A stretch of DNA of 34,265 bases from a virus: the IMG/VR virus record IMGVR_UViG_3300048112_000090, positions 1 through 34,265 of that record; one strand, given 5' to 3'. Positions 1 through 34,265 of this stretch are shown one piece after another. The translations under genes were made by a program, and so were the position numbers. The notes under the pieces were generated by a model. It did no database searches. It saw nothing but the letters and a program-made list of their open reading frames with translations, and was not told where the DNA came from. Position 1 is the first letter of the stretch; each line of letters begins with the position of its first letter.

Positions 1-141
1 AATTACTTATTCTTGGTACAGAAAAAGATTATCAACCCCTTCCGAAGACCCCAATCAGACAGGAGATTTAAAAGTATCAGGTCTTGTTAATTGCATACAA
101 GATGGAAGTACTATTCAAATAGGTAGTGATATTGGAGGATA
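1..141. repeat. Left copy of terminal direct repeat (assembly overlap)
   Basis: This stretch matches 34125-34265 at a constant offset of 34124, with mismatches only at 127 (T versus A) and 139 (A versus G). It shows that the sequence closes into a circle of about 34,124 bp. Both mismatches lie near the extreme right end, so read-end error or a minor variant explains them better than true diverged repeats. Confidence 0.93.
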
Positions 142-787
142 TGACAGGTTCTCTGCAACATTTGACGTAGTAGATGGGAGTTTAGAAGCTAAAATTAGAT
201 TGTACTTTGGAGAAGTTGTAGGTATAGGTAATTCATCTGTCGCTTATTTTGGACACCAAGTTGAAATTGGAGCACACGCAACATCTTACATTCCAACAGA
301 TACAGATTCCACTTCAACAAGAATCAATGACAGAGGTAATTTAGCAGGTAATTTTGATTTTAATAGTGCTGAAGGGGTTCTTGAAGCAAGATTTAAAGCG
401 TTTACTACGGATAATACTTCGAGAAGAATAACATTGGGTGCAACAACTTCAAACAGAGTGGTTTTAGGTTATGGTTATAATAATGGAACTGTAAAGCCTT
501 ATCTATTGATTGTTGGGTCAGCAAATGATGATATATATATTAGTATGCCTTCATCTTTTAATATATTTGACTACAACACTTATCAGTTGAAGTTCCAATC
601 GGGAAATAATGAGCTAAAGATAAACGGAGAATTAGTTGATACAGACACTACTTTTAAAGGTCTTAATTTTACTTTTAGTGCCTCATTAACAAATATATCT
701 TTAAATTATTACAACAATTCAAGTAATAGAATATTTCAAGGAGGTCTAAAACATATCAAAGTTTACGATTCAATAACAGATTTTTAA
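1..787 (+). CDS. Fibre / receptor-binding protein, C-terminal part (gene split by the window ends)
   Basis: Reading frame 2 is open from base 2 to the TAA at 785-787. It continues the frame that starts at 33364, so the joined gene is about 1548 bp (515 aa). The segment includes VEIGAHATSYIPT, a beta-strand signature also present in the neighbouring fibre gene at 32206 (QVEEKGYASSYIPT). It is followed by a concanavalin-A/LamG-like region (residues that read KFQSGNNELKINGEL and end KHIKVYDS). Such beta-sandwich modules usually decorate tail or head fibres and bind cell-surface glycans. The internal ATG at 200 is not the true start, because the frame is open upstream of it. Function is inferred from fold-like sequence and position. 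Confidence 0.8.
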   Translation, partial: ITYSWYRKRLSTPSEDPNQTGDLKVSGLVNCIQDGSTIQIGSDIGGYDRFSATFDVVDGSLEAKIRLYFGEVVGIGNSSVAYFGHQVEIGAHATSYIPTDTDSTSTRINDRGNLAGNFDFNSAEGVLEARFKAFTTDNTSRRITLGATTSNRVVLGYGYNNGTVKPYLLIVGSANDDIYISMPSSFNIFDYNTYQLKFQSGNNELKINGELVDTDTTFKGLNFTFSASLTNISLNYYNNSSNRIFQGGLKHIKVYDSITDF

Positions 788-796
788 TAAATAATT

Positions 797-1153
797 ATGG
801 CAATACACATAGGCAAATATGCCTTCAATTCAAAAGAACAAGCACAAGACAAAATCGAGGCTTTAGGAGTAGAACAAGACCAAGAAGGAAACCCATATCC
901 AACACATCATCACACAGTCGTTGAATTAGGATTGGAGGTTATTCAAGAGGCGGTTTACGAGGAAGGAGAATTGGTTTCTGAAACTGTATTCGGTACTGAC
1001 TACCTTGTTGATGTTCTTTGGAGTAACTTAGAAGCAGACGAGGATGGAGAGATTGATCATCCTTACGGATGGAAGTCTTATTCTGTTGATATTGATACAG
1101 AAGGCATTCACGGCTTCTTAGGACTAAGCTACCAAGACTTAAAGATTTCATAA
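797..1153 (+). CDS. Conserved hypothetical protein downstream of the fibre gene
   Basis: This 118-aa acidic protein begins MAIHIGKYAF and contains a histidine run (THHHTVVELG) near residues 36-46 and a DxDTEGIHGFLG motif near the C-terminus. It starts 9 bp after the fibre gene and ends 1 bp before the small membrane protein gene, so it belongs to the same transcript. It has no signal peptide, membrane segment or enzyme motif. Its place between the fibre and lysis genes suggests a virion-associated or fibre-accessory role, but that is only positional inference. I recall similar short proteins beside fibres in Bacteroidota phages and cannot assign a function. Confidence 0.75.
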   Translation: MAIHIGKYAFNSKEQAQDKIEALGVEQDQEGNPYPTHHHTVVELGLEVIQEAVYEEGELVSETVFGTDYLVDVLWSNLEADEDGEIDHPYGWKSYSVDIDTEGIHGFLGLSYQDLKIS

Positions 1154-1154
1154 G

Positions 1155-1307
1155 ATGACACAGGATTTGAAAGTGTACGCACTAAGCATAGGAACATTTG
1201 GAATATCAATGAGTAATATTGACATCATTTTAAAGATTACGTTGATGCTTGTTACTATTGGGTACACAATTCAAAAGTGGTACATAATGAATAAAAAGAA
1301 TAAATGA
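1155..1307 (+). CDS. Small single-span membrane protein, holin-like
   Basis: The 50-aa product has a short polar N-terminus (MTQDLKVYAL), a long hydrophobic stretch at about residues 9-40 (containing IDIILKITLMLVTIGYTI) and a basic tail (NKKNK). This is the layout of small phage holins and of regulatory membrane peptides. Its TGA (1305-1307) overlaps the ATG of the endolysin gene at 1304 in an ATGA arrangement, which indicates translational coupling. Lying directly before a peptidoglycan peptidase supports a lysis role. It could instead be an antiholin or pinholin, since a second holin type is encoded at 1935. Confidence 0.75.
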   Translation: MTQDLKVYALSIGTFGISMSNIDIILKITLMLVTIGYTIQKWYIMNKKNK

Positions 1308-1675
1308 GATTAACAAAGAACTTTAACTTATCAGAGTTTGACTGCAAGGATGGTACAGAGATGCCATCTGAATTATTGACTAATGTCTTAGAATTAGCAG
1401 AGAACCTCCAGGTGCTTAGAGATTTTGTTGGAGTGCCTATTAAAATAAATTCTTCGTACAGAAGCCTTCGTCATAATGCAAATATTAATGGGTCAAAATC
1501 CAGTCAGCATTTGTTCGCTAAAGCAGCAGACATCGTTGTTGAATCTAAAAGCCCTGAACAAGTCGCTAACATTATAAAGGCACTTATATTAGAAGGCAAG
1601 ATGAAGCAAGGAGGGATTGGAGTCTACAATACATTTACACACTACGATATCAGAGGACATAAAGCACGATGGTAA
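1304..1675 (+). CDS. Endolysin, peptidase M15 family (D-Ala-D-Ala carboxypeptidase-like)
   Basis: The 123-aa product matches the compact M15 peptidases of phages, which cleave the stem peptides of peptidoglycan. Visible zinc-site residues are His69 and Asp76 in SSQHLFAKAAD, and His113 in FTHYD; SSYRS (residues 50-54) is the usual strand before the site. There is no signal peptide, so export to the periplasm should depend on the adjacent holins. It overlaps its upstream neighbour by 4 bp and its downstream neighbour by 7 bp, forming a tight lysis cassette. Family assignment is strong; the exact bond cleaved is not evident from sequence. Confidence 0.9.
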   Translation: MRLTKNFNLSEFDCKDGTEMPSELLTNVLELAENLQVLRDFVGVPIKINSSYRSLRHNANINGSKSSQHLFAKAADIVVESKSPEQVANIIKALILEGKMKQGGIGVYNTFTHYDIRGHKARW

Positions 1676-1938
1676 ATAAATTCAAAAGTACATTGTTGCG
1701 TAGCTTGGTCAAGGAGCGACGTTTAACACCTTTAGAAAGACTTGCTAATAGATTAGGTTATATGGGTACAGGATTCTTTGTTACTGCACCACACCTTCTA
1801 CCACAATCATCAGGAATGGTTGTCTATATACTTGCAGGTTTATTGTCATTGCCTCAAGTACTGGTAGCAAAACAATGGAACTTAGTCATTGTGAATTTAA
1901 ACGTAATGATGGCATACTTAATACTATTAGTAAAATGA
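1669..1938 (+). CDS. Membrane protein of the lysis cassette
   Basis: This is an 89-aa protein with a basic N-terminus (residues 1-25, KERRLTPLERLANR) followed by two hydrophobic segments, about residues 29-60 and 68-88. It overlaps the endolysin by 7 bp and the next gene by an ATGA junction at 1935-1938. Two spans and a positively charged N-terminus are compatible with a holin, an antiholin or a spanin-like helper. No conserved family is recognised. Its position between the endolysin and a three-span holin candidate makes a lysis role likely. Confidence 0.75.
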   Translation: MVNKFKSTLLRSLVKERRLTPLERLANRLGYMGTGFFVTAPHLLPQSSGMVVYILAGLLSLPQVLVAKQWNLVIVNLNVMMAYLILLVK

Positions 1939-2324
1939 GTTGGATAAGCAAACTTTTAGGAACAGGCACAAAAGGAATTGGAGATTTAGCGAAGGACATT
2001 CGTGAAGCTCTCAAGGGAAAAGAACTTGATCCTAACAAACAACTTGAAACTGCCGAAAGACTTGTTGAATTACAAGCTAAGATAAACGAAACAGAGGCAG
2101 GACATCGAACGATCTTCGTTGCAGGATGGCGACCTTTTATCGGTTGGGTTATTGGTGTTGCCTTACTTTACAACTTTATACTACGTGATTTAATCATATT
2201 TGCACATCCTGAATGGTCTGACTTACCGGCACTTCAAATGGATGAGTTATTCACTATTCTATTCGGTATGCTTGGCTTAGGAGGGATGCGTACTTGGGAA
2301 AAGAAGCAGGGTGTAACTAAGTAG
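1935..2324 (+). CDS. Putative holin, three-transmembrane type
   Basis: The 129-aa protein has an amphipathic N-terminal half (MSWISKLLG, then a charged helix with ETAERLVELQAKINETEAGH). The hydrophobic C-terminal half begins GWRPFIGWVIGVALLYNFIL and ends in a second hydrophobic region (ELFTILFGMLGLGG). The W-R-P-F-I-G-W motif after a charged helix is characteristic of the Holin_3TMs family as I remember it. I chose the ATG at 1935 over the in-frame ATG at 1875, because 1935 gives an ATGA overlap and a sensible N-terminus, whereas the longer form would overlap the upstream membrane protein by 64 bp. It ends the lysis cassette. Confidence 0.8.
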   Translation: MSWISKLLGTGTKGIGDLAKDIREALKGKELDPNKQLETAERLVELQAKINETEAGHRTIFVAGWRPFIGWVIGVALLYNFILRDLIIFAHPEWSDLPALQMDELFTILFGMLGLGGMRTWEKKQGVTK

Positions 2325-2360
2325 TTATTCACATTGTTAATACATTTATAGTTTAAGGTA

Positions 2361-2391
2361 TTGACTTTTGCCTACTCGTACTGTACCTTTG
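2361..2391 (+). promoter_or_regulatory. Bacteroidota-type promoter P1
   Basis: TTG (2361-2363, within TATTGAC) is followed after exactly 20 bp by TACCTTTG (2384-2391), fitting the TTG-N19/20-TAnnTTTG form. The nearest downstream protein gene is 447 bp away, so it may drive a short untranslated RNA or contribute to the early transcript. Confidence 0.65.
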
Positions 2392-2406
2392 CTACACAGG
2401 GTTACT

Positions 2407-2464
2407 TCACGACACATACATATCACGAGTTAATGGAATCCAATATCACGACACTATATAGTGT
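2407..2464. promoter_or_regulatory. Operator-like repeats and palindrome downstream of P1
   Basis: TCACGA occurs three times (2407-2412, 2423-2428, 2446-2451). Two copies extend to ATATCACGA and two to TCACGACAC. They are followed by a perfect 14-bp palindrome ACACTATATAGTGT at 2451-2464. The block lies just past the presumed P1 start site, a typical place for a repressor to bind. ATATCACGA recurs at 18967-18975 in the other large control region. No DNA-binding protein can be assigned from sequence. Confidence 0.4.
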
Positions 2465-2472
2465 TATGGTTG

Positions 2473-2527
2473 TGCCTAAAAAAATAAAAACAATATATTG
2501 TAGGTTTTTTTTACTTTTCATTAGGCA
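2473..2527 (+). terminator. Possible weak terminator or attenuator
   Basis: TGCCTAA (2473-2479) and TTAGGCA (2521-2527) form a 7-bp inverted repeat. Inside lie an A-rich tract, the palindrome ACAATATATTGT and a run of eight Ts (about 2505-2512). A-tract to T-tract pairing could terminate transcription from either side. The stem is AT-rich, so the call is tentative. Confidence 0.3.
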
Positions 2528-2552
2528 TACTCTACATAAGTTATTATATTTG
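2521..2552 (+). promoter_or_regulatory. Candidate promoter P2 ahead of the structured RNA
   Basis: TATATTTG at 2545-2552 is a perfect -7 box. The expected -33 position holds only TTA (2521-2523, 21 bp away), so the promoter may be weak or activator-dependent. A start site near 2558 would place the three hairpins and the terminator at 2736-2767 on one RNA. Confidence 0.45.
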
Positions 2553-2557
2553 TACTA

Positions 2558-2767
2558 TAACCGAGTGTTAGTTAAGGTTTTTTAGTTTGTGAGATGGCTA
2601 TCGTCTGTAATGGACACCATCTGTTACTCAGATATACTACAAACTACAATGAGTAGTATATCAACAAGATTGCAAGATATTGAACCATCTTGCAGTCACT
2701 AAGTTTTTACTTTGTTTGTTTGTTTTAATTGAAGGAGTGCCAGGAATTAAGTTTTTTGGCATTTTTT
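2558..2767 (+). ncRNA. Candidate structured non-coding RNA, about 210 nt
   Basis: Between a -7 box and an intrinsic terminator lie three consecutive inverted repeats and no substantial reading frame. Hairpin 1: AGATGG 2592-2597 with CCATCT 2617-2622, plus an inner GTC/GAC pair. Hairpin 2: GATATACTAC 2631-2640 with GTAGTATATC 2653-2662, 10 bp perfect with a 12-nt loop. Hairpin 3: TGCAAGAT 2671-2678 with ATCTTGCA 2687-2694, 8 bp perfect with an 8-nt loop. A competing pairing TACTCA/TGAGTA (around 2625-2630 and 2650-2655) overlaps hairpin 2, so alternative folds are possible. Two tiny frames (20 codons from 2594, 17 codons from 2649) sit on the hairpins and could be leader peptides. The RNA class is unknown to me; the 5' end is inferred. 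Confidence 0.5.
2736..2767 (+). terminator. Intrinsic terminator
   Basis: A 7-bp stem (AGTGCCA 2736-2742 with TGGCATT 2757-2763, one G-U pair) with a 14-nt loop runs into six Ts at 2762-2767. It would end transcripts from P1/P2 just before promoter P3. Confidence 0.6.
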
Positions 2768-2778
2768 CTCTTTTTATG

Positions 2779-2809
2779 TTGCATATGACAACAATAGTCA
2801 CTATATTTG
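2779..2809 (+). promoter_or_regulatory. Bacteroidota-type promoter P3 of the replication operon
   Basis: TTG at 2779-2781 is followed after exactly 20 bp by TATATTTG at 2802-2809. The first gene of the replication and recombination operon starts at 2838. An AGGAGG at 2813-2818 lies 19 bp before that ATG, too far for normal Shine-Dalgarno use. This is one of the best promoter matches in the window. Confidence 0.8.
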
Positions 2810-2837
2810 TCAGGAGGAAACATTTAAAAACTATATT

Positions 2838-2999
2838 ATGAACGAAGATTTATTAAAAATGCAGTCAGATATGATTGACGATTTAAGGAAACTTGTAAGA
2901 GATCAGGAGCTTGAGATAGAGCATTTGGTTGGCAGGAAATTACAATTAGAATCACAAGTACGAATATTAACAAAGAAAAACAGTAATCTTAATTATTAA
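2838..2999 (+). CDS. Small coiled-coil protein
   Basis: This is a 53-aa protein, strongly charged and with heptad-like hydrophobic spacing (DLLKMQSDMIDDLRKLV, then LEIEHLV), so one helical coiled coil is expected over most of its length. It is the first gene after promoter P3 and ends 3 bp before the ERF gene, so the two should be co-transcribed. It may dimerise or act as an adaptor for the recombination proteins. No family is recognised. Confidence 0.7.
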   Translation: MNEDLLKMQSDMIDDLRKLVRDQELEIEHLVGRKLQLESQVRILTKKNSNLNY

Positions 3000-3002
3000 A
3001 CT

Positions 3003-3524
3003 ATGGCAACAGAAAACACAAACATCTACAAAGCATTGGCAACATTCCAACAAGAATGTCCAGTAATTCACAAGGGAACTTCAGGGTATGGTTACAGTTA
3101 TGCTGACCTACCAACAATTTTTAGTATTATCAATCCAATTCTACAAAGTAACGGATTAGGATTTACGCAACTTATCCAAGATGGTGCAATCGAAACTATC
3201 TTATTCCACACAGAGAGTGGTCAGACTATCAAGAGTGTTACATCTATTCCTGAGAACGTATCGTTAAAAGGTATGAATGAATACCAAGTATTAGGTTCTG
3301 CAATCACTTACATCAGACGTTACGCATTGAGTAGTTTATTAGGAATCGTTACAGATAAGGATACAGATGCTGCTACACCAAAGCAAGTTAGAAAGCCTGT
3401 CCTTAACGCTGCAACCCCAGCATTTGAGAAGGCACTAAAGTTTGTACGAGAAGGTGGTAGTATATCAGCTATCGAGTCTAAGTATTCATTAGGAACAGAA
3501 GTTAAGGCACTATTAAAACTATAA
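3003..3524 (+). CDS. erf: ERF-family single-strand annealing protein
   Basis: This 173-aa protein fits the ERF superfamily of phage recombinases, which coat single-stranded DNA and anneal complementary strands. The recognisable core is YSYADLPTIFSIINPILQ (about residues 27-44), followed by GLGFTQ and the conserved GSAITYIRRYALSSLLGI (about residues 98-115), then a TDKDTDA acidic motif. The C-terminal 45 residues are variable, as usual, and probably bind a partner. An SSB-like gene lies downstream and a RecE-type nuclease at 10349, which together complete a recombination module. The family call is confident. Confidence 0.88.
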   Translation: MATENTNIYKALATFQQECPVIHKGTSGYGYSYADLPTIFSIINPILQSNGLGFTQLIQDGAIETILFHTESGQTIKSVTSIPENVSLKGMNEYQVLGSAITYIRRYALSSLLGIVTDKDTDAATPKQVRKPVLNAATPAFEKALKFVREGGSISAIESKYSLGTEVKALLKL

Positions 3525-3526
3525 TT

Positions 3527-3760
3527 ATGAAGAAGGTATTTTTTACATTATGTATGTTTATGGCAGTAGCATCATTTGCTCAGTCATCAGAATATAGAGA
3601 AGGATTTAAAGATGGTTATTGCGAAGGATGGAGAGATGTCAAAGGACAGTACACATACTGCCCATACGCACCATTAGCACCATTCCCTGAATACGGAAGG
3701 AATAATTATAGAGGAGGCTATAACGCAGGATTTAAGAAAGGCAGACGAGCTGCATATTAA
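3527..3760 (+). CDS. Small exported protein, Gly/Tyr-rich, unknown function
   Basis: The 77-aa product has a clear signal peptide: MKK, a hydrophobic core (residues 4-16) and a likely signal peptidase I site after SFA or SFAQ near residue 19. The mature part of about 58 residues is rich in Gly, Tyr and Arg (YREGFKDGYCEGWRDVKGQ, then NYRGGYNAGFKKGRRA) with two cysteines. It sits between the ERF and SSB-like genes, an unexpected place for a secreted protein. An envelope role such as superinfection exclusion or host surface change is possible but unproven. Confidence 0.75.
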   Translation: MKKVFFTLCMFMAVASFAQSSEYREGFKDGYCEGWRDVKGQYTYCPYAPLAPFPEYGRNNYRGGYNAGFKKGRRAAY

Positions 3761-3800
3761 GAATAATTATAAATAAGTAATCAATTAAAATCAGTAAATT

Positions 3801-4076
3801 ATGAGTCAAGAAGAAAGAAAGTACGTAGGAAGAGGTAAGAAAGCAGGTAACTTTGACCTTGTTAATTTCAGTATCTCTGAATCAAAAGTAAAGGAGAATT
3901 GGTTTGAGTACAACGGAGAGCGTTATCTCAAGCTAACGATCGGGGCATTGAAGAACCCTGACAACTATGGTAAAACACATTCCGTTTGGATTGATGACTA
4001 CAAGCCGAAGGAAGGTGGTAATAATGGAGGTGGTCAAGCACCTGCTAAGGAGAAGTTGAATGACTTGCCATTTTAG
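3801..4076 (+). CDS. SSB-like DNA-binding protein
   Basis: The 91-aa protein ends in a glycine-rich linker (GGNNGGGQAP) and the acidic tip LNDLPF. This is the arrangement of bacterial single-stranded DNA-binding proteins, whose tails end in D-D-x-P-F and recruit other replication proteins. The N-terminal 65 residues contain beta-strand-like segments (FDLVNFSISESKV, YLKLTIGALKN, THSVWIDDYKP) but are shorter than a standard OB fold. It lies between ERF and the primase-helicase, in agreement with a role at the fork. The SSB-like tail is seen; the function is inferred. Confidence 0.65.
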   Translation: MSQEERKYVGRGKKAGNFDLVNFSISESKVKENWFEYNGERYLKLTIGALKNPDNYGKTHSVWIDDYKPKEGGNNGGGQAPAKEKLNDLPF

Positions 4077-4103
4077 GTTAAGTTAATGGTAGAAAGGTAA
4101 TCG

Positions 4104-4123
4104 GAGGGGTGTAAAATCCCCTC
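4104..4123 (+). promoter_or_regulatory. Intergenic GC-rich hairpin without U-tract
   Basis: GAGGGG (4104-4109) pairs perfectly with CCCCTC (4118-4123) across an 8-nt loop, in the 66-bp gap between the SSB-like and winged-helix genes. There is no following T run, so it more likely protects or processes the mRNA, or shapes translation of the next gene, than terminates. Confidence 0.4.
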
Positions 4124-4142
4124 TATTATCAAAACAAAACAA

Positions 4143-4418
4143 ATGAAAAACAAAGCAAGGTTTGTAAATGTAAACTTAGAACTTATGGTAAAAGACTTAA
4201 ATATAAAAGAAGTAACACTACTATCATTGATACAGTCGTTAGCTAAAAAGAAAGGCTACTGCTTTGCTACTAACGAGATGTTATCTGAGTCCTTAGGGAT
4301 TCACGACAGAACACTATACCGAATGCTGAATAAATTAGAAGAAGGTGGTCATATATCAAGAGTCACTCAATCTATCGGCAACTACGGAAAGGAAAGAAGA
4401 ATATACTTACACGATTAA
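4143..4418 (+). CDS. Winged-helix DNA-binding protein
   Basis: This 91-aa protein consists almost wholly of a winged helix-turn-helix: LNIKEVTLLSLIQSLAKKKG, then CFATNEMLSESLGIHDRTLYRML as turn and recognition helix (about residues 40-63), then a wing (NYGKERRIYLHD). Similar domains occur in phage replication initiators and in small regulators. It ends 1 bp before the primase-helicase gene, so an initiator or helicase-loading role is reasonable. It could instead be an early transcription regulator. Confidence 0.75.
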   Translation: MKNKARFVNVNLELMVKDLNIKEVTLLSLIQSLAKKKGYCFATNEMLSESLGIHDRTLYRMLNKLEEGGHISRVTQSIGNYGKERRIYLHD

Positions 4419-4419
4419 G

Positions 4420-6162
4420 ATGGCAACACTAAGCGACTTTATCAACTTGGATATTCAACCCAAGTCCGGTACGGCAAGGCAACAGAAAGTAAAGTGTCCT
4501 AAATGCAGAGAGAAAGGCAAGACTAATTACAATGACCATTGTCTAAGCATAAACATAGACGAAGGATTGTATAACTGCCATAAATGCGGTTGGAATGGGA
4601 GAATAACAAACGGCAAGACAATCAAACAAATGATAGAAGAAACTAAACAATACAAAGCTCCACAATCAACAAGCCTAAAGTCTATAAACGACAAGGGTAT
4701 AGATTTCCTAAAGAGCAGAGGAATCACTCAAGAGGTAATCGACAATAACAAGATCCATTCATCTTCGGATGGTAAAAGCGTAATCTTCCCATACTACAAA
4801 GAAGGTAGCTTAATCAATTACAAGACAAGAAACATAGCAGATAAGAAGTTCTTCCAGGCTAAGGAGGCAGAACCTATTATGTATAACTACGACAGAGTTG
4901 TAAACCAAAACTTTATCGTTGTTTGCGAAGGAGAGATAGATTCATTGTCTTGGGAGGTTGCAGGAATCAAATCCCATACAACAGTCAATCAAGGTGCGCC
5001 AAACGTAGCAGACAAGAACATAGACAAGAAACTGGAATGTCTTAACACTTCTGCTGACATCTTTAAGACTCCCCATACAATCTACATATCAGTAGATAAT
5101 GATGAGAACGGAAGATTGTTAGAGAAAGAGCTTGTTAGAAGGTTTGGAGCAGAGAGATGCAGAATAGTCGATTTCAGCCCCTTTAAGGATGCGAATGAGG
5201 TATTAGTCCAAGAAGGAGTAGAAAGTCTTCAGAAACGCATTAAAAGTGCCTCTACACCGAAGGTAGACGGAATCTTTACTGTTGATGATATCACCGATAG
5301 TATGTTGGATGGTTATCGCAATGGTCAAGAGAGAGGTACAACTACTTATATTCCTGAAGTAGACAGAGCCTGGACTTGGAGAGCAGGAGAGGTAAACATT
5401 TGGACAGGATACCAAAACGAGGGAAAGAGTTTATTCTTGAATCAGTTGGCAACAATTAAGGCAAGTGTCGATGGTTGGAAGTTCGCAGTATTTAGTCCTG
5501 AGAATATGCCTATGAATGACTTCTTCAATGACATTATTGAGATGTATATTGGCAAGAGTTGCGACCCTTACTATAAGAATAACTATATGAGCGAGGGAGA
5601 GTACAGGCAAGGTATGGACTTCGTTAAGAATCACTTTAACGTAATCTATCCTAAGAAGAATTTTACATTAGATACTATATTCCAAAAGGCTAAGTACCTT
5701 ATAAAAACACAAGGTATCAGAGCTTTGATTATTGACCCTTACAATACTGTTCAGCATAAGATGAATAGAGGAGAACGTGAGGACTTATACATCTCCAGGT
5801 TTATGAGTGAACTTAAAAGGTTTGCAGTAGACAACAATATATCAATACACTTAGTAGCACACCAAGTAACCCCACAGAAAGGAGATGATGGTAGATACCC
5901 AAAGCCTGACGTAAACAGAATCAAGGGTGGAGGTACATTTGCTGACAAGGCTGACAATGTATTGTTTGTGTGGCGACCTGATAGAGCTATTGACTTTTCA
6001 AGCAGAAAGGTTATCTTTGGTTCACAGAAGATCAAGAAACAGAAACTTGTTGGATACCCTCAAGACATAGATAACATATCATTTGACATTAAGTCATCGA
6101 GATATTCCTTTAGTGGGAACACACCTTTTGTACAATTAGATAAAATAAGACTCAATGGATAA
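4420..6162 (+). CDS. Primase-helicase (T7 gp4/Twinkle-like)
   Basis: The 580-aa protein carries the full primase-helicase layout. A zinc ribbon holds Cys26, Cys29, Cys53 and Cys56. A TOPRIM domain follows, with VVCEGEIDSLS and IYISVDNDENG. The C-terminal DnaB/RecA-type helicase has Walker A GYQNEGKS (residues 330-337), Walker B ALIIDPYN and the downstream HLVAHQVTP segment. It should unwind the fork and lay primers in phage DNA replication. I chose the ATG at 4420, after the stop of the upstream gene, rather than the in-frame ATG at 4345, which would overlap that gene by 74 bp. No DNA polymerase is encoded in the window, so the host enzyme must be used. Confidence 0.92.
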   Translation: MATLSDFINLDIQPKSGTARQQKVKCPKCREKGKTNYNDHCLSINIDEGLYNCHKCGWNGRITNGKTIKQMIEETKQYKAPQSTSLKSINDKGIDFLKSRGITQEVIDNNKIHSSSDGKSVIFPYYKEGSLINYKTRNIADKKFFQAKEAEPIMYNYDRVVNQNFIVVCEGEIDSLSWEVAGIKSHTTVNQGAPNVADKNIDKKLECLNTSADIFKTPHTIYISVDNDENGRLLEKELVRRFGAERCRIVDFSPFKDANEVLVQEGVESLQKRIKSASTPKVDGIFTVDDITDSMLDGYRNGQERGTTTYIPEVDRAWTWRAGEVNIWTGYQNEGKSLFLNQLATIKASVDGWKFAVFSPENMPMNDFFNDIIEMYIGKSCDPYYKNNYMSEGEYRQGMDFVKNHFNVIYPKKNFTLDTIFQKAKYLIKTQGIRALIIDPYNTVQHKMNRGEREDLYISRFMSELKRFAVDNNISIHLVAHQVTPQKGDDGRYPKPDVNRIKGGGTFADKADNVLFVWRPDRAIDFSSRKVIFGSQKIKKQKLVGYPQDIDNISFDIKSSRYSFSGNTPFVQLDKIRLNG

Positions 6163-6550
6163 CCAACCTCAAGAAGTCATATTAGACTTGCCTATATTTA
6201 TTAAGCAAACCAAAGGCAAAGTCAAGTGGCTTACATTAAACAACTATCGTAACTGGCACTATCAGACATCGAACGGTTTGAAAGTGAAGTTTAAGAAGGA
6301 AGTAACCCCTTTACTTAAATTTAAGATACAAGGAAAGGTTCGCATAGACTATTACTACTATGCCCCTGACAAAAGAAAGAGAGATTTGATGAACGTGATT
6401 AGTGTTGTAGATAAGTTCTTTCAGGATGCGATGGTTGAGAGAGGTTGTATTGAGGCAGATGATTTGTCTATTGTAGTAGAAGTAAACTCAAAGTCAATGG
6501 GAATTGATAGAGATAACCCAAGATTAGTAGCAAAAATAACCAAGTTATGA
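6155..6550 (+). CDS. rusA: RusA-like Holliday junction resolvase
   Basis: This 131-aa protein shows the RusA family pattern: DYYYYAPDKRKRDLMNVISVVDKFF (about residues 67-91), where the aspartates after the KR-rich segment are the usual metal ligands, then GCIEADDLSI and a final strand with the N-P-R segment. RusA enzymes cleave four-way junctions as metal-dependent dimers. The gene overlaps the primase-helicase by 8 bp and the sigma-like gene by 4 bp (ATGA), so translation is coupled. It would resolve branched intermediates made by the ERF-based recombination system. Confidence 0.85.
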   Translation: MDNQPQEVILDLPIFIKQTKGKVKWLTLNNYRNWHYQTSNGLKVKFKKEVTPLLKFKIQGKVRIDYYYYAPDKRKRDLMNVISVVDKFFQDAMVERGCIEADDLSIVVEVNSKSMGIDRDNPRLVAKITKL

Positions 6551-7152
6551 TTAAACCAACAGTTTTACAAGTCCTTGCAGAGAAGCACGATGATTGGATT
6601 AGAATGGCAAGTTCCTTCGGACTGTCTGATGATGATGTGCAAGAGATCGTTCAAGAGATGTATATCTGCGTAGAGAATGCAGTAGATGATGTAGATAGGA
6701 TTATGTACAACGACAAAGAGGTAAATACGTTTTATGTTTATACGGCACTAAAACATCTCCATTGGCAAGGATTCCACAAAGCGGGAAGGTCAAAAAAGAG
6801 AGTCGATGTGAGATACTTCTCGGAACTGAAGCATAGCGAGGAGCAAGATGACAAGATGCTATTTCAAGAGTTTCTACGTAGAGAGAATAGTTTGCCTGAT
6901 GAATTTGAGCAGGAATTGTTTGGAAATGTCACAACAGAATCTATTGGAGGTAAGATAGACAAGATGATGGAGGATTGGCATTGGTACGATAAAAAGATAT
7001 TCAATCTATACTTCAAGACTGGTATCTCTATGAGAAAATTAGCTTCTGACACTACTATAAGTCTAAGTTCTATATTCAATACGATAAGCAACGGAAGAGG
7101 TAAGATTCAGAAGAAATTGAAAAAAGAATGGGAAATATACAACAATAATTAG
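6547..7152 (+). CDS. Sigma-70-like regulatory protein
   Basis: The 201-aa product resembles small sigma factors. The N-terminal part has a region 2-like segment (LSDDDVQEIVQEMYI, then NTFYVYTALKHLHWQGFHKAGRSKKR). The C-terminal part has a region 4-like helix-turn-helix (FKTGISMRKLASDTTISLSSIFNTI, about residues 156-180) preceded by YDKKIFNLY. The middle (residues 85-140) is acidic and poorly conserved. It may direct host RNA polymerase to late promoters, which would fit the absence of a normal TAnnTTTG promoter ahead of the virion genes. Family membership is likely; promoter targets are unknown. Confidence 0.7.
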   Translation: MIKPTVLQVLAEKHDDWIRMASSFGLSDDDVQEIVQEMYICVENAVDDVDRIMYNDKEVNTFYVYTALKHLHWQGFHKAGRSKKRVDVRYFSELKHSEEQDDKMLFQEFLRRENSLPDEFEQELFGNVTTESIGGKIDKMMEDWHWYDKKIFNLYFKTGISMRKLASDTTISLSSIFNTISNGRGKIQKKLKKEWEIYNNN

Positions 7153-7164
7153 TATCTTAGAAAA

Positions 7165-7320
7165 ATGAAACAAAAGAACCACACTCAGAACGAGAAGATT
7201 AGACGATTAGAAAAGGTAGTAACTCAAGTATATCTTAGAGTTGTGCAATTAGAGAAAGCAGTTCAAGAATTATCAAAATCAAAACAACAAGATGAAACAA
7301 CCGAAGGACAAGAGGACTAA
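7165..7320 (+). CDS. Small coiled-coil protein
   Basis: This 51-aa protein has a basic start (MKQKNHTQNEKIRRLEK), a leucine/valine heptad (residues 14-38, VVTQVYLRVVQLEKAVQEL) and an acidic tail (QQDETTEGQED). It overlaps the next gene by 29 bp. A dimeric coiled coil is expected. No function is recognised, and the gene lies within the replication operon. Confidence 0.6.
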   Translation: MKQKNHTQNEKIRRLEKVVTQVYLRVVQLEKAVQELSKSKQQDETTEGQED

Positions 7321-7693
7321 AGCCTACAAAGATTGGAAGGCTAATCAAGAAAAAGCATCAGAAGGACTTGGCGACACTATCGCTAAAGTAACAGAGGCAA
7401 CAGGAATCAAGAAAGCAGTTAAGTTTATTGCAGGAGAGGACTGTGGATGCGATGAAAGGCAGGAACGTTTAAACAGAGTGTTTAAGTACAACAAACCTGA
7501 ATGCCTTAACGAAGAAGAGTATGAGTACATTGCAGATTGGATTGAGAACGGAAGCAACAAGCTCAATAGCAAACAACTCAAGGAAATGAATGTAATCTAC
7601 AACAGAGTGTTCAAGAAGAAATTCAAGTGTCAAAAATGCTCTGCACCGAGAATGATGAAAGAACTTGTTACTTACTTCAATGATTACAAGTAA
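7292..7693 (+). CDS. Conserved phage protein with a four-cysteine pattern
   Basis: The 133-aa protein has a lysine-rich N-terminus, a CGCDER motif (cysteines near residues 50-52) followed by RLNRVF, and a C-terminal KCQKCS pair (near residues 111-114). Two separated cysteine pairs could bind zinc. A C-G-C-D-x-R-Q-x-R-L-N segment is familiar to me from other Bacteroidota phage genomes, where it has no assigned function. It lies between replication genes and overlaps its upstream neighbour by 29 bp and the nuclease-like gene by 14 bp. A DNA-binding or adaptor role is possible. Confidence 0.7.
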   Translation: MKQPKDKRTKAYKDWKANQEKASEGLGDTIAKVTEATGIKKAVKFIAGEDCGCDERQERLNRVFKYNKPECLNEEEYEYIADWIENGSNKLNSKQLKEMNVIYNRVFKKKFKCQKCSAPRMMKELVTYFNDYK

Positions 7694-8129
7694 TACTGAA
7701 ACAAAGAACTACAACAGTTTTCACGAAGACCTAAAGAAAGGTAAGGTTTACGAGAAAGAGGTGTTGTATATGATACAAAAAAAGTACCCTAAATCACACG
7801 AGATAAAAGGTTACTTTAAAGAGTACGACATATTTGTTCCTGAGAAGGGGTTTGGTGTAGAAGTCAAGTCAGACCAAAAGAGTAAGTACACAGGAAATAT
7901 AGTTATTGAGATAGAGTTCGATGGAAAGGCATCAGCTTTATCAACTACAAAAGCTAAGTACTGGGTAATTTATGATGGGGATAATTACAATTGGTTTCTT
8001 GTAGACAACATACATAAGTGTATAAGCGACAACAAACCAAGAGCAGTTAGTTTCATAGGTAACGGAGACACAAAATCTAAAAGAGCCTATTTGATAAAGA
8101 AAAACACACTATACAAATACAAAGAATAA
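7680..8129 (+). CDS. PD-(D/E)XK nuclease-like protein
   Basis: In the 149-aa product the segment EYDIFVPEKGFGVEVKSDQ holds the acidic residue and E-x-K of a PD-(D/E)XK site (Asp near residue 48, EVK near 60-62). It is preceded by a helix with KGKVYEKEVLYMIQKK, in which the glutamate is typical of the first helix of the fold. It resembles small phage endonucleases that act on DNA ends or branched DNA. I chose the ATG at 7680; an earlier ATG at 7665 would lengthen the overlap with the upstream gene. The exact substrate cannot be read from sequence. Confidence 0.65.
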   Translation: MITSNTETKNYNSFHEDLKKGKVYEKEVLYMIQKKYPKSHEIKGYFKEYDIFVPEKGFGVEVKSDQKSKYTGNIVIEIEFDGKASALSTTKAKYWVIYDGDNYNWFLVDNIHKCISDNKPRAVSFIGNGDTKSKRAYLIKKNTLYKYKE

Positions 8130-8131
8130 TT

Positions 8132-8845
8132 ATGAAAAGTTTTAGACCAAGATTACGAGGTAACAAGTTAAAAGCCTTTGAGAACATTACCAAAGATGAA
8201 ACAAGAGTTTTAGTCATTGGAGATTTGCACGAGCCATTTTGTCTTGATGAATACCTAAACCATTGTCAAGAGGTTTACGCAAAGTACAACTGCAACCAAG
8301 TAGTATTTATTGGAGACGTTATTGATTCACATTACAGTTCATTCCACGAATCTGATCCTGATGGTCTCGGTGGAGGTGCTGAATTAGATATTGCAATATT
8401 TAGATTAGAGCGATGGTACAAGGCATTTCCGAATGCTTACGTAACAGTAGGAAACCACGATAGAATCATCTCAAGAAAAGCATTTAGTGCAGGAGTGCCT
8501 AAAGCCTGGATAAAGTCCTTTAACGAGGTTCTAAACGTGCCTAATTGGAAGTTTGTAGATAGAGTTGTGATTGACAATACTCAATACATTCACGGAGAAG
8601 GTGGTACTGCCCACACTAAATGTAGAGCTGATATGATGAACACAGTTCAAGGGCATCTCCATACTCAATGCTATACCCAATGGTTCGTTGGTGCTAACTT
8701 TAGAGTATTCGGAACGCAGGTAGGTTGTGGTATTGACTTTGACAAATACGCTTTTGCTTATGCAAAACGAGGCAAGAAACCTGCTATTGGATGTGCAGTA
8801 GTGATGGGTGGTAAAACAGTAGTAAACGAATTAATGGAATTATAA
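8132..8845 (+). CDS. Calcineurin-like metallophosphoesterase
   Basis: The 237-aa protein has all metallophosphoesterase motifs: GDLH (residues 30-33), GDVIDSH, GNHDR, and GHLH with a later GTQVGCG. These bind two metal ions and hydrolyse phosphoesters. Phage members may act on nucleotides or on nucleic acid ends, or remove 2',3'-cyclic phosphates. The gene starts 2 bp after the nuclease gene, which favours DNA or RNA end processing. The family is certain; the substrate is not known. Confidence 0.88.
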   Translation: MKSFRPRLRGNKLKAFENITKDETRVLVIGDLHEPFCLDEYLNHCQEVYAKYNCNQVVFIGDVIDSHYSSFHESDPDGLGGGAELDIAIFRLERWYKAFPNAYVTVGNHDRIISRKAFSAGVPKAWIKSFNEVLNVPNWKFVDRVVIDNTQYIHGEGGTAHTKCRADMMNTVQGHLHTQCYTQWFVGANFRVFGTQVGCGIDFDKYAFAYAKRGKKPAIGCAVVMGGKTVVNELMEL

Positions 8846-8847
8846 AT

Positions 8848-9084
8848 ATGATGGAACAAGTATTATTAGACAGAATTAACGATATAGTAAATGCACCCGC
8901 AACAGATAGGCAGAAAGTAGATGCTCTACTGGAGTTAGATGCAGGATTGTACACAGAGCTTGGTATAGACTCTACAAAGGCAGATAAGGTAGAAACAAGA
9001 CGTAAAAGTCGTATTATTTATAGAGAGATTCGTTCCATAGATAAAAAGGATGGGAATCTATTGTTAAACCATTTAGATAAGTAA
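8848..9084 (+). CDS. Hypothetical 78-aa protein
   Basis: This short protein is helical and charged, with a segment VNAPATDRQKVDALLELDAG near the N-terminus and a basic ETRRKSRIIYREIRS stretch in the second half. Two adjacent ATG codons (8848 and 8851) could start it. It lies 2 bp after the phosphoesterase gene and 1 bp before the next, in the same operon. No family is recognised. Confidence 0.65.
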   Translation: MMEQVLLDRINDIVNAPATDRQKVDALLELDAGLYTELGIDSTKADKVETRRKSRIIYREIRSIDKKDGNLLLNHLDK

Positions 9085-9085
9085 T

Positions 9086-9241
9086 ATGCCAATTCCAAAA
9101 GTTAAGAAGTACGAAACCAATAAAGACTACGTCAGACGTTGTATGGGCAATGCGTTAATGAGGCAAGAGTACTCAGATGCTGACCAAAGATATTCTGTTT
9201 GTCAAATGGCATTCAAAAAGAACTTTGACCCAAAGCAGTAA
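9086..9241 (+). CDS. Small conserved protein with CM...QRYSVC motif
   Basis: The 51-aa product contains DYVRRCMGNALMRQEY, then DADQRYSVCQMAFKK. The pattern of a cysteine, an x-Q-R segment and a second cysteine recurs in small phage and prophage proteins of Gram-negative bacteria and may bind metal or form a mini-domain. It is the last gene before promoter P4, so it ends the replication operon. I know no experimentally defined function. Confidence 0.65.
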   Translation: MPIPKVKKYETNKDYVRRCMGNALMRQEYSDADQRYSVCQMAFKKNFDPKQ

Positions 9242-9257
9242 TTTAACGTAAAAGTTA

Positions 9258-9288
9258 TTGACATTTGTTACATTTATTGTTATATTTG
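9258..9288 (+). promoter_or_regulatory. Bacteroidota-type promoter P4
   Basis: TTG (9258-9260, again within TATTGAC as at P1) is followed after exactly 20 bp by TATATTTG (9281-9288). It lies in the 95-bp gap before the methyltransferase gene and should drive the second operon of accessory replication and modification genes. Confidence 0.8.
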
Positions 9289-9291
9289 CAT

Positions 9292-9317
9292 AGAGGGGGT
9301 TAATAATAGCTCCCTTT
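9292..9317 (+). promoter_or_regulatory. 5'-leader hairpin of the methyltransferase transcript
   Basis: Eleven bases at 9292-9302 pair with 9307-9317 (three G-U pairs) around an ATAA loop. This places a stem-loop at or next to the 5' end of the P4 transcript. Such 5' hairpins stabilise mRNAs or serve as protein-binding sites. There is no U-tract, so it is not a terminator. Confidence 0.55.
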
Positions 9318-9336
9318 AATGTAAAAACAAACAACA

Positions 9337-10347
9337 ATGAATATTAATCAACTTGATTTATTCTCAGGAATTGGAGGCTTCCACTTAGGACTTGAAAAAG
9401 CAGGTTTTAACGTGGATTCTTATTTTTCGGAGGTAGATAAACACGCAATAGCAGTTTACAAGAATCAATTCAAAAACGCAACTTATGTCGGATCAGTTAC
9501 AGATGTTCGAGCAGAACAATTACCAAAAATTGACATTATCACATTCGGAAGTCCTTGCCAAGACTTTAGCCTTGCTGGAAAACGTAAAGGGATGGAAGGA
9601 GATAGAAGCTCCCTTATTAACGAAGCAATTCGACTCATCAAGGAGTGCAGACCAAGTGCTTTTATCTGGGAAAATGTTAAAGGAACTTTCTCCTCAAACA
9701 ATGGCGAGGACTTTTGGGCGATTATCCAAGCCTTTGCCAACATTGGGGGTTATAGACTTGAATGGCAACTGCTTAATACAAAGTGGTTTCTACCCCAAAA
9801 TAGAGAGAGAGTCTACCTTGTCGGATATCTTGCAGAAGGAAGTGGAGGAGAAGTATTTCCTATCCGAGAAAGTAGTAAGCAGATTAATGAGTTACAAGGA
9901 CAACAAGCAAACACCTGTACACTCACAACAAGATACGATGCAGGAGGGAACGGAAGTTACCTTATTGAACGTAAACTCAATGCACAAAAAGTCAAAATAA
10001 AATCAGCAACCAAAAAAGGTTACGAAGAGGCTGCACAAGGCGACAGTATAAACTTTTCAGTTCCTAATTCTAAAACTCGTAGAGGAAGAGTAGGAAAGGG
10101 AGTTGCTCAGACATTAGATACTAAATGCGAACAAGCAGTCTTATTAGACCAGGTTAGAAAATTAACACCAATAGAATGCGAAAGGCTTCAAGGGTTTCCT
10201 GATAACCATACATCCATAGGTAATTATGATGGACAAGTGAAAGAGGTAAGTGATGCTCAAAGATACAAAATGTGTGGGAATGCAGTAACAGTTGATGTAG
10301 TAGAAGTAGTAGGAAGAAACTTAATCAAGATGATAAACAAACAATAA
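9337..10347 (+). CDS. dcm: DNA cytosine-C5 methyltransferase
   Basis: The 336-aa enzyme has the C5-MTase motifs in order: I DLFSGIGGFHLGL (residues 7-19, S-adenosylmethionine binding), IV GSPCQDFSLAGKRKG with catalytic Cys74, VI ENVKG (Glu112), VIII QNRERVYLVGY (from Gln154), IX RKLTPIECERLQGFP and X RYKMCGNAV. It would methylate cytosine in phage DNA, probably to evade host restriction, and no partner restriction enzyme is seen. The recognition sequence cannot be predicted, because the target domain lies in the variable region about residues 180-270. It starts the P4 operon and contains a long second reading frame (see 9485). Confidence 0.95.
   Translation: MNINQLDLFSGIGGFHLGLEKAGFNVDSYFSEVDKHAIAVYKNQFKNATYVGSVTDVRAEQLPKIDIITFGSPCQDFSLAGKRKGMEGDRSSLINEAIRLIKECRPSAFIWENVKGTFSSNNGEDFWAIIQAFANIGGYRLEWQLLNTKWFLPQNRERVYLVGYLAEGSGGEVFPIRESSKQINELQGQQANTCTLTTRYDAGGNGSYLIERKLNAQKVKIKSATKKGYEEAAQGDSINFSVPNSKTRRGRVGKGVAQTLDTKCEQAVLLDQVRKLTPIECERLQGFPDNHTSIGNYDGQVKEVSDAQRYKMCGNAVTVDVVEVVGRNLIKMINKQ
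9485..10000 (+). CDS. Possible overprinted protein inside the methyltransferase gene
   Basis: A 171-codon frame, +1 relative to the methyltransferase, starts with ATG at 9485 and overlaps methyltransferase codons 50-221. Its N-terminus MSDQLQMFEQ and its segment STLSDILQKEVEEKYFLSEK resemble, from memory, short proteins encoded with phage C5 methyltransferases and the inter-motif region of some methyltransferases. An uninterrupted 171 codons is unusual in AT-rich DNA. No ribosome-binding site is evident, but this genome hardly uses them. It may be a real overlapping gene, or a frame kept open by the methyltransferase coding constraint. Confidence 0.45.
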   Translation: MSDQLQMFEQNNYQKLTLSHSEVLAKTLALLENVKGWKEIEAPLLTKQFDSSRSADQVLLSGKMLKELSPQTMARTFGRLSKPLPTLGVIDLNGNCLIQSGFYPKIERESTLSDILQKEVEEKYFLSEKVVSRLMSYKDNKQTPVHSQQDTMQEGTEVTLLNVNSMHKKSK

Positions 10348-10348
10348 T

Positions 10349-11134
10349 ATGAACGATAAAGTAACAACATTTGATGGCAAGGAATGGCTTATCAAAGATT
10401 TACAAGAGAAAGCGATAGATGATTCGTTCTACTACGGCTACCTTGCTAAGAATGTACTCAGCAGTAGTTCTGTTAAGTTACTAAACAAATCCCCTAAAGA
10501 CTACAAAGATATGTTGAATGGGGTTCAGAAAGGTTCTAAAGCCTTAGAAGAGGGTAAGCTCATCCACACAATGTTATTAGAGCCTGAGAAGTTGTCTGAG
10601 GTTAATGTTGTGGAATCTACTACGAGAGCTACCAAAGTATTCAAAGCAGCACTTGCTGAGAATCCAAACACATTTACTCAGAAGGAGTTTGATAATTGCA
10701 GGGGCATAGCTGATGCCGTTTTAGGTAATAGTTCGGTATCTTCTTTTATGGAGGGATGCGATGCAGAAGTTCCTGTGATTGGAGAGATCTCAGGTATTCC
10801 GTTTAGAGCGAAAGCAGATTTACTATCGAGAGAGAAAGGCATTCTACTTGACATAAAGACTACCGGAGATATGGATAGATTCAAATGGAACGTACAGAAC
10901 TTTGGATACCATATGCAGGTTTATATATACTGTGAGTTGTTCGGCATATCTTACGATGACTTCTACTTCCTGGTAGTGGATAAGAAAACAAAAGCCGTTG
11001 GTGTATTTAGTGTAACAGAAGAAACCTACTTCAAAGGATTGGCAGAAACAGAAAAGGCAATCGACCAATACAAGAAATATTTTGTAGACAAGGAAGAAGA
11101 TGTAGAGGACTTCACAATATTTGGAGAGGTGTGA
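10349..11134 (+). CDS. RecE/DUF3799-type PD-(D/E)XK exonuclease
   Basis: The 261-aa protein fits the PDDEXK family that includes the RecE (exonuclease VIII) C-terminal domain. It has a SSSSVKLLNKSPKDYK opening, the EEGKLIHTMLLEPE motif (about residues 67-80), GIPFRAKADLL (catalytic Asp near 158) and GILLDIKTT (D-x-K near 168-170), followed by YHMQVYIYCELFG. Such enzymes chew one strand of double-stranded DNA, giving the single strands that ERF-type proteins anneal. ERF is encoded 7 kb upstream in a different operon. The next gene overlaps its stop (TGATG). Confidence 0.85.
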   Translation: MNDKVTTFDGKEWLIKDLQEKAIDDSFYYGYLAKNVLSSSSVKLLNKSPKDYKDMLNGVQKGSKALEEGKLIHTMLLEPEKLSEVNVVESTTRATKVFKAALAENPNTFTQKEFDNCRGIADAVLGNSSVSSFMEGCDAEVPVIGEISGIPFRAKADLLSREKGILLDIKTTGDMDRFKWNVQNFGYHMQVYIYCELFGISYDDFYFLVVDKKTKAVGVFSVTEETYFKGLAETEKAIDQYKKYFVDKEEDVEDFTIFGEV

Positions 11135-11337
11135 TGGGAGATGAGCAGAAACAGGAAATAATACTCTACGGCTATCGAGATTCGTTAATGCTCTACGACG
11201 AGGGATTATCAATAGACGATATAAAAGAAGTATTACAATTATATGAAGAAAGAGAACTGTACCTAACTTGTGCAGGAATTAAATTAGCAATAGACGAATT
11301 AATAGAGAAATATGGAAATGACACCGTTACAAATTAA
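11134..11337 (+). CDS. Hypothetical acidic helical protein
   Basis: The 67-aa product (MGDEQKQEIILYGYRDSL) is rich in Glu, Leu and Tyr and predicted largely helical. I chose ATG at 11134, which overlaps the TGA of the exonuclease by one base; a GTG at 11131 is possible. Its 3' end overlaps the next gene by 26 bp. No family is recognised. Confidence 0.65.
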   Translation: MGDEQKQEIILYGYRDSLMLYDEGLSIDDIKEVLQLYEERELYLTCAGIKLAIDELIEKYGNDTVTN

Positions 11338-11689
11338 GAAGAAGATAGAGTTGGATTTTGGCATTACAATAAAAAAACAATGCAAACTGAGAGAGTATGT
11401 CTACCCACGAGCGATATACTTTAAGCTATGTAGAGAGTACACAGAATTGACGTTGCAAGAGTTGGCTGAATCCGTAGGACTAACAAACCACGCAACAGTT
11501 CTTAGAGCTATAAACAATACTTTCTACGATGCAATCTACGAGAACAAGTACAAGAACTACTACGATAAATTCAAAAGGCAGATGGATGATAGTCCAACAC
11601 TGGAGCAAGAGAACAAGATACTAAAGATAAAGGTTCAAGAGTTAAAGCAAGTTATAGATGGGTATAGGTTTAATCTCATAGGACAATGA
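11312..11689 (+). CDS. DnaA C-terminal-like DNA-binding protein
   Basis: The middle of this 125-aa protein resembles domain IV of DnaA: VYPRAIYFKLCREYTELTLQ, then ELAESVGL and TNHATVLRAINN (about residues 30-72). This matches the DnaA signature in which D-H-[ST]-T-V contacts DnaA boxes. A charged coiled coil follows (TLEQENKILKIKVQELKQ). Lacking the ATPase domain, it is probably a sequence-specific DNA-binding protein that marks the phage origin or represses transcription. A second ATG at 11318 could also start it. Confidence 0.75.
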   Translation: MEMTPLQIKKKIELDFGITIKKQCKLREYVYPRAIYFKLCREYTELTLQELAESVGLTNHATVLRAINNTFYDAIYENKYKNYYDKFKRQMDDSPTLEQENKILKIKVQELKQVIDGYRFNLIGQ

Positions 11690-11781
11690 TTGAGTTCTTA
11701 GACGAGGTACTTGAAAGGCTTATGAACAAGCCAAAGGATAAACAGATAACTATCTTTGACGAAATAGATGATAGACTATAA
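11686..11781 (+). CDS. Very small protein
   Basis: This 31-aa frame (MIEFLDEVLERLMNKPKDK, then QITIFDEIDDRL) overlaps both neighbours: 4 bp with the DnaA-like gene (ATGA) and 14 bp with the next. Tight packing and amphipathic composition support a real gene. The function is unknown. Confidence 0.5.
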   Translation: MIEFLDEVLERLMNKPKDKQITIFDEIDDRL

Positions 11782-11971
11782 TCATAAGGCACAACAATAC
11801 TGTATAGCTAACGACATAAAGATATATCCTGTTGTAGTTACCAAGACTGTATTCGAGATAGAAATAGATTACAATGGAGATATAACAAGAAGCGACAAGA
11901 GATACAACGCAAAGAAAACCCAAGAGAAGATTTGGGAATTGTATAACCACTTTTACGAAAATAGAAAGTAG
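11768..11971 (+). CDS. Hypothetical 67-aa protein
   Basis: This small mixed alpha/beta protein (YPVVVTKTVFEIEIDYNGDI as strands, then KKTQEKIWELYNHFYENR as a helix) starts in an overlap with the previous gene and ends 1 bp before the next. It has no recognised domain and belongs to the run of small early genes between the exonuclease and terminase. Confidence 0.65.
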   Translation: MIDYNHKAQQYCIANDIKIYPVVVTKTVFEIEIDYNGDITRSDKRYNAKKTQEKIWELYNHFYENRK

Positions 11972-11972
11972 T

Positions 11973-12200
11973 ATGGAAGACAAGATAGTACAGACAGTTA
12001 TAGAGGCTTATAAGGAGCGTTCTAAGGTAGGAATAGAAAAATACGGACAGACAATGGAGAGAGAAGATTTAAGTGCCTTAGACTGGCTACAACATCTCCA
12101 AGAAGAATTAATGGATGCAACTTTGTATGTTGAGTCCTTGAAAAGAAAATACAGATTACTAACAACAGGAACAATGAAAAACATAGAACTATGGAAGTAA
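11973..12200 (+). CDS. Small helical phage protein of the KYG...RxDLS type
   Basis: The 75-aa product has KYGQTMEREDLSALDWLQHLQEELMDATLYVE, a pattern common in short phage proteins that I associate with all-alpha NTP-pyrophosphohydrolase-like (MazG-related) helices, where the E-x-x-x-D residues could bind metal. The set is too short for a complete MazG site, so a catalytic role is uncertain. It overlaps the Mom-like gene by 10 bp. Confidence 0.6.
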   Translation: MEDKIVQTVIEAYKERSKVGIEKYGQTMEREDLSALDWLQHLQEELMDATLYVESLKRKYRLLTTGTMKNIELWK

Positions 12201-12823
12201 AAAGCATACAGAATTATGAATGTAAGGATTGGTTTTTAAATAAGCACTACGCAAAAAGAATGTGTAGTATATCTTACGCTTTTGGATTATATATTAATGA
12301 TGTTTTAAATGGTGTTTGTACTTTTGGATTTCCTCCAAACTATAATTATAATAATGGAAAATGTGTGTTTAACGAATATGAATGTTTGACACTTGAATTA
12401 AATAGATTAGTCGTAAACGATGGACTTCCAAAAAATACACTATCTTATTTCGTTTCTAAATGCTTAAAGATGCTACCTAAACCAAACTGTATAGTTTCTT
12501 ATGCTGACCAAAATCAAGGACATAATGGTTACATTTACCAAGCGACAAATTGGATTTATACAGGTGTAAGTACGCCAAAACATAAATACGTTTTTGAAGA
12601 TGGTAGTACGTTTGATATTAGACGTGGAATTGATAACAAAGGAAAGGTAGTAGACAAAATACTAATGAAACCGACACACAGATACTTATACTTTAATGGT
12701 AGTAAAACAGATGTTAAGAAAATGAAAGCAGACTTAAAAATGATTGTGTATGAATACCCAAAAGGAAATAATAAAAGATACGATGCAAGTTATAAACCAC
12801 AAACACAGATAAAAATGTTTTAG
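12191..12823 (+). CDS. Mom-like DNA adenine modification protein (GNAT-type fold)
   Basis: The 210-aa protein matches the Mom family in its order of motifs: NKHYAKRMCSISYAFGLY (residues 17-34), ELNRLVVNDGLPKNTLSYF (69-87), then IVSYADQNQGHNGYIYQATN (101-120) and W121-I-Y-T-G. Phage Mu Mom converts adenine to a carbamoylmethyl form, protecting phage DNA from many restriction enzymes. Paired with the C5-methyltransferase at 9337, this gives two independent DNA modifications. In Mu, mom is tightly regulated; here it sits at the end of a small-gene run with no separate promoter seen. Family recall, not search, underlies the call. Confidence 0.75.
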   Translation: MEVKSIQNYECKDWFLNKHYAKRMCSISYAFGLYINDVLNGVCTFGFPPNYNYNNGKCVFNEYECLTLELNRLVVNDGLPKNTLSYFVSKCLKMLPKPNCIVSYADQNQGHNGYIYQATNWIYTGVSTPKHKYVFEDGSTFDIRRGIDNKGKVVDKILMKPTHRYLYFNGSKTDVKKMKADLKMIVYEYPKGNNKRYDASYKPQTQIKMF

Positions 12824-12862
12824 TGCTTAAATAAATAGTAAAACAATGAAAAAAATATAATT

Positions 12863-13033
12863 ATGAGCAAAAGAGAATATTGTGCAATAACAGGAATAAA
12901 GTTAACAGAGCAAGATACGTACTCAGAGAAGGGTTGTTCGTATGCAAACTTTGTAGAAGGATTTAGAGCAAGGCATAAGATACCAGTTGCCGATTTAAGA
13001 TTATTTGTAGCAACATTAAAACGTAAATTATGA
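12863..13033 (+). CDS. Hypothetical 56-aa protein
   Basis: This small basic protein (MSKREYCAITGIKLTEQD, then a helix ending LRLFVATLKRKL) overlaps the next gene by 4 bp (ATGA at 13030-13033). Cysteines at residues 7 and about 27 are present without a clear metal-binding spacing. No function is recognised. Confidence 0.6.
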   Translation: MSKREYCAITGIKLTEQDTYSEKGCSYANFVEGFRARHKIPVADLRLFVATLKRKL

Positions 13034-13125
13034 ATTGTGATATTTTAGCGGCAGTACTAATAGTAGTGTTTGGAGTATTGGTAACAGTAAAGTTTATTTT
13101 AATCTCATTAGAAAACGAAGAATAA
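13030..13125 (+). CDS. Small single-span membrane peptide
   Basis: The 31-aa frame encodes MNCDILAAVLIVVFGVLVTV and a charged end (SLENEE), which is one membrane helix with a cytoplasmic or periplasmic tail. It overlaps the upstream gene (ATGA) and ends 2 bp before the next. Phages often carry such micro-membrane proteins for exclusion or lysis timing, but nothing here shows which. Confidence 0.55.
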   Translation: MNCDILAAVLIVVFGVLVTVKFILISLENEE

Positions 13126-13127
13126 TT

Positions 13128-13316
13128 ATGGAAGGAAAAGATTGGTATTTAAGTTTAGGAGTGTTTAACGGAATGCTATTAGGACTAAGAACCTACGAGT
13201 ATATTGGAAGAAAAGAACAAGATAGCGAAAGGCATTACGTTGTTGATTACGTATTGTATATTGGATTCGTTCAGTTGATATTGACAACGTCAAAGATTAT
13301 TGATGATGGAGAATAA
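13128..13316 (+). CDS. Hypothetical 62-aa protein upstream of terminase
   Basis: The product MEGKDWYLSLGVFNGMLLGL has one or two moderately hydrophobic stretches (residues 6-20, and YVLYIGFVQLILTT near 44-57), so weak membrane association is possible. Its end overlaps the terminase small subunit by 14 bp, coupling the early small genes to packaging genes. No family is recognised. Confidence 0.6.
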   Translation: MEGKDWYLSLGVFNGMLLGLRTYEYIGRKEQDSERHYVVDYVLYIGFVQLILTTSKIIDDGE

Positions 13317-13677
13317 AGACGAGAACAAACCAGTAAAGAAGGTTGATGGTCGCAAGAACAATGGTGGTCATTCAACTAAAGGTAGAGCAGGTAGACCTCC
13401 TAAGATAACTGAGAAGAAGCTACGGAACTTTGCAGTTAGTGCCATAAAAAAAGCCTATGGTAGCGAGGAGAAGATGTGGCTTGAGGTAGCGAAACAAGCT
13501 AAGGAGAGCTTCCCCCATATGAAGATGCTATTAGAGTTTACGTATGGTAAACCTAAAGAGCAGAAGGAGGTCAATGTTAAGACTGATATAAACATTCCAA
13601 TAGTAAACTTCCTTGAAGAAAGAACAATAGATATAACCCCTGAAGAAGATAAAGATGAGCCAAGTACAACTGAATAA
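13303..13677 (+). CDS. Terminase small subunit
   Basis: The 124-aa protein begins with a basic Lys/Gly-rich tail (GGHSTKGRAGRPPKITEKKL) followed by a helix-turn-helix-like region (AVSAIKKAYGSEEKMWLEVA, then MKMLLEFTYGKPKEQKEV), a form common in small terminases that bind phage DNA at the packaging start. It overlaps the large subunit by 23 bp, which strongly supports the assignment. ATG at 13303 is used, and an ATG one codon on (13306) is equally possible. The acidic C-terminus (TPEEDKDEPSTTE) may contact the large subunit. Confidence 0.8.
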   Translation: MMENKDENKPVKKVDGRKNNGGHSTKGRAGRPPKITEKKLRNFAVSAIKKAYGSEEKMWLEVAKQAKESFPHMKMLLEFTYGKPKEQKEVNVKTDINIPIVNFLEERTIDITPEEDKDEPSTTE

Positions 13678-14869
13678 GAAATACAAGTCGTTATACAATA
13701 GCGATGCAAGATACCACGTTGTAACTGGAGGTCGTGGTTCGGGAAAGTCGTTTGGGATAAACGTATTCCTACTCCACCTAACCTATGAGAAAGGGCATAA
13801 GATTCTCTTTACTCGTTACACTATGACCTCAGCCTCGATGTCTATTATTCCTGAGTTCTTGGAGAAGATAGATTTGATGGGTGTTGCAGAACACTTCGAG
13901 GTTACTAAGGCAGAGATCACAAACAAGCTCACAGGAAGCTCTATTATCTTTAGTGGGGTCAAGACATCAAGTGGCGACCAAACGGCAAAGCTAAAGTCTA
14001 TTAATGCTGTTACAACGTTTGTTGTTGATGAGGCAGAAGAACTTACAGACGAAGAAGTATTCGATAAGATTGACTTTTCTGTTAGAGCAAAAGGTGTAAA
14101 GAATAGATGTATCGTAATCTTAAACCCTACGACAAAAGAGCATTGGATATACCAAAGGTTCTTTCAGAATAGAGGTGTACCTGATGGACATAACGGAGAT
14201 AAGGAGAACGTGAATTATATCCATACAACATACCTTGATAATATTGACAACCTATCAGAATCGTTTGTGTTAGGTTTAGAGGATATGAAGAAGCATAGAC
14301 CAGAGAAGTTTCGCCATCAGATAATGGGAGGCTGGCTGGACAGAGCAGAAGGTGTTGTGTTTACTGATTGGTCGATAGGAGATTTCCCTAAAGATATGGA
14401 CACCATCTTTGGACAAGACTTTGGATTTTCGGTAGACCCATCTGTATTGGTCGAGGTTGCAGTAGATAAAAAACTAAAGAAAGTGTGGGCAAAGCTCCAC
14501 TTCTACAAACCAGGAATGGCTACATCTCAGCTCTATGAATCTAATAGGAGGTACGCAGGTAAGAATCTTATTGTGTGTGATAACTCAGAGCCAAGACTAT
14601 TGTCAGAATTTAAGATGAAAGGACTTAACGTTACCCCTACAATCAAGAAGAAAGGTAGTATCTTGACGGGTATTGCGATGATGCAAGACTATCACATTGT
14701 TATAGATAGCAATTCAATAGACCTGATAAAAGAGTTTAATAACTACTCTTGGAAGATGAGAGGCTCTGTGCCTCGTGATGATTGGAATCACGGAATAGAT
14801 GCCTTGCGTTATGCTTGTGAGTATCTGCTGATGAGGTCAGTTCCTAAAGGGATGTACATCGTCAATTAG
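13655..14869 (+). CDS. terL: Terminase large subunit (DNA packaging motor and nuclease)
   Basis: The 404-aa protein has an ATPase with Walker A GGRGSGKS (residues 25-32) and Walker B FVVDEAEEL. It also has a C-terminal RNase H-like nuclease with acidic residues in FGQDFGFSVDPSVLV, VCDNSEP and WNHGIDALRY. It follows the Terminase_3 architecture. It pumps DNA into proheads and cuts the concatemer. Circular permutation of the assembly is compatible with headful (pac) packaging, but the site cannot be read directly. The nearest repeat cluster starts 5 bp after its stop codon. Confidence 0.95.
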   Translation: MSQVQLNKKYKSLYNSDARYHVVTGGRGSGKSFGINVFLLHLTYEKGHKILFTRYTMTSASMSIIPEFLEKIDLMGVAEHFEVTKAEITNKLTGSSIIFSGVKTSSGDQTAKLKSINAVTTFVVDEAEELTDEEVFDKIDFSVRAKGVKNRCIVILNPTTKEHWIYQRFFQNRGVPDGHNGDKENVNYIHTTYLDNIDNLSESFVLGLEDMKKHRPEKFRHQIMGGWLDRAEGVVFTDWSIGDFPKDMDTIFGQDFGFSVDPSVLVEVAVDKKLKKVWAKLHFYKPGMATSQLYESNRRYAGKNLIVCDNSEPRLLSEFKMKGLNVTPTIKKKGSILTGIAMMQDYHIVIDSNSIDLIKEFNNYSWKMRGSVPRDDWNHGIDALRYACEYLLMRSVPKGMYIVN

Positions 14870-14874
14870 TTTGA

Positions 14875-14945
14875 CAATTCAATAGGGTAGTTTGACAATT
14901 CAATACCCTTTCAATTCAATACCCCCCCTTTCAATTCAATACCCC
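14875..14945. repeat. Repeat cluster R1: four CAATTCAATA units
   Basis: Units start at 14875, 14896, 14912 and 14932 (spacing 21, 16 and 20 bp). Each reads CAATTCAATA followed by a run of G (first) or C (the other three). The first GGGTA can pair with the later TACCC. It begins 5 bp after the terL stop. The 17-bp form CAATTCAATAGGGGGTA recurs at 17.0-17.2 kb and shorter forms occur at 18.9 kb. Confidence 0.85.
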
Positions 14946-14969
14946 TCCGATTTCTCGTTGGGGTTTTTT
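14941..14969 (+). terminator. Intrinsic terminator after the terminase operon
   Basis: ACCCC (14941-14945, the end of the last R1 repeat unit) pairs with GGGGT (14960-14964) and six Ts follow. The upstream C-runs of the other R1 units could substitute in the stem. From here to 15134 there is no gene; the gap holds a CCTGGAATCCAGG palindrome (14990-15002) and promoter P5. Confidence 0.6.
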
Positions 14970-15074
14970 GATTTTAGCTCTTTGTCAGTCCTGGAATCCA
15001 GGAGGTGTCATCGTGCCACATCACAAACAAAAAGACTTTTGTAGGTCTTGTCAAGTAAAAAAGTGAAAAAAGTT

Positions 15075-15104
15075 TTGGTAGTTTGAAAAATAGTTGTACA
15101 TTTG
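15075..15104 (+). promoter_or_regulatory. Promoter P5 of cassette A
   Basis: TTG (15075-15077, in a TTTTGG context) is followed after 19 bp by TACATTTG (15097-15104). The ATG of the first cassette A gene lies at 15134, giving a short leader. The promoter also shows that the in-frame TTG at 15083 cannot be the start codon. Confidence 0.75.
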
Positions 15105-15133
15105 CTTCAAGTTTAAACATTAAAGCAAACTAT

Positions 15134-15325
15134 ATGAAAAATCCAAGAACAAAAAAAGGAACAATGCAAAATATCTATAAGCAAGATATTACTTCTGATA
15201 TTCAGAAGGCGTTAGACTTAATCAGTAAAGGTTTTTTCTTGTCGGAAAACAATACTGCATTGGAACACAAGGAAGGCGGATACTTTAAAATCAGCAAAAG
15301 AGTTACTAATTACTTTAACAAATAA
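15134..15325 (+). CDS. Hypothetical 63-aa protein, first gene of cassette A
   Basis: This small basic protein (MKNPRTKKGTMQNIYKQDIT, later SKGFFLSENNTALEHKEGGYFKISKRVTNYF) may form a short alpha/beta domain. The start is set by the promoter upstream. Similar short proteins with a GGYFKIS-type strand accompany DUF2693-like proteins on phages and plasmids, as far as I recall. The function is unknown. Confidence 0.65.
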   Translation: MKNPRTKKGTMQNIYKQDITSDIQKALDLISKGFFLSENNTALEHKEGGYFKISKRVTNYFNK

Positions 15326-15337
15326 AAACTAAATATT

Positions 15338-15607
15338 ATGACAAACAAAAGAGAACAAATTATCAAGGCAATTAGTACTGGAAAATTCTTTACTATTAAG
15401 TTTATCAAGAAGAACGGAATGCTTAGAGAACTCAACGGAAGGCTTGGAGTAAAAAAACATCTTAAAGGAGGATCGCTTGGATATGACCCAAAGACTTTCA
15501 ACTATATCATTGTTTTTGATGTAGCTAATAAAGGATACCGAACTGTGAACGTAGATACAGTTATCGAATTAATTTGCAATAAAAATAAGATAGAATTTGC
15601 CAGTTAG
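15338..15607 (+). CDS. DUF2693-like protein
   Basis: The 89-aa protein has the pattern KFFTIKFIKKNGMLRELNGRLGVKKHLKGG, then YDPK, a hydrophobic strand, KGYRTVNVDTVIEL. This strand-rich layout fits DUF2693, a small uncharacterised family of phages, plasmids and conjugative elements in Bacteroidota. It might bind nucleic acid through an SH3-like barrel, but that is inference. Promoter P6 overlaps its 3' end, so the next gene can be expressed separately. Confidence 0.65.
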   Translation: MTNKREQIIKAISTGKFFTIKFIKKNGMLRELNGRLGVKKHLKGGSLGYDPKTFNYIIVFDVANKGYRTVNVDTVIELICNKNKIEFAS

Positions 15608-15627
15608 AAATAAATGTTGTAGATTTA
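15597..15627 (+). promoter_or_regulatory. Candidate promoter P6 within cassette A
   Basis: TTG (15597-15599) and TAGATTTA (15620-15627) are separated by 20 bp; the last base of the -7 box deviates. The leader downstream (CCAAGTTTAACAAATAAAAC) closely resembles that of P5 (TCAAGTTTAAACATTAAAGC), indicating a duplicated control unit. Confidence 0.5.
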
Positions 15628-15656
15628 CACCAAGTTTAACAAATAAAACAAACGAT

Positions 15657-15881
15657 ATGACAAAAGCAGAACAAGTACAAAAAGCCAAAGACCTATTACA
15701 AAGCGTAGGCTACCACGTTTCCTGGTGGACTGTTGGCGATGTTACAGATAACTACGATGTTAGCTTTCAAGAAGCTCAGCATTGCTTAGAGGCAGTATTA
15801 CACGGAGAACTAATTACCGATATGGTAAAGGAAGAAATACACGAATTTGCATACGAAAACGATTACAAAGAAAATAACTAA
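15657..15881 (+). CDS. Hypothetical 74-aa protein of cassette A
   Basis: The protein MTKAEQVQKAKDLLQSVGYH is followed by WWTVGDVTDNYDVSFQEAQHC and an acidic helix (MVKEEIHEFAYEND). The middle resembles a helix-turn-helix in which DVSFQEAQHCLEAVL would be the second part, but this is a weak resemblance. The ATG at 15657 follows leader P6; an in-frame ATG-less extension reaches back to the promoter and is discarded. Confidence 0.65.
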   Translation: MTKAEQVQKAKDLLQSVGYHVSWWTVGDVTDNYDVSFQEAQHCLEAVLHGELITDMVKEEIHEFAYENDYKENN

Positions 15882-15892
15882 AAACAAATATT

Positions 15893-16042
15893 ATGACAAT
15901 GAACGAATCATTACAAAGACATCAAGCATTTAACGAGGTGCTGAAGCTTATGAACAGTAACAAAGATTTTATGAATTTTGGCTTGTTTGACGAGATAGTC
16001 AAGTTAGCCCTAGAACGACAAGAAATAACTAAAAACAATTAA
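15893..16042 (+). CDS. Hypothetical 49-aa protein of cassette A
   Basis: This small helical protein (MTMNESLQRHQAFNEVLKLM, then NFGLFDEIVKLALERQEI) ends 1 bp before the next gene. Alternative starts exist at the second Met. No family is recognised. It shares the short intergenic motif CTAAAAACAA with the preceding gene end. Confidence 0.55.
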   Translation: MTMNESLQRHQAFNEVLKLMNSNKDFMNFGLFDEIVKLALERQEITKNN

Positions 16043-16043
16043 G

Positions 16044-16310
16044 ATGGAAAACATTACAACAGAAAGATTTAGAGGATGGGCAAATTATTTTACTTTCAAG
16101 GTGTTTGATGACACTTTGAGTATGATTGATTTCGATGATAAGGTAAGTGCTGAAGACGTTAGAAAGATTGCATTACAGAATTTATTTTTAGGCTATGAAA
16201 TTAAAAACGGAAGCCATAGGGTAGAAGAATATGCAAAGATGATGATGGAGTTGGTAGACTTTGATGACATCGCAGAAACTATTAATCTTGATCTAAAAAA
16301 CATAAAATAA
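16044..16310 (+). CDS. Hypothetical acidic 88-aa protein of cassette A
   Basis: The protein (MENITTERFRGWANYFTFKV, then MIDFDDKVSAEDVRKIALQN and a helical C-terminus) is acidic and predicted alpha-helical. Its stop overlaps the next ATG by one base (TAATG), so the two are translationally coupled. A possible mimic of DNA or an inhibitor of a host enzyme cannot be excluded, but no motif supports it. Confidence 0.65.
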   Translation: MENITTERFRGWANYFTFKVFDDTLSMIDFDDKVSAEDVRKIALQNLFLGYEIKNGSHRVEEYAKMMMELVDFDDIAETINLDLKNIK

Positions 16311-16468
16311 TGGAATACACAGACGAACAACAAGAACTAATGTATATTGAATACTTTAATAACTATTTGACTATTGATGTTTTCGCAGAGCATCATCAGA
16401 TCAGTAGAGAAGAAGCCGGACACATTTTGTCAAGTGGCAGACTAATTAACCACAGTAAATACAAATAA
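16310..16468 (+). CDS. Small helix-turn-helix-like protein of cassette A
   Basis: The 52-aa product contains YLTIDVFAEHHQISREEAGHILSSGRLI (about residues 20-47), which has the shape of a short DNA-binding helix-turn-helix. Such mini regulators are common in phage accessory cassettes. It starts within the stop of the previous gene and ends 1 bp before the zinc-ribbon gene. Confidence 0.55.
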   Translation: MEYTDEQQELMYIEYFNNYLTIDVFAEHHQISREEAGHILSSGRLINHSKYK

Positions 16469-16469
16469 G

Positions 16470-16604
16470 ATGGCTAAAAACAAATGTAATATGTGTGGGC
16501 ATAACAATCCCAAAGATAATTTTAGATGCGAAGCAGAAGACTGCGGAGTGCCTTTAGATTTAGAAATAACTATAAACGATTGGGGACTACCCGAAATAAA
16601 CTAA
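16470..16604 (+). CDS. Small zinc-ribbon-like protein of cassette A
   Basis: The 44-aa protein carries CNMCGHNN and CEAEDCG, two Cys pairs (Cys6, Cys9 and Cys22, Cys27) that should hold one zinc ion. Only the ribbon and a short acidic tail are present. It could bind nucleic acid or a host protein. The stop is followed after 1 bp by the next ATG. Confidence 0.6.
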   Translation: MAKNKCNMCGHNNPKDNFRCEAEDCGVPLDLEITINDWGLPEIN

Positions 16605-16605
16605 G

Positions 16606-16746
16606 ATGGAAGGAGAAATTAGAGTGACAGAACTCAATCAACTTATAAAAGAGTCAAGGGCAAAAGTAGAGTACTACGAATCCAAACTCATAGATTCCAG
16701 GTTACAATTATTAAAGCAATTAATCGAACTAAAAAAACTAACATAA
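16606..16746 (+). CDS. Small coiled-coil protein of cassette A
   Basis: The 46-aa frame (MEGEIRVTELNQLIKESRAK, then a Leu-rich helix LQLLKQLIELKKLT) is almost entirely one amphipathic helix. The spacing of 1 bp on both sides suits an operon gene. No function is recognised. Confidence 0.55.
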   Translation: MEGEIRVTELNQLIKESRAKVEYYESKLIDSRLQLLKQLIELKKLT

Positions 16747-16747
16747 T

Positions 16748-16996
16748 ATGTCATACAATAAAAAATGGGCAGATCTAAAAACACTAACACCCGAACAAAC
16801 ACAAAGAGGTAATTTCCCAAGAGATTTTTGGAATTACCATACCAATGCAGTAACCGGATTCCCAATAGAGCGAACAAGGGGCGAAATAGAAGCTGAGAGG
16901 AAATATAATGAAGGCAAGTATAGAAAGCCATCACAATTTCCTGACGCACGTTGTAACGGCTCGAGAGTGCCTAGATTTGCGAAAGATGGTTTTTAG
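16748..16996 (+). CDS. Hypothetical 82-aa protein, last gene of cassette A
   Basis: This basic, proline- and aromatic-rich protein (NFPRDFWNYHTNAVTGFPIE, ERTRGEIEAERKYNEGKYRKP, then SRVPRFAKDGF) seems weakly structured. It ends 5 bp before the first R2 repeat, exactly as terL ends 5 bp before R1. No family is recognised. Confidence 0.65.
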   Translation: MSYNKKWADLKTLTPEQTQRGNFPRDFWNYHTNAVTGFPIERTRGEIEAERKYNEGKYRKPSQFPDARCNGSRVPRFAKDGF

Positions 16997-17001
16997 GGTA
17001 G

Positions 17002-17188
17002 CAATCTAATAGGGGGTACGCAATTCAAAAGGGGGTAACATTAATTTGTTGCTCCTTTTTTTTTGTTGGCAAAAGTTCTCCAGGCAGATCGGTTCTCCAG
17101 GAAGAAATAGTTTGACAATCCAAAAGGGGGTAAACAATTCAATACGGGGTAGCAATTCAATAGGGGGTAAACAATTCAATAGGGGGTA
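17002..17188. repeat. Repeat cluster R2: six 17-bp units
   Basis: Units of consensus CAATTCAATAGGGGGTA start at 17002, 17021, 17116, 17135, 17153 and 17172. Spacing inside the two groups is 18-19 bp, and the last two units are perfect. The 95-bp gap between groups holds a terminator and a GTTCTCCAGG pair (17075-17084, 17092-17101). The gene-free stretch 16997-17318 also has a G-rich tract at 17199-17233 and promoter P7. Confidence 0.9.
17032..17064 (+). terminator. Intrinsic terminator of cassette A
   Basis: GGGGTAACA (17032-17040) pairs with TGTTGCTCC (17047-17055) over nine base pairs, including two G-U, with a 6-nt loop. Nine Ts follow at 17056-17064. The upper arm is the G-run end of the second R2 repeat unit, so a repeat unit supplies half of the terminator. 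Confidence 0.75.
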
Positions 17189-17256
17189 GGCTCGTTTTGG
17201 TGGTGGGTGGTGGCGGTTTGTATGGTGGTGGGTTTCAATACATTGCGAAAAAAAAT

Positions 17257-17286
17257 TTGGCACATTGTAAAAAAAGTGTATCTTTG
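17257..17286 (+). promoter_or_regulatory. Promoter P7 of cassette B
   Basis: TTG (17257-17259, in ATTTGG) is followed after 19 bp by TATCTTTG (17279-17286). The first gene of cassette B starts at 17319. Confidence 0.75.
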
Positions 17287-17318
17287 TCAAAACATTACTA
17301 ACTAAAATATATAATACT

Positions 17319-17591
17319 ATGAATGTAACCGATAAACACGTAGCCGAAAACAGAGCCGCAATTCGTAAAAACATACAGAACAAAATTCTAAAAACTAACA
17401 AAATGAAAGAACTACAAAAACCTAAGACAATCGAACTTAAAACGGGCTTGACGTGTAAAATTGACAAAAACGGACGTGTACACGTTTTTAATACAAAAGA
17501 ACTGCAACCAGAGCCGAAAACAAAAGAGGGTGTTTACCTTGCTTTGTTCTTTATTTTATTAACTGCTTTTATCCTAATCAAAACTATCTAA
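17319..17591 (+). CDS. Small protein with C-terminal membrane anchor, cassette B
   Basis: The 90-aa product has a basic, hydrophilic N-terminal part (residues 1-68, ending KELQPEPKTKEG) and one strong membrane helix at residues 70-89 (VYLALFFILLTAFILIKTI), so it is probably tail-anchored with the soluble part in the cytoplasm. An internal ATG at 17403 could give a 62-aa form. It precedes the GP88 gene by 11 bp. The function is unknown. Confidence 0.65.
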   Translation: MNVTDKHVAENRAAIRKNIQNKILKTNKMKELQKPKTIELKTGLTCKIDKNGRVHVFNTKELQPEPKTKEGVYLALFFILLTAFILIKTI

Positions 17592-17602
17592 ATTTTACCA
17601 CT

Positions 17603-18319
17603 ATGGAACTACAAAAATATCAATCAAAAAAACTATTAAGCAACGGAACTACTAATACCAAAACGGCAAAAAACGATATAAAAACTTTTATACTTTACTT
17701 AGCCCCACACAATCAAAACAGCAAAGGGATAACTCTTTGTTCTCATGCATCAATTGGATGTATTAAGGCTTGCTTATTTTCGGCGGGGCGCGGTAAATTT
17801 ACCAATGTACAAAACTCACGTACAGAAAAAGCCAATTATTTTGTAGAGTATAAAAAAGAGTTTCTCAATCACCTAGCAAAAGAAATAAATACAAAAGTAA
17901 AAACCGCAAGACGCAAAGGTGAAAAAATTGCGTTTAGGCTAAACGGCACGTCCGATTTAGATTTTGTCTACCTACTTAAAAAGCATGCAAATTTTGATAT
18001 TTTAGATACAAAGGATGTTGCAATATACTATGACTATACACCAAATATTCAACGTGCGATAAGATATAAAAACCATCCGCTTTATACAGTTACATTTTCG
18101 CGTAAAGAAAATAATCCCGTAGAAACTAAAATAGCTTTTAACGAGGGCATAAATACAGCTGTAGTATTTAATAAGCTGCCAAAAGTTTGGATGGGCAAAA
18201 AAGTTATTGACGGTGATAAAAGCGATTTAGAGATGGTAAAGCATAAAGATGTTATTTTAGGACTTATTGCCAAAGGTGATGCAAAAAAGGATAAAACTAA
18301 CTTTGTAATATTTATATAA
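17603..18319 (+). CDS. GP88-family phage protein
   Basis: The 238-aa protein fits the phage Gene Product 88 family as I recall it: TFILYLAPHNQNSKG, then CSHASIGCIKACLFSAGRG with Cys46, Cys53 and Cys57, a RTEKANYFVEYKKEFLNHLA helix, and FRLNGTSDLDF (about residues 112-122). The three close cysteines resemble a metal or iron-sulfur site, though none has been shown to my knowledge. GP88 proteins are widespread in phages but have no established function. The gene lies in a repeat-bounded cassette with its own promoter and terminator, and its codon use (for example CGC, ACG, GCG) differs from the replication genes. Confidence 0.75.
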   Translation: MELQKYQSKKLLSNGTTNTKTAKNDIKTFILYLAPHNQNSKGITLCSHASIGCIKACLFSAGRGKFTNVQNSRTEKANYFVEYKKEFLNHLAKEINTKVKTARRKGEKIAFRLNGTSDLDFVYLLKKHANFDILDTKDVAIYYDYTPNIQRAIRYKNHPLYTVTFSRKENNPVETKIAFNEGINTAVVFNKLPKVWMGKKVIDGDKSDLEMVKHKDVILGLIAKGDAKKDKTNFVIFI

Positions 18320-18327
18320 GTTAATTT

Positions 18328-18450
18328 ATGGAAGCATTAAAAAGCCTAATTAAGGCATACGGACAAAAACCAGTCGACACATTGGACGGACTAAAAAAGC
18401 AATTGGATGAAATTTTAGAATCAATTGACCCACGTTGCGAAGAGTATTGA
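18328..18450 (+). CDS. Hypothetical 40-aa protein, last gene of cassette B
   Basis: The short helical frame (MEALKSLIKAYGQKPVDTLD, then GLKKQLDEILESIDPRCEEY) starts 8 bp after the GP88 stop and ends 33 bp before a strong terminator, so it fits the operon. Its composition is typical of a small helical adaptor. No family is recognised. Confidence 0.55.
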   Translation: MEALKSLIKAYGQKPVDTLDGLKKQLDEILESIDPRCEEY

Positions 18451-18483
18451 ATTAATCTTTAACCCTTATCTATTAAAATTAAG

Positions 18484-18506
18484 CCTCCCAATTGGGGGGT
18501 TTTTTT
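18484..18506 (+). terminator. Strong intrinsic terminator of cassette B
   Basis: CCTCCC (18484-18489) pairs with GGGGGG (18494-18499, one G-U pair) around an AATT loop, with seven Ts at 18500-18506. This is the clearest terminator in the window. Confidence 0.9.
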
Positions 18507-18592
18507 GTGTTATTAATTTACGGGGCTTGTTGATTGTCAAATTTTTATGATTAATTAAGGGGGTGAAAGGGGGTGCGCTTCCTTTTGCACCC

Positions 18593-18773
18593 AAATAAGC
18601 CGTTTAAGCAACTTTTTAGCCGTTTTAAGAGCCTTTTGAGCAGATCTGACACCAATATACCACCTGGACAATTTCGAGCCGTTAGAAACGATATTTGCCA
18701 AGTAAAGGAATGACCTCAAATAAGCCGTTCTAAGAGATTCTTTTTTTCAATCTATACCAACATACCACCTGGA
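18593..18773. repeat. Duplicated boxes (AAATAAGCCGTTYTAAG and CCAAYATACCACCTGGA)
   Basis: Box A lies at 18593-18608 (AAATAAGCCGTTTAAG) and 18718-18734 (AAATAAGCCGTTCTAAG). Box B lies at 18652-18668 and 18757-18773, differing at one base. Two further AGCCGTT cores lie near 18617 and 18677. The A-then-B order is kept in both copies, with different spacing (59 and 39 bp), which suggests protein-binding sites more than a simple tandem duplication. Confidence 0.7.
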
Positions 18774-18898
18774 GGGTGAAAGTAGCTTAAAATAGCCTTA
18801 CTATGGCTTAGGAGGGGTGTCAGGGGTGGACTCTCACGGGATACGATGCGTGACAGTCTATTCACCTCCACTCTCTACACAAGTCAATCTCCAACTGA

Positions 18899-18942
18899 CA
18901 ATCTAATAGGGTGGGTAAATGGTTCTTCAATTCAATAGGGTA
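18899..18942. repeat. Repeat cluster R3: two units
   Basis: CAATCTAATAGGGTGGGTA (18899-18917) and CAATTCAATAGGGTA (18928-18942) are variants of the R1/R2 unit. They lie 250-270 bp before the late genes, closing the accessory interval that R1 opens. Confidence 0.75.
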
Positions 18943-19027
18943 CTTAAAATAATCTCATCGCTCTATATATCACGATATATACTTAAACAATATACTGTAT
19001 ATTTATTTTAGTGTATCACGTAGAATA

Positions 19028-19117
19028 CTTACTATGATATATAACACTATGTATTATGATATACTACACTATGTATCATAATATGTAATGTATCATAATA
19101 TATTATATTATAGTAAG
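19028..19117. repeat. AT-rich palindromic tract
   Basis: The outer arms CTTACTATGATATA (19028-19041) and TATATTATAGTAAG (19104-19117) match at 13 of 14 pairs. Inside lies a perfect 10-bp inverted repeat (TATTATGATA 19052-19061, TATCATAATA 19074-19083). The tract also has a 22-bp direct periodicity (ACACTATGTAT at 19044 and 19066). It could form a cruciform or melt easily. Confidence 0.7.
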
Positions 19118-19192
19118 TGACAAAAAGACAGTTGGAGATATACGAGGTACACTTCATCATTTTTCTATTACTTGAGTAGAAATATTCAATTT

Positions 19193-19885
19193 ATGGTTAA
19201 AGTAGAATTATCAGTTCCATCCAATCTCGAATCTATTGAGCTTTGGCAATATCAAAAGTATATGGGTGTTGTGGAAACTAACAAAGACCAGGAAGCAACA
19301 GAGTTCTTGAATCTAAAGTTAGTAGAGATATTTTGTCAAGTGTCGCTAAAGGAAGTATCCTCGATACGCAAACAAGATTTCAACAAGATAACAGAGATTA
19401 TTGGAAATGCGTTCGCAGAAGAAACCCCTTTAATCAGGCACTTTGAATTAGATGGTATAGAGTTTGGGTTTGTGCCGAACTTAGATAAGATTTCTATTGG
19501 AGAATACATAGACGTAGAGTCAAGCATATCCGATTGGAAACAGATGCACAAAGCGATGTCGGTATTATATCGCCCAGTAACAAAGAAACACAAAGACAAG
19601 TATCAGATAGAAGAATATAGTGGGAGTCAAGAATACTCCGAAGCACTAAAGTATATGCCACTAAATGCTGCACTCGGTGCTATGGTTTTTTTTTATCGTT
19701 TAGGGAAAGATTTATCGAATCATATCCTGAGGTCTTTGGACAAGGTGGACAAGAGCAAGCTGACTATTCAGCAGCGTCAAACTTTGGAAGCAAATGGGGA
19801 TGGTATCAATCAGTTTATAGACTTGCAGGAGGAGAAGTTCTCAATTTTGACAAAGCAACTAATATTCCTGCACACCAAGCAATGA
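19193..19885 (+). CDS. Tail assembly chaperone, unshifted form (G-like)
   Basis: The 230-aa protein (MVKVELSVPSNLESIELWQY, later FELDGIEFGFVPNLDKISIG and QMHKAMSVLYRP) resembles a protein class that precedes the tail genes in Bacteroidota siphophages. It carries the T9 tract at 19686-19694, where -1 slippage leads to the long form. The end after the slip site (YRLGKDLSNHILRSL, then TLEANGDGINQF) still looks coding, so both products are probably made, as for the lambda G/GT pair. I used the ATG at 19193; a TTG seven codons earlier is less likely. Confidence 0.75.
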   Translation: MVKVELSVPSNLESIELWQYQKYMGVVETNKDQEATEFLNLKLVEIFCQVSLKEVSSIRKQDFNKITEIIGNAFAEETPLIRHFELDGIEFGFVPNLDKISIGEYIDVESSISDWKQMHKAMSVLYRPVTKKHKDKYQIEEYSGSQEYSEALKYMPLNAALGAMVFFYRLGKDLSNHILRSLDKVDKSKLTIQQRQTLEANGDGINQFIDLQEEKFSILTKQLIFLHTKQ

Positions 19886-19953
19886 TATTCCTATCGTTCG
19901 AGAAAGAGAAGAACGAATTAGAGGCAAAACTAATAAAAAATAATTTTAAGTAA
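19193..19953 (+). CDS. Tail assembly chaperone, -1 frameshift product (GT-like)
   Basis: At GTT TTT TTT TAT (19685-19696) the T_TTT_TTT heptamer allows slippage into the -1 frame, which runs 86 codons to TAA at 19951-19953. Its sequence is clearly protein-like: ESYPEVFGQ, FGSKWGWYQSVYRLAGGEVL and MIFLSFEKEKNELEAKL. The -1 frame has a stop near 19617 and no ATG, GTG or TTG between that and the slip site, so it cannot start on its own. The fusion would be 253 aa. A homopolymer miscount (true T10) would instead make one longer gene. The next gene's ATG overlaps this stop by one base. Confidence 0.75.
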
Positions 19954-20444
19954 TGACAAGTTTCTACGACGTAATCAATTCAATCAAGACCTATTTAGAA
20001 GGCAATAATTCTGTATCGACAGTTACATTTGGCGACCTATTGGAAGTTGATTTAAACAAGCAGACAATATTCCCACTTTCCCACCTGACAGTACGAGATG
20101 TATCTTTCTCAGACCACGTAATGACATTTACAGTTAATGTTATGGCACTTGACATCGTAGAGGAAACCAAAGAGAACGATAAAGAGCAGGTAGAGCCTTT
20201 TTACGGCAGCAATAATAAGCAAGACGTACTCAACACTCAGTTGATGGTTTTAAATGGATTACAATCATCGCTACGTCGTGGAGGTTTATTCCAGGCAGAC
20301 TTTATTGTAGATGGAGATCTTACTGCATCGCTTGTAGAAGAAAGATTCGAGAACTTGTTATCAGGTTGGGAAATGGACATTACATTGGAAGTGCCTAACA
20401 ATTCAATAATGGATATTAATGCTAACGGAGAGGGTTGTCTATAA
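19953..20444 (+). CDS. Virion-associated protein, probably tail completion or neck
   Basis: The 163-aa product has a helical start (MTSFYDVINSIKTYLEG), alternating strands (LTVRDVSFSDHVMTFTVNVM) and a TQLMVLNGLQSSLRRGGL segment. I recall such a protein beside the tail assembly genes of Flavobacterium-like phages. Position and length fit a tail terminator or completion protein that fixes tail length and joins it to the head. No motif proves this. Confidence 0.65.
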   Translation: MTSFYDVINSIKTYLEGNNSVSTVTFGDLLEVDLNKQTIFPLSHLTVRDVSFSDHVMTFTVNVMALDIVEETKENDKEQVEPFYGSNNKQDVLNTQLMVLNGLQSSLRRGGLFQADFIVDGDLTASLVEERFENLLSGWEMDITLEVPNNSIMDINANGEGCL

Positions 20445-20447
20445 GAT

Positions 20448-21038
20448 ATGGCACAAGGTCTAACTGACATAAAATTAAAGAACACAGAGGCTTTTCTAAA
20501 GGCTTATATGGAGAGATTGGAAACATTAACCAAGATTGAAATAGGCAGAAATAGAACAAGGACTTATCCTTCAGGGAGAACTTACAATTCCCCATTGGAA
20601 TCATCAGGTAGCCTTAGAGAATCTATACAAGTACAGAAAACAAACATAGAGAATGCATTGTTGGCTTATGGGATAGAAGGTAATGATTATGCCTTAGACA
20701 TAAATAAAGGCACACCTAAAAGCAAAGCTCCTTCGAGAGCTAAGTTGATTAGTTGGATAAAAGCAAAGCCAGTTACTCTTAGAAATAAAAAAGGCAAGAT
20801 ACTAAAGAGAACAGAAGAATCTATAAGTGCAGTAGCAGGAAGAATGCAGAAATCTCAAAAGATTCACGGAATCGCACCTGTACCATTCTTAACACAGGCA
20901 GTACAAGATAGTATGAAGCATCTTGACGGAATGGGAGTAGCAATAGTACACGATATAGCAGATAGCGTAGAACAGTTCTTGACAAACATAGGCTACAAAG
21001 AAGTGAATGGTAAATTTGAATTAATAAAAAAGAAGTAA
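20448..21038 (+). CDS. Tail completion-like protein (HK97 gp10 type, tentative)
   Basis: The 196-aa protein is basic, with a central RTRTYPSGRTYNSPLESSGSL region, a KSKAPSRAKLISWIKAKP segment and a C-terminal helix (IVHDIADSVEQFLTN). The IAPVPFLTQAVQDSM motif near residue 145 is typical of HK97-gp10-like tail completion proteins, where it reads A-x-P-F-x-x-x-A. Its stop overlaps the next ATG by one base, so it is coupled to the tail genes. The assignment is by pattern and position. Confidence 0.65.
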   Translation: MAQGLTDIKLKNTEAFLKAYMERLETLTKIEIGRNRTRTYPSGRTYNSPLESSGSLRESIQVQKTNIENALLAYGIEGNDYALDINKGTPKSKAPSRAKLISWIKAKPVTLRNKKGKILKRTEESISAVAGRMQKSQKIHGIAPVPFLTQAVQDSMKHLDGMGVAIVHDIADSVEQFLTNIGYKEVNGKFELIKKK

Positions 21039-22177
21039 TGAGTAAAATAAATGTAAGAAGTCCGTATTTCATAACAGACAATTCAACAGGTGGCACTAAC
21101 AGTAGTTCTTTAGTAAGTGCTAACTTGAGTATTAAAATATACTCAGGAAGTTCAAGTACTTCTATGTCTGATGCTCAATACTTAATAAGCTCTACTGCCG
21201 TAGATGGTTCTGTTACTTTTGAAGTGTCTGATTTGGTTAGAGATTATATCGAAAATAGTTTTGATGGAGATTATACAGGTTCGGTAAAGTGGTTTAACTA
21301 TACTATTTTTAGAGTATATGAAAATGACGCTCCAACTACTACGGATGTTGAAACACTTTCTGTATTCGATGGTTACGGATATTTCGAGGATGGAGCAAAT
21401 CCACAAAACTTACAATCGGCACTTCAATCCAACACCACTATATTTACTAACGACTTTGCCAATATAAACATTCCAATTCACGTTACTGAAGATACAACAG
21501 TAAGTTATCTTAAAGGTGGAGAAATTATATTTACCAAAGACTTGGTTTATAGTACAAATAGTGCAGACCAAGTTCAATATGTACAAAACTCGTCTTTAGA
21601 TGCTGATGTATTCAAGAAAAGAGTAGATGCTATTGAAGACACGACAGTTGAGGCTTTTAACTGTGTCAAGAACATCGCAAGTGATGTTTATCAAGAATTT
21701 GATGCAGATTCTATATACATAGACAAAGGAGGTGTGATTGAGGTTATAAAGATAGAAGAAGTCGAAGAATGCAAGTATAATCCTTATAAAGTTACATTTG
21801 TAAATAAATTCGGTGCACTGCAAGACTTGTGGTTCTTTAAGAGGTCAAACCTATCACTTAATACACAACAAGAATCATACAAAGCAAATATAGTTACTGA
21901 TGGCACTTACTCTATAAATTCAAGGCAAAAAACAGTATTCAATAAGACTGGTATGGAAAGATTGCAATTAAACACAGGATTCTACCCTGAATCATATAAT
22001 GATGTTTTTAGGCAACTAACCTTATCCGAAGAAGTATGGATAAATTATGATGGCGACACTTTGCCAATTAATGTAATGTCAAGTAGCTTAAACTATAAGA
22101 CAAGCGTGAACGACAAGTTAATCAACTACACTATTGATGTAGAGTTTGCCAATAATAAAATAAATAACATTCGATAG
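21038..22177 (+). CDS. Virion structural protein, probable tail/baseplate component
   Basis: The 379-aa protein is beta-rich, starting INVRSPYFITDNSTGGTNSS and with repeated aromatic strands (VKWFNYTIFRVYEND, VSYLKGGEIIFTKDLVY). A short cysteine-containing segment (VEECKYNPYKVTFVNKFGAL) lies near residue 245. It sits between completion proteins and the large tail protein at 22178. It may be a distal tail or baseplate protein. The gene ends immediately before the next ATG at 22178. No enzymatic motif is visible. Confidence 0.65.
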   Translation: MSKINVRSPYFITDNSTGGTNSSSLVSANLSIKIYSGSSSTSMSDAQYLISSTAVDGSVTFEVSDLVRDYIENSFDGDYTGSVKWFNYTIFRVYENDAPTTTDVETLSVFDGYGYFEDGANPQNLQSALQSNTTIFTNDFANINIPIHVTEDTTVSYLKGGEIIFTKDLVYSTNSADQVQYVQNSSLDADVFKKRVDAIEDTTVEAFNCVKNIASDVYQEFDADSIYIDKGGVIEVIKIEEVEECKYNPYKVTFVNKFGALQDLWFFKRSNLSLNTQQESYKANIVTDGTYSINSRQKTVFNKTGMERLQLNTGFYPESYNDVFRQLTLSEEVWINYDGDTLPINVMSSSLNYKTSVNDKLINYTIDVEFANNKINNIR

Positions 22178-24310
22178 ATGCAGCAGGTACAATTATTTAT
22201 AAAAGATACAAGTGGAGTTTATCAAAGGATAGATTTGTTTAAAGATGAAACTATATCTCTAACGCAATCTATTCAGAATATAAAGGATATATCAAAAGTA
22301 TTTACTGACTTCACTAAAACGTTTACAGTTCCTGCTTCCAAAGACACTAATAAATTATTCAAGCACTATTACAATTTTGATATTGAAGGAGGGTTTGATG
22401 CAAGGCTAAAAACAGATGGTTTAATAAAGCTAAACGGAGTAGACTTTCAAACAGGCAAGATAAGGCTCGAAGGTGTTGATTTAAAGGAGAACAAAGCACA
22501 CTCTTATAGAGTTACGTTTTTAGGGAATTTAGTTAGCTTGAAAGACCAATTAGGAGATGATAAATTAGATTCTTTAACATACCTAAATAATTTCTCTCTT
22601 GAATACTCAACTACGGAGATAAAGAGCCATTTGACTTCTAACAATAATGTAACTGTTGGTAGTGAAACATATACAAATCCAATAATTGCTCCATTAATAA
22701 CCCACACAAAACAATTATACTATAAAAGTAATGCTAATACTTATTCTGATGGAAATTTATGGTATCACGATGCCTCGGGTAATGCTCATAGACACGGAGT
22801 TCTTTGGAGTGATTTAAAATACGCTATTCGTATATATGCCATATTAAGAGCGATAGAGCAAAAATACTCTATAAACTTCTCAGGAGGTTTTTTCGAGAGT
22901 TCTAATACATTGCTTGACAACTTATATATGTGGCTACAAAGAAAAAGTGGTTCTTTTGAAACAGGTATAGAAGGAGATGTGTATTCTAAATATGTAGATA
23001 ATTGGGAGCTTGACAGTAACATACTATCATTTACTTCAGGTGGAGTGCCTATGATTTTAGAGGGTACTGCGACAGGTGTAGATGCAAGAAACATTGATAC
23101 AAACACAAAGTTTGTTGATGGATATGCTTATAAGTTGTCAATTACCCCACAACCATCTGATGTTGGTATTCCTTATGATGTGATAATATACAAAGATGGG
23201 GTTGAACATTACAAAGAAACAAGTATAACAGGTAGCTTTGATTCTGATTGGCAAGACGCACCTATAATTAGGTCAGATGGATTTATAACTATGGAATTAA
23301 GATCAAAAGACACTATGACGTTTTCTGATGTATATTGGAGTTGGACTTATAACATAGGAGATACATTGTTTACTGGTATATCAAGAGATAACGATACAAC
23401 AGGAAGCGTAACAATACTTGCTACTGCTGAGTTCACTATAACTCAACAAGTTCCTGAAATTAAGGTTATAGATTTTCTTACATCATTATTCAAGATGTTT
23501 AACTTGACTGCTTATGTTGAATCCAATGGAAGTATAAACGTACAACCATTAGATGATTACTATATAGATGATACTATTGATATAACTAAGTATGTTGATA
23601 CAAGCTCATCAAAGTCAGATTTAGCACTACCTTTTAAGAATGTTGATTTTTATTATGAAGGAAATCAAACTATTTTAGCAGATAAATACAAGCAGCTTGA
23701 GGGTAGGTACTTTGGACAAGAAGAATACAAAGGAGATTCTGACTTACGATGGGTCGGTAAAGATTACAAAGTAAAAATACCTTTTGAACATTTAATGTAT
23801 GAGAGGCTCATAGACCAAACAACAGGAGGGCAATTAGACCCAATTTACGGATTAATGGTTGATAATAATCTAAACCCAATAAAAGGTAAGCCTCTAATAT
23901 TTTTTAGTCAGTTTGTTAGTGGCGACCCTGGAGATATAACAGATATATCATTTAGAGATAATGAAACTACGCATAGTTCTATTGATTCTTATTTTGTGCC
24001 ATCTAATTCTCAAAACATATATAACTTATCTTCACAGAGTATTCATTTCTCTGCTGAAAAAAGCGAGTATTACGGAGGGCAGTTATTAAGTAGTCTTTTT
24101 GAAACGTACTACAAAAGTTATATACAGAGTGTGTTTCAGAAAAATAAAAGATTAGTGAAAAAGAAGTGTTTTTTGCCTATTGAAATTCTGATAAAAGAAA
24201 ATATATTGTCTTATGTAATTATAGATAACGGCAAAAGGTATAGAATTAACAGTATTACAACCAACCTTCAAACAGGAGAGAGTGATATGGAACTACTAAA
24301 CGAAGTATAA
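22178..24310 (+). CDS. Large tail protein, probable baseplate hub
   Basis: The 710-aa product opens with a structural domain (QLFIKDTSGVYQRIDLFKDE, KVFTDFTKTFTVPASKDTNK, YNFDIEGGFDARLKTDGLIK) that I recall as the N-terminal hub domain of Bacteroidota phage tail proteins. A middle region carries aromatic beta strands, and the C-terminal part ends in a KKKCFLPIEILIKE strand region. It probably forms the tip hub, at the base of the fibres. Its stop overlaps the small gene at 24310. The role is inferred from size, fold and neighbours. Confidence 0.7.
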   Translation: MQQVQLFIKDTSGVYQRIDLFKDETISLTQSIQNIKDISKVFTDFTKTFTVPASKDTNKLFKHYYNFDIEGGFDARLKTDGLIKLNGVDFQTGKIRLEGVDLKENKAHSYRVTFLGNLVSLKDQLGDDKLDSLTYLNNFSLEYSTTEIKSHLTSNNNVTVGSETYTNPIIAPLITHTKQLYYKSNANTYSDGNLWYHDASGNAHRHGVLWSDLKYAIRIYAILRAIEQKYSINFSGGFFESSNTLLDNLYMWLQRKSGSFETGIEGDVYSKYVDNWELDSNILSFTSGGVPMILEGTATGVDARNIDTNTKFVDGYAYKLSITPQPSDVGIPYDVIIYKDGVEHYKETSITGSFDSDWQDAPIIRSDGFITMELRSKDTMTFSDVYWSWTYNIGDTLFTGISRDNDTTGSVTILATAEFTITQQVPEIKVIDFLTSLFKMFNLTAYVESNGSINVQPLDDYYIDDTIDITKYVDTSSSKSDLALPFKNVDFYYEGNQTILADKYKQLEGRYFGQEEYKGDSDLRWVGKDYKVKIPFEHLMYERLIDQTTGGQLDPIYGLMVDNNLNPIKGKPLIFFSQFVSGDPGDITDISFRDNETTHSSIDSYFVPSNSQNIYNLSSQSIHFSAEKSEYYGGQLLSSLFETYYKSYIQSVFQKNKRLVKKKCFLPIEILIKENILSYVIIDNGKRYRINSITTNLQTGESDMELLNEV

Positions 24311-24459
24311 TGATAAAAGATATAATAGAATTACTAAACTCAGATGACTTTTATGGTGGAACGGAAACCATAGAAATCGCAAAAGGCAAATACGAATTAA
24401 AGGATAGTATCAAGGAAGCATTCAAACAAGGTAAAAGATTAGGATATGGCACAAAGTGA
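24310..24459 (+). CDS. Small protein between hub and tape measure
   Basis: This 49-aa frame (MIKDIIELLNSDDFYGGTET, then IAKGKYELKDSIKEAFKQGK) starts on the last base of the hub stop and overlaps the tape-measure gene by 14 bp. It is helical and charged. Tight coupling suggests a co-translated helper of tail assembly; no motif confirms this. Confidence 0.55.
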   Translation: MIKDIIELLNSDDFYGGTETIEIAKGKYELKDSIKEAFKQGKRLGYGTK

Positions 24460-26419
24460 GAAGATAATAATTAGTGTTGAGTTAAAGGATAAGGGAGTAA
24501 AGACAGGTTTACAACAAACCACTTCTCAAGTCAAAGAAACCACTGATGCAACACAGAGATTGGTTGCTGCTGAGAAAGACGAAGCATACTGGGCAAGTGA
24601 AGCAGGTAGAGCTGAGGCTGAGAGGTCGGTAAAGACGAATATAGCTAAAGGAGAGGCTAAGGCACTTGCTTTGGAAACTATGAAGCTCACGAAGGCTACT
24701 AAACAGGGTAAAACTCAAACAGGTCTTAACAACGCTATTCTTACTGAAGCAGGTAGAGCTGCATCTGATGCTCAATATGGAATGCAGGGTATGTCTAACA
24801 ACTTAGGTCAGTTAGCTACTCTTATGGCACAACACGCAGACACACAAGGTGGATTCGTAGCTTCTTTTAAAGAATTAGGTAAATCATTGATGGGGGCAGG
24901 AGGTGTTCTTATCGCTATTCAGTTGTTTATATCCTTCTTACCTATGATTGAGAAATGGTATAAGAAAGTAACATCAGCAGGAGATGATTTTGTAGAAAGT
25001 CTTACTTCTCAACAGGCTTTATTAAGTACAGTTTCCAAGAAATTGTTAGACGACAATACAACCTTAGAAGAGAGAAAGTCTATATTAGAATCATTAAAGA
25101 AGGATAACAAGGAGCTTTACAACTTGCTTGTTGAAGATGGAAAAGAAAGAGGTAATACTAACGAAACAATTAAGAAGTACTTAGAATTACTTAAAAAAGA
25201 GGAGCTAATAAGAAAGAATGTAGAAAAAATAAATGAAGAAATAAAGAATACTTCTGAAGATTTACAAGATAACCAAGAAAACCTTGATAGAATACAAGGT
25301 ATAATAAACAAAACCTTAGAGAAAGAAAAGAAGATAAGAGAAGACACTTATTTTAGTGAGTCATCTCGTCAAAGTGCTATAAATAAACAACAAGCCAGGC
25401 GTTTATACTATGAAGGACTATTGGCAGAAGAAATAATAGAAACGGCAGAGGAGGATAAAGAGCTACAAGAAAAAAAAGTAGAACTTACTGAAAAGGTGTT
25501 AGTATTACAACAAAAATCTGCTAAACTACGTAAAGAACTTGGAATAGGGAAAGAAGCAGAGGAAGAAATAAAACAAGATAGAAAAAGAGTAGAAGCGATT
25601 GAAACAAATTTCTCTTGGAGAGCTAAACTTGCCAACAACTGGTTTGCTAATCAAGTTAAAAATCAAATGAAATTAGCTACGACCGCTAAAAAAATGGATG
25701 AGGTCGAACTTGTAGATTACAGGAGTAAATTAGAGAAGAAAGCTGACTTGTTCTTGGAACACGCAGAAAAACTAAAGGATGCTCAGATTCAAGCCGAACA
25801 AATAGGTGGATTAGCACAAGGGTTTATTGATTCAGAGATACAAGCTGAAGAAGCTAAGACTGCTAAACTAAATAATCAACTCAAAGAAAGACTTGCTAAC
25901 GAAAACTTATCTGCTGACGAAAGAAAAAAGATACAGGCTAAAATAGCTGCAAATGATATGATTTTGGCTAAGAAGAAAAACAAATTAGCAGAAAAGCAAT
26001 TCAAAATAGATAAGGCATTGTCTATATCTACGACCTTGATAAATACATTCGAGAGTGCGGTAAAGGCATACAAATCACAATTAACGGCAGACCCAACATC
26101 TCCATTTAGAGCTATCCTTGCAGGAGCAAAGGCATCTGCGTTTGGTTTAGCTAAAGTAGCAATGATTGCCAAACAAAAGTTTGTGCCTTCTGCAATATCA
26201 GCACCTTCTGTCGGTGGAGATACAGGTGGTGGCGGAGGTATTGGTGGAGCAGCACCTCAAGCACCTGCCTTTAATATAGTAGGTAGTAGTGGTGTAAATC
26301 AATTATCAGATGCTATTGCAGGGCAAGAAAACAGACCTGTAAGAACATACGTAGTAGCTTCAGACGTATCTACCGCACAAGAATTAGATAGAAATATAAT
26401 AGAATCCGCAAGTTTATAA
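24446..26419 (+). CDS. Tape measure protein
   Basis: The 657-aa protein is mainly long charged helices (for example EEEIKQDRKRVEAIETNF, KEKKIREDTYFSESSRQSA). It has one membrane-like hydrophobic stretch near residues 148-168 (LMGAGGVLIAIQLFISFL) and a conserved C-terminal helical part (IDKALSISTTLINTFESAVK, then AFGLAKVAMIAKQKFVP). It ends with a Gly/Ala-rich linker (GGDTGGGGGIGGAAPQAPA). These are classic tape-measure features. About 657 residues at roughly 0.15 nm each would set a tail near 100 nm. It is the longest coiled-coil protein in the window and anchors the siphovirus call. Confidence 0.85.
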   Translation: MAQSEKIIISVELKDKGVKTGLQQTTSQVKETTDATQRLVAAEKDEAYWASEAGRAEAERSVKTNIAKGEAKALALETMKLTKATKQGKTQTGLNNAILTEAGRAASDAQYGMQGMSNNLGQLATLMAQHADTQGGFVASFKELGKSLMGAGGVLIAIQLFISFLPMIEKWYKKVTSAGDDFVESLTSQQALLSTVSKKLLDDNTTLEERKSILESLKKDNKELYNLLVEDGKERGNTNETIKKYLELLKKEELIRKNVEKINEEIKNTSEDLQDNQENLDRIQGIINKTLEKEKKIREDTYFSESSRQSAINKQQARRLYYEGLLAEEIIETAEEDKELQEKKVELTEKVLVLQQKSAKLRKELGIGKEAEEEIKQDRKRVEAIETNFSWRAKLANNWFANQVKNQMKLATTAKKMDEVELVDYRSKLEKKADLFLEHAEKLKDAQIQAEQIGGLAQGFIDSEIQAEEAKTAKLNNQLKERLANENLSADERKKIQAKIAANDMILAKKKNKLAEKQFKIDKALSISTTLINTFESAVKAYKSQLTADPTSPFRAILAGAKASAFGLAKVAMIAKQKFVPSAISAPSVGGDTGGGGGIGGAAPQAPAFNIVGSSGVNQLSDAIAGQENRPVRTYVVASDVSTAQELDRNIIESASL

Positions 26420-26435
26420 TTTAAAATAAAATAAT

Positions 26436-27380
26436 ATGAGAGTAATTGAATTAATCATTGACGAAGAGCAAGAGTTCTCAGGTATAGAAGCTATCTCGAT
26501 AGTAGACAAACCTGCGATACAGGAAGATTTTATAGCATTGTCTAAACAAGACAAGGTGCAACTTGCTGACGTAGATACAGACAAGAGAATCCTTATGGGT
26601 GCTGCTTTGATTCCTAATAAGAACATCTATCGTCAAGATAGCGAGGAAGAAGAAGGGTATTATATCTATTTCTCAGAGGCGACAGTCAAAAAGGCTTCTG
26701 AATTATTCTTAATCGAAGGAAACCAAAACAAATCTACCTTAGAGCATCAAGCAGAGCTAAGTGGATTGTCAGTAGTTGAATCCTGGATAGTAGAAGATGA
26801 AGTCCACGACAAATCACGTAAATATGGCTTAGAAATGCCTGTTGGAACGTGGATGGTATCTATGAAAGTAAACAACGAAGATGTTTGGCAAGATTACGTA
26901 AAAACAGGTGCGGTAAAAGGGTTTAGTATTGAAGGCTATTTCTCTGAGGCAATCAGTTTAAGCGTTTCTGAGGAGGTTGAATTGAAAAGCTTTAGTGATT
27001 ATCCTGAAAGCGTAAAGAACAACGCTAAGAGAGCCTTAAAATGGGCTGAGGAGAATGGTTGGGGTTCTTGTGGAACAGGAGTTGGTAAACAACGTGCCAA
27101 TCAATTAGCGAATGGAGAGGCAATCAGTTTAAAGACTATAAAACGTATGTACTCCTATCTAAGCAGACACGCACCTGATTTGGATTCAAGTAAGTCCTAC
27201 GAAGACGGTTGTGGTAAACTAATGTACGATGCTTGGGGTGGTAAATCAGCTTTGAGTTGGGCAAAAACAAGAATCTCAAGAGAGGAAAATATGTCAGAGC
27301 TATCAGAAGAAGAGGCACAATTTGTACTTGATAATTTAGGCACATTGATACAAGATAAGTTGAACGAATTAAAATCCTAA
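26436..27380 (+). CDS. Prohead protease (XkdF-like) fused to a C-terminal domain
   Basis: The N-terminal part of this 314-aa protein matches XkdF-type head maturation proteases: RILMGAALIPNKNIYR, YYIYFSEATVKKASELFL, STLEHQAELSGLSVVESWIV and GTWMVSMKVNNEDVWQDYVK, then VKGFSIEGYF. His in STLEH and the WIVEDEVHD region are likely active-site elements. From about residue 186 a separate domain begins (YPESVKNNAKRALKWAEENG, with TIKRMYSYLSRHA), common beside or within phage proteases. It should process scaffold and capsid. It directly precedes the scaffold and capsid genes, in keeping with that job. Confidence 0.8.
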   Translation: MRVIELIIDEEQEFSGIEAISIVDKPAIQEDFIALSKQDKVQLADVDTDKRILMGAALIPNKNIYRQDSEEEEGYYIYFSEATVKKASELFLIEGNQNKSTLEHQAELSGLSVVESWIVEDEVHDKSRKYGLEMPVGTWMVSMKVNNEDVWQDYVKTGAVKGFSIEGYFSEAISLSVSEEVELKSFSDYPESVKNNAKRALKWAEENGWGSCGTGVGKQRANQLANGEAISLKTIKRMYSYLSRHAPDLDSSKSYEDGCGKLMYDAWGGKSALSWAKTRISREENMSELSEEEAQFVLDNLGTLIQDKLNELKS

Positions 27381-27382
27381 CT

Positions 27383-27538
27383 ATGAATCAGAACAATAAT
27401 AGAAGAAGTAAGAACTTTATACCAAGCGATGCATCTCCAAGAGATGGTAAAAGAGGATGCCTATGTAAAAATGGCAAAACCTACTCAAGAAAGTGTTGTG
27501 ATGGATCTGTCGGAGCGCAAGGTATCGGAAAGATATAG
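27383..27538 (+). CDS. Small cysteine-rich protein
   Basis: The 51-aa product contains GCLCKNGKTYSRKCCDGSVG and ends AQGIGKI. The four cysteines in C-x-C and C-C pairs suggest a metal site or disulfides. I recall this segment from many Bacteroidota phages near head genes, without known function. It lies 2 bp after the protease gene. Confidence 0.65.
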   Translation: MNQNNNRRSKNFIPSDASPRDGKRGCLCKNGKTYSRKCCDGSVGAQGIGKI

Positions 27539-27600
27539 ATGAAAATCTAACACTAAAGAAAATCAATATTACTTATTTATAAATCTAATAATTATTACTT

Positions 27601-28116
27601 ATGGAAAGCAAAAAAGCAACATCTGTCCTTTCTGACATTATGCAAAAGCTATCCTCTATCGGTAAACCTGAAGAAGTAAAAGAAGAGGTAGTTGAACTAT
27701 CTGAAGAAGTTACTGAAACAGAAGTTAAAGAAGAAGAAGTTGTCGAGGCAGCATCAACTGAAGTAACAGAAGAAGAGGTGGTATTAGCTGAAGAAGAAGA
27801 CGGAGAAGAAATCGTAGAAGAAGTAGTAGAAGAGATCGTTGAAGAAGAGCTTGACGAAGAGATGTATGTTTCAAGAGAAGAGTTTGAAAATGCTATCGCT
27901 GACATCAAAGCAATGTTCATCGAAGTTTCTAACGGCTACGAAAAAGAGAAATTAGAAATGTCTGCTCAAATCGAGGACTTATCTAAAGCACCTGCAACAG
28001 AGCCTTTATCTCATAGCCCTGAAGCTGAATTATCAACTGAGAAAAAAGTATTGTTTAGTCAAAAGAGAAGAGGCAGTACTATGGATAGAGTTCTATCTAA
28101 AATGAATCGTAAATAA
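27601..28116 (+). CDS. Capsid scaffolding protein (probable)
   Basis: The 171-aa product has a very acidic middle (EEVVELSEEVTETEVKEEEV and similar, residues 22-88) of Glu/Val repeats. A coiled-coil helix follows (YVSREEFENAIADIKAMFIE), then a basic C-terminal helix (KRRGSTMDRVLSKMNRK) of the type that contacts the capsid protein. Its position between protease and major capsid genes is the standard place for a scaffold. The gene is preceded by a 62-bp gap, with no promoter seen. The opposite-strand frame here is only the mirror of the Glu repeats. Confidence 0.75.
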   Translation: MESKKATSVLSDIMQKLSSIGKPEEVKEEVVELSEEVTETEVKEEEVVEAASTEVTEEEVVLAEEEDGEEIVEEVVEEIVEEELDEEMYVSREEFENAIADIKAMFIEVSNGYEKEKLEMSAQIEDLSKAPATEPLSHSPEAELSTEKKVLFSQKRRGSTMDRVLSKMNRK

Positions 28117-28145
28117 TAAATTAACTTAAACTAAATATTTAAAAA

Positions 28146-29075
28146 ATGGCTACAACAACATCAATCACTACTACTTATGCTGGAGAGTTTGCAGGAGATT
28201 ATATCTCAGCAGCTCTTTTGAGTGGAGTAACAATCGACAACGGTGGAATCACTGTTAAACCTAATGTAAAATTCAAAGAAGTAATCAAGAAAGTTGCTAC
28301 TGACGGAATCGTAAAAGACGGTACTTGCGACTTTGCTGACACTTCTACAATCACTTTGACTGAAAGAATCATCGAGCCAAAGACTTTCCAAGTAAACCTT
28401 GAATTGTGTAAGGCTGATTTCAGAAGCGACTGGGATGCTATCCAAATGGGATACTCTGCATTCGATAACCTTCCTGCTTCTTTCGCAGACTTCTTGATTT
28501 CTCACGCACAAGAAAAAGTAGCTCAAAAAATCGAGCAAAACATTTGGGGTGGTGCTGATGCAAACGAAGGAGAATTTGACGGAATCGTTGCTTTGGCAAC
28601 TGCTGATTCTGACGTAGTAGACGTAGTTGGAACAACTATTACTGCTGCAAACGTAATCGACGAACTTGGAAAAGTAGTTGATGCTATCCCTGCTGCATTG
28701 TACGGAGCTGAAGACTTGAACTTGTACGTTGCTCAAAACGTTTATCGTGCTTACGTTCGTGCTTTGGGTGGATTCGCTTCAGGAGGACAAGGTGCTAACG
28801 GTGTCGGAGGACAAGGAACTAACCAAGCTCTTGGAAACGTAATGTTTGACGGAGTAAATGTATTCGTTGCAAATGGATTGGCAAACAACTACATCGTAGC
28901 TGCTGAGAAGTCTAACTTGTTCTTTGGAACAGGATTGTTGAACGATACTAACGAAGTTAAAGTATTGGATATGGCAGATTTGGACGGAAGTCAAAATGTT
29001 CGTGTAATTCTCCGTTTTTCCGCAACTGTGCAGTACGGAATCGGTTCTGACATCGTACTTTACACACCTGCATAA
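28146..29075 (+). CDS. Major capsid protein
   Basis: The 309-aa protein has a short Thr-rich N-terminus (MATTTSITTTYAGEFAGDYI), helices and strands typical of HK97-fold capsids (ERIIEPKTFQVNLELCKADF, then AVQAEKV-like helix HAQEKVAQKIEQNIWGG) and a C-terminal SNLFFGTGLLND with a final strand (FSATVQYGIGSDIVLYTPA). Its codon use is strongly biased (AAC, TAC, GAC, GGA, CGT), indicating high expression. Gene context with the scaffold upstream and a strong terminator downstream supports this, although I have not confirmed it by homology search. Confidence 0.85.
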   Translation: MATTTSITTTYAGEFAGDYISAALLSGVTIDNGGITVKPNVKFKEVIKKVATDGIVKDGTCDFADTSTITLTERIIEPKTFQVNLELCKADFRSDWDAIQMGYSAFDNLPASFADFLISHAQEKVAQKIEQNIWGGADANEGEFDGIVALATADSDVVDVVGTTITAANVIDELGKVVDAIPAALYGAEDLNLYVAQNVYRAYVRALGGFASGGQGANGVGGQGTNQALGNVMFDGVNVFVANGLANNYIVAAEKSNLFFGTGLLNDTNEVKVLDMADLDGSQNVRVILRFSATVQYGIGSDIVLYTPA

Positions 29076-29097
29076 TTAACTGAATAACTAATTTACT

Positions 29098-29128
29098 AAA
29101 GGGGTGGGTTCTGCCTATCCCTTTTTTT
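29098..29128 (+). terminator. Intrinsic terminator after the capsid gene
   Basis: Bases 29098-29108 pair with 29114-29124 over 11 bp (two G-U) around a 5-nt loop, and seven Ts lie at 29122-29128. It would lower readthrough from the capsid gene to the tail-tube gene. Confidence 0.85.
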
Positions 29129-29151
29129 ATTAACCTAAAAAATATAATATT

Positions 29152-29715
29152 ATGGCTTGTAATTTCATAAATACAGGTAGAGCATTAGCCTGTAAAGATT
29201 CTGTCGGAGGTATCAAGGCAGTTATCTTTGTACCAAACGATGCTACTAACAAAATTGTTGTAGACTCACTCGATACTACTACTGGAGCAGTAGATGGTCT
29301 TGTAGCTAACGTAGCAGGAGCTTACAAATACGAACTAAAAGGAACTTCTTCTCTTGAAGAAACTATTACTGCATCAGCAGATAACGGAACTGTTTTTTAC
29401 GAACAAGCATTGAACTTGACTTTGCCTAAATTGTCGGCTACCGACACAAAAGAGATTAAGCTATTGGCAGCTTCAAGACCTCAAATCATTGTTCAAGACT
29501 ATAATGGCAACTATATGGTTGTAGGATTAGAGAATGGTGCTGATGTTTCAGGTGGTACTATCGTAACAGGTACTGCTATGGGGGATATGAGTGGATACAC
29601 TCTTGTATTTTCAGGAATGGAAACTTCTCCTGCTTCTCATCTTGAGGTAGCATCAGATGGAGATACTGGAACTGTTATTACAGTTGGTGCAACTAGCACC
29701 ATCACATATTCTTAA
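29152..29715 (+). CDS. Tail tube (major tail) protein candidate
   Basis: The 187-aa product opens FINTGRALACKDSVGGIKAV, continues YELKGTSSLEETITASADNG and KEIKLLAASRPQIIVQDYNG, and ends in the GGTIVTGTAMGDMSGYTLVF pattern. I recall this combination as the tail-tube-like protein of Bacteroidota siphophages. Its beta-rich sequence and use of abundant codons fit an abundant structural protein. It lies between two strong terminators, so it may be expressed at its own level. Confidence 0.7.
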   Translation: MACNFINTGRALACKDSVGGIKAVIFVPNDATNKIVVDSLDTTTGAVDGLVANVAGAYKYELKGTSSLEETITASADNGTVFYEQALNLTLPKLSATDTKEIKLLAASRPQIIVQDYNGNYMVVGLENGADVSGGTIVTGTAMGDMSGYTLVFSGMETSPASHLEVASDGDTGTVITVGATSTITYS

Positions 29716-29737
29716 TACTTAGAATATCTTTAAATCT

Positions 29738-29768
29738 AAAAGGGGCGACATTATGTTGCCCTTTTTTT
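29738..29768 (+). terminator. Intrinsic terminator after the tail-tube gene
   Basis: AAAAGGG (29738-29744) pairs with CCCTTTT (29759-29765), with an inner CGACA/TGTTG stem (one bulged G, one G-U) around a TTA loop. A T run to 29768 follows. It is the second strong terminator within 650 bp. Confidence 0.85.
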
Positions 29769-29806
29769 ATTGCAAACAAACCACTATTTCTGTATTACTT
29801 AATTGT

Positions 29807-30142
29807 ATGAAAATATTAACGACAACATCAATACAGACAATAAAATTCATTCCAAGAGAATTAGATTCATCTGTTACTTTGACACTAACCAATAAGAATA
29901 CAAGAACTTCGTTTACTGTAAGTGTAGGGGTTGTAAATTCAAATGGGTATATGAGTATAACAGGGTCTTTTTCTTTAGTAGAAAATACCAACTATTCTAT
30001 GGAAGTAACAAATTCATCAGGAGATGTTATTTATAGAGATACAATATTTTGTACGAATCAAACAGATTTTAATAAGTTCGATGTTCACAAAGACGACTAT
30101 GTAACAGAAGATACTTACGACAACGAATTTATAGTATTATAA
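29807..30142 (+). CDS. Beta-rich protein upstream of the portal
   Basis: This 111-aa product (MKILTTTSIQTIKFIPRELD, then SVTLTLTNKNTRTSFTV and FCTNQTDFNKFDVHKDDY) looks like one beta-sandwich domain. An in-frame ATG at 29753 would start inside the terminator T-tract, so the ATG at 29807 is preferred. It ends 9 bp before the portal gene. I recall similar short proteins beside portals in Bacteroidota phages. It may be a virion decoration or connector component. Confidence 0.65.
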   Translation: MKILTTTSIQTIKFIPRELDSSVTLTLTNKNTRTSFTVSVGVVNSNGYMSITGSFSLVENTNYSMEVTNSSGDVIYRDTIFCTNQTDFNKFDVHKDDYVTEDTYDNEFIVL

Positions 30143-30151
30143 TATATAATT

Positions 30152-31411
30152 ATGGCTAAACACAATGTAAACAAGTACAGGCAACCTAAGACTGCTAAGA
30201 AGCAAGGAAAGGTTCACGTAGTAAACTTTTCGTCTTATACACGACCTGAAGTTGTAGAAGTACAAAATAAGGATTGGGTAGAGTATGGAGATGACAATGA
30301 TTACTTCGGATACTTGATTGACAGATATAACGGTTCTCCTACTAACAATGCTGCGATTAATGGTATTGCAGATATGATTTATGGCAAGGGATTGGATGCA
30401 GTTGATGGAGATAGTAAACCTGAGCAATACGCTGAGATGAAGTCTTTATTCTCTAAGAAGTGCCTAAAAAGTGTTTGTTACGATTATAAGATGATGGGTA
30501 ACGCTGCATTCCAGGTTATCTATTCTAAAGACAGAAGTCGTGTTGCACAAGTAGAGCATATTCCTGTTCAGACATTAAGAGCTGAGAAGGCAGATGCCAA
30601 AGGTAAGATTAATGCTTACTACTACTCTAACGACTGGTCAGAGGTTAGTAACTCAAAGAAGAATGTAAAGAGAATACCTGCATTTGGTTGTTCTCAAGAA
30701 AACATAGAGATAGTTTACATCAAGCCTTACAAGGCAGGTTACTTCTACTACTCTCCTGTTGATTATCAAGGAGGTATTCAGTATGCTGAGTTAGAGGAAG
30801 AGATTGCAAACTACCACATCAACAATATTCAGAATGGCTTAGCACCAAGTATGCTTATCAACTTCAATAATGGAGTGCCTTCTGACGAAGAAAGAACTGC
30901 TATCGAGCAAAGAATATACGACAAGTTCTCAGGGTCAAGTAACGCAGGGCGATTCATATTAGCCTTCAATGATTCTAAAGAGTTGTCGGCAAGTATAGAG
31001 CCAGTACAATTAAGCGATGCCCACCAACAATACCAATTCCTATCGGATGAGAGTATGAGAAAAGTTATGGTTTCCCATCGAATTGTATCTCCTATGCTTG
31101 TAGGAATAAAGGATTCTTCAGGTCTTGGAAACAACGCAGAAGAATTACAGACTGCATCTGTCCTTATGGACAACACAGTAATCAGACCTTTACAGGTAAC
31201 TATCTTAGATGAGATTGAGGAGATTCTTCAATTTAATGGCATCGAATTAGATGTGTATTTTAAGACGTTACAACCACTTGAATTTACTGACTTGACTAAT
31301 GCTATTAGCGAGGCAGAGATAGAGAAGGAAACAGGTATTAAAAAGGACTCTGAGGCAGATACAGAAGAAGAAGCTCCGATAGAAGAAGAACCAACATCTC
31401 AAACAGAATAA
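30152..31411 (+). CDS. Portal protein
   Basis: The 419-aa protein shows portal features: a WVEYGDDNDYFGYLIDRYNG start, AINGIADMIYGKGLDAV, a YDYKMMGNAAFQVIYSKD strand, and EELQTASVLMDNTVIRPLQV in the stem/wing region. The preceding HRIVSPMLVGIKDSSGLGN motif is typical of Bacteroidota portals. The C-terminus is acidic (EADTEEEAPIEEEPTSQTE). Twelve copies should form the channel through which terminase packs DNA. Unlike in most phages, it is about 16 kb downstream of terL. Confidence 0.85.
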   Translation: MAKHNVNKYRQPKTAKKQGKVHVVNFSSYTRPEVVEVQNKDWVEYGDDNDYFGYLIDRYNGSPTNNAAINGIADMIYGKGLDAVDGDSKPEQYAEMKSLFSKKCLKSVCYDYKMMGNAAFQVIYSKDRSRVAQVEHIPVQTLRAEKADAKGKINAYYYSNDWSEVSNSKKNVKRIPAFGCSQENIEIVYIKPYKAGYFYYSPVDYQGGIQYAELEEEIANYHINNIQNGLAPSMLINFNNGVPSDEERTAIEQRIYDKFSGSSNAGRFILAFNDSKELSASIEPVQLSDAHQQYQFLSDESMRKVMVSHRIVSPMLVGIKDSSGLGNNAEELQTASVLMDNTVIRPLQVTILDEIEEILQFNGIELDVYFKTLQPLEFTDLTNAISEAEIEKETGIKKDSEADTEEEAPIEEEPTSQTE

Positions 31412-31414
31412 GAT

Positions 31415-31921
31415 ATGGCAAAAGCACTATTCATAAAGAAGGCTGACTTAGTAAAAAATACGGCTATTAGTGGGAATGTTGATACGGATAAGTTCATTCA
31501 GTTTATTCGATTGGCACAAGAAATACACGTTCAGAATTACTTAGGTACAGACTTGTATGATAAGATTAGCGAAGATATTATCGCAGGTAATTTAACAGGC
31601 AACTACTTAACATTGGTTAATGACTTTATTCAGCCTATGTTGATTCACTTCTCTATGGCAGAGTATCTTCCTTTTGCATCATATACTATTGCAAACGGAG
31701 GTGTTTACAGAAGCGAAGTTTCTAACGGATCTACTATTAGTAAAGAAGAGGTAGATTTCCTGGTACAGAAGGAAAGAGATTATGCAAACTATTATACTAA
31801 CAGGTTTATCGACTATATGAGTAACAACGCTTCTTCTTTGTTTCCTGAGTATTACAGTAACACAAACGAAGATATTAGTCCTGATAAAGACACAGTATTT
31901 CACGGATGGAATTTAGGATAA
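31415..31921 (+). CDS. Head-tail connector (gp6/DUF6712-like)
   Basis: The 168-aa helical protein (ALFIKKADLVKNTAISGNVD, KFIQFIRLAQEIHVQNYLG, then FIDYMSNNASSLFPEYYSN) fits connector proteins that attach below the portal. The pattern of helices around TDLYDKISEDI is one I recall as DUF6712. It starts 3 bp after the portal gene. The family name is from memory and the role from context. Confidence 0.7.
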   Translation: MAKALFIKKADLVKNTAISGNVDTDKFIQFIRLAQEIHVQNYLGTDLYDKISEDIIAGNLTGNYLTLVNDFIQPMLIHFSMAEYLPFASYTIANGGVYRSEVSNGSTISKEEVDFLVQKERDYANYYTNRFIDYMSNNASSLFPEYYSNTNEDISPDKDTVFHGWNLG

Positions 31922-32031
31922 AAAAACAATACGAACCAAAGCAAGACAATAAGGAGAAACTTAGAGTCTTTCTAAAAAAGATAGAAAATGGCAAACTCAA
32001 TCAACTGGGGAAAAATATACGAAAGCACTAA
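31906..32031 (+). CDS. Small basic protein overlapping both neighbours
   Basis: A 41-aa frame (MEFRIKKQYEPKQDNKEKLR, then a helix VFLKKIENGKLNQLGKNI) overlaps the connector gene by 16 bp and the next gene by 44 bp. It fills an otherwise empty gap in which ordinary spacing is absent elsewhere in this operon. Real coding is likely but unproven. Confidence 0.5.
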   Translation: MEFRIKKQYEPKQDNKEKLRVFLKKIENGKLNQLGKNIRKH

Positions 32032-32206
32032 TTGGGGTGTTGGGGTTACAAGTAATACTATAAATTGGGGTAAGTCTTATAGCGACATTGCAGAAACTTC
32101 AGTAGTTCCTTCTTTGTTATCTATACTTGAGGCACGTTCTACATATTACGAGAATGCAGCAGCAACGACAACCTTGCTTACTAACCTTGAAAACATTGAC
32201 TTATAA
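31988..32206 (+). CDS. Small structural protein with repeated INWGK motif
   Basis: The 72-aa product has two copies of a motif (SINWGKIYESTNWG and TINWGKSYSDIA) followed by an Ala/Leu-rich helix (SILEARSTYYENAAATTTLL). Such a repeat may be a short virion peptide that binds a fibre. Its stop overlaps the next ATG by one base. Confidence 0.6.
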   Translation: MANSINWGKIYESTNWGVGVTSNTINWGKSYSDIAETSVVPSLLSILEARSTYYENAAATTTLLTNLENIDL

Positions 32207-33360
32207 TGGCAAACTTATTAGAAAAAGCGAGTATCGTATTAACACCTACAGGGTATAGTAGTGGAACGATTCACAACGTAAAACCGAGTTCAGCACCTTT
32301 TGGAGATTTAACAAAAGCAGGAGGTACGGTTGCTACAAGGGTAAATTCTTCGGGGTTAATTGAAACTGCTACAAACAACATTCCAAGAGTGGATTACGCT
32401 TTAGGAAGTGCATCTATATTGGTAGAACCTGCTTCAACCAACCTTTTAAGATATAGTGAAGATTTTACGGCAAGGGCAGGTGTTGGTTCTTTAGTAAATA
32501 CTACGGTTACATCAAACGCTACAACAGACCCAACGGGTGGTAACAATGGGAGTCTTGTTACCCTTTCGTCAAATGCTTTTGCAAATAAAAATATTTTGAT
32601 GACGGGGAATGAATTAACGTACTCTATTTATTTAAAATCTCCTACGGTTTCAGGAACTTACCCTTTAAATTGGTTCGATGGAAGTCATCACAGACAACTT
32701 GTAAATGTTACGACAGAGTGGCAGAGAATTGAAATAACCTTTACACCAAACGCAGGGGCAGGAAACTCGAGGTTTGTTTATTTCGGAGATAATAGAGGTG
32801 GATTAGGAGAAACACTATCGTCTGTGTATGTTTGGGGAGGGCAAGTAGAAGAAAAAGGATATGCATCTTCATATATTCCTACTACATCTGCAAATACAAC
32901 AAGGTCTGCTGAATCTTATTCAGATGGAGGAGATGTATCTTTGATTAATTCTCCTTCGGGTGTTTTATTTGTTGAAAGACAATGTTTTGACTCGGGGGTA
33001 AACGATTGGATTTTATTAACTACAACAGGGGCAAGTGAATCAATATCTGTTGGTATTTACGGAACGAGTGGTGGCAGTAGTTCGTGTAGAATTAAAACTT
33101 CCACAAGTACACTATATAAAGGTTTTTCGGGACAAAAAATAAATATGGACAAATTAGCGGTTAAGTGGGATGGGACAGAAGTAAAAACATTTAAAAATGG
33201 TTCGCTTATTCAAACAGGAACATTGTCGGGAGGTTTTACTGCAAATCAATTAACAGAACTACACCTTTCAACAGGTCAAGGATTTAACGGAAGATTAAAA
33301 CAATTAATAGTGTTCAACGAAGCGTTATCAGATGCGGAAATCATAGCACTAACATCATAA
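32206..33360 (+). CDS. Fibre protein with carbohydrate-binding and LamG-like modules
   Basis: The 384-aa product has an N-terminal strand-rich region (MANLLEKASIVLTPTGYSSG, RVDYALGSASILVEPASTNLL), a carbohydrate-binding-like middle (NWFDGSHHRQLVNVTTEWQR, then VWGGQVEEKGYASSYIP) and a LamG-like C-terminus (WDGTEVKTFKNGSLIQTG, NGRLKQLIVFNEALSDAEI). These patterns are shared with the split fibre gene at 33364/1-787. It should recognise host surface glycans. The two genes are probably paralogous or partner fibres. Confidence 0.75.
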   Translation: MANLLEKASIVLTPTGYSSGTIHNVKPSSAPFGDLTKAGGTVATRVNSSGLIETATNNIPRVDYALGSASILVEPASTNLLRYSEDFTARAGVGSLVNTTVTSNATTDPTGGNNGSLVTLSSNAFANKNILMTGNELTYSIYLKSPTVSGTYPLNWFDGSHHRQLVNVTTEWQRIEITFTPNAGAGNSRFVYFGDNRGGLGETLSSVYVWGGQVEEKGYASSYIPTTSANTTRSAESYSDGGDVSLINSPSGVLFVERQCFDSGVNDWILLTTTGASESISVGIYGTSGGSSSCRIKTSTSTLYKGFSGQKINMDKLAVKWDGTEVKTFKNGSLIQTGTLSGGFTANQLTELHLSTGQGFNGRLKQLIVFNEALSDAEIIALTS

Positions 33361-33363
33361 AAT

Positions 33364-34265
33364 ATGGCATTAAAATATTTATACGTACCAAGTGGATATA
33401 AGGCAGGAACTGCATACGGAGTTTTGCCTAATGATTCTTCTGCTGATTTTGATGAGTTTCAAAGAAATTCAGGAGCTACAAGAGTAGATTCAAATAGACT
33501 TATCGACAGAGGAGAATCTTTGGGGTCTAACATTGAGCCAACTGATTTCTCATCAGGTTGGACAGGTGTTGGTTCAGGTATGACACTTTCAACAGGTTCA
33601 GCCGAGTTCGATAATGATGGGTCAGGTGCATATATACAGACATCTTCAGACATAACAATTGGAACATCGTATAGGATTATTTTTGAGGTAACAAGTTTTA
33701 CTTCAGCAGCAGCAGGAGGTTTATACTATTACTCAGCTAATGGAGGCACAAAACTTAGTGTCGAAGGTGTTGGAACTTATGAATACACTTTTACTTCTAA
33801 CGAAACAAGAACTTTTGTTTTAAATTCTTACACAGGAACAACTTTAACAGTTGGAAGTGTATCTCTTAGACAAATTACAACAGAAAACACAAACACACCA
33901 AGATTAGACTATACGGATGGGTCGTGTCCTGCTCTACTTTTAGAACCGCAAAGAACGAACCTATGTCTTAATAGTACAAGAGGAGCATACGGAAACTCTC
34001 CTGCTTCAACTGCCCAAACACTTGCACCTGATGGAACAAATACTGCAACAATCCCAACACCTAATGACACTGCTGATAGGTATGAATACACTATAAGTGC
34101 AGGGTCTGCCACAGGAGATACAAAAATTACTTATTCTTGGTACAGAAAAAGATTATCAACCCCTTCCGAAGACCCCAATCAGACAGGAGATTTAAAAGTA
34201 TCAGGTCTTGTTAATTGCATACAAGATGGAAGTACTATTCAAATAGGTAGAGATATTGGAGGGTA
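33364..34265 (+). CDS. Fibre / receptor-binding protein, N-terminal part (split by window ends)
   Basis: The ATG at 33364 opens a frame that stays open to the end and joins, at position 34124/1, the frame ending at 787. The N-terminal part starts MALKYLYVPSGYKAGTAYGV, with strands such as VDSNRLIDRGESLG, NTPRLDYTDGSCPALLLEPQ and RTNLCLNST. The LLLEPQRTNL motif is mirrored as ILVEPASTNLL in the gene at 32206, showing common ancestry. The joined 515-aa protein is probably the main receptor-binding fibre. Within the repeat, codon 125-127 (AGT Ser) reads AGA (Arg) in the right copy. Confidence 0.8.
   Translation, partial: MALKYLYVPSGYKAGTAYGVLPNDSSADFDEFQRNSGATRVDSNRLIDRGESLGSNIEPTDFSSGWTGVGSGMTLSTGSAEFDNDGSGAYIQTSSDITIGTSYRIIFEVTSFTSAAAGGLYYYSANGGTKLSVEGVGTYEYTFTSNETRTFVLNSYTGTTLTVGSVSLRQITTENTNTPRLDYTDGSCPALLLEPQRTNLCLNSTRGAYGNSPASTAQTLAPDGTNTATIPTPNDTADRYEYTISAGSATGDTKITYSWYRKRLSTPSEDPNQTGDLKVSGLVNCIQDGSTIQIGRDIGG
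34125..34265. repeat. Right copy of terminal direct repeat
   Basis: This is the same 141 bp as bases 1-141, with two mismatches at 34251 and 34263. It is best read as the overlap of a circular assembly; a true terminal repeat of the packaged DNA is less likely. Confidence 0.93.

Follow-up and report, generated by a model that had tools for sequence, protein, structure and literature searches.

Why does a phage genome repeat the same short, oriented sequence at three places between its terminase and tail genes? The window considered here is the whole of the 34,265-nt virus record IMGVR_UViG_3300048112_000090, in which the 141 bases at either end match each other at 99%. The three groups of units, R1, R2 and R3, lie after terL, between two gene cassettes and before the late region. 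The initial annotation took them for sites at which cassettes are exchanged by homology or inserted site-specifically. The repeats look more like a boundary mark for gene reading than like a joint for cassette swapping, and we give a probability of about 0.5 to the reading that they are an oriented boundary or termination element, somewhat stoperator-like, with a putative factor that reads it.

Repeat units and gene cassettes in the window

All twelve units announced in the initial annotation are present, four in R1, six in R2 and two in R3. Their supposedly shared core is exact (CAATTCAATA) in eight, with one mismatch in the unit at 17021 and two in those at 17002, 17116 and 18899. The G-run and TA said to follow the core hold for eight units (among them 17135, where the run reads CGGGGTA), while 18899 has GGGTG and three R1 units carry C-runs. 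Allowing one mismatch, the core has 19 matches in the whole window against 5.8 expected, a number reached in 0 of 100 shuffles; the 17-mer, allowing three, has eight against 0.11 (again 0 of 100 shuffles), six of which are R2 units.

R1 (14875..14945, + strand) lies directly 3' of terL, with cores at 14875, 14896, 14912 and 14932 followed, in that order, by GGG, CCC, CCCCCCC and CCCC. Cores directly after terL also occur in nine relatives, among the matches listed, and in L014. R2 is made up of R2a (17002..17037, +; cores 17002 and 17021), 5 bp past the last stop of cassette 1, and R2b (17116..17188, +), whose four G-run units (cores 17116, 17135, 17153 and 17172; spacing 19, 18, 19) are located 3' of the R2a terminator and 5' of the cassette 2 promoter. 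As claimed, the first units of R1 and R2 both begin 5 bp past a stop codon (TAG 14867-14869 and TAG 16994-16996). R3 (18899..18942, +; cores 18899 and 18928) stands at the left margin of the stretch that precedes the tail operon. An 11-bp inverted repeat (18887-18897 / 19129-19139, unstranded) encloses R3 and an AT-rich stretch, and the region as a whole (18887..19139) may be control or origin-like.

Cassette 1 (15134..16996, +) contains nine small ORFs, starting at 15134, 15338, 15657, 15893, 16044, 16310, 16470, 16606 and 16748, mostly of unknown function; the one at 15338 is WYL_2-like, in a family search that covered all but 16606. Cassette 2 (17319..18450, +) comprises an unknown ORF (17319-17591, +), a member of the Gene product 88 family (PF17338; 17603-18319, +) and a small ORF read from the sequence (18328-18450, +). 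Each cassette has its own predicted promoter of the host type TTTG-N19-TAnnTTTG, recognised by pattern only, at 15074..15104 (+; TTTG-N19-TACATTTG) and 17256..17286 (+); the pattern has five matches in the window against 1.7 expected, and 2 of 100 shuffles reach five. Predicted + strand terminators were found after R1 (14941..14970), at R2a (17027..17064, z -4.4) and after cassette 2 (18481..18506), in line with the annotation, and a pattern scan placed + strand terminator-like sites at 14945-14963, 17027-17060 and 18481-18502; such sites in the stretch amount to six rows (some overlapping, both strands) against 2.1 expected. The C-run of the last R1 unit provides the 5' arm of the first of these terminators, AAAAGGGGGTAACA of the second R2a unit that of the second, and the third contains no repeat unit. 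The window has no match in Rfam.

A motif of a phage group

The twelve units belong to a group-wide motif, AATTYAATA followed by a C- or G-run. Around terL of the window type there are 258 forward versus 6 reverse matches in 702 kb, with at least two matches in 61 of 78 terL-relative loci (78 of 80 loci were taken, L005 and L016, numbered elsewhere, being left out). Around terL of the P12024 type the matches are 2 and 0 in 656 kb (80 loci), and the reversed control pattern gives 0 and 1. The tandem pattern is found in at least 120 stretches of viral contigs against 30 in the cellular genome collection, and of the 103 new array loci, 100 have one or more of 12 genes of the window.

The arrays characterise a large phage group, delimited without a tree, that is known only from environmental DNA and whose nearest cultured relatives infect a seawater Nonlabens/Persicivirga. 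Cultured phages gave only matches of E 0.1 or worse when R1 and the L097 array were compared by blastn with 50,697 phage records, a search made with the low-complexity filter on and so not decisive. A literature search for the core, judged by the titles among the papers listed, and one for Flavobacteria phage repeats turned up no description of the AATTYAATA motif.

Polarity, position and spacing

Across 12 large records, a single strand carries 66 of the 67 matches (control total 4), and the orientation, judged against gene direction, follows that of most genes. Matches to AATTYAATASSS number 3-9 per record, mostly clustered, and a genome has up to five separated cluster loci. Position was counted on de-duplicated clusters, leaving out L001-L004 and cellular loci. 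An upstream ORF is present for 82 of the 106 clusters, and 44 of these 82 start at most 15 nt past its stop codon, and 12 overlap it; no ORF ends within the 200 nt upstream of the other 24. In ten genomes read by eye, clusters fall at four recurring gene-group boundaries, which are probably transcription-unit ends and junctions. Among 214 de-duplicated sites (L001-L004, which are window copies, L006, L009, L012, L013 and cellular loci L204-L233 left out), 18 precede host-type -7 boxes, and the first run position is C in 51% and G in 49%, a balance that would follow if what counts is pairing and not which base forms the run.

Could the repeat instead encode G/P-I-E/K-F-T peptides in a minus-strand gene? 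As a general cause a coding origin is rejected, since in 93 of 143 cases the spacing is not divisible by three and an antisense array inside a coding gene occurs in three of the ten genomes read. Minus-strand proteins with the repeat peptide do exist, and all 26 distinct ones found have at least two I-E/K-F copies.

Core-to-core spacing, from de-duplicated arrays with the same loci left out as for position, is odd in 130 cases and even in 13; a spacing of 21 occurs in 68 stretches and one of 20 in a single stretch. The window's own spacings are even in three of eight. Helical phasing of the cores was rejected, as spacings of 15-21 misfit 10.5-bp steps. The odd-spacing rule is a concrete anomaly in array phages. 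A possible, though doubtful, reading is a strand-polar boundary code common to the whole phage group, with a dedicated factor reading tandem AATTYAATA units at 2-nt-quantised (odd) spacing and marking stops between early, accessory and late units. If this were true, odd spacing would point to a new structure on RNA or DNA, or to a new way of stepping along it.

Hairpins and run pairing

At R1 and R2a the runs serve as stem arms of the predicted intrinsic terminators. R2b folds better than most shuffles (z -2.2), without a U-tract, and R3 has no stable hairpin, 191 of 200 shuffles folding at least as well. Over the de-duplicated arrays, 28 of 81 end in a hairpin with a U-tract. Flipping C and G in the last run weakens the downstream fold in 48 of the 81, strengthens it in 23 and leaves it unchanged in 10 (p=0.0035), and flipping all runs together gives p=0.002 (81 arrays). 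With terminator and last unit fixed, the C/G choice of the other units shows no overall preference for pairing (54 arrays, p=0.30): pairing is favoured outside the window subgroup only (46 arrays, p=0.007), and the choice goes against it in seven of eight window-subgroup arrays. Arrays folded without the terminator show no pairing preference overall (p=0.65; p=0.054 for those outside the subgroup). On these tests, pairing of all units is rejected as a general rule.

A proposed boundary element and its rivals

The near-restriction to one group, the polarity, the position at stop codons and boundaries and the terminator stems at R1 and R2a support a boundary or termination element as the best explanation. 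Phages would place tandem oriented units of core and C- or G-run where transcription units meet and at their 3' ends. RNA polymerase leaving terL or cassette 1 would transcribe the units, whose runs could pair with one another or with a downstream run, so that transcription stops; extra units may act as alternative stem arms. The invariant core might be bound, as RNA or as DNA, by a putative factor, of the phage or of its host, through which the boundary functions. Such a boundary would let accessory units sit between terL and the late operon without read-through. For this large phage group, in which no cultured member with arrays was found, the repeats offer a regulatory signature that can be tested, and core, polarity and spacing are handles toward the factor that reads the element.

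Alternatively, a phage protein might bind the asymmetric core as DNA and block or regulate polymerase one-way, as at stoperators, the terminator stems being incidental. This is a minority possibility. It accords with sites that are asymmetric, keep one orientation with respect to most genes, often occupy short intergenic gaps and in some cases lie near promoter boxes, and a small winged-helix protein (4143-4418) is encoded in 12 of 12 array records. That protein, however, resembles replication initiators more than repressors, the sites are few and mostly tandem, and their spacing lacks helical phasing. No integrase or repressor was recognised among the ORFs, with 22 window proteins searched against families, which does not imply absence.

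Are the repeats recombination joints, homologous or site-specific, for swapping cassettes? The terL-tail interval is a real accessory island, because in P12024L/S the tail-gene homologue starts at the terL stop. Alignment of the interval in 11 relatives, the check suggested by the annotation, divided them. In the four more distant ones (L014, L019, L020 and L026), which differ between R1 and R2, similarity is lost 24-29 bp beyond R1 and returns at R2's left edge; in the seven closer ones, which keep the R1 flank, it reaches some 160 bp beyond R1, as far as the promoter leader. The right edge of R2 is where similarity stops in L014, L020, L005 and L016, whereas the sequences of L019 and L026 themselves end inside R2. 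R2 is kept between differing genes in L014 and L020, and its left side differs also in L019 and L026. Against exchange, the small R1-R2 genes are gained and lost singly among relatives, and breakpoints favour gene starts and promoter leaders (40 of 76 versus 11.4 expected, 11 relatives), an excess that is partly circular since the leader intervals were chosen after viewing the alignments. Near arrays there are 12 of 76 versus 7.3 expected, ten of the 12 from the four distant relatives. Repeats without cassette change, which the annotation had named as evidence against exchange, were found in the closer relatives, and the motif also stands at structural-gene boundaries of relatives where there is no cassette, behind the capsid gene and where late and early genes meet. 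Arrays persist beside differing genes in an accessory island, but most breakpoints lie elsewhere, and exchange at the repeats is possible, if rather unlikely.

The units could also be replication iterons: an O/DnaD-like initiator would bind them, and the AT-rich region that precedes the tail operon would serve as melting element. An HTH_36 initiator and a primase-helicase occur in 12 of 12 array records, 18 P12024-type records lack the primase-helicase and have an initiator match in one, a weak one (E 6.6e-4), and an AT-rich repeat region lies beside R3 (among the upstream regions listed). This reading is nevertheless improbable: relatedness is a confounder of this co-occurrence, the records may be incomplete, and arrays occupy several separated loci per genome, at stop codons and mostly away from the AT-rich region. 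GC skew stays positive or zero throughout and is uninformative on the origin, and there is one DnaA box against five expected. A packaging role, with the units as pac or cosB-like sites to which the small terminase binds, is very improbable, for although a cluster 3' of terL in terL orientation is common among array loci, genomes have several clusters, including those behind the capsid gene and at the junction of late and early genes.

Comparison with known systems

Stoperators of L5-clade (Cluster A) mycobacteriophages, which are temperate, occur in more than twenty and at most about 30 copies per genome and are bound by a cognate repressor; they are asymmetric, point one way with respect to transcription, lie in short intergenic gaps and are specific to phage groups (PMC9283540, PMC6550527). 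As far as the cited passages describe them, the array motif is alike in being short, asymmetric, one-way (66:1; 258:6) and group-specific, with clusters in short intergenic spaces (44/82 at most 15 nt past a stop), the exceptions lying antisense in a coding gene. By the same account (some 20-30 sites), arrays differ in having 3-9 matches per record, in tandem clusters, with C/G runs built into terminators.

The PeSL promoter-terminator cassettes of T4-type phages, small repeated elements at gene boundaries, were reportedly described by Arbiol in 2010 and Comeau in 2014. Arrays resemble them in being small regulatory elements that recur at gene boundaries and include a terminator. Unlike in PeSL, where terminator and promoter form one element, the distance here from the last unit to the promoter is about 130 bp at R1 and 70 bp at R2b, and the turnover of genes around the arrays is not clearly centred on the units.

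The origin iterons of lambda-type phages are direct repeats of about 17-21 bp, with the initiator gene present. Array units are also direct repeats of about 17-21 bp with an initiator gene in the same records, but their loci are several, at gene-group ends, and form no single origin cluster. Finally, R1 and R2a, unlike R2b and R3, share with ordinary intrinsic terminators a G/C-rich stem that runs into a T-run, and arrays differ from such terminators in the conserved 9-nt core before the C or G run, in the tandem copies and in the many that have no terminator.

Repeat units in the window and beyond

The window record (34,265 bases, with 99% identity between its first and last 141 bases) carries 12 repeat units: four behind terL (R1, 14875..14945), six between the two gene cassettes (R2a, 17002..17037, two units; R2b, 17116..17188, four units) and two before the tail operon (R3, 18899..18942). 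The initial annotation described a shared unit mostly followed by a G-run. The units are present, but the exact core CAATTCAATA occurs in only eight, with one or two mismatches in the other four, and nine carry the G-run whereas three, all within R1, have a C-run. The 17-mer, allowing up to three mismatches, is found eight times in the window against 0.11 expected, which excludes a chance origin.

When scanned for two cores in tandem, with C/G triplets, viral contigs gave at least 120 stretches. A total of 103 were taken as new loci, and in 100 of these one or more of 12 window genes are present. The same scan of a cellular genome collection gave 30 stretches, most of them, judged by eye, in other contexts. 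The group is defined here by a window-type terL, not by a tree. In 702 kb around such genes, AATTYAATA plus three C/G occurs 258 times forward and 6 times in reverse; the corresponding counts near P12024-type terL genes are 2 and 0 over 656 kb. In a set of 12 large records, one strand holds 66 of the 67 matches.

Two bacterial assemblies also contain similar sequences. The Verrucomicrobia MAG-85 genome (JAHDID010000001) has 396 matches of ATTCAATA-SSS-TA and none of a control pattern; every match listed reads ATTCAATAGGGTA, frequently as tandem copies of period 21, and we take this as a dispersed bacterial look-alike of the phage repeat. In a Flavobacteriales TMED96 MAG, a single phage-like pair of units with spacing 17 recurs on two contigs whose flanking sequence there is identical; neither 8-kb locus matches the 12 window genes.

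Core-to-core spacing in 69 array families is odd in 130 cases and even in 13 (10 of them 16), taking values of 15, 17, 19, 21, 23 and so on, with 16 as the sole common even value. Database-wide, spacing 21 occurs in 68 stretches, 20 in one and 18 in five; the lone 20 and four of the five 18s come from the window's own subgroup. These counts yield no clean probability because the families share ancestry and some spacing-21 stretches are coding. Run and linker lengths offset each other across many different inter-core strings. The bias is weaker in the window (R1: 21, 16, 20; R2a: 19; R2b: 19, 18, 19; R3: 29), where three of eight spacings break the rule, and in its subgroup (28 odd vs 8 even distinct inter-core strings).

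Arrays at proposed transcription boundaries

Clusters were placed by eye in ten whole records, the window among them. Four sites recur, although some genomes lack one or more of them: downstream of terL or of its accessory genes, ahead of the tail operon, behind the capsid gene, and where the late and early regions meet. An upstream stop codon lies within 200 nt for 82 of 106 distinct clusters; the cluster starts at most 15 nt from it in 44 of the 82 and overlaps it as TAAATTCAATA in 12. One subgroup, for which 26 distinct proteins were found, has an array running antisense inside a minus-strand gene that we take to be DUF5664-like; there the array encodes G/P-I-E/K-F-T.

As the initial annotation proposed, each cassette appears to have its own promoter and terminator: host-type promoter patterns (5 matches window-wide vs 1.7 expected) precede cassette 1 (15134..16996, nine small ORFs) and cassette 2 (17319..18450), and terminator-like sites lie 3' of terL and of both cassettes. 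The predicted stem begins inside the last unit's run at R1 and R2a; folding of the window arrays gave no terminator at R2b or R3.

Do the runs, half C and half G across arrays, serve to build terminators? A hairpin with a U-tract ends 28 of 81 arrays. Swapping the last run worsened the downstream fold in 48 of 81, improved it in 23 and left 10 equal, and when all runs were swapped together the observed folds were the more stable (p=0.002). When the terminator was kept constant, the non-terminal units showed no overall preference for pairing (54 arrays, p=0.30); arrays from outside the window's subgroup did show one (46 arrays, p=0.007), and seven of the eight arrays within it went against pairing. 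With the terminator left out, there was no effect overall (p=0.65). On these swap and pairing results, terminator formation accounts for the final unit in some of the arrays, but neither for the conserved core nor for every unit. On their positions, polarity and predicted terminators, we favour reading the repeats as an oriented transcription-boundary element.

An accessory island and its breakpoints

The window terminase resembles that of Nonlabens phages P12024L/S (52.7%), where a distant homologue of the window tail gene (about 30%) begins at the terL stop without intervening cassettes, so the terL-tail interval of the window is, by this comparison, an accessory island. No tandem cores occur in the P12024L/S regions read. 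Among 11 relatives, R1 is kept behind terL (two exact cores in L026, three in L023, four in the window, five in L025), R2 is present wherever the locus extends far enough, and the small genes that separate them turn over one at a time.

The initial annotation suggested cassette exchange at the repeats. The 12 array-near breakpoints comprise four located 24-29 bp beyond R1 and four at each edge of R2. Ten of the 12 belong to the four more distant relatives, in which different genes adjoin a conserved R2, and this part of the evidence agrees with the proposal; yet 12 of 76 breakpoints compare with 7.3 expected, and exchange is an unlikely explanation, conceivable as a by-product. Breakpoints near promoter leaders or gene starts number 40 of 76 vs 11.4 expected, an excess that is partly circular since the intervals were picked with the alignments already seen. 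Promoter leaders rather than arrays may be the recombination joints. Leader sequences are also repeated at sites of gene gain or loss (window 15074-15142 and 15608-15665; loci L016 and L005).

Replication, packaging and the closest known system

An origin role for the repeats is kept in play by an O/DnaD-like initiator and a primase-helicase, both of which occur in 12 of 12 array records. By comparison, the 18 P12024-type records yielded no primase-helicase and a single, weak match to the initiator. In the window, the initiator-like protein is a 91-aa winged-helix (HTH_36) product (4143-4418) just upstream of the primase-helicase. This co-occurrence is, however, confounded by relatedness, and several separated array loci suit an origin poorly, which makes the role improbable. 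The window has just 1 DnaA-box match where 5 would be expected. A stand-alone DnaA domain IV-like HTH protein (PF08299) is encoded at 11312-11689; P12024 has a homologue, and so do 10 of 10 array genomes compared. For packaging the fit is poorer still, and that role is very unlikely.

The region upstream of the tail gene, where an 11-bp inverted repeat (ATCTCCAACTG / CAGTTGGAGAT) surrounds R3 and an AT-rich stretch (18887-19139), may be an origin, a late control element or a packaging site. AT-rich repeats of their own occur in the 300 bp ahead of the tail gene in many other phages of the group (mean AT 0.77 over 66 loci). A TGCC-N-GGCA-like motif flanks the right side in 36 of the 66 loci, which include the two of P12024L/S, both without it.

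For the boundary element, stoperators offer the closest working analogy. These occupy short intergenic spaces with an orientation following transcription (PMC9283540, PMC6550527). The phage repeats likewise often lie in short intergenic spaces, oriented as most genes run, but differ from stoperators in site number and arrangement, and on both counts fall outside that class.
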